Shown here: one piece after another, positions 1-64,000 of the stretch | Position numbering within the stretch: the stretch's first letter is position 1 | Layout of the letters: every line of letters starts with the position of its first letter | DNA from: Fistulifera solaris | Taxonomy: Eukaryota; Bacillariophyta; Bacillariophyceae; Naviculales; Stauroneidaceae | Length of the DNA: 64,000 nt | Assembly (NCBI GenBank): GCA_030295235.1 | Contig: AP026162.1 | Coordinates: 1,054,001 to 1,118,000, forward strand | Direction: 5' to 3' | Program-made: the position numbers and the translations under genes | The notes under the pieces: model-generated | What the model was told of the DNA's origin: nothing | Databases searched by the model: none | What the model saw: the letters and a program-made list of their open reading frames with translations, nothing else

Positions 1-303
1 GAGCGTAATAGCCGTTTCCATGAATTTGGCTCTTGCGTACAAATCTGGTTGCTCATGTTCTGAAATACCGACAACGGCGGCATTCGCATACTCTTGTTGA
101 AATATCTGTGATAGTTCGGGCAAAATCTCTGTCTCCACTGACACTACAAGTGTCGTAAACTCTTCTTTAACGAGACAGCTCAATAAATGCGGAGTTGACA
201 GCTGATCACACTGTTCGTAGACGGCAAAAACTTCAAGCAGGCGATCCAGTTCATGATCACGAAGAGGATATCGATCCAGAAGTGATTCGCGAAGAGAAAT
301 CAT
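1..303 (-). CDS. Unknown protein, N-terminal part, runs off the window
   Basis: An open frame of 101 codons runs from an ATG at 303 to the left edge without a stop. The N-terminus reads MISLRESLLDRYPLRDHEL and is rich in Leu, Glu and Asp, so it is probably helical. I do not recognise the family and see no signal peptide or membrane segment. The gene is transcribed away from the tandem repeats at 0.4-1.1 kb, so those repeats lie in its 5' flank. An intron or an upstream start cannot be excluded. The codon pattern and the absence of stops support a real coding exon. Confidence 0.55.
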   Translation of the reverse strand, partial: MISLRESLLDRYPLRDHELDRLLEVFAVYEQCDQLSTPHLLSCLVKEEFTTLVVSVETEILPELSQIFQQEYANAAVVGISEHEQPDLYARAKFMETAITL

Positions 304-343
304 AATAGAAATATCAAAATTATAGAAATTATAAACTACTACG

Positions 344-352
344 TACCAGGTA
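344..352. repeat. TACCAGGTA palindromic motif
   Basis: An exact TACCWGGTA 9-mer in the intergenic stretch 40 bp upstream of the gene at 1-303. Other exact copies lie at 556, 10304, 29347, 29365, 37133, 38148, 53865 and 62596 (all intergenic) and at 14538 (inside a gene). Confidence 0.6.
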
Positions 353-404
353 ATTGGATTGAGCGAAACACACAGAATTGAGCAGATTTTTATCTTGGGA
401 TGTG

Positions 405-500
405 ATTTTTCACGTTCACAGAAAATGTGGGTGTGGGTTTACATACACAAAAAATGTGGGAATGTGATGTTTTTACGTTGACAGAAATGTGGGGATCTGG
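405..500 (+). repeat. Minisatellite related to the 17.8-18.0 kb array
   Basis: About three diverged copies of a 30-40 bp unit whose core is AAAATGTGGGAATGTG followed by TTTTxACGTTxACAG. The same core forms the seven-copy array at 17834-18043, so one short repeat family occupies two sites 17 kb apart. Confidence 0.75.
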
Positions 501-1135
501 TGTTTTACTATAATCCAAACAGTTGGTTGTACCAATCCACGACTGATTTCAATCATACCTGGTAAGACTGCATCAGTCCTTCAATCCTTTCTTACATTCA
601 GCCTGCAGCGCGAAATTTTTGTCTTTTTCGCATTTGATTATAGTCTCATTACAATAATAGATCCAAAGCTAATTATGCTCTCACCTTAGAATTTCACGCA
701 ATTGCGATTTCGGCCGGCAATGTCTTCGGGTCCTGACCTTCATGTTTTACTATGATCCAAAGAGTTGGTTATACCAATTCAAGACTGGATTTCAATCATA
801 AGACTGCATCAGTCCTTTTGTAATGCAGCCTGCAGCGCGAACTTTTTCGTCTTTTTTCGCGTTTGACCAAAGTCTCACTACAATAATGGACCCAAATCTA
901 ATTATGTTCTTACTTTGAATTTCGCGAAATTGCGATTTCGGCCGGCAATGTCTTCGGGTCCTGACCTTCATGTTTTTACTATGATCCAAAAAGTTGGTTG
1001 TACCAATTCACGACTGGATTTCAATCATCTATCAATCCTGTATCCTTTGTATACATACAGCCCTCGCAGCCAAGGAGGTAGCGCGATTTTTTATTGTCTT
1101 TTTCGCGTTCGATTTGTTTGATTGCGTCGGTTGTC
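501..1135 (+). repeat. Tandem repeat, about 235 bp x 2.7
   Basis: Copy 1 spans 501-742, copy 2 spans 743-970 and a partial, more diverged copy 3 spans 971 to about 1135. Each begins TGTTTTACTATRATCCAAA and contains CACGACTG/GACTGGATTTCAATCAT. It ends (copies 1 and 2) with GCGATTTCGGCCGGCAATG. The early part of the unit matches the dispersed palindromic element seen elsewhere in the window, for example at 53790-53845. The copies lie directly upstream of the carboxypeptidase gene and probably include its promoter. The short open frames inside them look like chance. Confidence 0.85.
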
Positions 1136-1203
1136 GGTTTGAGCAGATACATAAGAGGAAAAGCCAATATTGCAGTATTCAATACAAGCAATCATTTTTA
1201 AAA

Positions 1204-3374
1204 ATGACTTTATTAATCGGGAGCTCGAAATGGGCGTGGTTTCTTTTTCTGGTGCAATACTTTGGTTGGCACGTCCGGTCATCGCCGTTTGGAAAACGAC
1301 ATGATTCATCCTTCCGGCATCGCTGGATCAAAGAGGCCACAACGATTCAAGAATACGAATTGTGGGACTCGAATCAAATCAAAGAGGAGTTAGAACGATG
1401 GGCCTCCCATTATCCGCAATTTGTTCGGCTCACAACATCACAAGACGCGTACGGTCTGCCGACCGCCGGACGAGCGGAGGATTGCCCCTTTGATGAAGGC
1501 GATGGCTGTAAAAATTACATTCTGACTTTACAAGACTTTGAGGCGTATCCGGAAGGATCCGAGGCGTCGAGGCATCTTCCCGAAGTCCTGTGGAGTGGAG
1601 AAGTACACGGTGACGAACGAGTGGGCCCGACCGCGGTGCTCGAAGCTACATCACTGCTTTTGTCGGCGGCTGCATGTGAGGCGCTTCCGCGTCGAAATCT
1701 CATGCCAGAGGGGGATGATGAAGAAGTACAAAAGGCTTGGGAGCGGGAACGACAGTTAGCGGACAATTGTCGAATGGAGTTACGACAATTTGGTATTGAG
1801 GATCAACATCGGAAATGGCTTGCCAGGCTCCTTTCGACGCGACGTCTGGTCGTTGTGCCGACAGCAAATGCATTAGGTTACTATAGAAGCGAACGAACAG
1901 AAAATGGAGTGGATGCAAATCGTGATTTTCCCTTTGATTTGACGGATCCGAAACAATGTATGACGACCATCGCCGGAAGAACTTTGAATGAAGTTTTTCG
2001 AGAACACTTGTTTCAGCTTTCTCTTACGTTTCACGGCGGTACAGAAGTCGTGAGCTATGAATGGGGAGCACCCTCTTATGAAGGCTTTGCGTCACCGGAT
2101 GATATTGCACAATCCGCTATTGGAGGGGCCTATAGCCGTTTTGCGGGTGGGTGGTCTACTACAAAACCGTACATCTACGGAAATATGAACGAACTCGTTT
2201 ACCCTGTCAGAGGCGGTATGGAAGACTGGGCGTATGCAGGATCGTGGGATCCCGATCGAGTCATCTCCTGCGAGCCGGATTCGTTTGGTGGCTATCCGAA
2301 GGAAAAGACTATTTATAACAACTCCACTCTTCGGGTATTCAACATGTTAATCGAAACGAGTCACAAGAAAATTCCACATAAATCGACTCTTGGCACTTCT
2401 ATGGATGTCATGCGCAGTGACACTGAGGCGAATGGCCATGTTTCTCGTAACATTCGACTTGCTTTGCTTTCTCTCGAGCTAGTTCAGCCATATCTATCGA
2501 TAGCATCCGTTAACGGATACAGCTTCATAGACGACGTCGTTCCACAGTACCCGCAAAAGATTCGTATTCATGCAAGGTAACAAAAGCGCTGAATGTTTCG
2601 TCAGCCTTGACGGAGCTTACAATTCAATGGACCGTTGGAGGCGCCTTGGACATTGATGATACGCAGTTGTGGTATGGAAAATGGGATGACTTGTTGATGA
2701 ACGAATTGAACTGTTGGTCGCAGCCTTCGACCGATGTGTTGAAAGATGTGCTGAAGAAGGCTTCACCCATCGGGACCATGAGCGGCAAAGGTGCTTTTGC
2801 GACAGGATCGCCCGTCGGAGGCGCCGGTGCTACATTTTCAGCTCTCGTTGACATGTCATCCTTTGAAGCTGGAGATGAAATCATTGTCATTGCGATGGCT
2901 GAGGTCGACAAGGGATGGAAAGATCAACCTAAGAACATAAAACCCCAGGTACCACCGCAATCACACATGGTAAATGCAAGAACAAATCCTGAATGGTATC
3001 ACGAGACTGATGGAAGCGTCATCCAAGGCAGAGTCCAATGGTTTTCGATGCCGGCGACCTTATACATTGTGAGCTCTTCAACTTCGAAAACCATCATTGA
3101 AACGCAAAGCCGATATACGAACTCGAATGCTTCTCCGACATCAAGTTCGGCAGAGGCACACGATAAGAAAGGAGAGGAAGCATTTGTCACAGCCACAACA
3201 CTGTTAATTGTTGTGGCAATTGTTGGTGTGATTTTGCTCATGGGACAAATAATACTCAAAAAACGATTCAGGATTGCAAAGCGCAACAGAGTTCTTCAAT
3301 ACGTGGAAGGAGAATTAGTTGAGTTACCAGGAATATCACAGCAAAATGGCTACGCTGACCAAGAAATTTTATAA
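1204..3374 (+). CDS. Secreted or membrane-anchored M14 zinc carboxypeptidase
   Basis: The product should remove C-terminal residues from peptides in the secretory pathway or at the cell surface. I chose the ATG at 1204 because it puts a hydrophobic signal peptide (WAWFLFLVQYFGW) at the N-terminus; the open frame upstream lies in repeat DNA. The whole M14 catalytic set is visible: zinc ligands His135 and Glu138 (VHGDE), substrate-binding Asn239-Arg240 (DANRDF), third zinc ligand His277 (TFHGG) and the general-base Glu384 (LIETS). A C-terminal transmembrane helix (TLLIVVAIVGVILLMG) followed by KKRF suggests a type I membrane protein. The frame changes by one base near 2570-2577, where one base seems to be missing. 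The protein is coherent on both sides (PQYPQKIRIHA, then VTKALNVSSALTELTIQW), and no intron of plausible size restores the frame. Family call is firm; the exact sequence at the break is not. Confidence 0.85.
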
Positions 3375-3473
3375 TGAATTATTTTAAAGTCATGTTAATT
3401 AGACGACTAAGAATATTATCTTATTCGATTAGTGAAGCGGTGGTGTGCAGCCATCGAAGCCATTTCAAACGAA

Positions 3474-5039
3474 TCATGGCCCATTTTGATTAGATTCTTC
3501 CATCGTAACGTTAGCCGAACTTGGCTGAGGAACATCGTCGAGTTCTTCGGCCTGACCAAGCATTTTGAACAGCGATGCTTGAATGACCCGTTGTCGTTCT
3601 GATGTCATACCCATTTCTTCGTGGTCAAAACCAGTTTCAGAGGGTTCTCTTTCAGGTTCTGGTCTTGTTCGATTTGATGCGGCAGAAGTGCTGTTGGATT
3701 GTCGTCGACGAGAAGCACGCTTCTGATACATTTCGAAGTACCAGGGAGGGTACATAAGATTCATCGATGTAGGAACATCCAACGCCCATTCAGCAGGAAT
3801 TTGAAGACACGCCTGAAGGAAAATGGCGGCGGAATCAAACATGAATTTCGGGCGTGGCGAGTTATGGTCGCCTTCAACAATAATAATATTTTTATCGCCA
3901 GCATACTTGTCGTAAAGTTGCTCGGAATGGTGCTTCTTGATGAAATCATCGTGCTCTCCCGCAACGAATAACGCCGGGATGAAACACTTGTCCGCGTGAG
4001 ATATAGGAGATATTTTCTTGAGATTGAACCCAGCTTGTTTGGTGACTGAATTTTGAAGCATTTTGATTGCTAGCCCAACGACGAAGTTCGGAACTATTAT
4101 CCCCTGCTCTCGACCCTTGTCCACCAACTCTTCGCAGAGTTGCGTCAAATCGGCAAAAGCTGAATCCAAAATCATGCACGCTATCGACGGATCCCGATCT
4201 CCAAACATTAGCGCCGTTGCCGCCCCCATTGAGCGCCCCCACAATGCAATTGTTGAAACAACATTCGTCGCGCGCAAATGGGCAACAACACAAGAGAGAT
4301 CCTCTCGTTCATTGTAGCCCAAGCTCACGTATTCACCATCTGACTTCCCTGATCCGGCAAAATCGAAAGCAAAGACAGCAACGCCCAGCGATAGGAGGTA
4401 CGAAAGCTGCGGCAGAACTTCGACACGAGCCGACGAGTTTCCGTGCATATATACGACAACAGGAATTCGGTCTGTAGCTCGTTCTACTGGTTCCCAATGA
4501 GAGCATTCTAGATTGAAGCCACGTTTTGTCCTCAAAGTGAAATCCGTTCTCGTAAAGCGCTCACCGCAAAATGTAAAGGCGGGAGGACCAAGGCTTTCCA
4601 TCTAGATGTTTCAACGATTCTTAGGAAAGATGACTTCCGAGCAATTGGGTACTCAACTTGACATACTCACCTTATAGTCGGCCCGAGGGGGTCGAATAAT
4701 CGCATTTACGAGCTCTTGATAGCCCAATTTGGCCATTTGTATGTATGACAGTTTCTTCGGATCTTGCTGGGCAGGTGGTTGCTCTTGTTGCTGCATGTGT
4801 TGTCGTTTATCTCGATGCTCTAGCTGCCCCGATGAATCTGAATGACCTGATTCTCTTGAATCTCTCATATGTACATGACCTCCCGTCGAGACACCTTCAT
4901 CTTTCGTATGTTTCGGTTGACATTGTGGGGCAGCTGTACCAAAGTTGATTTTTTGATCAGCGTCCGGCGATTCCAAGTTGAATCCCTCTTCCAGAAACAC
5001 GTTTTCCTCTGGTTCCTCTTCTGATAAAACGTTCCCCAT
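3474..5039 (-). CDS. N-myristoylated alpha/beta hydrolase, ABHD17-like
   Basis: Two exons, 5039-4671 and 4601-3474, flank a 69-bp intron (4602-4670, donor GTGAGT, acceptor CTAG), giving 498 residues. The protein starts MGN, a classic N-myristoylation context, followed by an acidic, Gln-rich low-complexity region. The hydrolase domain begins at RPPRADYK near residue 120, across the intron. The catalytic triad is visible: Ser247 in GRSMG, an Asp at 341-342 in GEHDD and His369 in GDHNS, with an oxyanion-type HGNSS loop. ABHD17 and Bem46-type relatives act at the inner face of the plasma membrane; human ABHD17 removes palmitate from proteins such as Ras. The substrate here is unknown. The tail after the domain is disordered and acidic. 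The gene is divergent from the CMS1-like gene, with a 508-bp shared upstream region. Confidence 0.85.
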
Positions 5040-5547
5040 TGCGGACTTTCGAGTTGCTATTCTATTTTTTTTATTTATAAATCTAGCCTATCGATGAAGG
5101 AATTGTTCATCGTCGTCAACGAAAAAAATTGAAGGTCGTAAAAATAATAACACTCGTCGTTTTTTCGACTTCATCATGACCGTTTTGTCCGTGACGGATT
5201 CTATGTCCTGCGAAAGTAGCACGTTGCCGTCATCGGTACTAAATTCTGTAATGTCTTAAGCACCTCAAACAACTTCACGGTTTCTACTTAATTATCCACA
5301 TTATCCGCAAAAAAGTACCTGTACTGTACCCTCAACGTGTTTGGTGTTTGGTCACGTCTTCGCGTGACACGACGCGCGAGGTGACGTATGATGCTTGTGA
5401 CGTCATGTTCCGAGCGAAGAGCAGACCGAACCCATTTTTCTTTGCAAGCCACCGAAAAAGAAACGCGATGGCGCTCTTGCGTTCTTCCTTCTTGCCTTTT
5501 TGACAAACCACATCTACCTTATCAACGCAATATATCTTCAAAACACA
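5040..5547. promoter_or_regulatory. Shared divergent upstream region
   Basis: 508 bp between the starts of the ABHD17-like gene (minus) and the CMS1-like gene (plus). It presumably holds both promoters. I see no repeat or clear TATA motif. Confidence 0.35.
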
Positions 5548-6410
5548 ATGGGCGGAGACGACTTGGGAGAAGACCCTTGGCTGCAAGATGTTGTCGCGGA
5601 CAGCGATGATTCCGAAGAGGAAGATGCGACAGTCGAAGTCAAGAAAAGAAAAAATGAAGATATTTCGGAAGAACAGCCAACAGGAAAACGGAGAAAATCG
5701 CCGGAACAACTCATTGCTGAAGCAGGAAGAGGAATCGAAGAGCAGTCAGCGGAAGAGCAGGCTACTTTGATTACGACGGTCGTCAAACACAACAGTATAT
5801 CGTCCTTAGAAAATCCTATTGCAGTTGACAATATTTCCTTCGCAGGAGGATCGTTCGTCAAAGCACCAAATGAGGGATGCTATGCGGATCGCCTTCGTCC
5901 TTTACTGTCAATGAAAAAGCTAAGACGATGGAATCACTCTCAAAGTCCTTGCGTGGTCATCGTTTGTCTGTCAGCTCGACGAGCGGTTGAAATCCTGAAA
6001 GAATTGACTTCGTTGAAGTGCCGGATTGCCAAGCTATTTCCTAAGAACGGTTCAGTGGAACAACAAGCGAAAGAACTACAGAGCTTCCAATTTCCTATTG
6101 TTATTGGCACTCCGCATCGCCTTGCTGCTCTCAGTGGATGTAATGGCTACGGAAGCTACCAGTCTTTGAAATTCAACAAAACTATGCTTCTTGTGATTGA
6201 CTCGTACGTGTCGAACAAGATGTATTCAGTGGTAAGTCCAACTCATCTTTACTTTTTTGAACCCTGTGTTTTTATTTTTTTCATCCCTAAACATCGACCA
6301 CAACCTAGATTTCACTTCCAGACACAGCCCCAGACTGTGCCTCGTTGCTACGCGACGCAGTTCATCCTCAACTGAAACAACGACAAGACTTAAAGATAGC
6401 ATTTATTTAA
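5548..6410 (+). CDS. CMS1: CMS1-like ribosome biogenesis protein
   Basis: Two exons, 5548-6231 and 6309-6410, join in phase across a 77-bp intron (donor GTAAGT, acceptor CCTAG), giving 261 residues. I chose the ATG at 5548 (MGGDDLGEDPW) over an upstream start at 5500 that only adds hydrophobic, UTR-like residues. The N-terminus is acidic with KKRK and KRRK patches, fitting a nucleolar protein. The core resembles the helicase-like fold of Cms1/CMSS1: PCVVIVCLSARRAVEIL, then FPIVIGTPHRLAAL, then MLLVIDSY. The second exon supplies ISLPDTAPDCASLL, matching the end of the family. In yeast and human this protein associates with small-subunit ribosome assembly; that role is carried over by family. 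It converges on the PDZ-PX-VPS9 gene. Confidence 0.75.
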
Positions 6411-6631
6411 TAAACTTTTCTCAAGCAATCATGAAAATGACCGCATGAAAAGAATTAGGTGTCGTACTTTTAACACGCCTGGGAATACTGTTCCCGTCAC
6501 CAGAGATTGTAATGACCAAAAGGTACAGCCGTTGTTGTCCATACATTGGTCTCAGCCCCATTTTCAAACACAATGAGTTAAGAGAACTTCATCTGACTTG
6601 TAAACTAGTAACAGCAAATACAAGTTGTAGA

Positions 6632-9026
6632 TTAGCCATCCAAGGGAACAGAAATAAACGATGTCTGAGTCGTATTTTGACTGTCGAATGGATCGATCTC
6701 GCGAAGGTGAGCGACTGCTGCTTCGAAGGAGGCGAAGTAATACCCAGTTTCTCCTATTCGGTTGATAGGGTCACATATTGTACGAAGCAAAACACAGAGG
6801 GCGCACGGTCGCTCCATTTCCGCCTTGACGACGCAGTAGATAAAAACAGGCAAAAATTCATCTGCCCCTATGTGACCATGTCTCTCGTCTTCACAGCCTT
6901 TGAGACGCACAAAAATTCTATTAATTTCGCTTGCGGCTTCAACAATGGCTCGAAGTTTGATACAGGGCAGCGAGCTGAGTCCTACGCCCTCCTTTAGAAT
7001 TTTCGCCACAGGCCCCCAATGATGCAGGGTGTTCTCACCCATCGAAAAATATTTTCCAGAGTGCCTGCTGAGCTCCCGCATTTTGTAATGAGCTTCAATA
7101 TCTTCATGCCGCCAGCCATTTACAAGCCACTTTGATAGAACACTTCGTAAAGGAACATACACTTCAATTTCTATTTGCTCGCGGACTGCCTCACGTAGGA
7201 GTTTGTCCCAGAACCCTCCCCCGTGAAGCGATTCATGAATCTTTGAATGCAGCAAGTCGTAACATTCTCTCTCAGATATTGATCGAAAGTCATGCATACA
7301 TCCCAGTAAAATAATATCTTGCAAATGATCTATAAAAGCTTGAACACGGGACAGTTCTTGAATGGCGCGGATTTTCAAAGCCTTTTGCCTTCGGCTTCTA
7401 GAAGTTCGATTTCTTCTAAAGTAGGTTCATGAGATCGTATCCCATCAACGAAGTTTTCGACAGTGGTAGCCATGGTATCAAGTAAAAAGATACGATAGAC
7501 GTAACGTTGGATACTCCTCTTCAGTCCTAGTCGAACGTGGCTCTCATTTGCGTCCATCTCGTCGACATGCCCTTCATTTTCATGCCATCCAACATCCACC
7601 AACGACCCAACTACATTATCCCATCTCAAAAACATTGAACATGATGAGCCACTTCCGCCATACCCGGATGAATGTCCTCCTTGTAAATCATGGCAATTAA
7701 AGCCCGTAAAAACGATTCTAGCTGACGCACTTTGCTAGCCTTGTCGGATGACCGTTCCTTCACAATAGGACTTCTAAAAAGAGATAGCGGACCTTTTGGA
7801 AACGGAAGCGATGCAATTGAGTTGCAAATCGGTGATGTTGCCGCCCGCAAGTCCTGAAAATCCTTAAAGTACCTGACAGGAGCGTACCATTCGCGGCCAG
7901 ACTCGACGTCGTAAATCCATATTGTATAGGCTGTATCATTCTCGTTCTCATAACTGTTTAAGATGCGGACACAAAGCGCTTTTCTAACTCCAACTATAGG
8001 AACAAGAATCTCCTCGTCCTTCCCCTTCTTGGGTATAAAAGTGAACGAGCCATTCATTTCCCATAGTCTTGCTCTTTCATTCAACTGCATAAATTTCCTG
8101 TATTCTTTGACTTCATTTTTAGCAGGAAGCAGTTTCTGTGACACCATTCTAGCTATAAATGGATGACGAAGGCTGTGTTCGGATAGACTGTTAAGCGGTG
8201 TCGAGTAAAACGGTCGCTCCGAGCGGAACGATATCTCAAAGGAGGGAAGCTCTTCCAAGAAATCAGATGTATCAAGGATCGATTGAGTAATCATAGAAGA
8301 GGGCGCCCCGTCATGCTGACTGTCATATTCTTTTATCTTTGCTTTTGGCCTTAAGCAGTGCAACACTACTGGATCCGAGGAAAGAAGCAACGTGCTCGCT
8401 AATCGCTGGAGTGCATTATCAAACTCAGCGTCATGCGAGGAAAAGGACTGTCCATTCACCCCAACAATAATATCGCCAGGTTTGATCCCCGCTTTTGATG
8501 CCGGGCTCCCTGAATCTTCGATATTGATACCAATGGGGTGGCGATTCAACGAATGGACGTAAATTGTGCTATTCTCTGCGAGCAGATTCATCCCGAGCCC
8601 AATTAAAGGATCTCGCACCAGCACAGCAGAAAAACGATCGCCATTTGTCGCTATAGAAGAACTTTCTAAAAAAGAAAAGACTTGTTCCTCAAATCTCTCA
8701 ATAAGTTCCGAGTGCAAGTGAGGCGCACTGACAGGTTGTGTTACAGCATGTTCATTTACCGCTTTCCCATAAGGAGGTGAGATGTGTAACTCCTTGGTGC
8801 GTCGAGTCCGTTGTAAGATGTCACAATGCATGACTTTCAAGTTGTCAACTGTTTCTTCCGGAAAAATTTGCTTTAGTAATGATATTCCTTGAACATCGCT
8901 TTTAACATCTTCAAGCTCGTTCAAAGAGGCAGAGTCGGAAGAGGTCGAAAGTATGGAACATTGTTCTGCCTGTGCCGAGCTCGCCTCGTGATGTTCCGAC
9001 TGCATTGTAAGGGTATTTCCTGTCAT
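6632..9026 (-). CDS. PDZ-PX-VPS9 protein, putative Rab5-family GEF
   Basis: One gene of about 800 residues starting at the ATG at 9026. Residues 45-75 resemble a CUE/UBA-like helix set (LKQIFPEETV). Residues 134-228 are a PDZ domain with the carboxylate loop GLGMNL and the AGIKPGDIIVGVNG signature. Residues 335-460 look like a PX domain, which binds phosphoinositides (WYAPVRYFKDFQDLR, LPFPKG, then RQLESFLRALI). The C-terminal part is a VPS9 domain: IGADEFLPVFIYCVVKA and INRIGETGYYFASFEAA carry the conserved Asp and Tyr used for Rab5/Rab21 nucleotide exchange. The frame changes twice, at 7628-7632 (A5 on the plus strand) and near 7375-7386, each time as if one base were missing. Homology continues across both breaks, so I treat it as one gene. 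The likely role is endosomal recruitment and Rab activation. Confidence 0.8.
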
Positions 9027-10398
9027 CGTGACATTCTTTTGAACTAAGTAACGACCAGTGGTTTCACGATATATTGATTGAGTATTCGTTAAAAAACGAC
9101 AACAAAAAAGAACTTCTCCAGGCGATCCGTGAGGAGACCAAAGATGAGACGTCTTAGTTGTGCAGCATCCACAAATTTTCTGTTAACGCGAGATCACCAC
9201 CATCCCAGATTATCTGTGTACGTCGGACGTGAGAACGTCTTTTCGAGAAATCCGTGTCCCGTGTAAGTTAAAATACTACAGTCTATGTCACTGGTGTGCT
9301 GTTTACTCGCTAAATCACGAGTCTCAAACAGGGTGCAGTCTGTCCGTGCGTCCTCTGCGACATTTTTCAGCCACACTGCGACACAGGCCGAGACTCGAGT
9401 ACCGTTCCGAACTTTCTTTTACATTAAATGCTTACACTTACTTTTCGGGTACTTTAATGGCGTAGTGTGTTCAAACCGTGCTTTTCGGCCGAAAATGCAA
9501 GGGCATAAGCACAGGATTTTTGCCCCATTGCTTTTCACCCTCATTTTCGTGCCATTGAAGCGACCTTTTGAAGCAGATAAACGATCTCCTTCTCAAATTT
9601 TTCTGCATTCATGAAGGAAATAGTAACTTAAAGATGTCGACGAAGATTCTCGCGAAAACTTGATCCAGGAAGGGTTTTATTCTTTTATAGGAAGATGGGT
9701 CTCGTCGATGACTGTTGTCGCCCCAGCGTGAATGTCATCTCACAACGATAGAAGTGCAAGTAGCGACGTCTTGAAAGCGATGTTCTGCAAAGATGGGTCT
9801 ATTCAGAGATTATTAGACACCGTATTCACGATCGGAGTTTTACAATAGTCTAAAAAATCAATGCAAACGCTACCCAATTTACCTGTGTTGGTCGGCTCGT
9901 CCGACTACAACGCGGTTGTGAAATGCTCAATCTGGTTGTATAATGCTCAATCACAATACTCGATCCAATTTCAGAGCAATGAAGCCGTTCACACAATAAA
10001 AAAAATTGGAATCAATATGCTTTCAGGTCTAGACTCTGGACTCTGGACTCTGTACTGATTAGCGGGGAACTTCTTACCCACACACCCGCCTTTGAGAGCG
10101 ACACTGAATTACACAAATACAGGTTTAGTAGAAATAGTGGTCAACTGGGACTGTAGACTAGTAAACTCTGAAGTGGATTATCGGTAATTGGAGGTCATAT
10201 TGCATAGACTAGGTGGTTAGTAGTTGACTATAATCATTTCTCTAGTCACAAAAAAGAATTGCCGGCTTGACTGCGCCATCATAAGGTTCATTTGGATCTA
10301 GTGTACCTGGTACTTCGACCCACAAAATAAAATAACTGATGATGTTAGAGCTTATCAAAATCTATCAAAGATTCCTGCCCACCTTCTACAGTCTTGAA
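9027..10398. other. 1.4-kb intergenic stretch without a supported gene
   Basis: No open frame here has recognisable content. It holds a TACCTGGTA motif at 10304-10312 and a short simple repeat of GACTCTG units near 10026-10056. The 5' flank of the PDZ-PX-VPS9 gene is at its left end. Confidence 0.5.
10304..10312. repeat. TACCTGGTA palindromic motif
   Basis: Exact copy of the TACCWGGTA family, about 90 bp beyond the stop codon of the E2F gene. Confidence 0.6.
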
Positions 10399-12270
10399 TT
10401 ATCGGCCACTTGATCGACGTTTTCTCGGAAGAACACCAGGCCTATCGCTATCTTCTTGTTCCCCTAATTCCGGCAGCTCCCGAGGAATACCACCTGGGGA
10501 ACTTAGACCTGTGTTCAGAGGTGGAAGCGGAAAGCTTAAATCAGATCTGGTAAACGGCCCACTCAGTACATATCCCGGACTAAAATTAGATGGAATGTGA
10601 CCGGAAGGCGACATAAAGAAGTTTGGCGGTAAAAAGCCTTTCGACGAAGGCGATTGTAAGGGCATGTTAAGGAAATCGTAGTGCATGTGAGAAGGCGATT
10701 GGGGTCGACTAGGGCTGGAAGCGATACGAGGCGTCTCTGGTGGCCCGGACCTGGGAATGTCATATCCCGGGTAGGGTTGCTGATAGTAGTACTCGCCAGG
10801 ATGAGCTCTGCCGTGCGATGCAACTGGTGTAGGGTGCTCAGAATATGGTACATCATTCCGCATTCGCTCTGGCGTAGCCCGATTTTTCACTGGGGTACTT
10901 TCGTGACGACCAAGTTCATCAAACCGAGAAGGCATGCGAGGCGTTTGACTCCATCCCTGGGCGTAAGGATATCCAGTATGCTGGCGAGACTCTTGCGCGA
11001 TATCAGCGTGGGTGCGCTTTTCGTGAGGAACGGCCTTTTCATCTTTACTCCGATCGCTGGTCTTAGATTTTGCAACTGCACGGTTACTTCGAGTTGGAGT
11101 CGGTAACGGTTCAGGTTCAGTAGTAACAGCTGATTTGGAGTCTCGCAAGTCGTTGCCACTATCAGTGGGGAGTACTAACGGCCGGATAAGGTAGACATTG
11201 ATAGGTCCACCAGACGCATTCTCTCCCGAACCAGGTTTGCGATCCGCACTATTCAAGAACATCTGGTAACGACGAGAACCTGGCGCTATACCTTGATCTG
11301 GATCTGGTACCTCCAAATTCGTTCCAATCGGAGCCTTGATACCGATGATAGTGTCGTCGCCGTACATATCCAAGCGCGTGATATCAGAGTATCGAATGTA
11401 CATGTTTTTCTGCTGCTGATCTTCAACTTGCTTCGATCCCGGTGGCGCCTTCGTGGAGATATCGATTGCTCGCTCTCTAACAATGTTGAGCATATGGTCA
11501 AGCTGCTGCTCCTCCCTGTTCAGCAGCTGCAATTTTACTCTTCAAAAAAATCATCAGTCCTTCACCACCAACATCTCCCGATTCAAGGGAAACCTCTGGT
11601 CCCATGTTAGATATAGAATTCGAGCAGGAAAGGCCGACATCAGGGTGGTCGTTCCAAGCAACATAATTTTTCCCTTCCTTTTCAAGAGACCAATTCCTTC
11701 AAGAACGTTGGTGATGTCGTATATGCGGCGTTTCTGCACACCTAAGTCTTTCACCGCTTGGTTCAAGTCCAAGGTAGAAGACGGTGCCGTTCGTAGAATA
11801 TGTACAAACTTCTTCGTCAAAAGTCCCAGAGACGAGTCGTATCTTGATTGTCCCAACGACGACGGGGTGCCCATTCGCTCCGAGTCCGCAGGACTTGTGC
11901 GATAGAATAAAGAGGAATCCGGCGTCGAGCCCAAAGTAGAAGGTGTACCTTCTATAAGTTGACGAGTCGGAGTAAAGATTTCCATCGGGGTTGAAGCCAT
12001 CGATGAGGGCGGATAAAGGTCACATGAAATGTGCGAGGGAGAGTGAATCAAAGGAAGGTTCATACAAGAAAGCGGAGAAAAAGGTAGTTCCAAAGGCGTT
12101 GAAGGTCGGGGAGATACGAGGGGATGGTGATCAAATGCATGGGAGAAAGTCGGATTAATGTAGTGAGTAGACCCGGTCAAAATGAAGCATTTGGTCGTTT
12201 CAATCGAGGATCGTTCACAGTCCAAAGAGTTCGGAGGCGGGTAATCAGAGTCGCGGTCAGCGGGATACAT
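10399..12270 (-). CDS. E2F: E2F-family transcription factor
   Basis: The likely start is the ATG at 12270 (MYPADRD); an in-frame TGA lies 13 codons upstream. After a Pro/Ser-rich N-terminus comes the E2F winged-helix: [16 protein letters not shown], then [18 protein letters not shown], then KRKGKN. This is the DNA-contacting RRxYD signature of E2F proper, which binds with a DP partner. Next come a leucine-zipper-like heptad ([15 protein letters not shown]) and the marked-box-like region ending [18 protein letters not shown] and INVYLIRP. The long tail is rich in Pro, Tyr, Ser and Gly and ends in a basic PRKRRSS. Two frame breaks occur: at the T5 run 11667-11671 (one base missing) and near 11533-11548 (one extra base, or an unrecognised intron edge). 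The expected role is control of G1/S genes. I see no classic Rb-binding motif with confidence. Confidence 0.8.
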
Positions 12271-12279
12271 TATAAGCAA

Positions 12280-12765
12280 TAAAGAAGAGAAGTGAAGAAG
12301 GATGTGTCAGATTTGAGAGGAAACAAAACAATCATAGCCAACGAGATCACATTTTGTGTCCAACGCAAAGACGTCGCATGAAGTAAGTCCAGCAAGTTGA
12401 TTCATTCTCATTCCAATAGACATGCAGCAGTAGAGTTAGACTTCTATCAATCGGTTTGCCTCCCTTCCGTTTCCCCCAGTGTTAAGAAAGTTGACTAGCC
12501 CGGACGCTTTAGTGCAAGAACGAAAAGAAGCAATGAACGGCAAAAATGCAGTCTCGTTAACGAGTGCCGCTTCGACATGGGTTCGTATACAGACAAAAAT
12601 TTGGCGCGACAAGCGTTCCATAAGGAATTATTTAGAGCGAAATTTTGCCCGCGAGCAGGAAAAACAGTACCCAAGGAATTTAAAATCGAATACATAGGAA
12701 AACACGCGATACAATAGAGTGCGCACAAGCCTCTTCAAATGTCTCAACGGAAAAGTCCCAACTTT
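12280..12765. other. Intergenic stretch upstream of E2F
   Basis: No supported gene. It is either the E2F promoter or, if the GTGAGT at 12785 is used, an intron of the small upstream gene. A pyrimidine-rich run precedes the E2F ATG but has no AG acceptor. Confidence 0.35.
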
Positions 12766-13182
12766 TTAGCCACGGAAAAACTCACCTGGTCGTCTTTGAC
12801 TCCGCAATGGGGAAAGCGTCCCTGTTCCCCCCGTAAATGTGCGCCTTTTGACGGATGTTGGCGGAGATCCGTAAGGAAATGCAGCGGCTGACTCGGGTGT
12901 TACCTGTTGCGAATGCGCTCTCAACGGCTCCCCTATTTGGTGATGCATTGGACCAGGAGGCATTGACGTAGCACCATGCGGGTGAGGATATGTTGCGTGT
13001 CGTCCTAAATGCGATGGAGATCCTTGCGGATATGAATAGTCATACACAGGGGGATACATTGGAGCCTGAGGTTGACGTGCCATAGGCGGGGAGCCATAAT
13101 AAGGCTGAGGTGCAGCTGATGTAGACCCATCCTGCGGCTCACGTGCGGTTCGTTTTCTCGGTGAAATCTTCTTCTCTGACAT
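12766..13182 (-). CDS. Small basic, Pro/Tyr-rich protein, possibly a first exon
   Basis: 138 codons starting MSEKKISPRKRTAREP, with a nuclear-localisation-like basic start, then low-complexity Pro, Tyr, Gly and His and a Ser/Arg-rich end (TLSPLRSQRRPG). The composition is close to the tail of the neighbouring E2F protein. A good splice donor (CCAG|GTGAGT, exon edge at 12786) lies just before the stop, so this may be the first exon of a longer transcript. I could not find a convincing acceptor, and E2F itself has an in-frame stop just upstream of its ATG with no AG between. Function unknown. Confidence 0.5.
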   Translation of the reverse strand: MSEKKISPRKRTAREPQDGSTSAAPQPYYGSPPMARQPQAPMYPPVYDYSYPQGSPSHLGRHATYPHPHGATSMPPGPMHHQIGEPLRAHSQQVTPESAAAFPYGSPPTSVKRRTFTGGTGTLSPLRSQRRPGEFFRG

Positions 13183-13940
13183 TTTATAAACAACAAATCA
13201 ATCAAGAAAAAAACGTCTTCGCTCTTAGTAAGAGTGCAGCAAGCTGGGTTCGATAAAGCCTTTGCTCCTGGCAAGCATGAAGCTTGCAGGCATTATGAAC
13301 GACGAATGAGGGAGACCGTTCGGCTGCGTTTGCTCCGACGGACCCAGAGAAAACGGCCCCGGCGTCAGATGGCCAAAAATTCAGTCTACTTAATTTCTGA
13401 TACACATTGAGATCTTACTGAATTTTTTCCTATATACATAGTTAATGTAGTATCCCATCAAATAACTGTCCGACGCGAAGGACATGGTCTTTATTATGAT
13501 CTGAAAGTCCCCAACGGCAACGCGCGACGCCGTTTACGGAAAGGGGGAGCCATGGCGGGAGTCCCATGTGCGTTCCGTGTTTGCAATTAAGTCGCAAAGG
13601 AACTTTAGTAACTAGCTAGAGCCACACCTTGGCTCTATAGCGAAACGAAAAGTTGTTACACGACCTGTTTGAATAGTTGATGCTTCAATGGCAAGTGCGC
13701 TCCAACTACACTGGACACGACCAAATTGGAAGTAGCTAGAATCATCTGAACAACTTGTGTGATGATTTGCATTATCTGTAGTGTCGGAGTTGATTCATTG
13801 CTAGAATCCAGCGATTATTATAAGACATACAGGTCAGTCACTTCGGTAATTGAATATACGCCAGACAGGAGCCGCGGAAAGCAAAACATTTGTATAAAGG
13901 AATAGCTACGCATTAGCATGTCAATCGCACGTTGTAAATC
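13183..13940. other. Intergenic stretch, 758 bp
   Basis: No recognisable gene or repeat. It separates the small Pro/Tyr-rich gene from the Tudor-like gene; both are on the minus strand. Confidence 0.4.
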
Positions 13941-15305
13941 TTAGCCAACGCGAGCTTTCTTGTTAGGCCTGTACTCCTCCTCGGACAAGATGCATTCTTT
14001 GAGCTCGTACTCCTCTAAATCTACAAACTCAATGAGCACACTGGCATACGGATGGTGTGTCGGCTCGTCATTGAACACCACATGATAAAGAGAAGCCGGC
14101 TTTCCCGTCTTTTCTGAAACAAAGCCTGGCTCTCCCGCCTTATCAACATCGGTTTCACTGATCCAACCCACCACTTCACCAATTTGCTCTACGGCAACTT
14201 TCCTTCTCGCAGATGCTTTATGTTCCGTGACCCATCGCACAAACTTGCCCAGATATTCGCTGCCGACGGTTCTCCACGGGGGATCTTCTTCCGTCAGACT
14301 GTCCTTACTCGGCTTATCGGACTTGTTGTTAAAAGCCTGTAATGCTGCCTTCTTACTCTTATAAACGGTGCCATCCGGTCCGATGATTTTCCATCGGTTT
14401 CCCCCTTGCGAAAAGGCTTGCCATGTTTCATCAAATCCATTACTCGCGGCTGTTTTGTGAGGATCTTCGTCGTTCATTCTCGGGCGAATCGAACTTTCGG
14501 CAACACCGGATTGCTTTGAGCTGTCCGAACTGTAGAATACCTGGTAGCGAAATCCATCGACCTTATGTTCGTTCCTGCGCAAAATCTTCGCGTCCCACCA
14601 TTCCCCTTCGTACAGAACCTCTACCTTATCACCCACATCAAATCGAGCTGATCGCGGTAACATGTGACCGCCCTTAAAATCGAATGGAGTCGGTGCCGGA
14701 CCCGATTGTTCGGGATCTTCGTGAATGGCTTCCTTTTCCATCCAGATTAGAGCCGCTCGCGTGGCAGCCGCATGATGGTACCACATGTCACAGTCTGTGC
14801 CCGGTTTTCCAGCGTAAATCCGATCTACAATGACTTTCACCATTCGTCCTGGTTGTGTTTGAACTGCAGGGATATCACTAGTGCTGGTCGGCTCGTCCCG
14901 CGCAATACTTTCTTTTCGACCTTGCACGGGTTTGCTTGATTCATCGACGTGCGAGGTTGCTCGTTCATTGTCATTTACGTCGAATTTGATTGTAGAATCC
15001 TTCTCCGTTGCTGGAACCGTATCCCCTTTGTCTTCATCCGCTCGAACATCTTCCTTTTTGATCTGACTATTCCCAGGCTCTGCCTCTTGCGATGCAACAT
15101 TCATTTCGGTAGGACTCGTTTCCTCGTTTTCTTTCCTTACAACTGTTTCGTTGTACTCCATCTCTTCCATGGTACGCACCACTCGCCAACCTGCCGGATA
15201 GCCCAATGCCGCCGCCAACTGTTGCGCGCGGAGATCCGTTGGCGTCGGCTTGGCGGCCCATAGGGCATGTCCCATGATGTTGAGCACAGTTTGATCCGAC
15301 GCCAT
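13941..15305 (-). CDS. Nuclear-type protein with a Tudor-like domain
   Basis: A single intact frame of 454 residues starting MASDQTVLNIM at 15305. Residues 1-45 and 155-200 look folded (MVKVIVDRIYAGKPGTDCD and ATRAALIWMEKE); residues 50-150 are acidic and Ser/Thr-rich. Residues 220-276 match a Tudor/Agenet-like barrel: FDVGDKVEVLYEGEWWDAKI, followed by a YQVFYSSDSS strand. A short WKIIGPDGTVYKSKKAALQ segment, reminiscent of MBD-like folds, follows near residue 300. The basic tail ends RPNKKARVG. Such barrels usually read methylated Lys or Arg, so a chromatin role is plausible but is only inference. I do not recognise an orthologue outside stramenopiles. A TACCTGGTA motif occurs inside the coding sequence at 14538. 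Confidence 0.75.
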   Translation of the reverse strand: MASDQTVLNIMGHALWAAKPTPTDLRAQQLAAALGYPAGWRVVRTMEEMEYNETVVRKENEETSPTEMNVASQEAEPGNSQIKKEDVRADEDKGDTVPATEKDSTIKFDVNDNERATSHVDESSKPVQGRKESIARDEPTSTSDIPAVQTQPGRMVKVIVDRIYAGKPGTDCDMWYHHAAATRAALIWMEKEAIHEDPEQSGPAPTPFDFKGGHMLPRSARFDVGDKVEVLYEGEWWDAKILRRNEHKVDGFRYQVFYSSDSSKQSGVAESSIRPRMNDEDPHKTAASNGFDETWQAFSQGGNRWKIIGPDGTVYKSKKAALQAFNNKSDKPSKDSLTEEDPPWRTVGSEYLGKFVRWVTEHKASARRKVAVEQIGEVVGWISETDVDKAGEPGFVSEKTGKPASLYHVVFNDEPTHHPYASVLIEFVDLEEYELKECILSEEEYRPNKKARVG

Positions 15306-15642
15306 GATTATCGGGGTACGGGTTGGATATAAGACAAAATCTCACGAGAACTATGTCTTTTCTGGTAATAATGTTAGCGTCAAAGGATTGGCTTTGGTTT
15401 GTCGGTGTACAAGAAGAATAACAACAAAGACAAAAGTCGAGTTGCGTTTTTATAAGCGGCAATGGCTTCACAGCGAGAACCCGGATGTTAGATATTTCGA
15501 CGCTATCCATTTATCGAGTATGTTTGACTGCAATGCTACAGAGATATGAAATAATAACATAGCTCATTAACACTAATAAAAGTTGTTCACAATCAATTCG
15601 AAACCAAAACGTAGAAAGGAGCAAAGATACAATGCTTCGAAT

Positions 15643-15686
15643 ATCTACGTGACATTCACGTAGGCCCTGTAGGAATTTTATCGATG
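15643..15686 (+). repeat. Palindromic CTACGTGA/TCACGTAG block, copy 1
   Basis: Reads TCTACGTGACATTCACGTAG, then GGCCCTGTAGGAATTTTATC. The first 20 bases form an inverted repeat whose arms hold ACGT cores. Nearly the same block recurs 216 bp downstream. Confidence 0.75.
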
Positions 15687-15858
15687 TAGGCAGCAACCGG
15701 TACTTTTCGAATTCGACCTCATCAATTCTCGGGTCCGACAGCGACAAAATTCATCGAAACATACATCAACGTATCTTCATATCTATCATAAGCAAGAATC
15801 GACACGGAATCGGAACACCAAACATCAAAGAGACAACAGATGCAACTATGAAAATAAT

Positions 15859-15901
15859 GTCTACGTGAATTTCACGTAGGCCCCGTAGGGAAATTTATCG
15901 A
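15859..15901 (+). repeat. Palindromic CTACGTGA/TCACGTAG block, copy 2
   Basis: Reads TCTACGTGAATTTCACGTAG, then GGCCCCGTAGGGAAATTTAT. It differs from copy 1 by a few bases and lies 199 bp upstream of the RPN6 start codon. Confidence 0.75.
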
Positions 15902-16099
15902 CAAAGGGGGTACCCGGAGTTTAGGCCTACACTTTTTGATAATCTCGTCGGATAGGTACTTGACTATGGAAAGACGTGTGAGAAATCTTTGCCATTCTGT
16001 GACATTCCGCTGTTTTGTCCGTTTTCGTTTTGACTATGACATTATACGCTCTTATCATTGCATCGTTCTATCCAACAACAAATTGACTATCATTGAGAA

Positions 16100-17500
16100 A
16101 TGACGGACGCTATGGAAGTCGATCACGTGGAAGTAACCATCGGTGCAGAAGAGGACGAAGAAGATGTCACCGTTCTTGAAGATGCACTGAAACAAGCAGA
16201 CGAACTTCCGGTCGGTAGCGGTCAAATCCCTTATTTTCTGAAAGTCATTGAGAATAATGAGTTGACAGGTCCAAAAGCCTCTCAACTTAAAGAACGTGCT
16301 GTTTATGATCTGACACGGGCTTATTGCGCTGCACAGCAGTACGACCAAGTCGTAGAATTCGTTACAGGAGCATCGGGCCAGGCCTTTCTTTCGACCATCA
16401 CCAAGGCAAAAACCGCAAAGGTCGTCCGACAACTTCTGGATATTGTGTGCACGGCTGCACCGGAAGCGCATACTATGCAGGAATCTGTAGCTCGCAGTAT
16501 CATTCAATGGACGGAACAGGAAAAACGCTCTTTTTTACGACAACGTGTCGAAGCCAAATTGGCGAGCATTCTCTTTGTGCAGCACAAATACGTTGAAGCG
16601 CTGGAGATTTGCGATCGCTTGTTGCATGAATTGAAGAAATTGGACGACAAGCAGTTGTTGGTAGAAACACACCTGCTGGAAAGCAAAGTGCACTTTGCGT
16701 TGCGAAACTTGCCGAAGGCCAAGGCGGCGTTGACAGCCAGTCGCACGGCGGCCAACGCCATCTACGTCACTCCTCGTTTGCAAGCAGATATCGATAGTAT
16801 GTCGGGGACTATTCACACAGAAGAGGACGACTACAACACAGCACACTCGTATTTCTTGGAGGCGTTCGAGCAGTTGGATCAAATGAATAACGACGAAGAA
16901 GCTATCATTGCTCTCAAATACATGATGCTTTGTCGTATTCTCGACTCACTTCGTAAAGCGTTGTTTTTGTCCTCCTCTGGAAATGTCGGAATCAAGAGCA
17001 AAGACGAAAGCGTTGACTTGTCGGGTCTTTTGACCAGTAAGCAAGCTATCAAGTATGCTGGAAGTGAAATTCAAGCCATGTCCGCCGTTGCGAAAGCCGC
17101 TTCGAATCGAAATTTAAAAGAGTTTCAAGAGGTGCTGGAACAATATTCGTCAGAATTGCTGGGCGATTTACTGATCAAGCATCATTTGCATGTGCTGCGA
17201 GAACAGCTGCTCGAATCGAACTTGATTCGCATCATCGAACCGTACAGTTGCGTGGAATTATCACACATTGCTTCACTTATTGAGATGCCGGTTGTCGTGG
17301 TAGAAAAGAAGTTGTCGCAAATGATTCTTGACGGAAAACTGCACGGAATTTTGGATCAAGGAAAGGGACAACTTGTTGTTTACGAGGAATCCGAGAAAGA
17401 TCGTGCTATGGAGAAAGGTTTGCAGGTCATAGCAAACATGGATGCGGTCGTGACGTCCTTATTTGAGCGAAGTCAAGCACTGAGAACCGTCATGATGTAG
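16100..17500 (+). CDS. RPN6: 26S proteasome lid subunit RPN6 (PSMD11)
   Basis: One intact frame of 466 residues, close to the 420-430 usual for the family plus an acidic N-terminal extension. RPN6 is a PCI-domain subunit of the 19S lid that clamps the lid to the 20S core and base. Diagnostic stretches are LPKAKAALTASRTAANAIY, the TPR-like helices around YNTAHSYFLEAFEQLDQMN and the PCI winged helix LIRIIEPYSCVELSHIASLI. They are followed by KKLSQMILDGKLHGILDQG. The C-terminus (VVTSLFERSQALRT) gives the helix used in lid assembly. The start ATG at 16100 matches the family's N-terminal position. Two palindromic blocks lie upstream. No intron or frame break is seen. Confidence 0.93.
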   Translation: MTDAMEVDHVEVTIGAEEDEEDVTVLEDALKQADELPVGSGQIPYFLKVIENNELTGPKASQLKERAVYDLTRAYCAAQQYDQVVEFVTGASGQAFLSTITKAKTAKVVRQLLDIVCTAAPEAHTMQESVARSIIQWTEQEKRSFLRQRVEAKLASILFVQHKYVEALEICDRLLHELKKLDDKQLLVETHLLESKVHFALRNLPKAKAALTASRTAANAIYVTPRLQADIDSMSGTIHTEEDDYNTAHSYFLEAFEQLDQMNNDEEAIIALKYMMLCRILDSLRKALFLSSSGNVGIKSKDESVDLSGLLTSKQAIKYAGSEIQAMSAVAKAASNRNLKEFQEVLEQYSSELLGDLLIKHHLHVLREQLLESNLIRIIEPYSCVELSHIASLIEMPVVVVEKKLSQMILDGKLHGILDQGKGQLVVYEESEKDRAMEKGLQVIANMDAVVTSLFERSQALRTVMM

Positions 17501-17833
17501 ATGCCATTCTATTAAGTCTTTTATTACCCTATAATCGTCATCGCACTGGCTTGGTTAGATAGATTAGAGTACGTTAAGCTGTGTTTCACAATTCGCTACA
17601 TCTAAAATTCTAGTCAAATAATAGCCTTGCAAATCGCGGGTTCTTACTGCATTTCAGTCATGAATCAAAAGTCAAGAATCATCAATTTGTAATCAAATCA
17701 GAATACAAATCCATGGCGCGCGTCCATTTCTTTATGGAGCTCCGCATGTGTTTTGTATTATTTCGCCTGCAACTACAGTATCTTGGGGCAGTTTCTCATG
17801 AATCCGCAGCTCGTCTTAACACGTGAGGAGTAA
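17501..17833. other. Intergenic stretch after RPN6
   Basis: 333 bp of AT-rich sequence without a recognisable gene. It probably holds the RPN6 3' end. Confidence 0.4.
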
Positions 17834-18043
17834 AAAATGTGGGGACGTTATGTTTTCACACTACCAGAAAATGTGGGAATGTGTTTTTCAAGTTACCAGA
17901 AAATGTGGGAACGGGGTGTTTCCACATACCAGAAAATGTGGGAAAGTGGCGTTTTCAAGCTACCAGAAAATGTGGGAATGTGTTATTTTCACGCTACCAG
18001 AAAATATGGGTACTTGGTGTTGACGTTACCAGAAAATGTGGGC
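17834..18043 (+). repeat. Seven-copy minisatellite, 32-36 bp unit
   Basis: Seven tandem copies of a unit that starts AAAATGTGGGAATG and ends near TTTTCACGYTACCAG, with variable middle bases. The unit changes length slightly between copies, so it is not a coding repeat. It lies about 180 bp upstream of the CS-domain gene's start codon and shares its core with the copies at 405-500. Confidence 0.9.
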
Positions 18044-18224
18044 ATCGCGCGCAACCGCGCGACCAATCACAAAGCTCCACCCTCATCCCTCCGCACCCAC
18101 ATCCACCACACCTTCTTGCGAACAGAAAAACGCATCCGATGATGGCTTTATTCCGAAAAGAACCAAGAGCTTGTCCTTATCACATCCATTGCAACCAATC
18201 GCTGCTGTGTACAATCATCTTTCA

Positions 18225-19295
18225 ATGATCATGTCAATAATAGTTGCCTGGTTTTCGTTCTGGTGCCTCTGGCCGGTGTATGAAGTCGTACCATTTGTAA
18301 TCAGTCCGCGAGCTGTACGTCGCACGCCAACCCGGGGTATTGTACTTTTCGGAGGTCGAGGAATAGCATCCGGCTATCGGTGGAAGGAGGAAGCTTTTGA
18401 AATTGATGTGACGGTTCAAGTACCGAAAGAGACAAGAGCAAAAGATATAATATTCCGGCCTACCGTCAATTCGATCGATTTGCGTTTGAAAGGGGACGAC
18501 GCGCCTGTTTTACTGGACGGATCGAGGACGCTGAGAGGGCGTGTGAATTTAGATGGGACGTATTGGGTCATTTCGGACTCTGAAGACAAAGATGACGCCT
18601 TTCGAGAAGTGACTGTAACAATTGAGAAGCTTATTCGAACACCACAAGACGATTTTGAGGTCGTGGAGTACGACTGGAAGGGTGTTTATGCCAACGATAC
18701 CGAAGAAGTGTTAGAGCGAACATATGACGAGCCAGAAGAACTTAACGTTAGAGAATACGCGGCGAGTTTGGGAGTGGACATAGATAACATCAACATGTCG
18801 ATGGTCGACAAGACGATGTTTTCTACGGGAATGAACATTACAAAGAATAGCCTCGACGAACTCAACAAGGCTGGATTGATAAAAGAAATAACGCAACAAG
18901 CGGATGGTACAGAATACGAGATCGATGACGAAGGGAATGCCGTAAAGTTTTCAATGTTTGGCGACAGCAGCGATGACGACGAAAGGGATAGCTTTACGCA
19001 AAGCGCCCCAGCGCCAATCCCGTTCTTGGATACAGATTCTCCCTGGCATTCCGCGGTAAAAGTCGATGATACAACGAACCAAACCTACGTGAAGCAGACT
19101 CGGCAATTTACAAGGAGTGCTTTCGCTCAGGATAGTGTCAAAGATCCTGACGACCTGAAGACAAACGTGGCCGACGCCAGAGACCCGATTGATAACTTGA
19201 CCGTAAAAAAGACTGAAAGAAATTTTGAAATCACAAGGACTCAAAGTTACTGGAACGAAGAAGGAATTGCAAGACCGATTAAGGCAGCAGGTTAA
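18225..19295 (+). CDS. Secretory-pathway protein with a CS (p23/NudC-like) domain
   Basis: I start at the ATG at 18225, after the minisatellite, because it opens a signal peptide (MIMSIIVAWFSFWCLWPVY). The result is 356 residues. Residues roughly 50-140 form a CS domain: YRWKEEAFEIDVTVQVPKET, a middle strand RPTVNSIDLRLKG and a final WVISDSEDKDDAFREVTVTI. CS domains are Hsp90-cochaperone-like folds, and finding one behind a signal peptide is uncommon. The rest is acidic and probably disordered, ending RNFEITRTQSYWNEEG. A plastid route is possible in diatoms, but I see no clear xSAFxP motif at the cleavage site. The molecular role is unknown. Confidence 0.75.
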   Translation: MIMSIIVAWFSFWCLWPVYEVVPFVISPRAVRRTPTRGIVLFGGRGIASGYRWKEEAFEIDVTVQVPKETRAKDIIFRPTVNSIDLRLKGDDAPVLLDGSRTLRGRVNLDGTYWVISDSEDKDDAFREVTVTIEKLIRTPQDDFEVVEYDWKGVYANDTEEVLERTYDEPEELNVREYAASLGVDIDNINMSMVDKTMFSTGMNITKNSLDELNKAGLIKEITQQADGTEYEIDDEGNAVKFSMFGDSSDDDERDSFTQSAPAPIPFLDTDSPWHSAVKVDDTTNQTYVKQTRQFTRSAFAQDSVKDPDDLKTNVADARDPIDNLTVKKTERNFEITRTQSYWNEEGIARPIKAAG

Positions 19296-19598
19296 TTCAC
19301 TTCTTCAAGGGAAGCAAGAGAATGAGTAGTTAGTTTGGTGGAGCAGAATAGTGACTTGCAATGTTATTGTGCTATTCTGATTGTTGAGCTATTTCAGATA
19401 ACGATAAAGTAATTTTCTTTTCTATTTCGTCTTGCTGAAAGCCTAATAGATCCTAGATTTTTGGCTAACGACCGACAGACAGATTTCTCGCGGCGCCTTT
19501 TATCAACCCCGTCAAAACTACATGCACAAAATTTCGGCTCATTGCATCGAGGGGTTTACAATCAAAGTTCAGATAAGCATAATCTAAATACATCGACT
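19296..19598. promoter_or_regulatory. Region between the CS-domain and MRG genes
   Basis: 303 bp between genes on the same strand. The frame of the MRG gene is open upstream to 19461, but no ATG occurs there, so I treat this as 5' UTR and promoter. Confidence 0.4.
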
Positions 19599-21080
19599 AT
19601 GGAAGATTTTCAGGATGTTCAAGCGTCTTCAAATGGTGACGATCCGCAAGCACAGGGTCACGACGAGCCGACGAGTTTCACGGAGAATACTTTCATTGAC
19701 GATGATGGAGACGACAGCACTGGGCCACCTCAAGCCAAATATAAAGTGCTAGAAAAAGTGTTTGCGCGAGACACAGACGGGCTACTGTATCAGGCTGTTG
19801 TTCGGAGAGCACTTTACGGTCCTATTTTTCACAAGCAGGTGCACGTTGCCATGACAAATTCAACTGGAGAAGTGTCGGATGAAAACGATAGTTCAGAATC
19901 TTGGCAGTATTTTGTCCACTTTCTCAAGTGGAATGTTGCCTGGGATCGTTGGATACCAGAAAGTAAGATCTTACCAATGTCAGAAGACACTATACGATAC
20001 GCAGAAAAGTTAGCTGATGAACACAAGGCTTTACGAGCCGCTTTGACACGAAAAACGCCTGGGAAAAAAGCATTCCAAAACCTGGACACCGCAACCTTTC
20101 TTACAGAGTGGCGTAAAACTTTGGACCGTATAGATCAGCAATTCATGATGAACGGTATTGCTGCCACTTCTGCTACTACTGCCGCCTCGCAAGAAGTTGC
20201 CCCGAAGCCGGCAACGTCGAGTAATCCCCAGTGGACTAAGAGCGCAGTTCAAGCCGAAATCGCAATCCGTACCAAAGGCTTGATCTCGAAAAAGTTTGAG
20301 CCCCCATCAAACCTTATTGTTCTCCCCTTTACGCTCAAAAAGGTTCTGGTGGAAGGCTGGGAGATCATCAACCAGTGCGGAATGGTAGCGAAGATTCCAG
20401 CCAGCGTTTCCGTTCGAGAAGTTCTTGGGCAGTATTTGGCATCCAAAGGAATCGGTTCTTCATCGCACTCGATAGAAGATGCAAAAGTCAAAACTGAAGA
20501 CGCATCAACTGTAGATCCGTTGGTAACAGACTCTCGAGAAAATTTGGCTAATGAGCTCGAACCTTCTAATTTTCCGCCTTCTGGAAGTAAAGAAGCAGAA
20601 CCTACCCTTGGTAACGATAATGTGACACCAGCTGAGGGAGATGACGAAAAGAAACTTTCGATAGAGACAGAATGGACCAATTTATCCGAAGGACTCATCC
20701 AATTGTTTGAAGAAGCACTTCCCACACGGCTCCTTTACGAAAACGAACTGTACCAATTACAAGCAATCGATTCACAACAAGATACTTCATCACATCAAAC
20801 GTATGCCGACATCTATGGATGCGAGCATTTGTTGCGCCTGCTGGTGAGGCTTCCGGCCCTCCTGGCCGAGACGATGACAGAGGTTGAGTCAAGGTCCATC
20901 ATTGCCAAACTAAACGATTTTGTGCGCTACATGTACAAGAACCAGACGGTTCTCTTTCAACAAACGTACCGAAAGCTCTCTGACTTGGAACAGGAGCTTC
21001 AACAAAAGGAACAGGCACGAAAGACTCGTAAACGTAAAATGAACGAAGAGACGCAAGCATCAAATAATAGCGTTCACTAA
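19599..21080 (+). CDS. MRG-domain chromatin protein (Eaf3/MRG15 type)
   Basis: The first ATG in the open frame is at 19599 (MEDFQDVQ), giving 493 residues without a break. After an acidic start, residues about 45-145 form a chromo-barrel: KYKVLEKVFARDTDGLLYQA, then WQYFVHFLKWNVAWDRWIPE. This has the aromatic cage type that reads H3K36 methylation. The C-terminal half is an MRG domain: SNLIVLPFTLKKVLVEGWEI, then LPTRLLYENELYQL, GCEHLLRLLVRLPALLAE and FVRYMYKNQTVLF. Such proteins are subunits of the NuA4 acetyltransferase and Rpd3S deacetylase complexes. A long acidic linker inside the MRG domain enlarges it relative to yeast and human. The basic tail (KTRKRKM) fits a nuclear protein. Confidence 0.88.
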   Translation: MEDFQDVQASSNGDDPQAQGHDEPTSFTENTFIDDDGDDSTGPPQAKYKVLEKVFARDTDGLLYQAVVRRALYGPIFHKQVHVAMTNSTGEVSDENDSSESWQYFVHFLKWNVAWDRWIPESKILPMSEDTIRYAEKLADEHKALRAALTRKTPGKKAFQNLDTATFLTEWRKTLDRIDQQFMMNGIAATSATTAASQEVAPKPATSSNPQWTKSAVQAEIAIRTKGLISKKFEPPSNLIVLPFTLKKVLVEGWEIINQCGMVAKIPASVSVREVLGQYLASKGIGSSSHSIEDAKVKTEDASTVDPLVTDSRENLANELEPSNFPPSGSKEAEPTLGNDNVTPAEGDDEKKLSIETEWTNLSEGLIQLFEEALPTRLLYENELYQLQAIDSQQDTSSHQTYADIYGCEHLLRLLVRLPALLAETMTEVESRSIIAKLNDFVRYMYKNQTVLFQQTYRKLSDLEQELQQKEQARKTRKRKMNEETQASNNSVH

Positions 21081-21913
21081 TTTTTTGAAATTATCTCAAG
21101 CTTCAAGGTATTATTTTTGAAACCATTCATGAAGCTTTGATTGATAATCATTGGTTGCAGTAGTATGTATCTACAAAATACATGATAATTAGCGAAATAG
21201 CTTAGAAATAGAACTAGCATACCTAGCTCTTTCGCCCCACTATACAGCGAACAGTACCTCCTGCCGGTTGAAGCAAGGACGTAAAGCCTCACATGTACTA
21301 TTACTGTACGAAATAAATACGAAAACAGATTTGTGCCAAAAGAGAAAAACCAGTGGAAAATTCAGTCAAATGTCGAAAAATATTTGTGCCAAAAGAGAAA
21401 AACCAGTGGAAAATTCAGTCAAATGTCGAAAAAGCATCCGCATTTCAGGAAAATTAGGAATAAATATTTAGGATTTTATATATCAAAAAAAAAAAAAGAA
21501 AAAATAAATTGAACGACAAAACGACAAACGAAAAACGACGCATACACACACAGCACACACCGCAAACACCAAAATAGAGCAGAACATCGTCGGAATACCT
21601 GCGGTTCAGTCTTAATGGTTGAATAACATGCGCTTTTAAGCTCTTCAAAGTATGGCGTCCCTAATAAGTCATTGCGTGGGGGGAAGCATCCGGTACCTAT
21701 CGCCTTTCTCGCTTCCCCCCTCGACCATTGTATCGGAAACTCCATGAATCTTCAAACATATTGCTATCCGCTCGCAAATATTCTGTAAGGATTACTCCTT
21801 CAAAAGCAGAAAGAAGAACTCGGCTGTGTAGTGCCTACCCGGGCATTCACAAAGGAACTTTATTGTCACTTTCGTCTCCGAATTGCGTGGCAGCACTAGC
21901 CTCGCTATCAACG
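21081..21913. other. Intergenic stretch with a 53-bp duplication
   Basis: It holds a direct duplication at 21329-21433, an A-rich run near 21485 and the region upstream of the CDF gene. The CDF frame is open from 21728 but has no ATG before 21914. Confidence 0.45.
21329..21433 (+). repeat. Direct tandem duplication, 53 bp x 2
   Basis: Two adjacent, essentially identical copies starting at 21329 and 21382. Each runs from ATTTGTGCCAAAAGAG to GTCAAATGTCGAAAAA. The identity suggests a recent duplication. Confidence 0.9.
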
Positions 21914-23499
21914 ATGCGTGTTTTAGAGCTTCCGAAAACTTCAAATGACCAGAAACGGAAAGAAAAGAATGCTTATGCTTATTTTCGAAGAAATGAAATA
22001 CGATTTCTGTCATCTGGCGGGAACGCAAGCGATCAAAATGATACAACCGGCGCGCAGCCTCGTCAAGTTTCCGCTCATTACCCGCCGCTGGATGACTTAG
22101 ACAAGGCTACGCAGGATTCAAAGCAATCATCGGCTACACCTCTGTCGCAAGCTCACTTAAAGCGATTACAATACGTACTGTCAGTGGATGATGATAAAGG
22201 TTTATACAAGCGAATCCGTGAGACGCAATTGCAGAAGCTAGAGCAAAGCCGTCAAAAGACCGCCGAAAACGTGAACCGAGCTCTAATGGGAAATGTCGTT
22301 ATCTGTTTGGCGAAATTGGGAGCTTGGGTTTCGTCGGGTAGCAGTAGTATGTTATCTGAATTTATTCACTCCGTCGTCGATTGTGGCAATCAAGCTCTGC
22401 TACTTGTTGGTTTACGAAGTGCGCAACTTTCCGCCGATCGCAAGCACCCTTATGGTTATGGCAAAAGTGTCTACTTCTGGGCTCTCGTGTCCGCACTCGG
22501 TACTTTCTTCTTGGGAGCTGGTGTCAGCATGACACACGCCGTGGGTCAGCTGATGCATCCTTCGCTTCAGGAGATCACTTGGCAAGTCTGGGGTGTTCTG
22601 ATCTTCAGCTTCACGGTAGATGGATATGTTCTACGAGAAACAATCAAGGATATTTACGAATCAAAGCCTGATTCAGTTTCCATCTGGCGACACATTTCCA
22701 ACCTCCGCGACCCTTCCGTTTTGGCGGTACTATTAGAAGATGGTGCGGCGTGTCTGGGTATTGTTCTAGCAATCGGCGGCATCTCGGCCTCGCACATTAC
22801 TGGCAATCCGATTTACGACAGCGTTGCAGGTGTAGCGATTTCGGCCCTTCTAGGAGGAATTGGTCTTGCTCTAGTTCGAATGAATCATCGATTTCTCTTA
22901 GGACAAGCTGTCGACAAAGAAATATTAGAAGATATCGAAAAGATGCTTCTTACCCGCCGTAGCATTGATAATATCGGCTCGGTACAAAGCCAATGGATCT
23001 CTTCCGATACTTTTTCATACAAAGCGGAAGTAGACTTTGATGGGACTTATCTCGCCGCAAAATTGATGCCAATTGTGAGTTGTCCCCCTTTGTTCGATTT
23101 GTTTTTTGTTGGTTAGATTCGCTAACCTATCGTGCTCTTGTGTCACTAAAGTATCAACACGAATTTACCAAGATCCAGGACCCTGTGTCGTCTCATGGAG
23201 ATTTACAGGTTCTGTTGTCTCTCTACGCCGAGGATGTAATACGTACGGTAGAGAGAGAAGTGAGACACGTAGAAGCAGCCATTCGGAAAAAATATCCAGG
23301 CGCGGAGTACATTGAATTGGAGCCAATGAGCATAGATGCTCATCGATTAGCGATCTATGACAACATTGAAGATGAGCTACGACGTGTTGAAAGCGATGCA
23401 TTAAATCGTTATTTGAAATCGCTCAAGAGAGAAGGTGCGCTGGAGGGAATGAATATTCCAACCGACCACGATAAGGGACCGACAAACGAACAGAAATAA
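21914..23499 (+). CDS. Cation diffusion facilitator, ZnT9-like
   Basis: Two exons, 21914-23074 and 23152-23499, join in phase around a 77-bp intron (donor GTGAGT, acceptor AAAG). The protein belongs to the CDF family, closest in layout to SLC30A9/ZnT9. Membrane segments are visible: LMGNVVICLAKLGAWVSSGS, then GKSVYFWALVSALGTFFLGA, then VWGVLIFSFTVDGYVL and VAGVAISALLGGIGLALV. HSVVDCGNQ carries the HxxxD site in TM2, and LLEDGAACLG the partner Asp in TM5. A cytosolic-type C-terminal domain follows (SYKAEVDFDG). The N-terminus before TM1 is long and basic with an NRALMGN start of the core, and could target a mitochondrion. The true start is uncertain, because the open frame extends upstream without an ATG. 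The substrate is probably Zn2+. Confidence 0.85.
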
Positions 23500-23548
23500 G
23501 AGAAAAATGTAAGGAGAAAAAGTTTTTGTGCTATGATTCCCGAAAACA

Positions 23549-25040
23549 TTATTGGCTTGTCGCCCATGAAACTAGCTCTTCAATTTTCACATTAGCCTGT
23601 TGACCTAGCTTCAGATCTTTCACGGCAACCTCTCCGTTCTCATACTCGGATTCTCCGACGATCAAACAATACTTAGCCCCGAGTCGATCAGCGTGCTTGA
23701 AAACCCACTTCGATTTTTTTGGCTTCGAGGATTAAATCAACGCTTTGTCCCGCCTTTCGCAGAGCTGTCGCTGCCTGGATCGCCACGGGGAAGAGTTTTT
23801 CATTCATTGCGAACACAACCGTGTCAATTCCAGACTCTTCGAACGAAGGAAGAATATTTCTCTCCTTCAGAAGCTCTACAATAACAGCATCTCCAAAACC
23901 AAAGCCTGCTGCTGGGATAGAATCCCCTCCAAAAGTCTCCAGCAGTTTATCGTACCGTCCGCCTCCAGCAATCGCTCGTAACTGCCCTTTGCGATCGAAC
24001 GCTTCAAATACAATACCGGTATAGTACGCTAACCCACGAACTACGGAAGCATCCAAAATGATCCAATCTTGAATACCGTAAGCGTCACATAAGCTCATGA
24101 ATTTCTCCAGTTGCAAAACTGCTTTGGAATCCGCCCCCAGAGTTTCGCGCAAAGACTCGATCGATTTGTTAGTGAGAACATTCAAAAGCTTCTCGACTAC
24201 CGAGCGGTCCAATCCTAACTCCTCTAACTCTCCTTGAATGGCATCCACTGGTACCTTTTCTAGTTTATCAACGAGAACGCATGTGGCCGCAAACTTTTCG
24301 GGCGGAATTCCGAGTTCATTCAAGACTTCTCCTATCACCAAACGTGAGTTCACTTTGATCCCCACATCCTCCGACGTAAGTCCCACGCCTTCGAAGAAGC
24401 GCACCATAGCAGCAATCAGCTCCGCTTCGGCTTCTTCTCCCGCGACACCCCAAATATCCATATTCCATTGAAAGTGTTCTCGTCGGCGACCTCGCGTCAT
24501 CCGCTCGTATCGCCAGCATTGTGGGATCGAAAACCATTTGAACGGCAATGGTAAAGCTCCTTTCTTGGCCATGACCATCCGAGCCAAACTCGGAGTCATT
24601 TCCGGCCGTAAAGTGACGGCCCGCTCTCCCTTGTCGACAAAGTTGTAAAGTTGTTGGGTGACTTCTTCACCCGCTTTTCGTGTGTACAGCGCCTCACTTT
24701 CCAAGACCGGTGCATCGTATTCGACGAAACCCGAAATACGTGCCGTATCACGCCACTGATCAAAGAGCCAGTTCCTCAATCGCATGTCTTCTGGATAAAA
24801 GTCTCGAGTGCCTTTGGGAGGATTGGTGTCGAGTTTTTCGGAAACAACGCGACGCGTCTCGTCGGTATTCGTTTTATCCAGCAACGATTTGTCTTGTACA
24901 GCATTCGAGATGCGACCGTTGCTGGAAGCCAAAAGAGTTGTTAATTTGGTGTAAGCTCGAGTTGTTGCTGGTGTGAATGCGGTTGAACATCGCAGAGTAA
25001 TCCAGACAAACATGATGGATGCAATTCGATGATGATTCAT
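23549..25040 (-). CDS. HARS: Histidyl-tRNA synthetase, organelle-targeted
   Basis: This class II synthetase charges tRNA-His. Motif 1 begins PPKGTRDFYPEDMRLRNWLF. Motif 2 is CWRYERMTRGRRREHFQWNM, with the ATP-contacting Arg. The His-specific loop is GLAYYTGIVFEAFDR and motif 3 is AAGFGFGDAVIVELL. The N-terminus (MNHHRIASIMFVWITLRCS) is a signal peptide followed by STAFTP, the diatom plastid-import motif with Phe after the cleavage point. A second Met at residue 10 could give a shorter form. The frame changes at the T7 run 23714-23720, reading as one extra base. Past it the anticodon-binding domain continues (KWVFKHADRLGAKYCLIVG) and ends SWATSQ at 23549. The bacterial-like sequence fits an organellar enzyme, perhaps serving plastid and mitochondrion. 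Confidence 0.9.
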
Positions 25041-25570
25041 GGTCGTTTCAATGTTAAAAAAGCCTCAATTGCAACTACTGCCGGAAAAGCTGGATTACGC
25101 GCTGCTTTCGGGTTAGAATTGCCTTTAGAAATACAGAAATAGCAATAGAAGCTCTTGTTTGTATGTATTAATAATGGACAAGACGAAGGCGACGAGAATG
25201 ACGACGATGATGATTCATTTCAACGCGTTGTTCGCTCCCGCCTCGTCTCGTCCGCCGTCCGCCGTCTGTTGTTCGCTGCAATTTTTTTGTCCTTTTTGTC
25301 CGGGAGCGACCGACGAACGAACGGAAGAGTGACGTCGCATGCATGTCGCATCGAGCATTCCGTAAAGCAACAGTTTACAGGACAGTCGACCTCGCACCGC
25401 GTTTCCCAAGATCTTCACTTCACTTGCGTTCGGCGGAAAAGATCTTTTGGATTTCTTCTCCATCCAACTCAAACCTTCAACAAACGTCGACAAAAACGAG
25501 AAGCGCAACAAAACAACACCAAAGTTCATTCCACATTCGCAGGATCGTTATCTTACTTTTTCATTAAAAC
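25041..25570. promoter_or_regulatory. Divergent region between HARS and GPI
   Basis: 530 bp between two start codons on opposite strands. A GACGACGATGATGATT-type simple stretch lies near 25190-25215. No gene supported. Confidence 0.4.
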
Positions 25571-27307
<1,737 letters not shown>

Positions 27308-27364
27308 TACTCTACTTATTAGTTAAATTGTCAGTAACCAATTTAGATAAAATGTTCAAATTTT

Positions 27365-29316
27365 CTAAAGCAGATCAACCTTTTTCTTGTCAGCTTCTTT
27401 ACGGTGCGCAAGGTAATGCTCCAGCAATCTGCCCGTCGAAGCGTCGAAGCCTTGCACGGAAGCACCCGTTTTCCGCGAGTTGCTTATTTGAGATCGCACC
27501 TTCTTTGAAAAGGCAATGCCGAGATCAGCACCATATCTATCAAAGCTGTTAATGCCCCAAATGAACCCCTGTATCACTGTCCGATGTTCGTACATAGCAA
27601 TCAACTGCCCAGTCGCGTAGGCATCCAGGCGTGTCATAAGGAGACTGCTGCTGGGCCGATTGCCCGGACATGCTTGATGTTCCCTCAGCTTTTCTGATAC
27701 ACCTTCTTGAATAATTTCGACGACGGTCTTTCCGGTGGCGAGAGCATCAGGCTGTGCGAAAAAGTGGGACATGAGTTCATCATGATGAGACAGTGCCTCT
27801 CCTGGTACGTCAATGTGCTGCTGTGGTTCCATAAAGCCAATAAAGTCTACTGGCATTTCACGCCCTTGGTGTAATAGCTGTATCCACGAATGCTGTATAG
27901 TAGGTCCTACTTCTCCAAGATTGATTTCACCCGTCGGATGGAGTAAAAGCGTTCCATCCAACGCAACCCTCTTTCCGTTGCTCTCCATATCCAGTTTTTG
28001 TACGTAAGCGGGGAAGTCACGAAGCGCTCTCGTATACGGCACAACGGCACGGCACGAGTAACCAAGAAAGGTCGAGTTCCAAACGCCAAGCAGTCCCAAG
28101 AGCACAGGTATGTTGTCGTAGAGTGGTGCGTTGAAAAATGTTCGTCCATGTCATGTGCGCCCTTGAGGAAATCGCACATCACAGGGTAAGAGAAATGAAG
28201 CGAGAGAGGAAGTAAGCCCACCGGGGAACATAATGAGAATCTTCCGCAAATAGCCAAGTAAGGAAATGTATTTTCTTTGCTGATTCCGAACTGACGAGAG
28301 CGAATGGGGTTATCCGTGACAGCAAACATTTGCGTTGCCGACGCGTTGGTCTCTGTGGCACCTTTCGTCCCTTCCTCTTTCTTCAAACTTTCCACAAGCC
28401 ACGACCTTGCAGTTCGGGCATTCAAAATAGTCTCAGCGTCCGTAAAAGTCTTGCTGATAACCACGACAATCGTCGTGCTTGGGTTCAAGTCCGATGTCGC
28501 TTGATGAAAATCCACAGGATCCATCGTGGCTACAAACCTTAATTTTCGGCCTTTGCTGGCTTCAAAGGCCGCTGGATCCATTTGTAGAGCCGATGCCACA
28601 CAGTTGGTCCCGAAATAGGTGCCACCCGAAACTCCGATGCATAGAACCGAATCAAAAGGCTTTCCCGATACTGAACGCTTTGTCCCACTTCGAATGTCGT
28701 CCGTGACCTGTTGAATAATCTTTCGCACTGTATGAATAAACTTCAGCAAGGAAGGGCCATCCTTCAAATGCTGCTTAAGGCTTGTGGGAGAGACGGCTTC
28801 TGCAGTGGCATGAGTCTCTGTCGGAGGAGTGCGCGATCGACTTCGATGAGTAGAACGTTCGGGACGCGGAAGATCCTCATTGTATGGTCCTTGCAGACCG
28901 ATAGGGTAATTTTCCGGAAGTCTCAGAACGTGATGCAGAACCGGAGAATCTTCCGTCGTATTTATTTTTACTCCTGTCTTCATTGCTTCCCTCCGTTCCG
29001 TCATTTTCACCGCATCGGCTAGATCGAAAAGTAACTCCATCGTTTCACCGGTGACACGCTGTCGGCTATAATCTAGAATGACAGTTCGTGGTTTTATGCC
29101 CGCGTAAGAAGACAAAGCCGGTGCAGTCCGATGAATGGTGACTAAGCCAGTGCAGCGGGCTGAGTTTTTGCACAAGTTTCGAAGGTGCAATTTGTCGTCT
29201 GTGTAAAACCGTTCAGCATGAGCGAGCAGCGCATCAAATTGCGGTAGATCGGTGCACTTTAGGACCCACGATGTTGAAGGCGCCGAGCCATTGCCGGCAT
29301 TGTGTCGCATGCTCAT
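27365..29316 (-). CDS. Diverged GPI paralogue, possible pseudoenzyme
   Basis: About 650 residues with the full GPI fold but altered active-site segments. The phosphate loop GIGGSDLGP is replaced by [22 protein letters not shown] becomes [22 protein letters not shown] becomes GPTIQHSWIQL, and the C-terminal helix reads SFDRYGADLGIAFSKK. The SKTFT segment and GAHDMDEHF are kept, as is the Glu of WGEPG (here LGEVG). An Arg/Ser/Pro-rich insert (HRSRSRTPPTET) interrupts the N-terminal domain. A frame break sits in the A5 run 28134-28138, reading as one base missing. It is tail-to-tail with the canonical GPI, as if from an inverted duplication followed by long divergence. It could be a regulatory or altered-substrate sugar-phosphate isomerase. 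No targeting peptide is seen. Confidence 0.8.
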
Positions 29317-29743
29317 CGTTTTAATGCTTTAAAAATGAAAAGATGTTACCAGGTATGGACGATGTACCTGGTACTTATAACCAACGCCAAAAATTGCGTT
29401 TATTATACTGTATCCGTGGCGCGATCGCGAAAAGCGTGTAGATTCAATCATGACTGAAACGGCAATCGTGACAGGGACTAACGATCCGCAAGTATTATCT
29501 ACAAAACCAAGCGACACGTACATGCGCGCCGTGCATCTTGTGTTCTTGTTTTTCAGTAAAAATTGTCTGGCATCATATTCGACTTCGAAGATATCAGTAA
29601 CGCGTAAAACGACAACGGCGTGATGATATAATATAAGGATAAAGAAAGCAATCTCTATCGTTTGTGTTAGCTTAGCCTCAAGGATACTCTACAAATTCAT
29701 AGGTCGTGCAAACACCTCAAGCTGCAACAAATCGCGTCACAAA
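29317..29743. other. Intergenic stretch with two TACCWGGTA motifs
   Basis: It carries TACCAGGTA at 29347-29355 and TACCTGGTA at 29365-29373, plus a weak TCATGACTG element near 29448. No gene supported. Confidence 0.5.
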
Positions 29744-31276
29744 TCAATCGATCTTTCTCTTGCGTGTCGTCTTTCTGCTTTTGCTTTTGGGTGCGGACTT
29801 TCGAGCCGAGGGATTTTCATCCTCCATCACTACTTGATCTGTGTTCTCTTCACCCATGGGCACCGTTTGGTGCAGTAGATCGCACACCACATCAACCTGG
29901 TCCGACACTAGCACCCCCATTTCCTGGAAATTATAAAAAGCAAGCTCACGAGTCAACGCGGCACCCACGAGAGCCGGTCGAGTAGCGGATGGCACGTTTT
30001 GAAGCCTCTTTGATCGAAGGAGAAAATGGTTTCTGAAAAACAAATGGTGAACGGGGTCAGGTAGATCCCAATCGTAGATGATCTCTAAGTATCGTTTTCG
30101 TTTCAGCAGCCGTTCCAAGAATTTGAATTCGGGTCGGCGTGATCTGGGTAGCCGAGGATCTCAAACTTCTGCAATCCCTCGTGTCTTTCCACAGCATGAA
30201 AAAGATCCTTCCAGCGGCTGCCCCACTGATGTTCATGGACCATAAATGAAAACTTTTTAAGATTCTTGTTGTTACGAACAGCACGAGCCAACGCCTTTCC
30301 GCAACGAGTAGTAATGCACTCGTTGCCTTTATCCATCACTGACGATTCTAATTCTTCCAAATGACCTAATTGAGCCACTCGATTAAGAAATGACAGCATG
30401 AAACGTTTTGGATACCTATCATCCTCTGAACCGATTTCGATGCGGATGGCTTTGGGGACGATCTCTGCGTTCTCCAGATTGATCAGCTCGACTTCTCTGT
30501 CGAAAAATATAGAAAGCCCAACGCTTCTAATCGGCGCAGCAAGAAGCTTGGGAATTAATTGATGCGGTAAATCTGGGATGTCGAGGTACTCGAACAAATG
30601 CAAATGATCGAAAAGACGTTGTAGGACATGATTTTCCAGTTTTGTATATGGCAGCGAGAGAGATCCAAAGCATGTCGTGCGGGTCACCAGATGCTCTACG
30701 AATGCTTGACTATCCAGCGAGCATCAACTGTCAAATTTATCGGAAACGGCCGTGTTGCTAGAGCAGCTGAAAGGAATTCGTTGGCTCTTGATTCGAGAAA
30801 GAACTTATGTGATGATGCCGGTCCAAAGAATACAGCAAGTCGCTCCGACCGGTCAGCGTCAAAGTTCAATTTGTCATTGAACGTAATACCAAGCCATGGT
30901 TCACGTTCTTCATAATAAAATACATGGTCTTCCTTGGGAGTTAGCAAAGTCCCAAAGAATACAGCCGTATCAACAATCGCATCGTCTGAATCACCATGGA
31001 TGTCGACAGAGACACGAGATCGAAGTTGAAGACATTTTTGAAAACGAGTAGTGACTTTTTCCTCCAAAACTCCAACCAAGGCGTTGTTTGCATCCAAATG
31101 GCGCTATTTTTGTATTGCTTCAACTCTTCGAGCGTCTTTGGTGCTTTCAACAGCTTGTACGTCGGCAGTTCTTCGTCTCTCCATGTCTTTGCAATCTGAT
31201 GCGGCTCAAGCTGCGAGCGAGGAATCAGCTCCAATAATGAATCTGTGTTATTTTCGAAAGAAAGGGGCATCGACAT
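29744..31276 (-). CDS. Unknown protein with LRR/RNI-like repeats
   Basis: Four overlapping frames on the minus strand read as one protein of about 510 residues; the likely start is MSMPLSFENN at 31276. Breaks lie near 31096-31098, 30710-30715 and 30131-30133, and at each one a single added base would continue the frame. The middle holds leucine-rich segments such as GKALARAVRNNKNLKKFSF and HEGLQKFEILG, typical of ribonuclease-inhibitor-like repeats. The tail is strongly basic (SKSRKTTRKRKID), suggesting a nuclear protein. I do not recognise the family and infer it is stramenopile-specific. With three breaks it could also be a decaying gene. Because breaks of the same kind occur in essential genes nearby, I prefer assembly error. 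Confidence 0.6.
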
Positions 31277-32723
31277 GTTGATGAATATTAGTTGTGTGCT
31301 ATTCCCGCTCCTTTTGTTGTTGAGGGGCAAACGATTTTGTGCGTGCTGTGCGATCGCAAAAAAAGAAGGCACATCAACATCACGCAGGCAGCAGGCAGGC
31401 GAAAATGTCATTCGTCTAGCCGTCGTACGTTCGATTAAAGTACATGACAATATGGATTATGCACTTTGAGAACGATGCGCACGTTTTCTGACTTTATGTA
31501 AAGCGAAATCTCCAAACGCTGTAAAGATCATACTATTGATTGAGGTATTATGGTTCAGCAAATAGGAGGGATAGCGGGCTTTTAACTCCGAAATAGATAT
31601 TCATGACTGAAATTCAGTCGTGATGAAGTTAATGTATGTTGTATGTACACTTGGGGATATAATAAATATTAGTGTGAGAATGTTCCGCGGTATACCTCTC
31701 GCCGCCATCTATCCTCGCGTGCCGTGTAAAAAAAAGCTAAAAATTATTGCACGGTGAAAAGACAAACAGAAACTACCAATCATGCAAACGAATGAAGGCT
31801 ACCATGGTAGGTAGGCAGCAGTCCGGCTCGGCCGAACATGGGTGACTCTTGACTGAGACTCAGTCGTGGAAAAAGTAACATACATGTCAACCTATAGTAA
31901 TCAGAGACAATTATCCATAATGTACTATCAGGTACCGGTAAGCCACAAGCTTTACTGTACTATTGTAAGAGGTAAGAGGAACATGTAAGGAGCTAAGGTT
32001 ATAAGGGTTTGCGAGATCAAAAACAATCAAGTAGGATCTTCTTGTTTACAGAATGAACAAATTGATTAAGGTCCTCTTTGGTGAGCGTTGATTCGCATTG
32101 TGGATTGGAGAATCTTGTTGCAGACTGTAGTGTTGTTGTGAAGAATTTTTGACGTCAAATGACAAACGCAACTGAATCTTACAAAGGAGCCTATACTCCA
32201 ACCGTCCCATTTGCTTGCAATCAAGGAACGTAGATGCTCTTTGTCTCTTTTTATTGGCTTAATTTTCAAAGCTGAATCATAGTTTCTTGTTCATATATCT
32301 CCGTACAAATTCCTGATTTTCGCCTAGCTCACAATCTCGTCAATAAACGCCATCCAATTACTTGTTGACCTTAGATCCACTAAATCTTCGACTAGTTCTC
32401 CTAAAGAACATCGCGTGATTTACTAATCAAGATTCTTTTTCTTTCATCGGCCACGAACTATCTCAACTTATGATGTCAATGATTTACATTATAGTAGCCC
32501 ACAACTCGAACAACTCATGCGGATCAAGGACGCAAAGACTCTGGCAGCATCGATTTGTAAGACACCTAGTACTATTGTCCTTTCCTGAATAAACAGTTAA
32601 ATAAAAACCTAATTCGAATAAGGCCTAGGTTACCGAACGCGGGTAGTTCTCGCGAGTAAGAGAATGCAAAAAAATTGCCATGTGTGACACGGAAGCAAAG
32701 CCTGATAGTCGACTCAAAGCCCA
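31277..32723. other. 1.4-kb intergenic stretch with two palindromic elements
   Basis: It contains CATGACTGAAATTCAGTCGTG at 31602-31622, stated here only as a palindrome centre, and a second TTGACTGAGACTCAGTCGTG at 31849. No gene or tRNA is supported. The rest is AT-rich without an evident pattern. Confidence 0.45.
31601..31670 (-). repeat. Dispersed palindromic element, reverse orientation
   Basis: TCATGACTGAAATTCAGTCG is a near-perfect inverted repeat. It is followed by an ACTTGGGGATATAATAAAT block that matches, in reverse, the TTACTATAGxCxAAAG block preceding forward copies such as 53790. One of about a dozen copies in the window. Confidence 0.65.
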
Positions 32724-34093
<1,370 letters not shown>

Positions 34094-35232
34094 ATGCCAT
34101 CCGTCATCGAAACAATCTTTCTTTTCTTTTCAATAATAACATTACTTGACGCCCGTCGTCTGGAATTTGAGGAGCGACGCGTTTCGTTCGGAAAATGGGG
34201 CTTGACGGATATCAAAGACACAGTACATGGTGCTTGCAGTGTATTTAGAAGGCTTGGTAGAAAGGATGTTTTTGAATCGACGTTGTCAGCGTCTGTGACT
34301 GGCTCTATAGGTCTTTCTCATTCGCATATCAATCGAGGTCAAAAAAAGTTTGGTGTAGAGAGTCTTTTCGAAAGATCCCTATGGCAATAAGAAACAAAAT
34401 GCCAATATTTTCAGAATCACGAGGCTATCAGATATCGGTCGAAACGTTCAGTACACCTGATGCCGAAAGCTCTATCGCAGTGGAAGAACGTCTTCGGCAT
34501 ATAACAGAGCCACTCATTCCTGAAGACGTTTGGGAAACAATGACGGGTCAGGAGTTTCAACAACACCCCGAAACTCTTGATCAACTTGCAAAAACAGGGG
34601 CATGGTTGGCAGAGAATGACGAGGTAAACGAATGGGTGGATTGGAAAGTATTTGGATCATTAGGGTCATTAGAGAAGGGTGATATTCAGGTATGGACGGG
34701 GAAAGCTAAGAAAGAAGGACACGGAAGCGAAGTTCCTTTCATTAAATCACGATCCATACTGCCCATGCCGCCTGAAGAGGTTGTAGAGCTTCTAATGGAC
34801 TCGGAAAGAGTGAAAACATACAATCAATGGAGTCAAGGTCGAACAGACTGTTGGATAGCACCCGCGGAGGAAGGGAGCCAAAAACAAACCAAAATCGTGA
34901 AAAGCACAACTCAACCGCCTTTGGGCGCAAAGCCGGTGGTGTCCGTTACGTTACTTCATGCTCGACCATGGGGATCCGACGGCGGGTGGATCGTTGTGAG
35001 TCGTTCACCAGGAGGCAACGCCTACTTTGATGCGGATGACTCGCTCACGAGTCGTTCTGATATTTTATTGGGAGTTAACTTGCTATCGCCACTGGATGAA
35101 GAATCGTGTATCTTGACATCTCTTACGCATGTGTATTCTCCCGCGATTCCCGCGATGCTCGCGGAAAGATTGGGAGCGAGGAGTGCTATCAACTTTGCTA
35201 TCGACGTGCGCAACTCAAAGGTTCCCGCTTAG
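34094..35232 (+). CDS. START-like lipid-binding protein with a signal peptide
   Basis: The larger part (34381-35232) reads as a START-like domain: GDIQVWTGKAKKEG, IKSRSILPMPPEEVVELLMD, KTYNQWSQGRTDCW, then WIVVSRSP and SCILTSLTHVYSPAIPA, then a C-terminal helix. START domains bind lipids in a helix-grip pocket. An upstream frame (34094-34390) begins with a hydrophobic signal peptide (ETIFLFFSIITLLDAR) and runs directly into the second frame with a single-base shift near 34378-34383. I take both as one gene of about 378 residues. If instead the second frame starts at its own ATG (34381), the protein would be cytosolic. The ligand is unknown. Confidence 0.65.
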
Positions 35233-35306
35233 ACCTGCCGATTCTTAACATGATAGTAATATCGAAAGTGAAATAATGTCGGGGTCGATTCTTCTTCGTC
35301 TATGAA

Positions 35307-36966
35307 TTACGATAAATTCATTGCTTCGCCATCTTGTTCGACTGCCCGTTTCCTTTGGTGCTTGCGACGCCACTTTCGGTTCGTCTGACATATTTCGCCT
35401 TCCATTTGCTGTTTCAATTTCTCAACTGTCATTCTTCCGTAGCGAGTATGCGAGAATGCTTGAGCTGTCACAGCTACTGATCTTTCGCTGATGCATCGAA
35501 TCGAAACTTCAATTTGAAAGTGTCCTTCGAATGGTAGCAAACTTCTCCGTTGCTCTGGTGAAAAGTGATCATGTACGATTTGTTGCAGTCTAGGTGGAAG
35601 TGTGTCATCTCCAAACCAAGCGGATGAGTTTAGAGCTTCATGTTGCTCTTCGATGATTGCAATATTTCGTTCCGCATTCCATCGGATCATGAGCTGTCGC
35701 CCCTGTACTCCTCCTTCGCAATAAGCTTGCACCCGCGATGCAATTTCGCTTATTTGCTGCTGATTGTTGAGGTTCAAGCCGCCGACGTCGACATTGAACG
35801 ACCAGAAGTCCGTATGAGCTAACGGAGATCGAATATGAGGCCGAAGAAAGGTCCAGGCCAAGAACCAACGGGTCATGTGACCTGGACCAAACTCGGTACT
35901 TTGAACGTGCGAAAAACCCAAGAGTTGTTCAAGAGCGTTCTTGAGCGTTGTCCAGGATGATTTTTTGCCGATCATCGACGAGCACCATTTAGGGGGCGGG
36001 ACTGATGCTGGTGCGCCAGCATTCGCAAATGACAACAAGCTTGATAAATACGCTCGAATACTGTCGCACAAGATATCCAAAACAAATCCCATTTCACCTC
36101 CCGGATAACTTCCTTCTGACACCGTCATGGCAGTTCGGTGTCGTCCATCGGCTCGCATTTGCGACATTTCACTGGGATTTTCGCTATCATAAAACGGAGG
36201 GTTGGTTATGCAGACATCAACTAATCGCGCTTCTGGAGGTAAATGGGCTAAACTACATTGAAGGGGTCCACAGTGATCGCGTGCCTGATCCATTGAGACC
36301 TGCACGATGTGCACAAAGGGAGTCAATTCTGGGTTTCCCTGAGCGTTCTGCCGGGCTAAATCTACCGATTCAGGATCGATTTCCGTCGCAAAAAAAAGCT
36401 CGCAGATACGGTTTGTGTCGGTGATGGCCCTGCTGATGGCTGGCGGCAAACAAGAGAGGATAAATGCAACTAGCCCCGGTCCCTATATCAAGCATGATTC
36501 CCGAGAGTTGATCTTGCATACTCATAAAGGGTGAAGTACGATAGCTGACTGGTACAAGGAGCGGTAATAACTCCGTTTGAATCCACCGAATGTAAAAGAA
36601 ACGATTAGGAACTGGAGGGCAGAGATGGTTAACCGGAATTCTCGGGAGTGACACGTGAAAGTGAACGTGCAACAAAGCTTTTGTCAGTGCAGCACTGAAA
36701 GAATGAGTCAAAGAAGCAACTAGCGAAGTGCTCTCTCCTCTTTGTTTGGCATTTCTTCTAGCGTTTTCCACCTCTTTCCAGGCTTTTCGGAAATCTGGAA
36801 ACTGGCTCGCAAGTTCTTCGAAATCGGGCGTAACTAGAGAGTTGAACAAAACACCGAAGTAGCCACAAGAGCAAGTGGCTGGTCGGCTACAAAGACACGC
36901 TTGCGGACCTTCCGTTACACTGGGAGGAGAAGCACGCCCTCGCTTCCTGCAATGAGATGACTCCAT
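35307..36966 (-). CDS. METTL16: METTL16-type RNA N6-adenosine methyltransferase
   Basis: The N-terminal family block is VTPDFEELASQFPDFRKAW. The SAM-binding motif is MLDIGTGASCIYPLL, followed by FFATEIDPESVDLARQN and the catalytic VDVCITNPPFYDS (NPPF). METTL16 methylates U6 snRNA and hairpins in SAM-synthetase mRNA in animals; a U6 role is the conserved part of that. The likely ATG is at 36966 (MESSHCRKRGR). The frame is open further upstream but only from a TTG. The A8 run at 36390-36397 shifts the frame as if one base were extra; reading seven instead gives the expected RAFFATEIDPE. The C-terminus carries a basic tail (NRKWRRKHQRKR). The 37-kb repeat array lies upstream. Confidence 0.88.
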
Positions 36967-37224
36967 TCCCTGTCTGTCGACTCTCGTGAACGATGCCACA
37001 CAAATCGTCGTCTGTGCGCGCTCAAGGTCTTCTCCCTCGTTTGCGCAGCTTTTCGGAAACGTTCCAGTCTGCTTCAATGCATCTACTCTCGATGACTGCA
37101 ATACTGAGTAACTGTGAAGTGCTTGTAAGGCTTACCAGGTAAACAAAGAAGCAACGGAACCCAGCATTTACAGCTTAGCCATCGTAAATCCATTTTTCAG
37201 CGGTCAGCGCGTTTTATCATGTTT

Positions 37225-37800
37225 TCGTCCCTTGTTGAAAAATGTTTCTATACTCCGTATATTTTCTGTTCATACAGAAATTCGGTGGTGGTCCAGAGAA
37301 TCTGGACCAGTTCTTTCGATCCTACCGAAATGCTGTGCGCGCTATGGAAAGTCAGAAGATGGTGTTGGGAATCATAGCGACACGATGTGCACGTTCCCGA
37401 TATTCTGGAAACTTTGTTTTTTTGGATCATAACGAAAGAAACTACATATTCCAGAAATTCTGGAAATGTTACTCTGTATAATTTCTGTTCATACAGAAAT
37501 TCTGGTGGTGGTCCAGAAAATCTGGACCAGTTCTTTCGATCCTACCGGAATGCTGTGCGCGCTATGGCGCTATGGAAAGTCAGAGGACGGTGTTGGGAAT
37601 CATAGCGACACAATGTGCACGCTCCAGAAATTCTGGAAACTTTGTTTTTTTGGATCACAACGAAAGAAACTGCAAATTCCAGAAATTCTGGAAATGTTAC
37701 TCCGTATAATTTCTGTTCATACAGAAATTCGGTGGTGGTCCAGAAAATCTGGACCAGTTCTTTCGATCCTACCGAAATGCTGTGCGCGCTACGGAAATTC
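37225..37800 (+). repeat. Tandem array, about 230 bp x 2.4, dyad-rich
   Basis: Repeated blocks include TTTCTGTTCATACAGAAATT, GTGGTCCAGAAAATCTGGAC and TCTTTCGATCCTACCG. Others are GTGCACGCTCCAGAAATTCT and GGAATCATAGCGACAC. Most blocks are inverted repeats. The motifs GTGCACGTTCC and ACAGAAATTCxGTGGT also occur, reverse-complemented, in the 41.3-42.8 kb array, so the two arrays are diverged members of one family in opposite orientation. Confidence 0.85.
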
Positions 37801-38003
37801 AGGGCACGGTGTTGCTTACAGCATATATTATGGCTTAGATTCATGATGTTTGTAATTTAGTTCAAATTGGCATTGTTCGTGTTTAATGAGCTGGTGGATT
37901 ATATCGACACATTGGCAAGTCAACAAGTTGCATCTTTTCAGCCGACAACACTCTCGGATTCTGTACTAAACTTACGACCCAAAGTGTTCTGCTTAGACAT
38001 TTG

Positions 38004-38025
38004 AGACTAGATTCCAGTCATGAGA
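38004..38025 (+). repeat. Dispersed palindromic element
   Basis: GACTAGATTCCAGTCATGAG preceded by ACCCAAAGTG. It matches the order of blocks in the other forward copies. Confidence 0.6.
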
Positions 38026-38255
38026 CGTGCACGAGTGCATGCAGTTAACGGTGCACCTTTCTTTCTTCCTGCTTCCTGCGGGCAGATTTCTTCCTGCGGG
38101 CAGACAGACGTTAGATCTTCTGAGCCTCGTTTTATTGTTTTTTTACTTACCAGGTAACGAACTGCGGGTCGTAGCTTTTAACAAATAAATAATTGCTTGA
38201 CGTTCATAGGAAACAACAACCTTCTCCGTGGCCTCCCTAATACTCTGGTTTCATT

Positions 38256-39182
38256 ATGCGGCTTTTCTCACGGAAATTGCTTTTTATCTTGCTGACATCG
38301 AATGCTTTGATTCATTGTATCGCTTCCACCGAAGAAGCTACGATCGACCTCGACGGTATAGCCACCGAGTCCTTGTCGGATGCAAACCCTGAAGTACCGG
38401 ATACAACAGCAACAGATGTCGATTCCCAAGAATCGAAAGCAGAAGCTACGCAACAAGATTCAAACGAAGAAAAGCCCGAAGAGCTGCCTCTTCAGTCAGG
38501 CCCATTCATTGATCTGTTTGGGCCTGTTCTCCTTTCGCTCGAAATGCTGGACGAAAAACATGCCCAATTAGCACCACAATTAACCAACGACGCTTTGAAA
38601 GGAAAAAAGGTTGTCGGTCTTTACTTCAGTGCAGACTGGTGCGGTCCGTGTCGTCAATTTACTCCGGAGTTAAATTCCTTTTACAGTAAGATGAACAAAA
38701 GGAGAGGTCGAAAAGACGAGTTTGAAATCGTTTGGATATCAAGATGTCGTGATACAAACTCGTACGGCCAATACTTTACGCAGATGGGTGGCTGGTTGGC
38801 CTTACCGCCCGAAGAAGCCATGGGGCAGCGCGGTGCGTGGTTGGGAGAGAAATTCAAAGTCAAGTCCATTCCCACTCTGGTTCTGTTAGACGACCTAGGA
38901 GTAAGTGTTTGTTGTTGAATGTACTGCTGTGAAACGAAAGGTCAATATATCATCTCATTTCATCCTTCTTAGAATGTTATCACACTAGATGGCCGCAACA
39001 AAATCCCACAAGACAAGGCTGGTATCGGATTTCCCTGGCGCAATCCCATTGCATCTCTTTACATAGCGTTGGTTCCTCGCACTTTGAGATTGATGATGAA
39101 ATCACAGATCATTGACGTGAAAGATAGGCTTTTGGGTCAGCTTGGGCGTATCTTACGACCAGGGCGTGCTAAAGTGGCTTAA
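38256..39182 (+). CDS. Secreted or ER nucleoredoxin (thioredoxin fold)
   Basis: Two exons, 38256-38900 and 38973-39182, with a 72-bp intron (donor GTAAGT, acceptor CTTAG), give 284 residues without a break. A signal peptide (KLLFILLTSNALIHCIAS) is followed by an acidic spacer. The thioredoxin-like domain contains WCGPC at residues 128-132 (GLYFSADWCGPCRQFTPEL). FEIVWISRCRD and SIPTLVLLDDLG are the segments that mark nucleoredoxin and tryparedoxin-type folds. The second exon adds NVITLDGRNKIPQDKAG, the usual end of the domain, and a basic tail. A dithiol oxidoreductase acting in the ER, plastid periphery or outside the cell is likely. It converges on the MBL-fold gene, 66 bp away. Confidence 0.87.
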
Positions 39183-39248
39183 GAAAGCTGCCGTTTGTAA
39201 TAAAGCTAGCATAATGATTGTCTACAATCGGTAAATAATATGTTAATT

Positions 39249-40488
39249 TTAATCGCTATCACCGTCGTTTAAGATGCCAAGTCGCTCGTAGATATCGCCA
39301 ATCATTTTGTATTGATCCAAAATCTCCAGTAAATCTCTTTTCCGTTCCTCATGGTCGCCATCCAGGAAAAGCGGATCCCCTCGAGCTGGTAAAACGACCT
39401 TAAAACGGTCCGCGTAACTTTGTACAAGCGACACTGCAGACTCTATCTGCCGACCGATGCCTCCTTTGTTGGTAGATATATACCCTCTACAATCCAAAGC
39501 CGGACCTGCTCCCCCAATGCCCATGTTTTCTTCGATGCGTGTATCTTCCACGGGGATGGTGTAACCGGAGAAGCATAGGTTCTGTGACGGAAATAGATAC
39601 GACATTGAACCAAAACTGTGCCCAGGAGTATACACAGCGACGATGTCCATAGAATCTTCCTTCAATCGAATGTCTTCCGGAGAAAACAAATCATTTTCGT
39701 TCAAATCTGCCTCTTGTTCCGCCTCCGTTTGTCCACTGAGGATGTCCTCGGCGAGATCGTCATCCCACTCCTCCACCGTCAGTGGTCGGCCCAACTCAGT
39801 AAAACTGGCATTGAAATAAGCTTCATTACCGATTGCATCCTTCAATCCAAAAGGTCCATATCCGTCGAAAATCTGTGTTACAAACGGCCGGCACTCACGT
39901 GGAATATCAAGTCGATATGCCACAACTTCCAGATCAGGTAGTGCCTCTTTCCAAAGCTTTAAATCGGACCGTCTTGCCGAATATATTGCAGGCGCACTAT
40001 CATAGTGGATAGCATCACGGTTCGTAATCAGCGCCAGAGCTAAGATCGATTCTTTTCCCAAGAATCGTTGTATTTGACCCAACAGTTGAGGAGAGTAGGG
40101 AGGAATGTCAATCATAGCATATCTTGCCGCGTGTACACTTCTGTCAGCTTCGCCTTCCTTTTTAGTTTTCGGTAAAGGAGATAACGGAACTAGGTATCGA
40201 ACAGGCTCAAAGGAGCCTGTGCGGACGGCAGTCGTCACCAGTTGCGCAACCCCCGTCAAGCCTTTGATCGGCACTACTTCCGTGACAAAACGATCTTTCG
40301 CCGAATTTTCAATTTCATCACTAACTGACACTCCTGTATTCGGTATTTGAAAGTCGCCTCTCTGTTCGGTCTCGTCGGCGTTGCTAGGTTCGGCAAAAGG
40401 CCATGTGACTTGAACGTTCGCGGCCAACTCCCGAAGCGTCAGCGAAGTTATTGGACCTTTTGTGGGGCGATTGTGAATGAGAATGCAT
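39249..40488 (-). CDS. MBL-fold-like protein with an eroded metal site
   Basis: The open frame of 392 codons starts only at a TTG (40427). Upstream an ATG at 40488 opens a frame that joins it if the T4 run 40458-40461 has one base too many, giving LTLRELAANVQVTWPFAEP, so I place the start there. The layout resembles the beta-lactamase-like hydrolase fold. A sheet ends ALALITNRDAIHYDS where HxHxDH is normally found. VYTPGHSFGSMSYLFPSQN corresponds to TPGHTPGS, and CFSGYTI corresponds to the FTGDT strand. Most metal ligands are therefore replaced, with only the GHS histidine clear. It is probably non-catalytic or uses a different site. Function unknown. Confidence 0.6.
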
Positions 40489-41280
40489 TATCGATCAACT
40501 TCAGGACGAGTAGAAAGTGAATTGAGGCTGTTTTTATGTGCATGGTGATAACAAAAGTGACTTTCTAATTACAAAATTGTTATTGTTCTTTTCATTTTCA
40601 TCGCGCTCTTTTTCTTTTTTTTTGCGGTGGGGGAGAAAATGAAGCGGAACGAAAAGGATGACGGTCGACGTAAGGTTACGACAAGATCGAGAATTGAGCA
40701 TGTTGCATGTTGCTGACGCCTGTGATGACGGCGGAAAAGTGAGCGAGTCAGTCGTCGATCGATACTCCCGACTCCCGATGAACAAGGAGAAATCTTGCTC
40801 CTGACGCCATCATCTGCCATTCCTTCGTGGATTAGTTTCGGTCCGTTCGACCATGAGAGGATTGAAGTAGATGAAACATTAAATCAAACTAACTCCAAAA
40901 GAAGTACGGTAGCAAGAGGGCTTTCATCGCGGATGCAAGAACTTAAAATCCTTGCAAAGTGCAAAGAAGAAAACGAAATGACTCATGACTCAATCCAGTC
41001 ATGACAAAGGTCGCCTTCACTTTGGGGCTATAGTAAATCAAAGTGTATAATAGTGATCTCGAAGGCTTTTTCTCGTATTTCTGCAATGACTCATGAAAAG
41101 AATCGTCGATGTGGTGATTAAATAGGTGCTGGCCGAGTTCGCTTTACGCGTCATTTTATTATTTGACGTCGAAGAGCCTTGCGAAACGTTGTCTTTTCTT
41201 ATTTACTACTGACCAGAGTGTTTTGTCCGTTTTCTCCACGACTGCACTTCAGTCATGAGTCAATATCCTTCCGAGCGACA
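40489..41280. other. Intergenic stretch with two dispersed palindromic elements
   Basis: Contains elements at 40983-41005 (reverse) and 41237-41260 (forward), about 230 bp apart. No gene is supported. Confidence 0.5.
40983..41060 (-). repeat. Dispersed palindromic element, reverse orientation
   Basis: CATGACTCAATCCAGTCATG, followed by CACTTTGGGGCTATAGTAAA. The second block is the reverse complement of the TTACTATAG...CAAAG block that precedes forward copies. Confidence 0.7.
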
Positions 41281-41290
41281 GTGTTGCCTA
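41200..41290 (+). repeat. Dispersed palindromic element, forward orientation
   Basis: TTTACTACTGACCAGAGTG, then TTTTCTCCACGACTG, then CACTTCAGTCATGAGTCA, then TATCCTTCCGAGCGACA. It aligns block by block with 53785-53860. Confidence 0.7.
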
Positions 41291-41317
41291 CAATTCCTTC
41301 GTTCAGCAAAATATCTT

Positions 41318-42790
41318 GGCCCTAGAATGATGAAACGACCCAAAGCACCGATTCCAGAATTTCTGGAACGTGCACAAATTGTCTGCGTGACGCGAAACAT
41401 CGATGATTCCAGTATTTCTGGAACTACCACAGAATTTCTGTTTGACACAAAACCTCGGATTCCAGAATTTCTGGAACGACCACTGAGTTTCTGTAATACT
41501 CAAAACATTAATTCCAGAATTTCTGGAATGTGCCTAGAATGATGATACGACCCAAAGCACCGATTCCAGAATTTCTGGAACGTGCACAAACTGTCTGCGT
41601 GACGCGAAACATCGATGATTCCAGTATTTCTGGAACTACCACAGAATTTCTGTTTGACACAAAAACCTCGGATTCCAGAATTTCTGGAACGACCACTGAG
41701 TTTCTGTAATACTCAAAACATTAATTTCAGAATTTCTGGAATGTGCCTAGTATGATGAAACGACCCAAAGCACCGATTCCAGAATTTCTGGAACGTGCAC
41801 AAACTGTCTGCGTGACGCGAAACATCGATGATTCCAGTATTTCTGGAACTACCACAGAATTTCTGTTTGACACAAAAACCTCGGATTCCAGAATTTCTGG
41901 AACGACCACTGAGTTTCTGTAATACTCAAAACATTAATTCCAGAATTTCTGGAATGTGCCTAGAATGATGATACGACCCAAAGCACCGATTCCAGAATTT
42001 CTGGAACGTGCACAAATTGTCTGCGTGACGCGAAACATCGATGATTCCAGTATTTCTGGAACTACCACAGAATTTCTGTTTGACACAAAAACCTCGGATT
42101 CCAGAATTTCTGGAACGACCACTGAGTTTCTGTAATACTCAAAACATTAATTCCAGAATTTCTGGAATGTGCCTAGAATGATGATACGACCCAAAGCACC
42201 TATTCCAGAATTTCTGGAACGTGCACAAACTGTCTGCGTGACGCGAAACATCGATGATTCCAGTATTTCTGGAACTACCACAGAATTTCTGTTTGACACA
42301 AAAACCACGGATTCCCGAATTTCTGGAACGACCACTGAGTTTCTGTAATACTCAAAACATTAATTCCAGAATTTCTGGAATGTGCCTAGAATGATGAAAC
42401 GACCCAAAGCACCGATTCCAGAATTTCTGGAACGTGCACAAACTGTCTGCGTGACGCGAAACATCGATGATTCCAGTATTTCTGGAACTACCACAGAATT
42501 TCTGTTTGACACAAAAACCTCGGATTCCAGAATTTCTGGAACGACCACTGAGTTTCTGTAATACTCAAAACATTAATTCCAGAATTTCTGGAATGTGCCT
42601 AGAATGATGATACGACCCAAAGCACCGATTCCAGAATTTCTGGAACGTGCACAAACTGTCTGCGTGACGCGAAACATCGATGATTCCAGTATTTCTGGAA
42701 CTACCACAGAATTTCTGTTTGACACAAAAACCCCGGATTCCAGAATTTCTGGAACGACCACAGAGTTTCTTTAATACTGAATACAAAAAT
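41318..42790 (-). repeat. Seven-copy tandem array, 213-bp unit
   Basis: The marker CCCAAAGCACC recurs at 41339, 41551, 41764, 41977, 42190, 42403 and 42616, giving spacings of 212, 213, 213, 213, 213 and 213. The units differ by only a few bases. Each holds four dyads of the type TTCCAGAATTTCTGGAA (one a TTCCAGTATTTCTGGAA variant) plus ACAGAATTTCTGT. The minus strand shows a 62-codon open frame in most units, which I take to be a by-product of the repetition. There is no transposase, no terminal structure and no flanking gene overlap. Confidence 0.95.
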
Positions 42791-42978
42791 TTCAGAATAT
42801 TAACGAAAGTTTAGCGAATGCAATACGGAGTATTTAAGCACATTACAGTAACTGTAGATCAGAGTAACTGTAAGTTCTAGGTTCTAGTAGGCCACCGTGC
42901 GTTATGAGTGAGAAAACTTCAGATTACGGAGCCGTACTTAATTTCTTGACGTCATTCGAACATAGGCGTCACTCTTTT

Positions 42979-45900
42979 TCAGCCTTCTATTAAACAATCA
43001 AACTTCTTTTTGCTACCATTTTGATGCTCGGTTGCCGTACAGCTGGGCAAGTTCTTGATGTGGTCTGACTTGGTATCGACCACACTCCATTGTACGCCGT
43101 CGACACTTTCATTGCCCACAAGGAAATGCTTACAAAAGTCTTCCTTAGTCATTGTAAAATCAAAGTTCGATTCCAGTGCAGATAATGTCCGCAGCCAATC
43201 GCGATAAGCCGCTTCAACTGTTCGAAAGCCTATGAGCACTTGTCGTGAAGTGATATCCTCTTTAACTACCGCGAGATCTGGAACAAGCAAGAGGTCGCTG
43301 CAAGTAGATGGATCCGTTAACCCAACGTTATCGATCGCCACGATAATTTTCCTCCACTTGTTTCCGTCCAAAATCACATAATCGTCGACAGAGCTTAATG
43401 CATCGTCCAGTTTTGCAATTGTGAAACCACAACAGTTTACATAATTGAAAGCTCGCTCGACCGAGTCGAAGAAATAACTTTGCTCGTCAACGCATACTTC
43501 GATGAAAGCTTTCAAATTGTCAGTTTTTGACGTCTCCTTTTCGACAAAATCATCTTTATTCTTTTCGTCCTGCTCTTCGAATCTGTAAAAGATGCCGACT
43601 CCGAATAACAATTTACAATCTTATCGTCCTCGTTTTCCTGGCCTGCGTCAGATGCCGCATCCCTTGCCAGCGAATCAAAGAAAACAAGTCCCTTTTGCAA
43701 GTCATCGAGGAACACCCACCGATAGCCGAAAATAAGAATTTTCGGATCCTCCGAAGCCATCAGAATGAGCCGGCGGATCTTCATTGAATTATCGATATCG
43801 AATCTGTCCCACTCACACGGATAATTCAGATGCAAAAACAAGTTCATGACAGCAGCTATTGTCTGCATCGTAGCATACAGTTTTATCACCCGTCCTGTAT
43901 CAGGATCAAGGACGGCGACCGGACGGCCTTTCGTACCCGCAGAGGTAGCAACAATTTTATGTCGTACAGGAGGTCTCGTCGAAAGCGAGCTCGGGGCTGA
44001 GGCTTGTCGTTTCTGCTGTAACATCATCTCGTTACGTGACAATTCTTTTTGACTCTTTCAGACAGAAGGTGATCAAAGCTTTTTGAGCGGATACTAGTGG
44101 CACGTCTTTTCTGTACTTGCGCCATTCGATACACTGCACTACCCTCACGGTTAAAAATAAAACAGTTATGCCAAACAAGTTCTAGGTCCTCCAAGATTGC
44201 TATGAGAGGGTCTTCGACTGGCGTCGCTGAAGATTTGAAGCGAGCAAAGTAGACTCCATCTACGATGGACTTGGCTATGGTTCCAAGATCCATGGGATTC
44301 TTTACGATGGTAGGATAACTTGGAAACTGGATGACGTCCACTGGATCGCAAAATACTTTTCCAAAATCATAGTCCATCAAAGTCAGGAGCATTTCATATA
44401 TGATGCTGAAAATGTAAATTGGGATTGGATCATCTCCTTTGGATCCGCATTTGTCGAATGCTTTCATTGTCTGTTCCAGATGTTTGGATCCATCCATAAC
44501 ATCCTCTTGCATGCCACTTTTCTCGTTTCTGCAAGAAGGACATTCCCAAAGGTCGCTTGTCTCAATAGAATCGTCTGCTATACAAGCACGATGGAATGCC
44601 CGGGGGCAATAGTCACAACACAAGAGATTTCCCACGGCCATACAAACGTTGCAATAATCCACGCTTCCATCTTCGACGACTGTTTCGCTTCCATCATGAA
44701 CTGAATCATCCAACAAAACCGCTTTAGTCTGCGTGACGTCAGTGTCCTGGCTCACAAATGAACCGTCTTTTGTATAAACAGTTGCGTATATCACGTCTGA
44801 TCCTGGATCAATGTCAACGCCCTTGAAGACTTCTCGCGGAAATTCTGCAGATGGGACTTTCGGTACCGATGGACGCTCAGCAAGAGAGACTCGCCTTTTC
44901 CCTCTCCGCTTGTCCGTTTTTACAACCAACGTTCGTCTTCGATCTAAAATATCGTCAAAAACTACATTATCAATTGCCACTGCCTGTTTGTCGTGTTCAA
45001 AGCGAAACTGACGGCTCAATTTATGAAGTACACTGAAACATGACTTGCAATCGCAACACAACGTGCAAATGGGACAGTGTGGATTAGCATAGGAAGAATC
45101 TGTAGCGGATGGAAAGAAAGCTTTTAAATGGTCAAAGCACACCGCATGATTGCCAATGGAACAGGGCAAGCGACATTCCATCTTCTTGTCGCAAAGATGA
45201 CAGGAAGTGACCTCGGCCGCCATCGCAATGTCGGTACTAGTATTGCTATTCTGAGCAATCTCCGAGTTCGCCTTAACCTCAATTTCCAACGCTGCTTGAA
45301 GTCTTCGCTGAATCTCTTCGAAATATGTGGAATCCTCTATCTCACCGTCGCCATCGGAAAAAGACTCTCGTTTACGCTTTACTGGTGGTCTTCCACGATT
45401 GGCAATCTTTTCTGGTTGAGGAGCTCGTATTATGCCGGAAGGCTTACGACCCCGAGTTTTTTGCGTTGAATACCAGGCTCCGCCACGTTTTGCTCCGGTC
45501 ACTTCGCCATATAAACAGGGCACATAAGACGGAGGTTTCTCTTGATAGTATAATTCACTTTGAAGAGATATCGGGGGAGAAAAAGAGCAGTTGTAAACGA
45601 AGGCTCGCAATTGACTTTGAATTGACTCCGAAAGCTGGTGCATTTCCTTGAACGACAGACCAAAGTTCTGAGCCACTTCTGCCGCGAATTGTAGAGGAGT
45701 TGATGTACTGTCATCACCGAGATCCCATGTAATAGTTTCTTTGTGAACGGCATCTTTCCCAGATCCGCCAAGCGGAAACTCAACTACGACGTTCGCTTTC
45801 AACTTTGGTTCGGTCAGATTATGATTAGTGTCGGTGGGTTCGACATCACACAAAAGTGCGCCCGAGCTTTCGTCACGCAATTCAGCCCCCAGTCGCCCCC

Positions 45901-46441
45901 TATGATACATGTAGGTATCCAAGATTTTTCCGTCGTCAAATAGGCCTGCAAATGTGACATTATTCCCCGTTTCGTCGAAATATCCTTTAGACTCAGTTTC
46001 AGTAACTTTGGTCGTACACGTAGATTGCTTATCCACTTCCTCCTCTTGATCGTTTGCGGCTGCGTCTAGAGATAGACGTTCGCCTTCCAGCGATCGCACA
46101 TCACTGTCAGGATCAATCGACGACGATCTAGAGATACTTGACAACTGCCGTCGTCTCTTTCTCCCCCGTCGGCCCAGAGAAGTCCTTGCATTATTTTTCC
46201 TTGCTTTCTGAAAAGAAAGAAACAAAGGCTGAGAGAAGCGATCGGCTGCAAGCAAGGAAAGCGTATTGAATTGACATACCTGATGTGGAGGTAAAAGGTC
46301 AGCGATATCGCCGCCCGCAGTCCAGCCAAACTTCGAAGGATCTAAAAGAGCACGGTTGATAGAAGATTCAACGCACTTTCCTCCACGGCGGGCGCTAGAG
46401 GAACTTTCCGTCTTCTCACCAAGGTTCATCATAGAGCTCAT
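42979..46441 (-). CDS. PHD finger-bromodomain chromatin reader
   Basis: Three frames read as one protein of about 1,120 residues from the ATG at 46441. A 72-bp intron (46208-46279, donor GTATGT, acceptor TTTTCAG) is a multiple of three and has no stop, so the genomic frame reads through it. First comes a Cys-rich segment (CHLCDKKMECRLPCSIG, then CPICTLCCDCKSC) and then a PHD finger (YCNVCMAVGNLLCCDYC, then FHRACI, then WECPSC). A bromodomain follows (FPSYPTIVKNPMDLGTIAKS) with the acetyl-lysine Asn in WHNCFIFNREGS. Breaks lie at the T5 run 44046-44050 and between 43512 and 43611, each as if one base were missing. Past the bromodomain are two similar small modules ending GYRWVFLDD and GNKWRKIIV. 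It probably binds modified histone tails as part of a remodelling complex. Confidence 0.82.
46208..46279 (-). other. 72-bp intron with no stop, length divisible by three
   Basis: Bounded by CAG|GTATGT and TTTTCAG|AAAGC on the minus strand, with a strong pyrimidine tract. Retention would add 24 residues without breaking the frame. Confidence 0.75.
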
Positions 46442-47045
46442 GCTTGTGGTGGCATTAAATCAAATCAAACAGCGGGGTCGATTTGATTGAAGATTGATTA
46501 TTCATTCGGGAGAAGGCCGCGCTGGTGGCTTTCATGGTCGCAGAGAGTTTGGAGCGGCGAGCGGAGAGGGGAAGGAACAGCCGCTTGTACTTTATAACCG
46601 ACACAAATCGATGTTGATATCTCTGAAGGCTAAACAACGAAAGCCGATACGACAGCAGAAATCTTTGCTGCTGCTCTGGCTATTTAGTCACGCACAAACT
46701 GGTCACGGATTACAAGGATGACATTACTTCGGTCGACTTTGCTGTGACCACCACGACGTTATTCTTTACATCAAACTTTTCATCTGCTCCTTATTGAAAA
46801 GGTTTGTTAATTTCATGAAAGATAGCCGTGGATATCTGTAAAATCAATCGAGCGGAGTGAAACATATGGGTTTTATCGATTTTCTGAAACGAGCCGCATG
46901 TTCTCGTTTCTCGTTCGCCTCCCAAACCAGAGGAATTTAGAATTCAAAAATCTCAAAAATTCATTTCTTTACCGGCCTAGAGCTCTATAGCTTGAGACCT
47001 AGAAGCATGCCAGCTAAAATAAAGTCTGTCTAAGATCAGCCCTGT
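46442..47045. other. Intergenic stretch, 604 bp
   Basis: Promoter side of the PHD-bromodomain gene and 3' side of the large helical gene. No repeat or gene is seen. Confidence 0.4.
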
Positions 47046-50000
47046 CTATTTATTTAACTTTTCTATCAGTTGTCGAAGGCGGTCGCTAGGAACCCAATTC
47101 CCAGCTGAAGCAATCTCTGTTGATGTTCGTTTTGCCTTGTTGTAAACGTTGTGAATCACTCGGTCTGGGTGCAAATTGGGAAATAGTTGCTTCTCCATTT
47201 CCTTCAATTCAAGCGATGCATGCGCCAGAATCTCGGAAGAACTGGCGTTTCCCCATGGAAGCCATCCGTCGCCACCATCTTTTTCAGCTGAACTCGAATT
47301 CGTTCGGTGTCGCACCCCTCAGCTTGCCCAAGGACGCCCTTTCCGACAATCTCGAACCACTGCAGCGCTTTTTTGATGTACTTTGAAGCCACACTGGTTC
47401 TCAGATCTTCTGCATCAGAACGGAGACCAAATGCTGTACAGGATTCCATGACGGTCACGTCGTCGTTTTTCTTGAAGCACAGCCTTGAAATGTTATGCAA
47501 GCAGTAATAGATCGATGCAACAACATCCTCGTCAACTAAAGGCTCGACAAAGCATTCATTCAAAATGAGAGGTAAGACACGAATAAGCGGGCAAAGAACT
47601 TCCCAGTTTATAGCCTCATGGCCAACTTCTTTGCGTTCTCGCCTGAGAATAGAACTGATAAGCAACAAGGCACCTTGTCGGCTTTCTCTCTTATTACGTT
47701 TTGCAATGACCGCTAGCGTTTCTATAGCGTAATGCTTGAGCTTAGCATATTCTTTTCCAGCTTCGGATCGATTGGATAATTGTTGAGCAAGTTTTCCCAG
47801 TAGCAGCCAAGACGGTGGGTCATCTTAGATTCAATATGCATCGAGGACGAAAGAAACGAAGCTTTGAAAAACAATCGACAAATGCCCTTCGAAGTGTTTT
47901 TGAATCCTTCACAGCAAATGATAAAATTGTGTCAACCACCTGCATGGCGCGGCCTTCGAAGACGAACATGGGCATTAGTAATTCTCTTGAGTAGTTGATG
48001 AGATTGTTAGAAAGAATCTTATGATACTCTCCAAAAGCATCAATATCAGTGCACTTCGGGAAACTTAGAGGTGGCGTCCCTAAGAACTTCGAAATACTTG
48101 TGTAGGTTTTCTCAATAAATGTGTAGATCAACCCTGTTTCGCTGCCAAGTATTGGCACAGTGAAATCCATGCAAACTATAGTCCATACCTCTCGAAAGTG
48201 GACACTTGGAACATGGCTTCCTTCTCTAAAAATCCACCCAAGGATGGATGCAAAGAATTCGGACTGACAGCGAAACAGTTCCGTCAGCCTGAATTTTGCG
48301 TGGGACAGTTCTGAGCTACCATGAGATGCGACTTCTTCTACGCGGACAAGATGCAGTACTCGCAACAGCCCCTCGCAACTGCGTGCAATGATCTCGGCGC
48401 ACAAAACACTGAAGATCCTGCTCTCTTGATTTTCAATCTGCCGATAAGTCGTAATGACACCACGTAAACACTGAAATCGGCAGAAGTACTCTTTCTCAAG
48501 TGAGGATGGCAGTTCAACGACTGCCTGATCACCACGGTCCCATTCCGCATCCAAAAGAATTTTCCCCATTTGATTGCAAAGAGAAGCACTCTCCGCACTT
48601 GATTCCAACATTGATTTTCCCAGCTCACGACAAAAAGCCCAAATAGATGAAGCTCTTCTTGACACTGAGTTACCACTGCTAAATTTCAAAAAGTCGTCGA
48701 CGACTTTCCGTTTGAGAGCGTCATTTCCGTTGTCAGGGAGCCGGTCAAAGTTGCATGATGGCACATTCTGTAGGTAGTTGATATCCAGCAGCGATTCTAT
48801 CAAAACAGTAATCATGACAGACACAGAGGATCTGATTAAGGAACGTGTTTTGGATGATGGAACGGCGTGGCATAAGCTGCGGCAGCAGTTCAGCAAGACT
48901 TTCCTCCGAAATTCCTCATCATCTGCATTACTCGATACCTGGAGTTGCACAAGCCCAGCCAGCGAGGAAGAGAGTACGTTATAGTCTGAAACCAGAATAG
49001 AAATGAGTGTCATAGTCATGGGTTTGACGCTTCGAGAGAGAAGAACTCTCCCTTGGGCACTAGTCCGAGAGGCATGTTCGTCTGAAGTGGAAATTTGGTA
49101 TCGAAGCGAAGGTAATGCAGACCGCAAGCTTTCCGACAGAGTGAAAAGAAGCTGCTGTAAGCTTTGGCAAATCCCGCTGGACCCCTTTCCTCCCGAGGAG
49201 CATTCTTCCATAGAATCCATCATGCCTAGCAGTTCATCATCATTCAGATCCCCCCACATTTCGTCTTCCATCTGGTTTTGAGGTCGAGAAGCCTCCTCCA
49301 AGGTTACGGATGATACAATAGTTCGTGGCGAAAGAGGTTCCGTCCTCTCACGTTCCGTTTCGTGAAAGAAAAGGGACATTCGTAATAACGAAAGAACAGA
49401 GACCAAGCAGTGACCTTCTGCAATCCCACAAAAGACGCCCTTAAAAGAAAGTCGACGGTTTTAATGCTTGCACGCACACATCCACCGACCAACACATCGA
49501 CAAGAGAATCGACAGATCGACTGCCACGTAAAAGGTTGACGATACTCTTAGCCATGTCTGCTATCGAAAATGTAACTTCACAGCATCCCAGACTTGAAGA
49601 AACTTCAAGACATCTCAGTATGCCAGCTACGATGTAACAGATAGTTTCTTGATCTTCCACGTGGTCAGGAACCTTTAGTGCTGTCGCTGCATTTCCCGTC
49701 GAAGGAATGATCCCCAAAGCCGATGGCAGAAGGAAATACAGAACTCTAGCCATAACATAGGGTCGAAGAATGTCGTAAGACGAAGAAATAGATTTCTCAA
49801 ACGTTTCATCGAGGGGTCCCAGTTCCTCTTTCCCCAGGATCTCCCAAGATTTATCGACAAGTTGTATCAGTGACCTCTTCTCTCGATTCGTCCATTCTGC
49901 AACAGAAGTAGTAAGTTCAGCCACGATTAATGAATAGACAGCGCATTCTTGCAGAAACAGAGTTTTTCTAGATTGCGGAAGCCCTCCTTTGCACATCAGG

Positions 50001-53000
50001 ATGGAGTCATCTGGAAATGCATTTTGAAAAGCGTCGCGGCTTTTCTGATCACCACTCTTCTCGGAGAGTGAACTTTTGCTCTCTTTTTGAAAATAATTGA
50101 CAAGCTTCCGAAATTCTCGATCGCAATCATGTAGCCTTGCATTGCTTTCACGTTGAGCACTCTCCATCCAAGAAAACTGTAGCTTAAGGCATGTATGCAA
50201 CAAAACCGAAGATGGCCCAGCGGAAAACGTCGAAGATTCAGTGTGCCTTGTTGCCGCAAGTAAGTGCTCCAAGAAGTCAGTGTATTCGATTGCCGAAAAA
50301 GTCGAGACACTACCAGAGGGCAATTCACTCCACGATTCCAGCGATGAGAGTTCTCGCTTCAGCGCGTTCCTGTCATCTTTCATAACAGGTAATTGAGCTT
50401 CTCGCAGTTCCTCATTGTGCCATATTGCATCGGCTTGGAGCAGTACAGCTTTCCTGATAATATCCAAAACGACAGAATCCTTTCTTGGCAACGGTGTCAA
50501 CGCACCCGAGGATAAAATCGAGGAGAATGTGTTAACGTCCATTTCCACGGCTTGCAAGTGGCTTTCTGATGGTACACCCGATGAAATTGAAAAGCGAAGT
50601 ACTCCGCTAGAAAATATATCATGGATGGTCTTCCATCGTCCGCGACTTCCTTTCTCTGGTAACACAGGTTTCGATGTCGCCAAGTACACAAATACGCGCC
50701 ACAAAGTCTCTATTTCATTTCGTGGTATGCAAGGATTTCTGCCGATTTCCTGATATCGGCTTTTTTCAACAGGTTCGACGTAAACTGCTTGTTCAAGGTA
50801 GAGCTTCCACGATGCAGGGTCGATGGAGGACACAAACAAGACGCGCCGAGAGGAAATAAGGCGCCAAATCTGTCTCCCAAGCTTCGTTTCTATTAGACAA
50901 CATGCATTTTCAATCAAAGCGAGTTGCTCTCCCAAAGCATCACGAAGTGGAGAGAAAAATTGAAGGATTTGTTTTCGGTTCGAGACTTGCAGGGCCCAAG
51001 CATCAGGATGTAACAGAGCGTACAGAGCATCAAGCAATTGAAGAAAGAGAAACTCGACGAACTTGGAATCTGACTTTCCAAAAAGCTCATAAGCTATTCC
51101 ATGTTGAGCCGTAAGATTGCAGTGGAGATTCCTTTTAAAAAGTCCCAGGATAAAGACGTACAGTGCGACGTAAGAACTTAGTTGAGAACTTTGTTGTGAC
51201 ACCAGTTCTTGGAGCGTCACGGAACCCTTGCTCGTCATCAAGTTAACGGCGCAAATAAAAAGTGGTGGCGAGTGCTCTGGTCCGCTAGATGTAGTAGAGA
51301 CGAATAGCAGCTCCTTCAAAAGAGAACAACATCCAGGATTTGGGAAAACTTTTTTCAAGTCATCGCAGACGTCAGTAAGCGTCCGCGAGCGTGCAACAGA
51401 TGGTTCGAAATGGTCCATGCCAAGGTCGGTTTCCGGAGCTTTCTGCCTATGCAGCCCTTGCAGTAGGTACTGCGACAAGAATTCTTTATCCATTTGGGGT
51501 ATGGTTGCACAATCATCAGTGTTGTTGTTCCTCCCTATGCTAGGATCTTGATCTAGATTTTCATGATTGAGAGAAGAGGCCCTATCTGCCAAGCGTTTCT
51601 TTCTTCGCATTGACGGACGGCTTTTTCTAGATACTCGATAAGGCTTAGACTCTCCTTCTTCACTATCAAAGTCAATCATACTCTCCATTTCATTGGCATT
51701 CTCCGACGAAAGATAACGCTCCAATCGTTCCACCGCAGGTACAGACTGCCGTCGAGATTTAAACCCTTTGCTCGCTTTTGTTTTGTAAGTTCCTTTTCTT
51801 AAATTCGGCGATGACTTGTTGATACCAAGGTGCAACGTGCCCGAGTCGTTTTGGTTTTCTTTCCCATCATGGCGAACCTCGGAGACTTTCTTTGTAGCCA
51901 ATCCTTGGGTCTTTCTCCGAGGGTGAGCTTTAGACAATTTTATTCCAGTATCTTTTCGTGAAGCCCTATATTTCGATTTGAGTGACGTTCTTGCATTACG
52001 CTTCTCCCTTGCATGTGGATGTAGATCGATCGATGAAGTACTGCTACTGCTTTCATATGAAAGAAGCCTGTCGACACTTTCTTGGTTCAGAGCTCTTTGG
52101 GGGGATTCTGTCGGCTCAGCCCATCCATCATCGCTGTCCACATCCTCATCACCATCGCACTCGATCTCATCTAATGACCTCAACAAAGCTCGCAATTCTT
52201 TCATAACGTCGTTTATTTCTTTCTGTAGTTGGCCGTAACGAAGCTCGCGGCTTTCATGCTGAAGATCAGGCTTGACCTTCATTCTCTTCAAAGCACGATC
52301 ACATTGATCAACACCATTTCGGATGAGATCGCTCATCAATTCATCGTTTAGCTTCACACTAGAGAATTCAATTAGGTCACTACCGTGAGTCATGCAACAA
52401 GCCTAAGCACCACTTACCATGTTTCACGGAGAACAAGTACTGACTCGGCAGTCTTGCTGTCCCTGTCGAACTGTCTCACCAACTTCCTAACATTTTCCTC
52501 AGCCCGTGGCAATATCTTCTCAAGAGAGTCCACCAGTGTCGTAAAAAAGGGACCTAATTCCTCAAGTTTGAGTGTTGCCGTTCGATCGACCGTATCGTGA
52601 GGCATACAGTTTGCATCGCCTTCGGGTTGTATAAAGTCTTGTAGCGTCGAATCAAGCACCTCATCGTCATCGCTTTCAAGATTTGCACCAACTGCTTCGG
52701 CTTCACTACTGTATTCATCATTAAACATGACTGGGTCCACATCACTTCGCTCTACTGAAAAGTCCGGCGAGCCTGGGGGCGACACCGATTTGGAAGGAGA
52801 TGGCTTGGGAGAAACAATGAGCTCAAGTTCAGATTCGCTAGTAGTGTCCTCAACAACGAGGCGATGCTTTGTACGCTGCTGTCGACGAGCTTTTTCATGC
52901 CTCCTTCGATGGTTCGCTCGCATTGGTGACAGTTGAGAGAGCAGTTCTTGCCGAACAAGCTGGCGCAAAGGAATATTGTCAATGTCGCTACCACTTTCTT

Positions 53001-53580
53001 CCGACTCTTCGGCGGATTCTGAAGAATCCATTCGGTTGTCCAAGATTCTTTGCGCCTTTCTTTTCAGATGCATGTATTGACGATAGCGGCGCTGTTGCCT
53101 TTCAAGTTCCCCGTCCGAGCTACTCGACGAGCTCTCCGAATCCAGTTCAAAGTCCATTTCATCGGGTTGATCTGCGCCTTCTAAAACTGATCTTGTATTT
53201 AGTAGCCTGTTCGTTGCCCGTGTTGATTGTCGATTGCGCATACTTTGATTACCAAGAAAGGCCTGGTCCAACGACAAGTCACAGGACCCACAATCATTCC
53301 GCAATGAGCCGCAACGGGTACATCGACCTTTCAGTAAGCCGCGATCTCTCAATCTCTCCGACGGAATACTGTAAGGTTTGACATATTTGATTGGGATCTC
53401 TTTTTCGTGGCGTCTTCCCACCAAATATCGAACGCTGACACGATCTTCCGCAACACCGGTAACTTGTCCGATTCCTCCAGGTTGATTTATGCCGGGCCAT
53501 GTGCGGCTTTCAACGTCAACGTAATCGCCCTCGACGAAAGGATTCCTCTTTGCAGATGTCGCATCAATTTGCGATGTCAT
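47046..53580 (-). CDS. Very large helical protein with a Tudor-like N-terminus
   Basis: About 2,150 residues. Exon 1 (53580-52418) joins the next exon at 52358 over a 59-bp intron (52359-52417, donor GTAAGT, acceptor CTCTAG), in phase. The N-terminus has a small barrel: GDYVDVESRTWPGINQPGGI, then VSVRYLVGRRHEKEIPIKYV. It continues with a CxxC...CxxC knuckle (CTRCGSLRNDCGSC). Long acidic and Ser-rich regions follow, then some 1,600 residues of helical, HEAT-like sequence. Frame breaks lie near 49405, 47825-47830 and 47280-47284; the middle one reads as an extra base, the others as missing bases. All parts continue in register. A large nuclear scaffold, possibly for replication or repair (Mus7/MMS22-like), is a guess I cannot support by motif. 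Function unknown. Confidence 0.65.
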
Positions 53581-53998
53581 TGGTCTAATAGCATAAAGCT
53601 TGCAGACAAATCGTCAGGGGGTATATACTTTATGATCAATGACAATGACAACGTCCTTGAATGACAAATGCACTCATTCAAATAATAATATTGCATGTTG
53701 CATACCAGTAATATCCGGGTACCCCTTGCGAATATCCCTATGTTTTAGAACAGAATATCCGTCTGATCAAAAAAAATAATACTTACTATAGTCAAAAGAG
53801 TAAGTCAACTTTTCCACGACTGCATTTCAATCATGAATCAGTATTCTTTCCAACGACATACCGGTACCTGGTAGACCCCTCTTTTGGATTGACACTGATG
53901 CAAATGCTCGCAGTCAAGGTGCAATCAACTTCTGTATCGAACCATCATAGATATGAGACAATAAACTGCAAAGTAATGTGGAATCACTGCTAACTTAT
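53581..53998. other. Intergenic stretch with a palindromic element and TACCTGGTA
   Basis: It contains the dispersed element at 53785-53860 and the TACCTGGTA motif at 53865-53873. It separates RPL4 from the large gene; both are on the minus strand. Confidence 0.5.
53785..53873 (+). repeat. Dispersed palindromic element, forward, with TACCTGGTA
   Basis: TTACTATAGTCAAAAGAGTA, then TTTTCCACGACTG, then CATTTCAATCATGAATCAG, then TATTCTTTCCAACGACATA. It ends in CGGTACCTGGTAG. It shows that the palindrome and the TACCWGGTA motif can sit side by side. Confidence 0.7.
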
Positions 53999-55107
53999 TT
54001 AAAGAGTAAAACCATTCTCGCAAACAGATCCTTGGGCCGAAACCTTGGCATAGTAAGCCTTTCCTTGTGCCTTAAATTCCTTCTTGGCTTTCTTAGCGGG
54101 CTTGGAAGCAGGAGCGCTGGCAGCGGCCTTTCGCTTTTCAGCGGCATAAGGATCAAGTTTCTCCAAAGCGACAATACTCTTGATAGCATTAGCCTTAGGA
54201 GCGTAATCCTTCTGGCCAGGCTTGACAGGATTGACAACACTTTGGACTTCATCGGAGTTGATGATACGAGCAAGATCCGCATTCGTCATGGAAGCAGCAG
54301 GGATTCGCTTGCCGTTCTCGCCATAAATAGTTTCAAGAGAATCCAAAGCAGCCTGGGACCAAATGCAGAATCGGCCCATGTGACCTCCAGGGGCAAGCTG
54401 GAGCAAGTTTAGTCGGTCAACACAGCAGAGCTCGACACCGGGCAAGTTGCGGAATGCTTGCTCAACTCCATCGTTCGACTTGTAAATAACGAGAGGACCA
54501 CGTCGGAGAGTGTAACGACGGTTTCTCATTTTACCCTTACCACTGCGGATCTGCTTCGAGTCAGCCGCCTTCTCAACGTCAGCGATGGCGCCAATGGCAG
54601 CAAGAATATCCTTGGCGGCAGAGGTCTTCTTGGTGGCCTCAACAGCAGTGTCGAGAACTAGAGGAACCTCAGGAACATCATCGATCGAGTGACCACGGGC
54701 CATGACAAGGGCAGGAACAGCAGATGCCGCAAGAGCAGAGGCAACAGCGTATCGCTTTTGGGTAATGTTAATTTTGCGGTTCCATTTGCGCCACGTCTTG
54801 GTGGGGGCAAACATGCGTCCACCTCGACACATGTTACCGAAAGCACCCTGTCCGGAACGAGAAGTACCACCTCCTCCGACGCGAGGGATACGGGCAACGG
54901 CACGTCCTGTACCCCAGGAAGATGCGACGACTTTCTTACCAGCCTTGATATTGACAGCGTAAGCTTGACGCTTGTTCTTGTTCATGTTGGTGTGAACGAA
55001 TTGAACCACATCAGGACGAAGGGGCGCCGTCATGACGCTAGGAGGTTGGTCTCTCCGGCCTTGTCACCGGTGAGAGAAAAAACGCTAACTAAGGGTCGTG
55101 CAGCCAT
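53999..55107 (-). CDS. RPL4: 60S ribosomal protein L4 (uL4)
   Basis: The start is the ATG at 55107 ([19 protein letters not shown]). Family landmarks are [34 protein letters not shown] and [38 protein letters not shown] and [19 protein letters not shown] follow. The extended loop that lines the peptide exit tunnel and the Lys/Ala-rich tail are present, giving about 370 residues. The frame shifts near 55031-55035, where one base seems missing: NLLA must continue as VMTAPL. Because RPL4 is essential and usually single-copy in compact genomes, this break is strong evidence that the assembly, not the gene, is wrong. High codon conservation fits strong expression. Confidence 0.95.
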
Positions 55108-55438
55108 GGTTTCGATTTTGAAACAAAAGCAATTGATACTTTTTGATTGCAAAGTTTTGTTGCTCGAATCCGACGTGCGGTTTGATTTTAGCAAGGCGGT
55201 AAGAAGTAAAATGCATGCCAACGGTAGAAGTACAGGCGCTATTCGAATGTCTGTGTAATCTAACAAGTGAATTAATTAAGGTTAGGGCTTTGTCAATGCA
55301 TTATGTACAATCTACGGTCATAGTGCGAAGGTCGTGGAGCGAAACTTCATGCGGTTTCGGTTTCGCGTTCTCCCGAACAAAAGTACTCGCGGGAAGCGAT
55401 ATAACTTTACAGTATAGACATTGGAATGAAATAATGTT
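55108..55438. promoter_or_regulatory. Divergent region between RPL4 and the DUF6824 gene
   Basis: 331 bp holding both upstream regions. No recognisable repeat. Confidence 0.4.
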
Positions 55439-55990
55439 ATGAAGTCGCCAGGTTGCTCACAATTTGAAACTACGCATCGTCAATTTACTTTAACCATGAT
55501 TTTATTCCTTGAGATGAGTAATAAGCGTCCCAGTTTCCTACGAAGATATCAAGTTCAGTTGCCTGCCGCAATTGCAGCGCTTTCAGAGCCAGCTACTCTG
55601 CTCGAAAGCTTCCAACCATCAGAGCTAGATGTCATTTGTGGTCGAGGAAAGGGATGCTACGATCAAGCTGGAAACATTCGCATGAGAGATATCTGTAAAG
55701 CCAATATCTCCAAGTATCTAGCTGCAAAAACTAAGCTCGACAAGAGCCTGGTTATCAGCGATATAGTGGAACAAGTGCAGAACAACGGCACTGCTCGATT
55801 TGTAAAGCATGACAAAGGCTTAGGCTGGGTTGTTATCAGCGATGAGAAGGCAAGAGAAAAGGTGGGACACGCTCTTCGCGAGGCGCTGACTGCCGAATGT
55901 GGACATAGACAACCCAAAACCAAGTCCGGCACCGAACATCGTGAAGCACGACGTTGCCCCACGCCCGATGATTTTTCACTCAGTTTTTAA
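55439..55990 (+). CDS. DUF6824-domain protein
   Basis: 183 residues in one frame. Residues 63-150 carry the stramenopile DUF6824 pattern: DVICGRGKGCYDQAGN, then a Tyr/Lys-rich helix (ISKYLAAKTKLDKSLVISDI), then RFVKHDKGLGWVVISDE and AREKVGHALREAL. The domain is numerous in diatoms and its biochemical role is not known to me. A DNA-associated role has been guessed from its basic character, but I cannot support that here. The N-terminus has no signal peptide and several possible Met starts (55439, 55496, 55514). It is divergent from RPL4. Confidence 0.8.
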   Translation: MKSPGCSQFETTHRQFTLTMILFLEMSNKRPSFLRRYQVQLPAAIAALSEPATLLESFQPSELDVICGRGKGCYDQAGNIRMRDICKANISKYLAAKTKLDKSLVISDIVEQVQNNGTARFVKHDKGLGWVVISDEKAREKVGHALREALTAECGHRQPKTKSGTEHREARRCPTPDDFSLSF

Positions 55991-56251
55991 TCAAGTTAGA
56001 CAGTAACAATAGACGATTTCATTTTTGTGAAAAAGTAACACATCACTTCAGTCCTTATATCATTTAACCGAGAAGCTCTTGCGCGTTAAATTAGCAAGGG
56101 CGAACAGAGCAAGTGGACTAACGAACAAGAAAACGCTTTCGGCATTGGTTTGGTACAAAGAACCAAAAGGCAAAATGGATCCATTCTATTAACTTTCTTA
56201 AGGCCTCGAGGTCCACGAGTCAAAGTTAAAAGACCGTAAATAGCCCTCCAT

Positions 56252-57560
56252 TTACAAGAAATAATCCGGTGTGCGCGGGCTCTTGTGCCAAGATTCATCT
56301 CGTGGTGCAGGATCAAACTGAGAACTGTGGTGCATTAACAACAAATCAGTGAGATTCGATCACAGAACAGGCCGAAATGATGGAAGTGCGAACGCCAAAC
56401 TTACAATCGACAGTGGTCGTGAATGCTTTCTTTCGTCGTTTGATCCACAGAATCGTCTACTTCCATTATGGCTGCCTGATTACCACACCTGTAGCAGTAG
56501 TTGGGGGCCGAGAAGACTGTTACGACGCTTCTGTTATGCTGCCACTGGTAGCCCTCCATAACCAACTGATGGGCACGCGCAATAAAGTGTAAGCCGTTTA
56601 TGTGCGTGAATTGCTCTGTGATGTCCTGACCAAACGTGTACCCTGCTCCACGAGGAGAAATACCCCAACCGCATCTTGAAAAGAGGGTTAAATTAAAATT
56701 TTATATATTCAAAAGACCAGAATACCTCAACAAACTTACCGGTCATCAGGATCCGACCAGACCAAGTCACACATAGGCCCTTCATGCGGAACTTCTTGCA
56801 CACGGTCCAAATCACGAGCATGGTCGAGGGTGTCAATCGACGGTGAAAGTCCACCGTGCAAACAGAAAATGCGATCAGAGATTACAGCTGTCATTGGGAG
56901 GTAATCAAAGGTATCGGTGAAGTGCTTCCAGACATTTGCATTTCCGTATTTTCGAAGGCATTCATCGTAGAAGCCATAGACCTGAGTGATTTGGCGACTT
57001 TCGTGATTGCCTCTGAGAATTGTAATCCTGTTTCTGTATCGAACTTTCAAAGCGACAAGCAGGGTAACAGTCTCTAAAGAATAGTAGCCCCGATCGACAT
57101 AGTCACCCATGAAGAGGTAATTTGTTTCAGGACATTGGCCTCCGATACGGAATAGCTCTGCTAGATCATAAAACTGGCCATGAATGTCACCACAAACGGT
57201 AACAGGAGCGCTGACAGCCTGAACATTCGACTCTTCGCGAAGAATTTCTTTTGCCTACAAGCGAAATCCGACATCGGCGTGAGAAAGACACTAGAGGGTG
57301 CCAGCATTACGCGCAACAAACGGCGAAGTCAACCCCTGCAGCATTGCAAAGCAGATTATCAATTAGTCGTAGAGACTCCAGAGGAGAGCTCTAACGGTAA
57401 TCCGGTCCTGCTGCATCGATAATATTGCTCTCTAGCAAGACACAAAGCGTGCATCTTTACTCACCTGTTCGCAAAGCGCCCTGACTTCATTTTCCTTCAA
57501 CGTAGAGCCGTTGCGTAGGTTTTGAATATGTTCCTCCAGTTTAGCGTTATCAATCGACAT
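56252..57560 (-). CDS. PP2Ac: Protein phosphatase 2A catalytic subunit
   Basis: Four exons: 57560-57465, 57254-56740, 56674-56405 and 56324-56252. Introns are 210, 65 and 80 bp, all GT-AG. Together they give 317 residues with no frame break. Metal-binding motifs of the PPP family are complete: GDIHGQ, GDYVDRG, RGNHESR, and the histidines in [12 protein letters not shown] and [33 protein letters not shown] and [15 protein letters not shown] mark it as PP2A rather than PP4 or PP6. The C-terminus ends TPDYFL, the site whose Leu is carboxymethylated and whose Tyr is phosphorylated to control holoenzyme assembly. The 210-bp first intron is unusually long for this window. Confidence 0.93.
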
Positions 57561-58131
57561 GCTGAGTGTTTATTACAAGTGTTTATAAAGTAATCTCCCG
57601 TTATACGCGGAAAGGTGCTGTCGGTTGCAGCGGTTGCAGCGGTTCAGCCGCAGCAGTGTGGCAGCAGTGCCTTTCATCATCACACCACTTTCTTCGCGTG
57701 CGGCCAAAAGTCACGGCTGTCACGGCAGACGGCAGTGGATGCAAAAGGGGCATTAATTTTTTCGGAACGATACTACTTATTGCCCTATAATGAAATACAT
57801 TTTGTGACGTAACGGTACTTACTGTATAGGACCCGGAGCTAAAATTTAGAGTACGCATACCTGGTTTGCTAGATAAAGCATTATTGTCCGTTGAGGAATC
57901 AGAGTAGCAGTTGTATGGATTGTATATACATCAACGGACAAGTAGCGGTACTCTTTTATGTGGGAAAATGTAAAGTGAATAATAATGACAGCAACATTTG
58001 TCTCACAACCAGCATTTTATTTTGTGCAAACCACGCGACAACGAAGGCATCGTCCTGAAAAATATTACTTGTACTCGGTATCTCTTCTATTGCCATAATC
58101 ATTGTTCTTGTGATATCTTTGGACGTTGATA
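57561..58131. other. Divergent intergenic stretch
   Basis: 571 bp. It contains a TACCTGGTT near-match at 57859 but no clear repeat. It holds the PP2A promoter and the promoter of the small membrane protein gene. Confidence 0.4.
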
Positions 58132-58479
58132 ATGACGTACCGGTCAAGAGGCAGATCACTGATAGAGGTCATATTGGTAAGCCGTAAAAGAAACTGGTAT
58201 AACTCTCGTAATACTTTTTTTGATTTCTTACTTATTATCTCATGTCCCCAATTCCTTCGTAAGGCCATTGCTTTCGTTACTTTTCTTGTGGGATTTATTA
58301 CCGTTCTTTGCATTGGAAATTACTTCAGAGCCAAGAGGGCCCAGGAGAGGCAGCGGCAACGGCGACTCGCAAAATTGGCAGCAAATCAGAACAATGCGAA
58401 CAATATGTATGGCGGAGACCCACAAGGGAGCTACGAGGCCCCCACACATATCCCTGCCAATACTGGAGTTCCAGCATGA
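58132..58479 (+). CDS. Small single-pass membrane protein
   Basis: Two exons, 58132-58176 and 58264-58479, with an 87-bp intron (GTAAGC donor, GTAAG acceptor after a long pyrimidine tract), give 86 residues. Exon 1 encodes MTYRSRGRSLIEVIL. Exon 2 starts with a transmembrane helix (AIAFVTFLVGFITVLCIG) followed by a basic, Arg/Gln-rich segment (RAKRAQERQRQRRLAKLA). It ends in a short polar tail. Since 87 is divisible by three and the intron has no stop, the unspliced reading is also open, adding 29 residues. The basic stretch after the helix suggests a cytosolic or matrix-facing C-terminus. I do not recognise the family. Confidence 0.6.
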   Translation: MTYRSRGRSLIEVILVSRKRNWYNSRNTFFDFLLIISCPQFLRKAIAFVTFLVGFITVLCIGNYFRAKRAQERQRQRRLAKLAANQNNANNMYGGDPQGSYEAPTHIPANTGVPA

Positions 58480-59131
58480 TTTTCGAAGTCAAGTTTTTGT
58501 CTCTCTGACTAGGGATGATCAAAAATCGAAGCTCAAAAGGCGCCGCGCGCAAATTCTTCGGGTACTTGTAGCATGTAATAAAGGACGAAGTAACCTCCCT
58601 CAGTTTCTTTTGTAACCTTTAAATTTCTTTACATTACATGTCATTTGGTTTGATATTCAACTTGACCCGGAGATCAACCTTGTCACCCAGTCAATACTAG
58701 AGACACGCCTCTATTTTCATGTTATACGACGGATACAAGAGCCTTTTCTACGGATTCAGTTAATCGATCGGAAGTGTCAATAATTAAACTGCACTCTAGT
58801 CTAGGTTCTGACCTAGTTCAAAGAGCTATAAGCTCTTTGGCCTAGGTAACCTTGTGCTGTCCTATAGACCTAGCCACGATCACGATCATTGCCCAATAAC
58901 GAAGGCAAACTCGAACTCTAAAAATAATTTCTTCATCCCCTCCGCCGCGCCCATAAACCTTACTATTGCCGCGCCCGCAAATACGTCATCCGTTCACCGC
59001 ATTATATTTTGTTGTTCTTTTATTCATCGCATCCTCATAAGTCTTACGTTGTCAATCAACAGTAACAATAACACCAACTTGAGATTATTCAATTGAATGA
59101 GACGCTGACCTCAATCGCGGAGAATTGAATA
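58480..59131. other. Intergenic stretch with a perfect hairpin
   Basis: 652 bp without a supported gene, containing the inverted repeat at 58819-58839. Confidence 0.5.
58819..58839. repeat. Perfect 9-bp inverted repeat, 3-nt loop
   Basis: CAAAGAGCT, loop ATA, AGCTCTTTG. Imperfect outer arms CCTAG and CCTAGG extend it. CTAGGTT and CCTAGGT units also surround it. It could be a transcript-end hairpin of the small membrane protein gene 340 bp upstream, or an extruding DNA palindrome. Confidence 0.7.
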
Positions 59132-59818
59132 ATGTTGGCTCGCATCCGGTGCTTCGTCGTTTCACTTCTCTTTCTTATGTGCAAGTCGCGCTCGACGTGC
59201 TCTTTTGTTTATCGAAGTGTACATGTAAATCAGTGGAGAAGGCAAGCTACAGCGACACCAAATAGTCATGCTAGTACTATGTCGATAGATGAAGCGACGC
59301 ATATTCTTTCGGAGTGGGATCGCAACTACAACGCGGATCGATCACTCGCGTCCTGGACAAGTGACATTAGTTTGGACGATGCCAAGCAAAAGCTACCGGA
59401 AGCGGTTATCTGTCTAAATAATAAAGCTACAGAAGAGAGAATCTTGGATAGCATTAACGGTAGAGTGATGCTTGGAATTTGTGCTTCAACAGCAGAAGAG
59501 GGCTTAGCCACCCTCAAATCTTGGGTACCGACTCTGGGATTACCTCGTGGACTGCTTCATGGTATGGACGAAGACGGTGTTCCCTTGCAACTTGACGGGG
59601 CGGTATATATCAAATATAACTCAGGGGGTGTTTTCACATTCTCTGATATTCGAAAATCAGGCATCGGATTCGACGCGATTTGGAAGCCTGGTGACGCTCT
59701 TCTTGAACTATATGATGGAAAATATCGTGGCGTTTACTTTCAAGTGGAATTGGCCGACGGAGTCTTTCGACAGTTTCTCGTTCCTCTCGATATCTTCAAC
59801 AATGGTAAGCAAATATGA
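59132..59818 (+). CDS. DUF1824-type plastid protein
   Basis: 228 residues. The N-terminus is a signal peptide (MLARIRCFVVSLLFLMCKS) followed by STCSFVYRSV, which is compatible with the diatom plastid bipartite presequence (Phe after the cleavage region). The body follows the DUF1824 pattern from cyanobacteria and plastids: an N-terminal helical region, GRVMLGICASTAEEGLATLK, then VYIKYNSGGVFTFSDI and GKYRGVYFQVELADG, ending FLVPLDIFN. The function of DUF1824 is unknown. The frame ends just after an in-frame GTAAGC, so a short last exon is possible. It is convergent with the Nup88-like gene, 64 bp away. Confidence 0.72.
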   Translation: MLARIRCFVVSLLFLMCKSRSTCSFVYRSVHVNQWRRQATATPNSHASTMSIDEATHILSEWDRNYNADRSLASWTSDISLDDAKQKLPEAVICLNNKATEERILDSINGRVMLGICASTAEEGLATLKSWVPTLGLPRGLLHGMDEDGVPLQLDGAVYIKYNSGGVFTFSDIRKSGIGFDAIWKPGDALLELYDGKYRGVYFQVELADGVFRQFLVPLDIFNNGKQI

Positions 59819-59882
59819 TACTAATAGCGCTCAAATATTAATATCGGCGATTACAAAGATAAGCAATCATAGAGGAGTAGTG

Positions 59883-62297
59883 TTACTCTTCTTTCATGAG
59901 ATCCAACATGGCTTCGGATCGAGCAACAGACTCCTTTACATCCTGAAGTATTCGATCGCTGTCTCGTAAAAGAACGTTTGCCTGTCTGACTTTCTCCGGC
60001 TCTAGTTGTATGTTCAAAGGACGTCCTAGCGAATCCAGACTTTGACACTGTGTTGACACTTTTTCTTTTGTGAGTCTTAAGTCGTCCGCCATGCTATCAC
60101 TTTTAAGTTTCAAGCGCTTGATATCATTGAAGAACTGCAGTTCGGCGTCGCTAACAGTAGGAGTGAGGTCTTTGCACATTTCGAGACTACGCGTCGCTCG
60201 TTCCAGCAAAGTGGCTGCGTTGGCCTCGACAGCATCGATCTTAGCGGCCAGCTGACTGTTAATTTGAGCTTGCGAGTTTCTCGTTGTTATCAAAACTTCC
60301 ATTTGCTTTTGCTGACCCTCAACCGTCTTCCGCAGTATTTCTTTATGGGAACTAACAATACTTCTCAGCTCGATAAGAGGCACAATAAGATCTTTGTCAC
60401 ATCGCTCTCGAACTTGCTGAACGACGGCCAAGTAATCCGCTTGAATGTCTTGATAATTTGTCTCCGGACCCACGTACTTGCCCATAGCAGCGAGGCCAGC
60501 TATAATTTTGTCAATCAACGGCCGGGTCACTTCGTACAGTGGTCGAGTGCTCTCAAACGGAGAAATGTTTCCCTCAGTGCCGGCAGTAATTGCTAGTGCT
60601 TCACTTTGAGACCCTGCCACAAAGGCTTTCTGCACTTCATGGGCTAGTTGCAGCTCCGTAATACTCACATCGGAGCGATTGCCGTTCTGTTCGACGGTAA
60701 TCAGATTGTGGCCCTCAAGTGATTCTGCGCAAACCGCAATACCTTGAAGCTTGGTAGCATCTGATTTTGTTTGAAAGCTTACCCAAGCGGAAGTCGACGA
60801 TTCAGGTGGCGCAAATTTTGTCGGCTTTCGTGCGGCCCTTTGAATGGCGTTAGTAGACAACGTTACGACGAAACTCGGGGTGGCGACATGGATTAGGGAA
60901 TCGACAAGTGGATCATTCAGTAAAGCAACAGACTTTTCCAGAGCTGAGCCATGGTCTTCTGTCACATCGACTTGCTCTAGCCAAGCCCCCAATTTCCAAA
61001 TATCGTCGTCAAGTGCGAAGGTGTCGCTTCTTGGTTCGTACGTAAATCGAGAGATGAGCGCAGTGGGCGAAACTGCGGCAAAGTCAACTTCATAGCCACC
61101 AGCCCGAGCAATCGCTAGCCCAACAAGATTTTCACCGCCCCCAAAGCATTCCAGCGTCACAGCTGGAGTAGTGGACTCAAGAGAACCAGCAAGTAAGATT
61201 GGTCCTTGGCACTTCACTGGAAAGGCGACGGTGCTTGCTTCTCTGCTGGACATCGAAGTGATGTTTGCCGTGGCAAACTGGTTGTTAGACAGGCTCTGAT
61301 CTCTATAGTCACCAAAAGCCTCGAGTAGATATCGATTGACTACCGTGTATTGCCGCCATTTGGGTTGCGAAGAATCAAGGCCGGCCGTCGTTGCCTCGAC
61401 AAAGTCCACCGCTTCCTTCAAAGTAGAAATAGGAACCACACATCCGTCAAATACAATGGGACTAGCAGAATAAAGATCACCGGACCCCTTCAAGAATATG
61501 ACAGTCATCGAAGAAAGTAATGACAACCCGCTCGATCGAGCAAAGGTGAAGTCAACAATAAATTCCATAGTTCTATCATCCAGATCCTCCATGCTGAAGA
61601 CTAGCGGACGAGTAATCCCTCCATCAGAATGTCGAAGCAAAAGCGAGTACTCCTGTACGTCTGTGTTCTCGATCAAAGCGCACATGGAACACCCTGGGCA
61701 CATGACGGCAAACCCGCTCGATTTTTGAGGCGCCGGACGAACGCGAATAATATTGTGCGACAGGGAGGCCGCCAAGTATTTCTCAAAGGGCTGAGTAACC
61801 GACGTCATGGTTCCTCGTACAGGCTGCCCAGACGGTTGCGGCTCGTAATGCATTTCTAGCAGAAAGACATCCCGGCTTGTGTAAAGGCAAAGCCGCGGAA
61901 GAGATCGACGGCCGTCGGTTTGATCGGCTCGCGATGATCCTTCACCCTCAACACATAAAAGCTCAAGCGGCGGATCTATACGTAAAGTATTCTTGACAGT
62001 ATCGGTTAATTCCACCAGTATACTTGCAGGTAACTTTGATGCGCTTGAGTCGGTACGATCCTCAAATTCATCTAACACGAGCGGAAGTGCCTCAATAAAT
62101 GAACCTTCGCGGAGGGAGAATAGAAACTTTTGATCGTTACTACGACAAACAAGTCGAACAGAAGTTGATTGCACCATTTTCTTCAGGTCATACCGCGGAG
62201 TTCGATAATCATTTCCAGGGCCGGAATTGTAGAACGAAGGCTCGGGGGAATAGTTGTACTCATCTTCGTCATCGAGATCTGCAGCAAAACGCGGCAT
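59883..62297 (-). CDS. NUP88: Nup88-like nucleoporin
   Basis: One unbroken frame of 804 residues. The first about 500 residues are beta-rich, as expected of a propeller (LCLYTSRDVFLLEMHY, GEGSSRADQT, FAVMCPGCSMCALI). The last 200 residues are coiled coil (SQAQINSQLAAKIDAVEANA, then TLLERATRSLEMCKDLTP). This propeller-plus-coiled-coil layout and the conserved LRDSDRILQDVKESVARSEA end fit Nup88, a cytoplasmic-side pore subunit that binds Nup62 and Nup214. The match is by architecture and a few segments, so Nup82-type alternatives remain. No intron or frame break. Confidence 0.6.
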   Translation of the reverse strand: MPRFAADLDDEDEYNYSPEPSFYNSGPGNDYRTPRYDLKKMVQSTSVRLVCRSNDQKFLFSLREGSFIEALPLVLDEFEDRTDSSASKLPASILVELTDTVKNTLRIDPPLELLCVEGEGSSRADQTDGRRSLPRLCLYTSRDVFLLEMHYEPQPSGQPVRGTMTSVTQPFEKYLAASLSHNIIRVRPAPQKSSGFAVMCPGCSMCALIENTDVQEYSLLLRHSDGGITRPLVFSMEDLDDRTMEFIVDFTFARSSGLSLLSSMTVIFLKGSGDLYSASPIVFDGCVVPISTLKEAVDFVEATTAGLDSSQPKWRQYTVVNRYLLEAFGDYRDQSLSNNQFATANITSMSSREASTVAFPVKCQGPILLAGSLESTTPAVTLECFGGGENLVGLAIARAGGYEVDFAAVSPTALISRFTYEPRSDTFALDDDIWKLGAWLEQVDVTEDHGSALEKSVALLNDPLVDSLIHVATPSFVVTLSTNAIQRAARKPTKFAPPESSTSAWVSFQTKSDATKLQGIAVCAESLEGHNLITVEQNGNRSDVSITELQLAHEVQKAFVAGSQSEALAITAGTEGNISPFESTRPLYEVTRPLIDKIIAGLAAMGKYVGPETNYQDIQADYLAVVQQVRERCDKDLIVPLIELRSIVSSHKEILRKTVEGQQKQMEVLITTRNSQAQINSQLAAKIDAVEANAATLLERATRSLEMCKDLTPTVSDAELQFFNDIKRLKLKSDSMADDLRLTKEKVSTQCQSLDSLGRPLNIQLEPEKVRQANVLLRDSDRILQDVKESVARSEAMLDLMKEE

Positions 62298-62717
62298 TGC
62301 TTGAGAGTGTTTTCAACACACTTATTGTAATAACGTCTACTCCTTTGATCGTTTATCACAAGCCTCGTAGAATAGTCAACCTGAAACGTTGAGAGTTGAT
62401 AACCTTTCAAGCTAAAGACTACTGGTATATGTTTCACAGTTTTATTTTTAAAGGCAGCAGCGTATCGTCGCATGATCGCATCGCATAAAAAGCGAGAGCT
62501 GCCGCGCACCGCGAACCGCGAATAACAGTCAAAACAAGTAAATGTCGTAGCGGTCGCCTGGTCATAAAACGATGATGATGAATGATGATAAATAATACCA
62601 GGTATAGCTGCATTGTTTCATCGTTAGCCTACAAACTAACCAGGTTCTAATTTACAAGAATTCAGTTGCAAACACAAAATTGTTGAAAGGGGCGAAACCG
62701 AGCACTTCCGTTGCGAA
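62298..62717. promoter_or_regulatory. Divergent region with TACCAGGTA
   Basis: 420 bp upstream of both the Nup88-like gene (minus) and the deaminase (plus). TACCAGGTA lies at 62596-62604, 122 bp upstream of the deaminase ATG. Confidence 0.4.
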
Positions 62718-63320
62718 ATGAATGAAGAATCGACGGCACAAGACGATGAACGACATGGTATTTTGGCCCATTTCGAAACCTATGGATGGAAGCCAGATCC
62801 TTCTTTGCCCGACGATGAAAACATAATGGATCTCGTATTCATAATAACAAGAGCTGCCAAGCTAAAACAAGGAAGCATGGCATGCATTATACTTCGTCCA
62901 CCGGATTCTTCGACCGAAGAAAGTCAAAACAACTCTCTAGTGAACAGGATCATAAGCATCTCGAATAACCAAGCACTCTACAAAGCAGGTAACAGTGACG
63001 TCCACGCAGAGATCGTTGCTATTGGAAATGCAGCTCAAAGAGGAATACCAACAGATCAAGCAACAGCATATATCACCATGCCGCCGTGTAAAAATTGTTT
63101 TGGGGCTCTCGTTTCAGCTGGGATCAAACGAATTGTGACCGTTTATCCACCTCGTGAACACTTTACTGCCGTTCTGGCAAGGTTGGGGATCGAAATGGTT
63201 GCAATTGAAAACCTTGCTGAGGTCCGATCCCGAGTGGACAAGCTCATTGCTGCTTACAACGACTTGCCAGCAAGTAAACGTCAAAAGAGCGACGATAGTT
63301 CCAATTTAGAACCATCGTGA
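62718..63320 (+). CDS. Zinc-dependent cytidine/dCMP deaminase-fold protein
   Basis: 200 residues in one frame. The zinc site of the CDA superfamily is complete: HAE at residues 96-98 (VHAEIVAIGNAAQ) and PCKNC at 123-127 (TMPPCKNCFGALVSAGIKRI). The catalytic Glu is residue 98. The order and spacing are like dCMP deaminase and riboflavin/tRNA deaminase relatives (HxE, about 25 residues, PCxxC). The N-terminus is a Glu/Asp-rich helix (LAHFETYGWKPD), and the C-terminal tail is Lys/Ser-rich (SKRQKSDDSS). The substrate cannot be told from sequence alone. It is divergent from the Nup88-like gene. Confidence 0.8.
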   Translation: MNEESTAQDDERHGILAHFETYGWKPDPSLPDDENIMDLVFIITRAAKLKQGSMACIILRPPDSSTEESQNNSLVNRIISISNNQALYKAGNSDVHAEIVAIGNAAQRGIPTDQATAYITMPPCKNCFGALVSAGIKRIVTVYPPREHFTAVLARLGIEMVAIENLAEVRSRVDKLIAAYNDLPASKRQKSDDSSNLEPS

Positions 63321-63874
63321 TGTTGACTTGTGCATACGACTAGTGCGCTGGAGTTTTAATGACGCTAAAAATTACGCTGATTAACTTCTGGCACCTGTTA
63401 CTGATTTAAGTTTCATTTAATTGAGATCTAGGGCTCGCAAATAACTCCATATATTATCCTGGGTGATGTTGACATGAGAGCCTGGCTAGTTTGTCAACTT
63501 TGATTGTCGACTTATAAGTCTTTGGGGCGTACTAACATAGATTATGGGTCTCTAGCTCTAGCGTATTGCTCACTGCTCACTCGCCTTGGTCGGCTGCTGT
63601 CTGCTGAGGTTATAGGGACGATAAGGATGGGGTCAAAGCAAACAATACGGCACTTGTACTATATCATGCCTAAGTAGTCTCTTTGTGTCCAGTAAGACAT
63701 TTAGTTGTACACACTGATGTCGCAACGTACATTTCGACGAGTTCAATACCGCATACCTCTTACCCGCATTACTAAAATTCTTTGTCGGTCGCTCCTCGTT
63801 TTTTCAATCTTCCTCGTTATGCGCATCGTTGCGGTCGATCAAACCCTGCTCCAAACAATCACATTCAAATAACA
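63321..63874. promoter_or_regulatory. Upstream region of RPL13A
   Basis: 554 bp with no repeat. A pyrimidine-rich stretch near 63780-63815 lies close upstream of the ribosomal protein start, as is common in such promoters. Confidence 0.4.
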
Positions 63875-64000
63875 ATGGTAGCTTCTGACACCAAAATCAT
63901 CGATGGTCGCGATCATCTTTACGGTCGCTTGTGTAGTATAGTGGCCAAGGAATTGCTCGCCGGACAAAAATTGTCATCGTGCGATGCGACGAAATGTGCA
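63875..64000 (+). CDS. RPL13A: 60S ribosomal protein L13a (uL13), N-terminal part
   Basis: The start codon is at 63875. The family block IIDGRDHLYGRLCSIVAKEL (like the metazoan LDGRxHLLGRLAAIVAK) is followed by LAGQK. The next expected residues are IVIVRCDEMC, which occur in another frame: GGACAAAAATTGTC has five A (63966-63970) where six would keep the frame. This is the same kind of single-base loss seen in RPL4 and the others. The gene continues past the window edge. uL13 lies in the large subunit near the tRNA exit region. Confidence 0.85.
   Translation, partial: MVASDTKIIDGRDHLYGRLCSIVAKELLAGQKLSSCDATKCA

Follow-up and report, generated by a model that had tools for sequence, protein, structure and literature searches.

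Two tandem arrays of a 17-bp palindromic dyad, one inverted with respect to the other, lie within 64,000 nucleotides of the diatom Fistulifera solaris (contig AP026162.1, positions 1,054,001 to 1,118,000; hereafter the window). We put at about even the chance that these arrays are homotypic clusters of binding sites controlling the adjacent genes, with a protein of the heat-shock factor (HSF) type as the most likely binder. A homotypic protein-binding cluster is the best reading of the sequence because the symmetric site was kept through older duplications and because dense copies of it stand upstream of genes. It is also one of the options named in a sequence-only reading of this DNA. One of the arrays, array 1, had already been picked out by that reading; its four-subunit structure, the selective conservation of its dyad and the inverted homologous array are additions to that account.

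Organization of the arrays

Array 1 spans about 1.5 kb between genes (Table 1). Tandem Repeats Finder assigns it a period of 213, with 6.9 copies and 97% matches over its whole extent, and reports a separate 52-bp period with 64% matches. The units start at 41321, 41533, 41746, 41959, 42172, 42385 and 42598, a spacing of 212 once and then of 213 five times. The sequence-only reading counted seven near-identical units and about 28 dyads; the period of 212/213 bp and the density of long dyads stand, but there are six full units and a partial seventh, which decays within its fourth subunit from about 42760, and the long dyads number 27. Pairwise identity among the six full units is 97.2-99.5%, in keeping with the recent expansion that it proposed. 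It was also right that the array is neither a gene nor CRISPR-like: stops interrupt all six frames, which rules out a coding repeat, and, where a CRISPR array would have identical short repeats between unrelated spacers, here the entire 212/213-bp units repeat, spacers included. ARAGORN (bacterial code) found no tRNA or tmRNA.

The dyad itself is highly uniform. Eighteen of the 27 long dyads in array 1 are exact copies of TTCCAGAANTTCTGGAA and the other nine carry one mismatch, seven of these being the B-type TTCCAGTATTTCTGGAA. When up to three mismatches are allowed, TTCCAGAANTTCTGGAA has 35 matches in the window (27 in array 1, six in array 2 and two elsewhere), whereas 100 shuffled windows gave 0.57 on average and never more than 4, so that motif copies far above chance are gathered in a tandem array, as in a homotypic cluster. 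The dyad count and Tandem Repeats Finder together bear out the tandem array as real.

Each 212/213-bp unit consists of four subunits, A to D, whose alignment points to a single ancestral module, in which a CAC-type start bearing a short dyad is followed by an A-rich linker and then by the long dyad. The short dyad ACAGAATTTCTGT forms the start of subunit C and is degenerate in A, B and D.

Array 2 has the same order of dyad, linker and short dyad when read on the minus strand. It contains six matches to the long dyad (up to three mismatches) and one more C-type dyad (37289-37309). In the C-position dyad listed in Table 1 the outer bases differ from those of array 1 on both arms and stay complementary, and the innermost pair is broken. 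One array 2 dyad sits in a 25-base match to array 1 that has 24 identities and extends 8 bases past the dyad. Two short mechanical open reading frames (ORFs) overlap array 2, which we take to be non-coding from its likeness to array 1. Degenerate modules were sought in the rest of the window, where the best nhmmer match outside both arrays had an E value of 1.

Table 1. Coordinates of the arrays, their parts and the neighboring genes within the window
Feature	Position	Strand	Description
Array 1	41321-42798	+	27 long dyads (TTCCAGAATTTCTGGAA and variants) in six full 212/213-bp units plus a seventh that decays
Example unit of array 1	41533-41745	+	Subunits A (52 bp), B (55), C (54) and D (52), one long dyad each
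Decayed D subunit, right edge of array 1	42759-42806	+	Dyad remnant at 42790-42806, TTTCAGAATATTAACGA
Array 2	37251-37791	-	Period 219/228 bp, about 2.4 units; opposite-strand homologue of the array 1 unit
C-position dyad of array 2	37509-37529	-	TGGTCCAGAAAATCTGGACCA
ORF overlapping array 2	37466-37846	+	126 aa, short mechanical ORF
ORF overlapping array 2	37542-37844	-	100 aa, short mechanical ORF
Methyltransf_10 (RNA methyltransferase) gene	35307-37101	-	Two overlapping ORFs; Pfam match
Nucleoredoxin-like gene ORF (Thioredoxin_8)	38256-38918	+	Pfam match; array 2 ends 465 bp upstream of the ATG
ORF with no Pfam match	39249-40427	-	Apparent start (that of the ORF) about 0.9 kb from array 1, which lies upstream
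Gene without assigned family	42979-44042	-	Two overlapping ORFs; 3' end about 180 bp right of array 1

Conservation of the dyad and descent of the arrays

What has been kept as the module diverged? Among subunits A to D, 16 of the 17 columns of the dyad are invariant, compared with 10 of the 38 columns elsewhere. The subunits were chosen by their dyads, which favors the dyad in this comparison, and a permutation test answers the bias in part: when the columns were permuted 200000 times, 10 permutations produced a 17-column run as conserved (16 or more columns invariant), and the palindrome occupies the same columns as the conserved block. The invariance among A to D and the permutation result therefore indicate that the dyad persisted as the rest of the module changed. 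Pairwise identity among the seven distinct dyads of both arrays is 0.92 within the dyad, 0.52 in the next 15 bp and 0.36 in the preceding 6 bp. For the older divergence, that among A to D and between the two arrays, the motif has thus been kept while its flanks diverged.

The recent units behave differently. Among the seven of them (the last truncated after 170 bp), nine columns vary, and two of the nine lie within dyads, although dyads account for 32% of the unit. Recent constraint is therefore not visible, and this counts against strong selection today. Such a pattern could be expected of a functionless intergenic minisatellite, in which the dyads would be retained through recent duplication or through slippage promoted by the palindromes. 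The near identity of the units and the failure of the variable columns to avoid dyads favor such an origin, as do other local duplications in the window, spaced 216-246 bp. However, the older divergence specifically spares the dyads, and three of the four (A, C and D) are in register between the inverted arrays, the B dyad having been lost in array 2. We regard the minisatellite as an improbable explanation.

The two arrays share more than their dyads. They align in inverted orientation over 412 columns with 65% identity (blast) and, when the dyads were masked, 1 of 500 spacer shuffles reached the real inter-array score. Independent origin of the arrays is rejected because their spacers are homologous. 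An inverted segmental duplication that included the flanks is not supported: 133 of 500 shuffles reached the score of the outer flanks and 44 of 500 that of the inner flanks.

The remains of a foldback-type or other DNA transposon would also yield inverted homologous arrays, its long inverted terminal repeats being tandem arrays of transposase-binding dyads with the convergent genes inside. Foldback transposons have inverted termini made of tandem repeats, and like them the present arrays are inverted sets of subrepeats around a central segment, which together bracket 37251-42798. The 11-mer ATACGGAGTAT has only two exact matches in the window, inverted and at the outer array edges (37250-37260 on the minus strand and 42823-42833 on the plus strand); with up to two mismatches its 10 occurrences are at the level expected by chance (mean 9.95). 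Unlike foldback transposons, the locus has no target-site duplication or transposase within the flanks and ORFs tested. No direct word of 7-10 bases is shared by the outer flanks of 80 and 90 bp, a test that a shorter or shifted duplication would escape, and a scan of 40 of the 85 ORFs in the window showed no transposase domain. The outer flanks resemble each other no more than chance, as their shuffles show, and the bracketed nucleoredoxin-like gene looks cellular. A transposon is therefore a very unlikely source of the arrays.

The window holds other local repeats. A 46-bp repeat (87%) at 15640-15684 and 15856-15901, its copies 216 bp apart, contains the palindromes CTACGTGACATTCACGTAG and CTACGTGAATTTCACGTAG and shortly precedes the RPN6 proteasome-subunit ORF (16100 onward, plus strand). 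The palindromes GACTGAAATTCAGTC and GACTGAGACTCAGTC, at 31601-31622 and 31847-31868, are 246 bp apart and lie outside marked ORFs. A dispersed motif like CACGACTGnAnTTCAnTCATGA was seen by eye at about 538, 782, 1008, 31601, 31847, 41240 and 53816, one of these being just left of array 1, and 41232-41280 matches 53810-53858 at 82% over 49 bp. A tandem duplication at 501-1028, with a period of 229-242, overlaps the start of a zinc carboxypeptidase-like ORF (994 onward, plus strand). A 34-bp tandem repeat of AAAATGTGGGAACGTGGTGTTTTCACGCTACCAG, with 6.3 copies, occupies 17834-18042 at the start of a CS-domain ORF (18036 onward, plus strand), and diverged relatives of it lie 17 kb away at 397-506. 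Intergenic repeat spacings are alike, being 213 in array 1, 219/228 in array 2, and 216, 242 and 246 elsewhere; of the 10 further local pairs listed, the other seven comprise two with roughly double that spacing (471-473) and five with spacings of 66-178. Spacings of about 213-246 bp are near the nucleosome repeat length.

Candidate binding proteins

The sequence-only reading compared the dyad with a heat-shock element in which one base separates the inner half-sites, and that spacing is confirmed. It also offered a STAT-like site, which fails on spacing, since TTC and GAA are separated by three bases in STAT sites and by two in the dyad. AGAAnTTCT occurs 26 times in array 1, four times in array 2 and three times in the rest of the window, and TTCnnGAA, a two-unit arrangement, occurs 46, six and 36 times, respectively. 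GAAnnTTC is absent from both arrays, and neither the three-unit element GAAnnTTCnnGAA nor its reverse occurs in array 1, array 2 or the rest of the window. The canonical heat-shock element, with at least three alternating nGAAn units and two-base gaps, is thus found in neither array; the dyad is like it in its outer TTCnnGAA pairs, as in TTCTAGAA, and unlike it in the one-base inner gap and in having no GAAnnTTC and no three-unit element.

Sites reported for HSF-type proteins come closer. The site of the HSF-type Sfl1 in fungi is described as an inverted repeat AGAA-n-TTCT, in a passage that does not state n as one base (PMC3098271, citing Conlan and Tzamarias 2001). Taking n as one base, the arrays contain this inverted repeat; the core AGAA-n-TTCT is common to both, with a one-base gap here. 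Unlike the Sfl1-type site, the present core, a putative binding site, lies within a 17-bp palindrome that is present in 27 copies in a stramenopile. In Phytophthora infestans, a stramenopile, HSFs are reported to bind GAATTC with no gap, TTCNGAA with a gap of one base and TTCTAGAA with two (PMC11267843). HSFs are given as the largest family of transcription factors in Phaeodactylum tricornutum, with 67 of 196 members (PMC4827209). An HSF-type binder is favored, with moderate confidence, because of the abundance of AGAAnTTCT and TTCnnGAA, the Sfl1 and Phytophthora sites and the number of HSFs in Phaeodactylum.

Several points are counted against this explanation. The B dyad has been lost in array 2, and the one-base-gap site of Phytophthora, TTCNGAA, has the opposite order from the GAAnTTC found here. 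The motifs given for Candida albicans Sfl1p are TtCtaGaA and TCGAACCC (PMC3744398), and therefore a one-base gap is not general for this type of protein. A scan of 40 of the 85 ORFs in the window detected no HSF domain. In addition, the C-type dyad of array 2 is without the outer TTC/GAA triplets, contrary to what a strict HSF reading predicts.

That C-type dyad would suit a different symmetric factor, and binding clusters for another dimeric, non-HSF protein, which would read an extended palindrome with the core CAGAnnnTCTG or TCCAGAnTTTCTGGA, are unlikely but deserve serious consideration. Across the seven distinct dyads 13 of the 17 positions are invariant, namely TCCAG and TTTCTGGA, the center being always T in module orientation, and this is wider than the TTC/GAA triplets. 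Against a non-HSF factor stand the reports of TTCnnGAA and AGAA-n-TTCT as HSF-type sites in stramenopiles and fungi (PMC11267843, PMC3098271) and the rank of the HSFs in Phaeodactylum (PMC4827209).

The dyads could instead act as structure, by forming RNA hairpins or DNA cruciforms; a hairpin-forming region was among the options of the sequence-only reading. The 213-nt unit folds as RNA with -53.2 kcal/mol (z -3.4, none of 200 shuffles being as good), and the array 2 C-type dyad folds as DNA with -8.9 kcal/mol (z -4.6), its symmetric differences preserving the pairing. However, the common 17-bp dyad reaches only -4.8 kcal/mol as DNA, a good fold score is expected of any perfect palindrome, and no Rfam family matches at the gathering threshold. 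A structural element appears exceedingly improbable. In array 1 the dyad spacings are near five helical turns and show loose phasing, with R 0.72 for a period of 10.5 bp; in array 2 they are not, and phasing is absent (R 0.00). For this reason we make no claim of helical phasing.

Returning to the HSF-type reading, palindromes outside the arrays were surveyed in about 20.2 kb that excluded the arrays and the 37 ORF stretches marked as coding. Three odd-centered palindromes with arms of at least 7 were present, the above CTACGTGAATTTCACGTAG, GACTGAAATTCAGTC and GACTGAGACTCAGTC, with the cores GAA, GAA and GAG (GAAnTTC twice and GAGnCTC once); they represent two different dyads, of which CTACGTGAATTTCACGTAG is one, with a near copy at a distance of 216 bp, and GACTGAAATTCAGTC and GACTGAGACTCAGTC, separated by 246 bp, are the other. 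Arms of at least 6 gave eight palindromes, two with a GAA core and one with GAG, and in the background 9 of 326 odd-centered three-base cores were GAA. The observation is post hoc and concerns few sites. It might nevertheless be imagined, as a tentative and rather unlikely extension, that the greatly expanded family of diatom HSFs reads long palindromes with a common GAA-n-TTC core, with its one-base gap, and differing flanks (the TTCCA-, CTACGT- and GACT-types), in which case the arrays would be amplified targets of one paralogue.

Viral contigs contained no relative of the arrays in searches with two exact patterns, and the sole match in a collection of prokaryote genomes, a simple tandem repeat of about 21 bp, TTCCAGAACTTCTGGAATGTA, in a Treponema MAG (L001:660-860), was judged by eye to be unrelated. 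Searches of the open literature for the dyad strings returned only unrelated papers, judged by title and the start of the abstract. No described diatom HSF site was among the matches listed, which were judged mostly by listing and came mostly from outside the subscription literature, and no array of this kind was among the matches listed for tandem repeats in Phaeodactylum. A palindrome already known in diatoms, ACACGTGC of iron-regulated genes (PMC3491386), is a different site from the present dyad.

Genomic setting and a possible regulatory role

The arrays bracket two convergent genes, and each array is upstream of one ORF start. The modules are antisense to the bracketed gene in both arrays and so have the same orientation relative to the genes. 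Inspection by eye places an intron of about 70 bp, GTAAGT...TTAG, at the end of the nucleoredoxin-like ORF, and the convergent ORF at 39249-40427 resembles beta-lactamase-fold chains very weakly (E 0.28). The Methyltransf_10 gene and the nucleoredoxin-like gene diverge across array 2, which is upstream of both. Genes of the window are eukaryotic, including RPN6, 60S L4, E2F, MRG and Ras-family genes, and the domains DUF6824 and DUF1824 were found among the scanned ORFs. DUF6824 is a diatom domain, although a literature search gave no paper on it as a diatom marker, and DUF1824 is a domain from photosynthetic organisms; together they point to a diatom as the likely host.

The arrays may have arisen and may act as follows. 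An ancestral module of about 52 bp, consisting of the long dyad, an ACCAC-type linker and the short dyad CAGAATTTCTG, would have multiplied into the four-site unit, which came to sit, inverted, upstream of the two convergent genes. The array 1 unit would then have been amplified recently to seven, most likely by unequal exchange. The dyads would be occupied by a symmetric DNA-binding protein, dimeric or oligomeric, and the many sites could allow cooperative binding. The nucleoredoxin-like gene and the gene at 39249-40427 would thereby come under strong or switch-like control, whether by activation or by repression. The binding protein would probably be an HSF-type factor reading GAA-n-TTC with its one-base gap and extended flanks, as reported for fungal Sfl1.

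That tandem clusters of sites can be regulatory is shown, by analogy, by the MORC3-repressed element of IFNB1, a tandem repeat with 45 PU.1 motifs that is a strong, normally silenced enhancer (PMC13373173). The diatom array is likewise a tandem repeat with dense copies of what would be a single factor's site near a gene. The IFNB1 element, in contrast, is mammalian, experimentally tested and silenced by MORC3, whereas the diatom array is read from DNA sequence and has longer symmetric sites.

An array of 27 sites, together with a diverged inverted homologue that has kept most of them, is a ready probe for finding the binder. The same probe could test whether the flanks around a shared GAA-n-TTC core are what separates one HSF paralogue from another. 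If the core pattern holds true genome-wide, it may be these flanks that distinguish the HSFs of diatoms.
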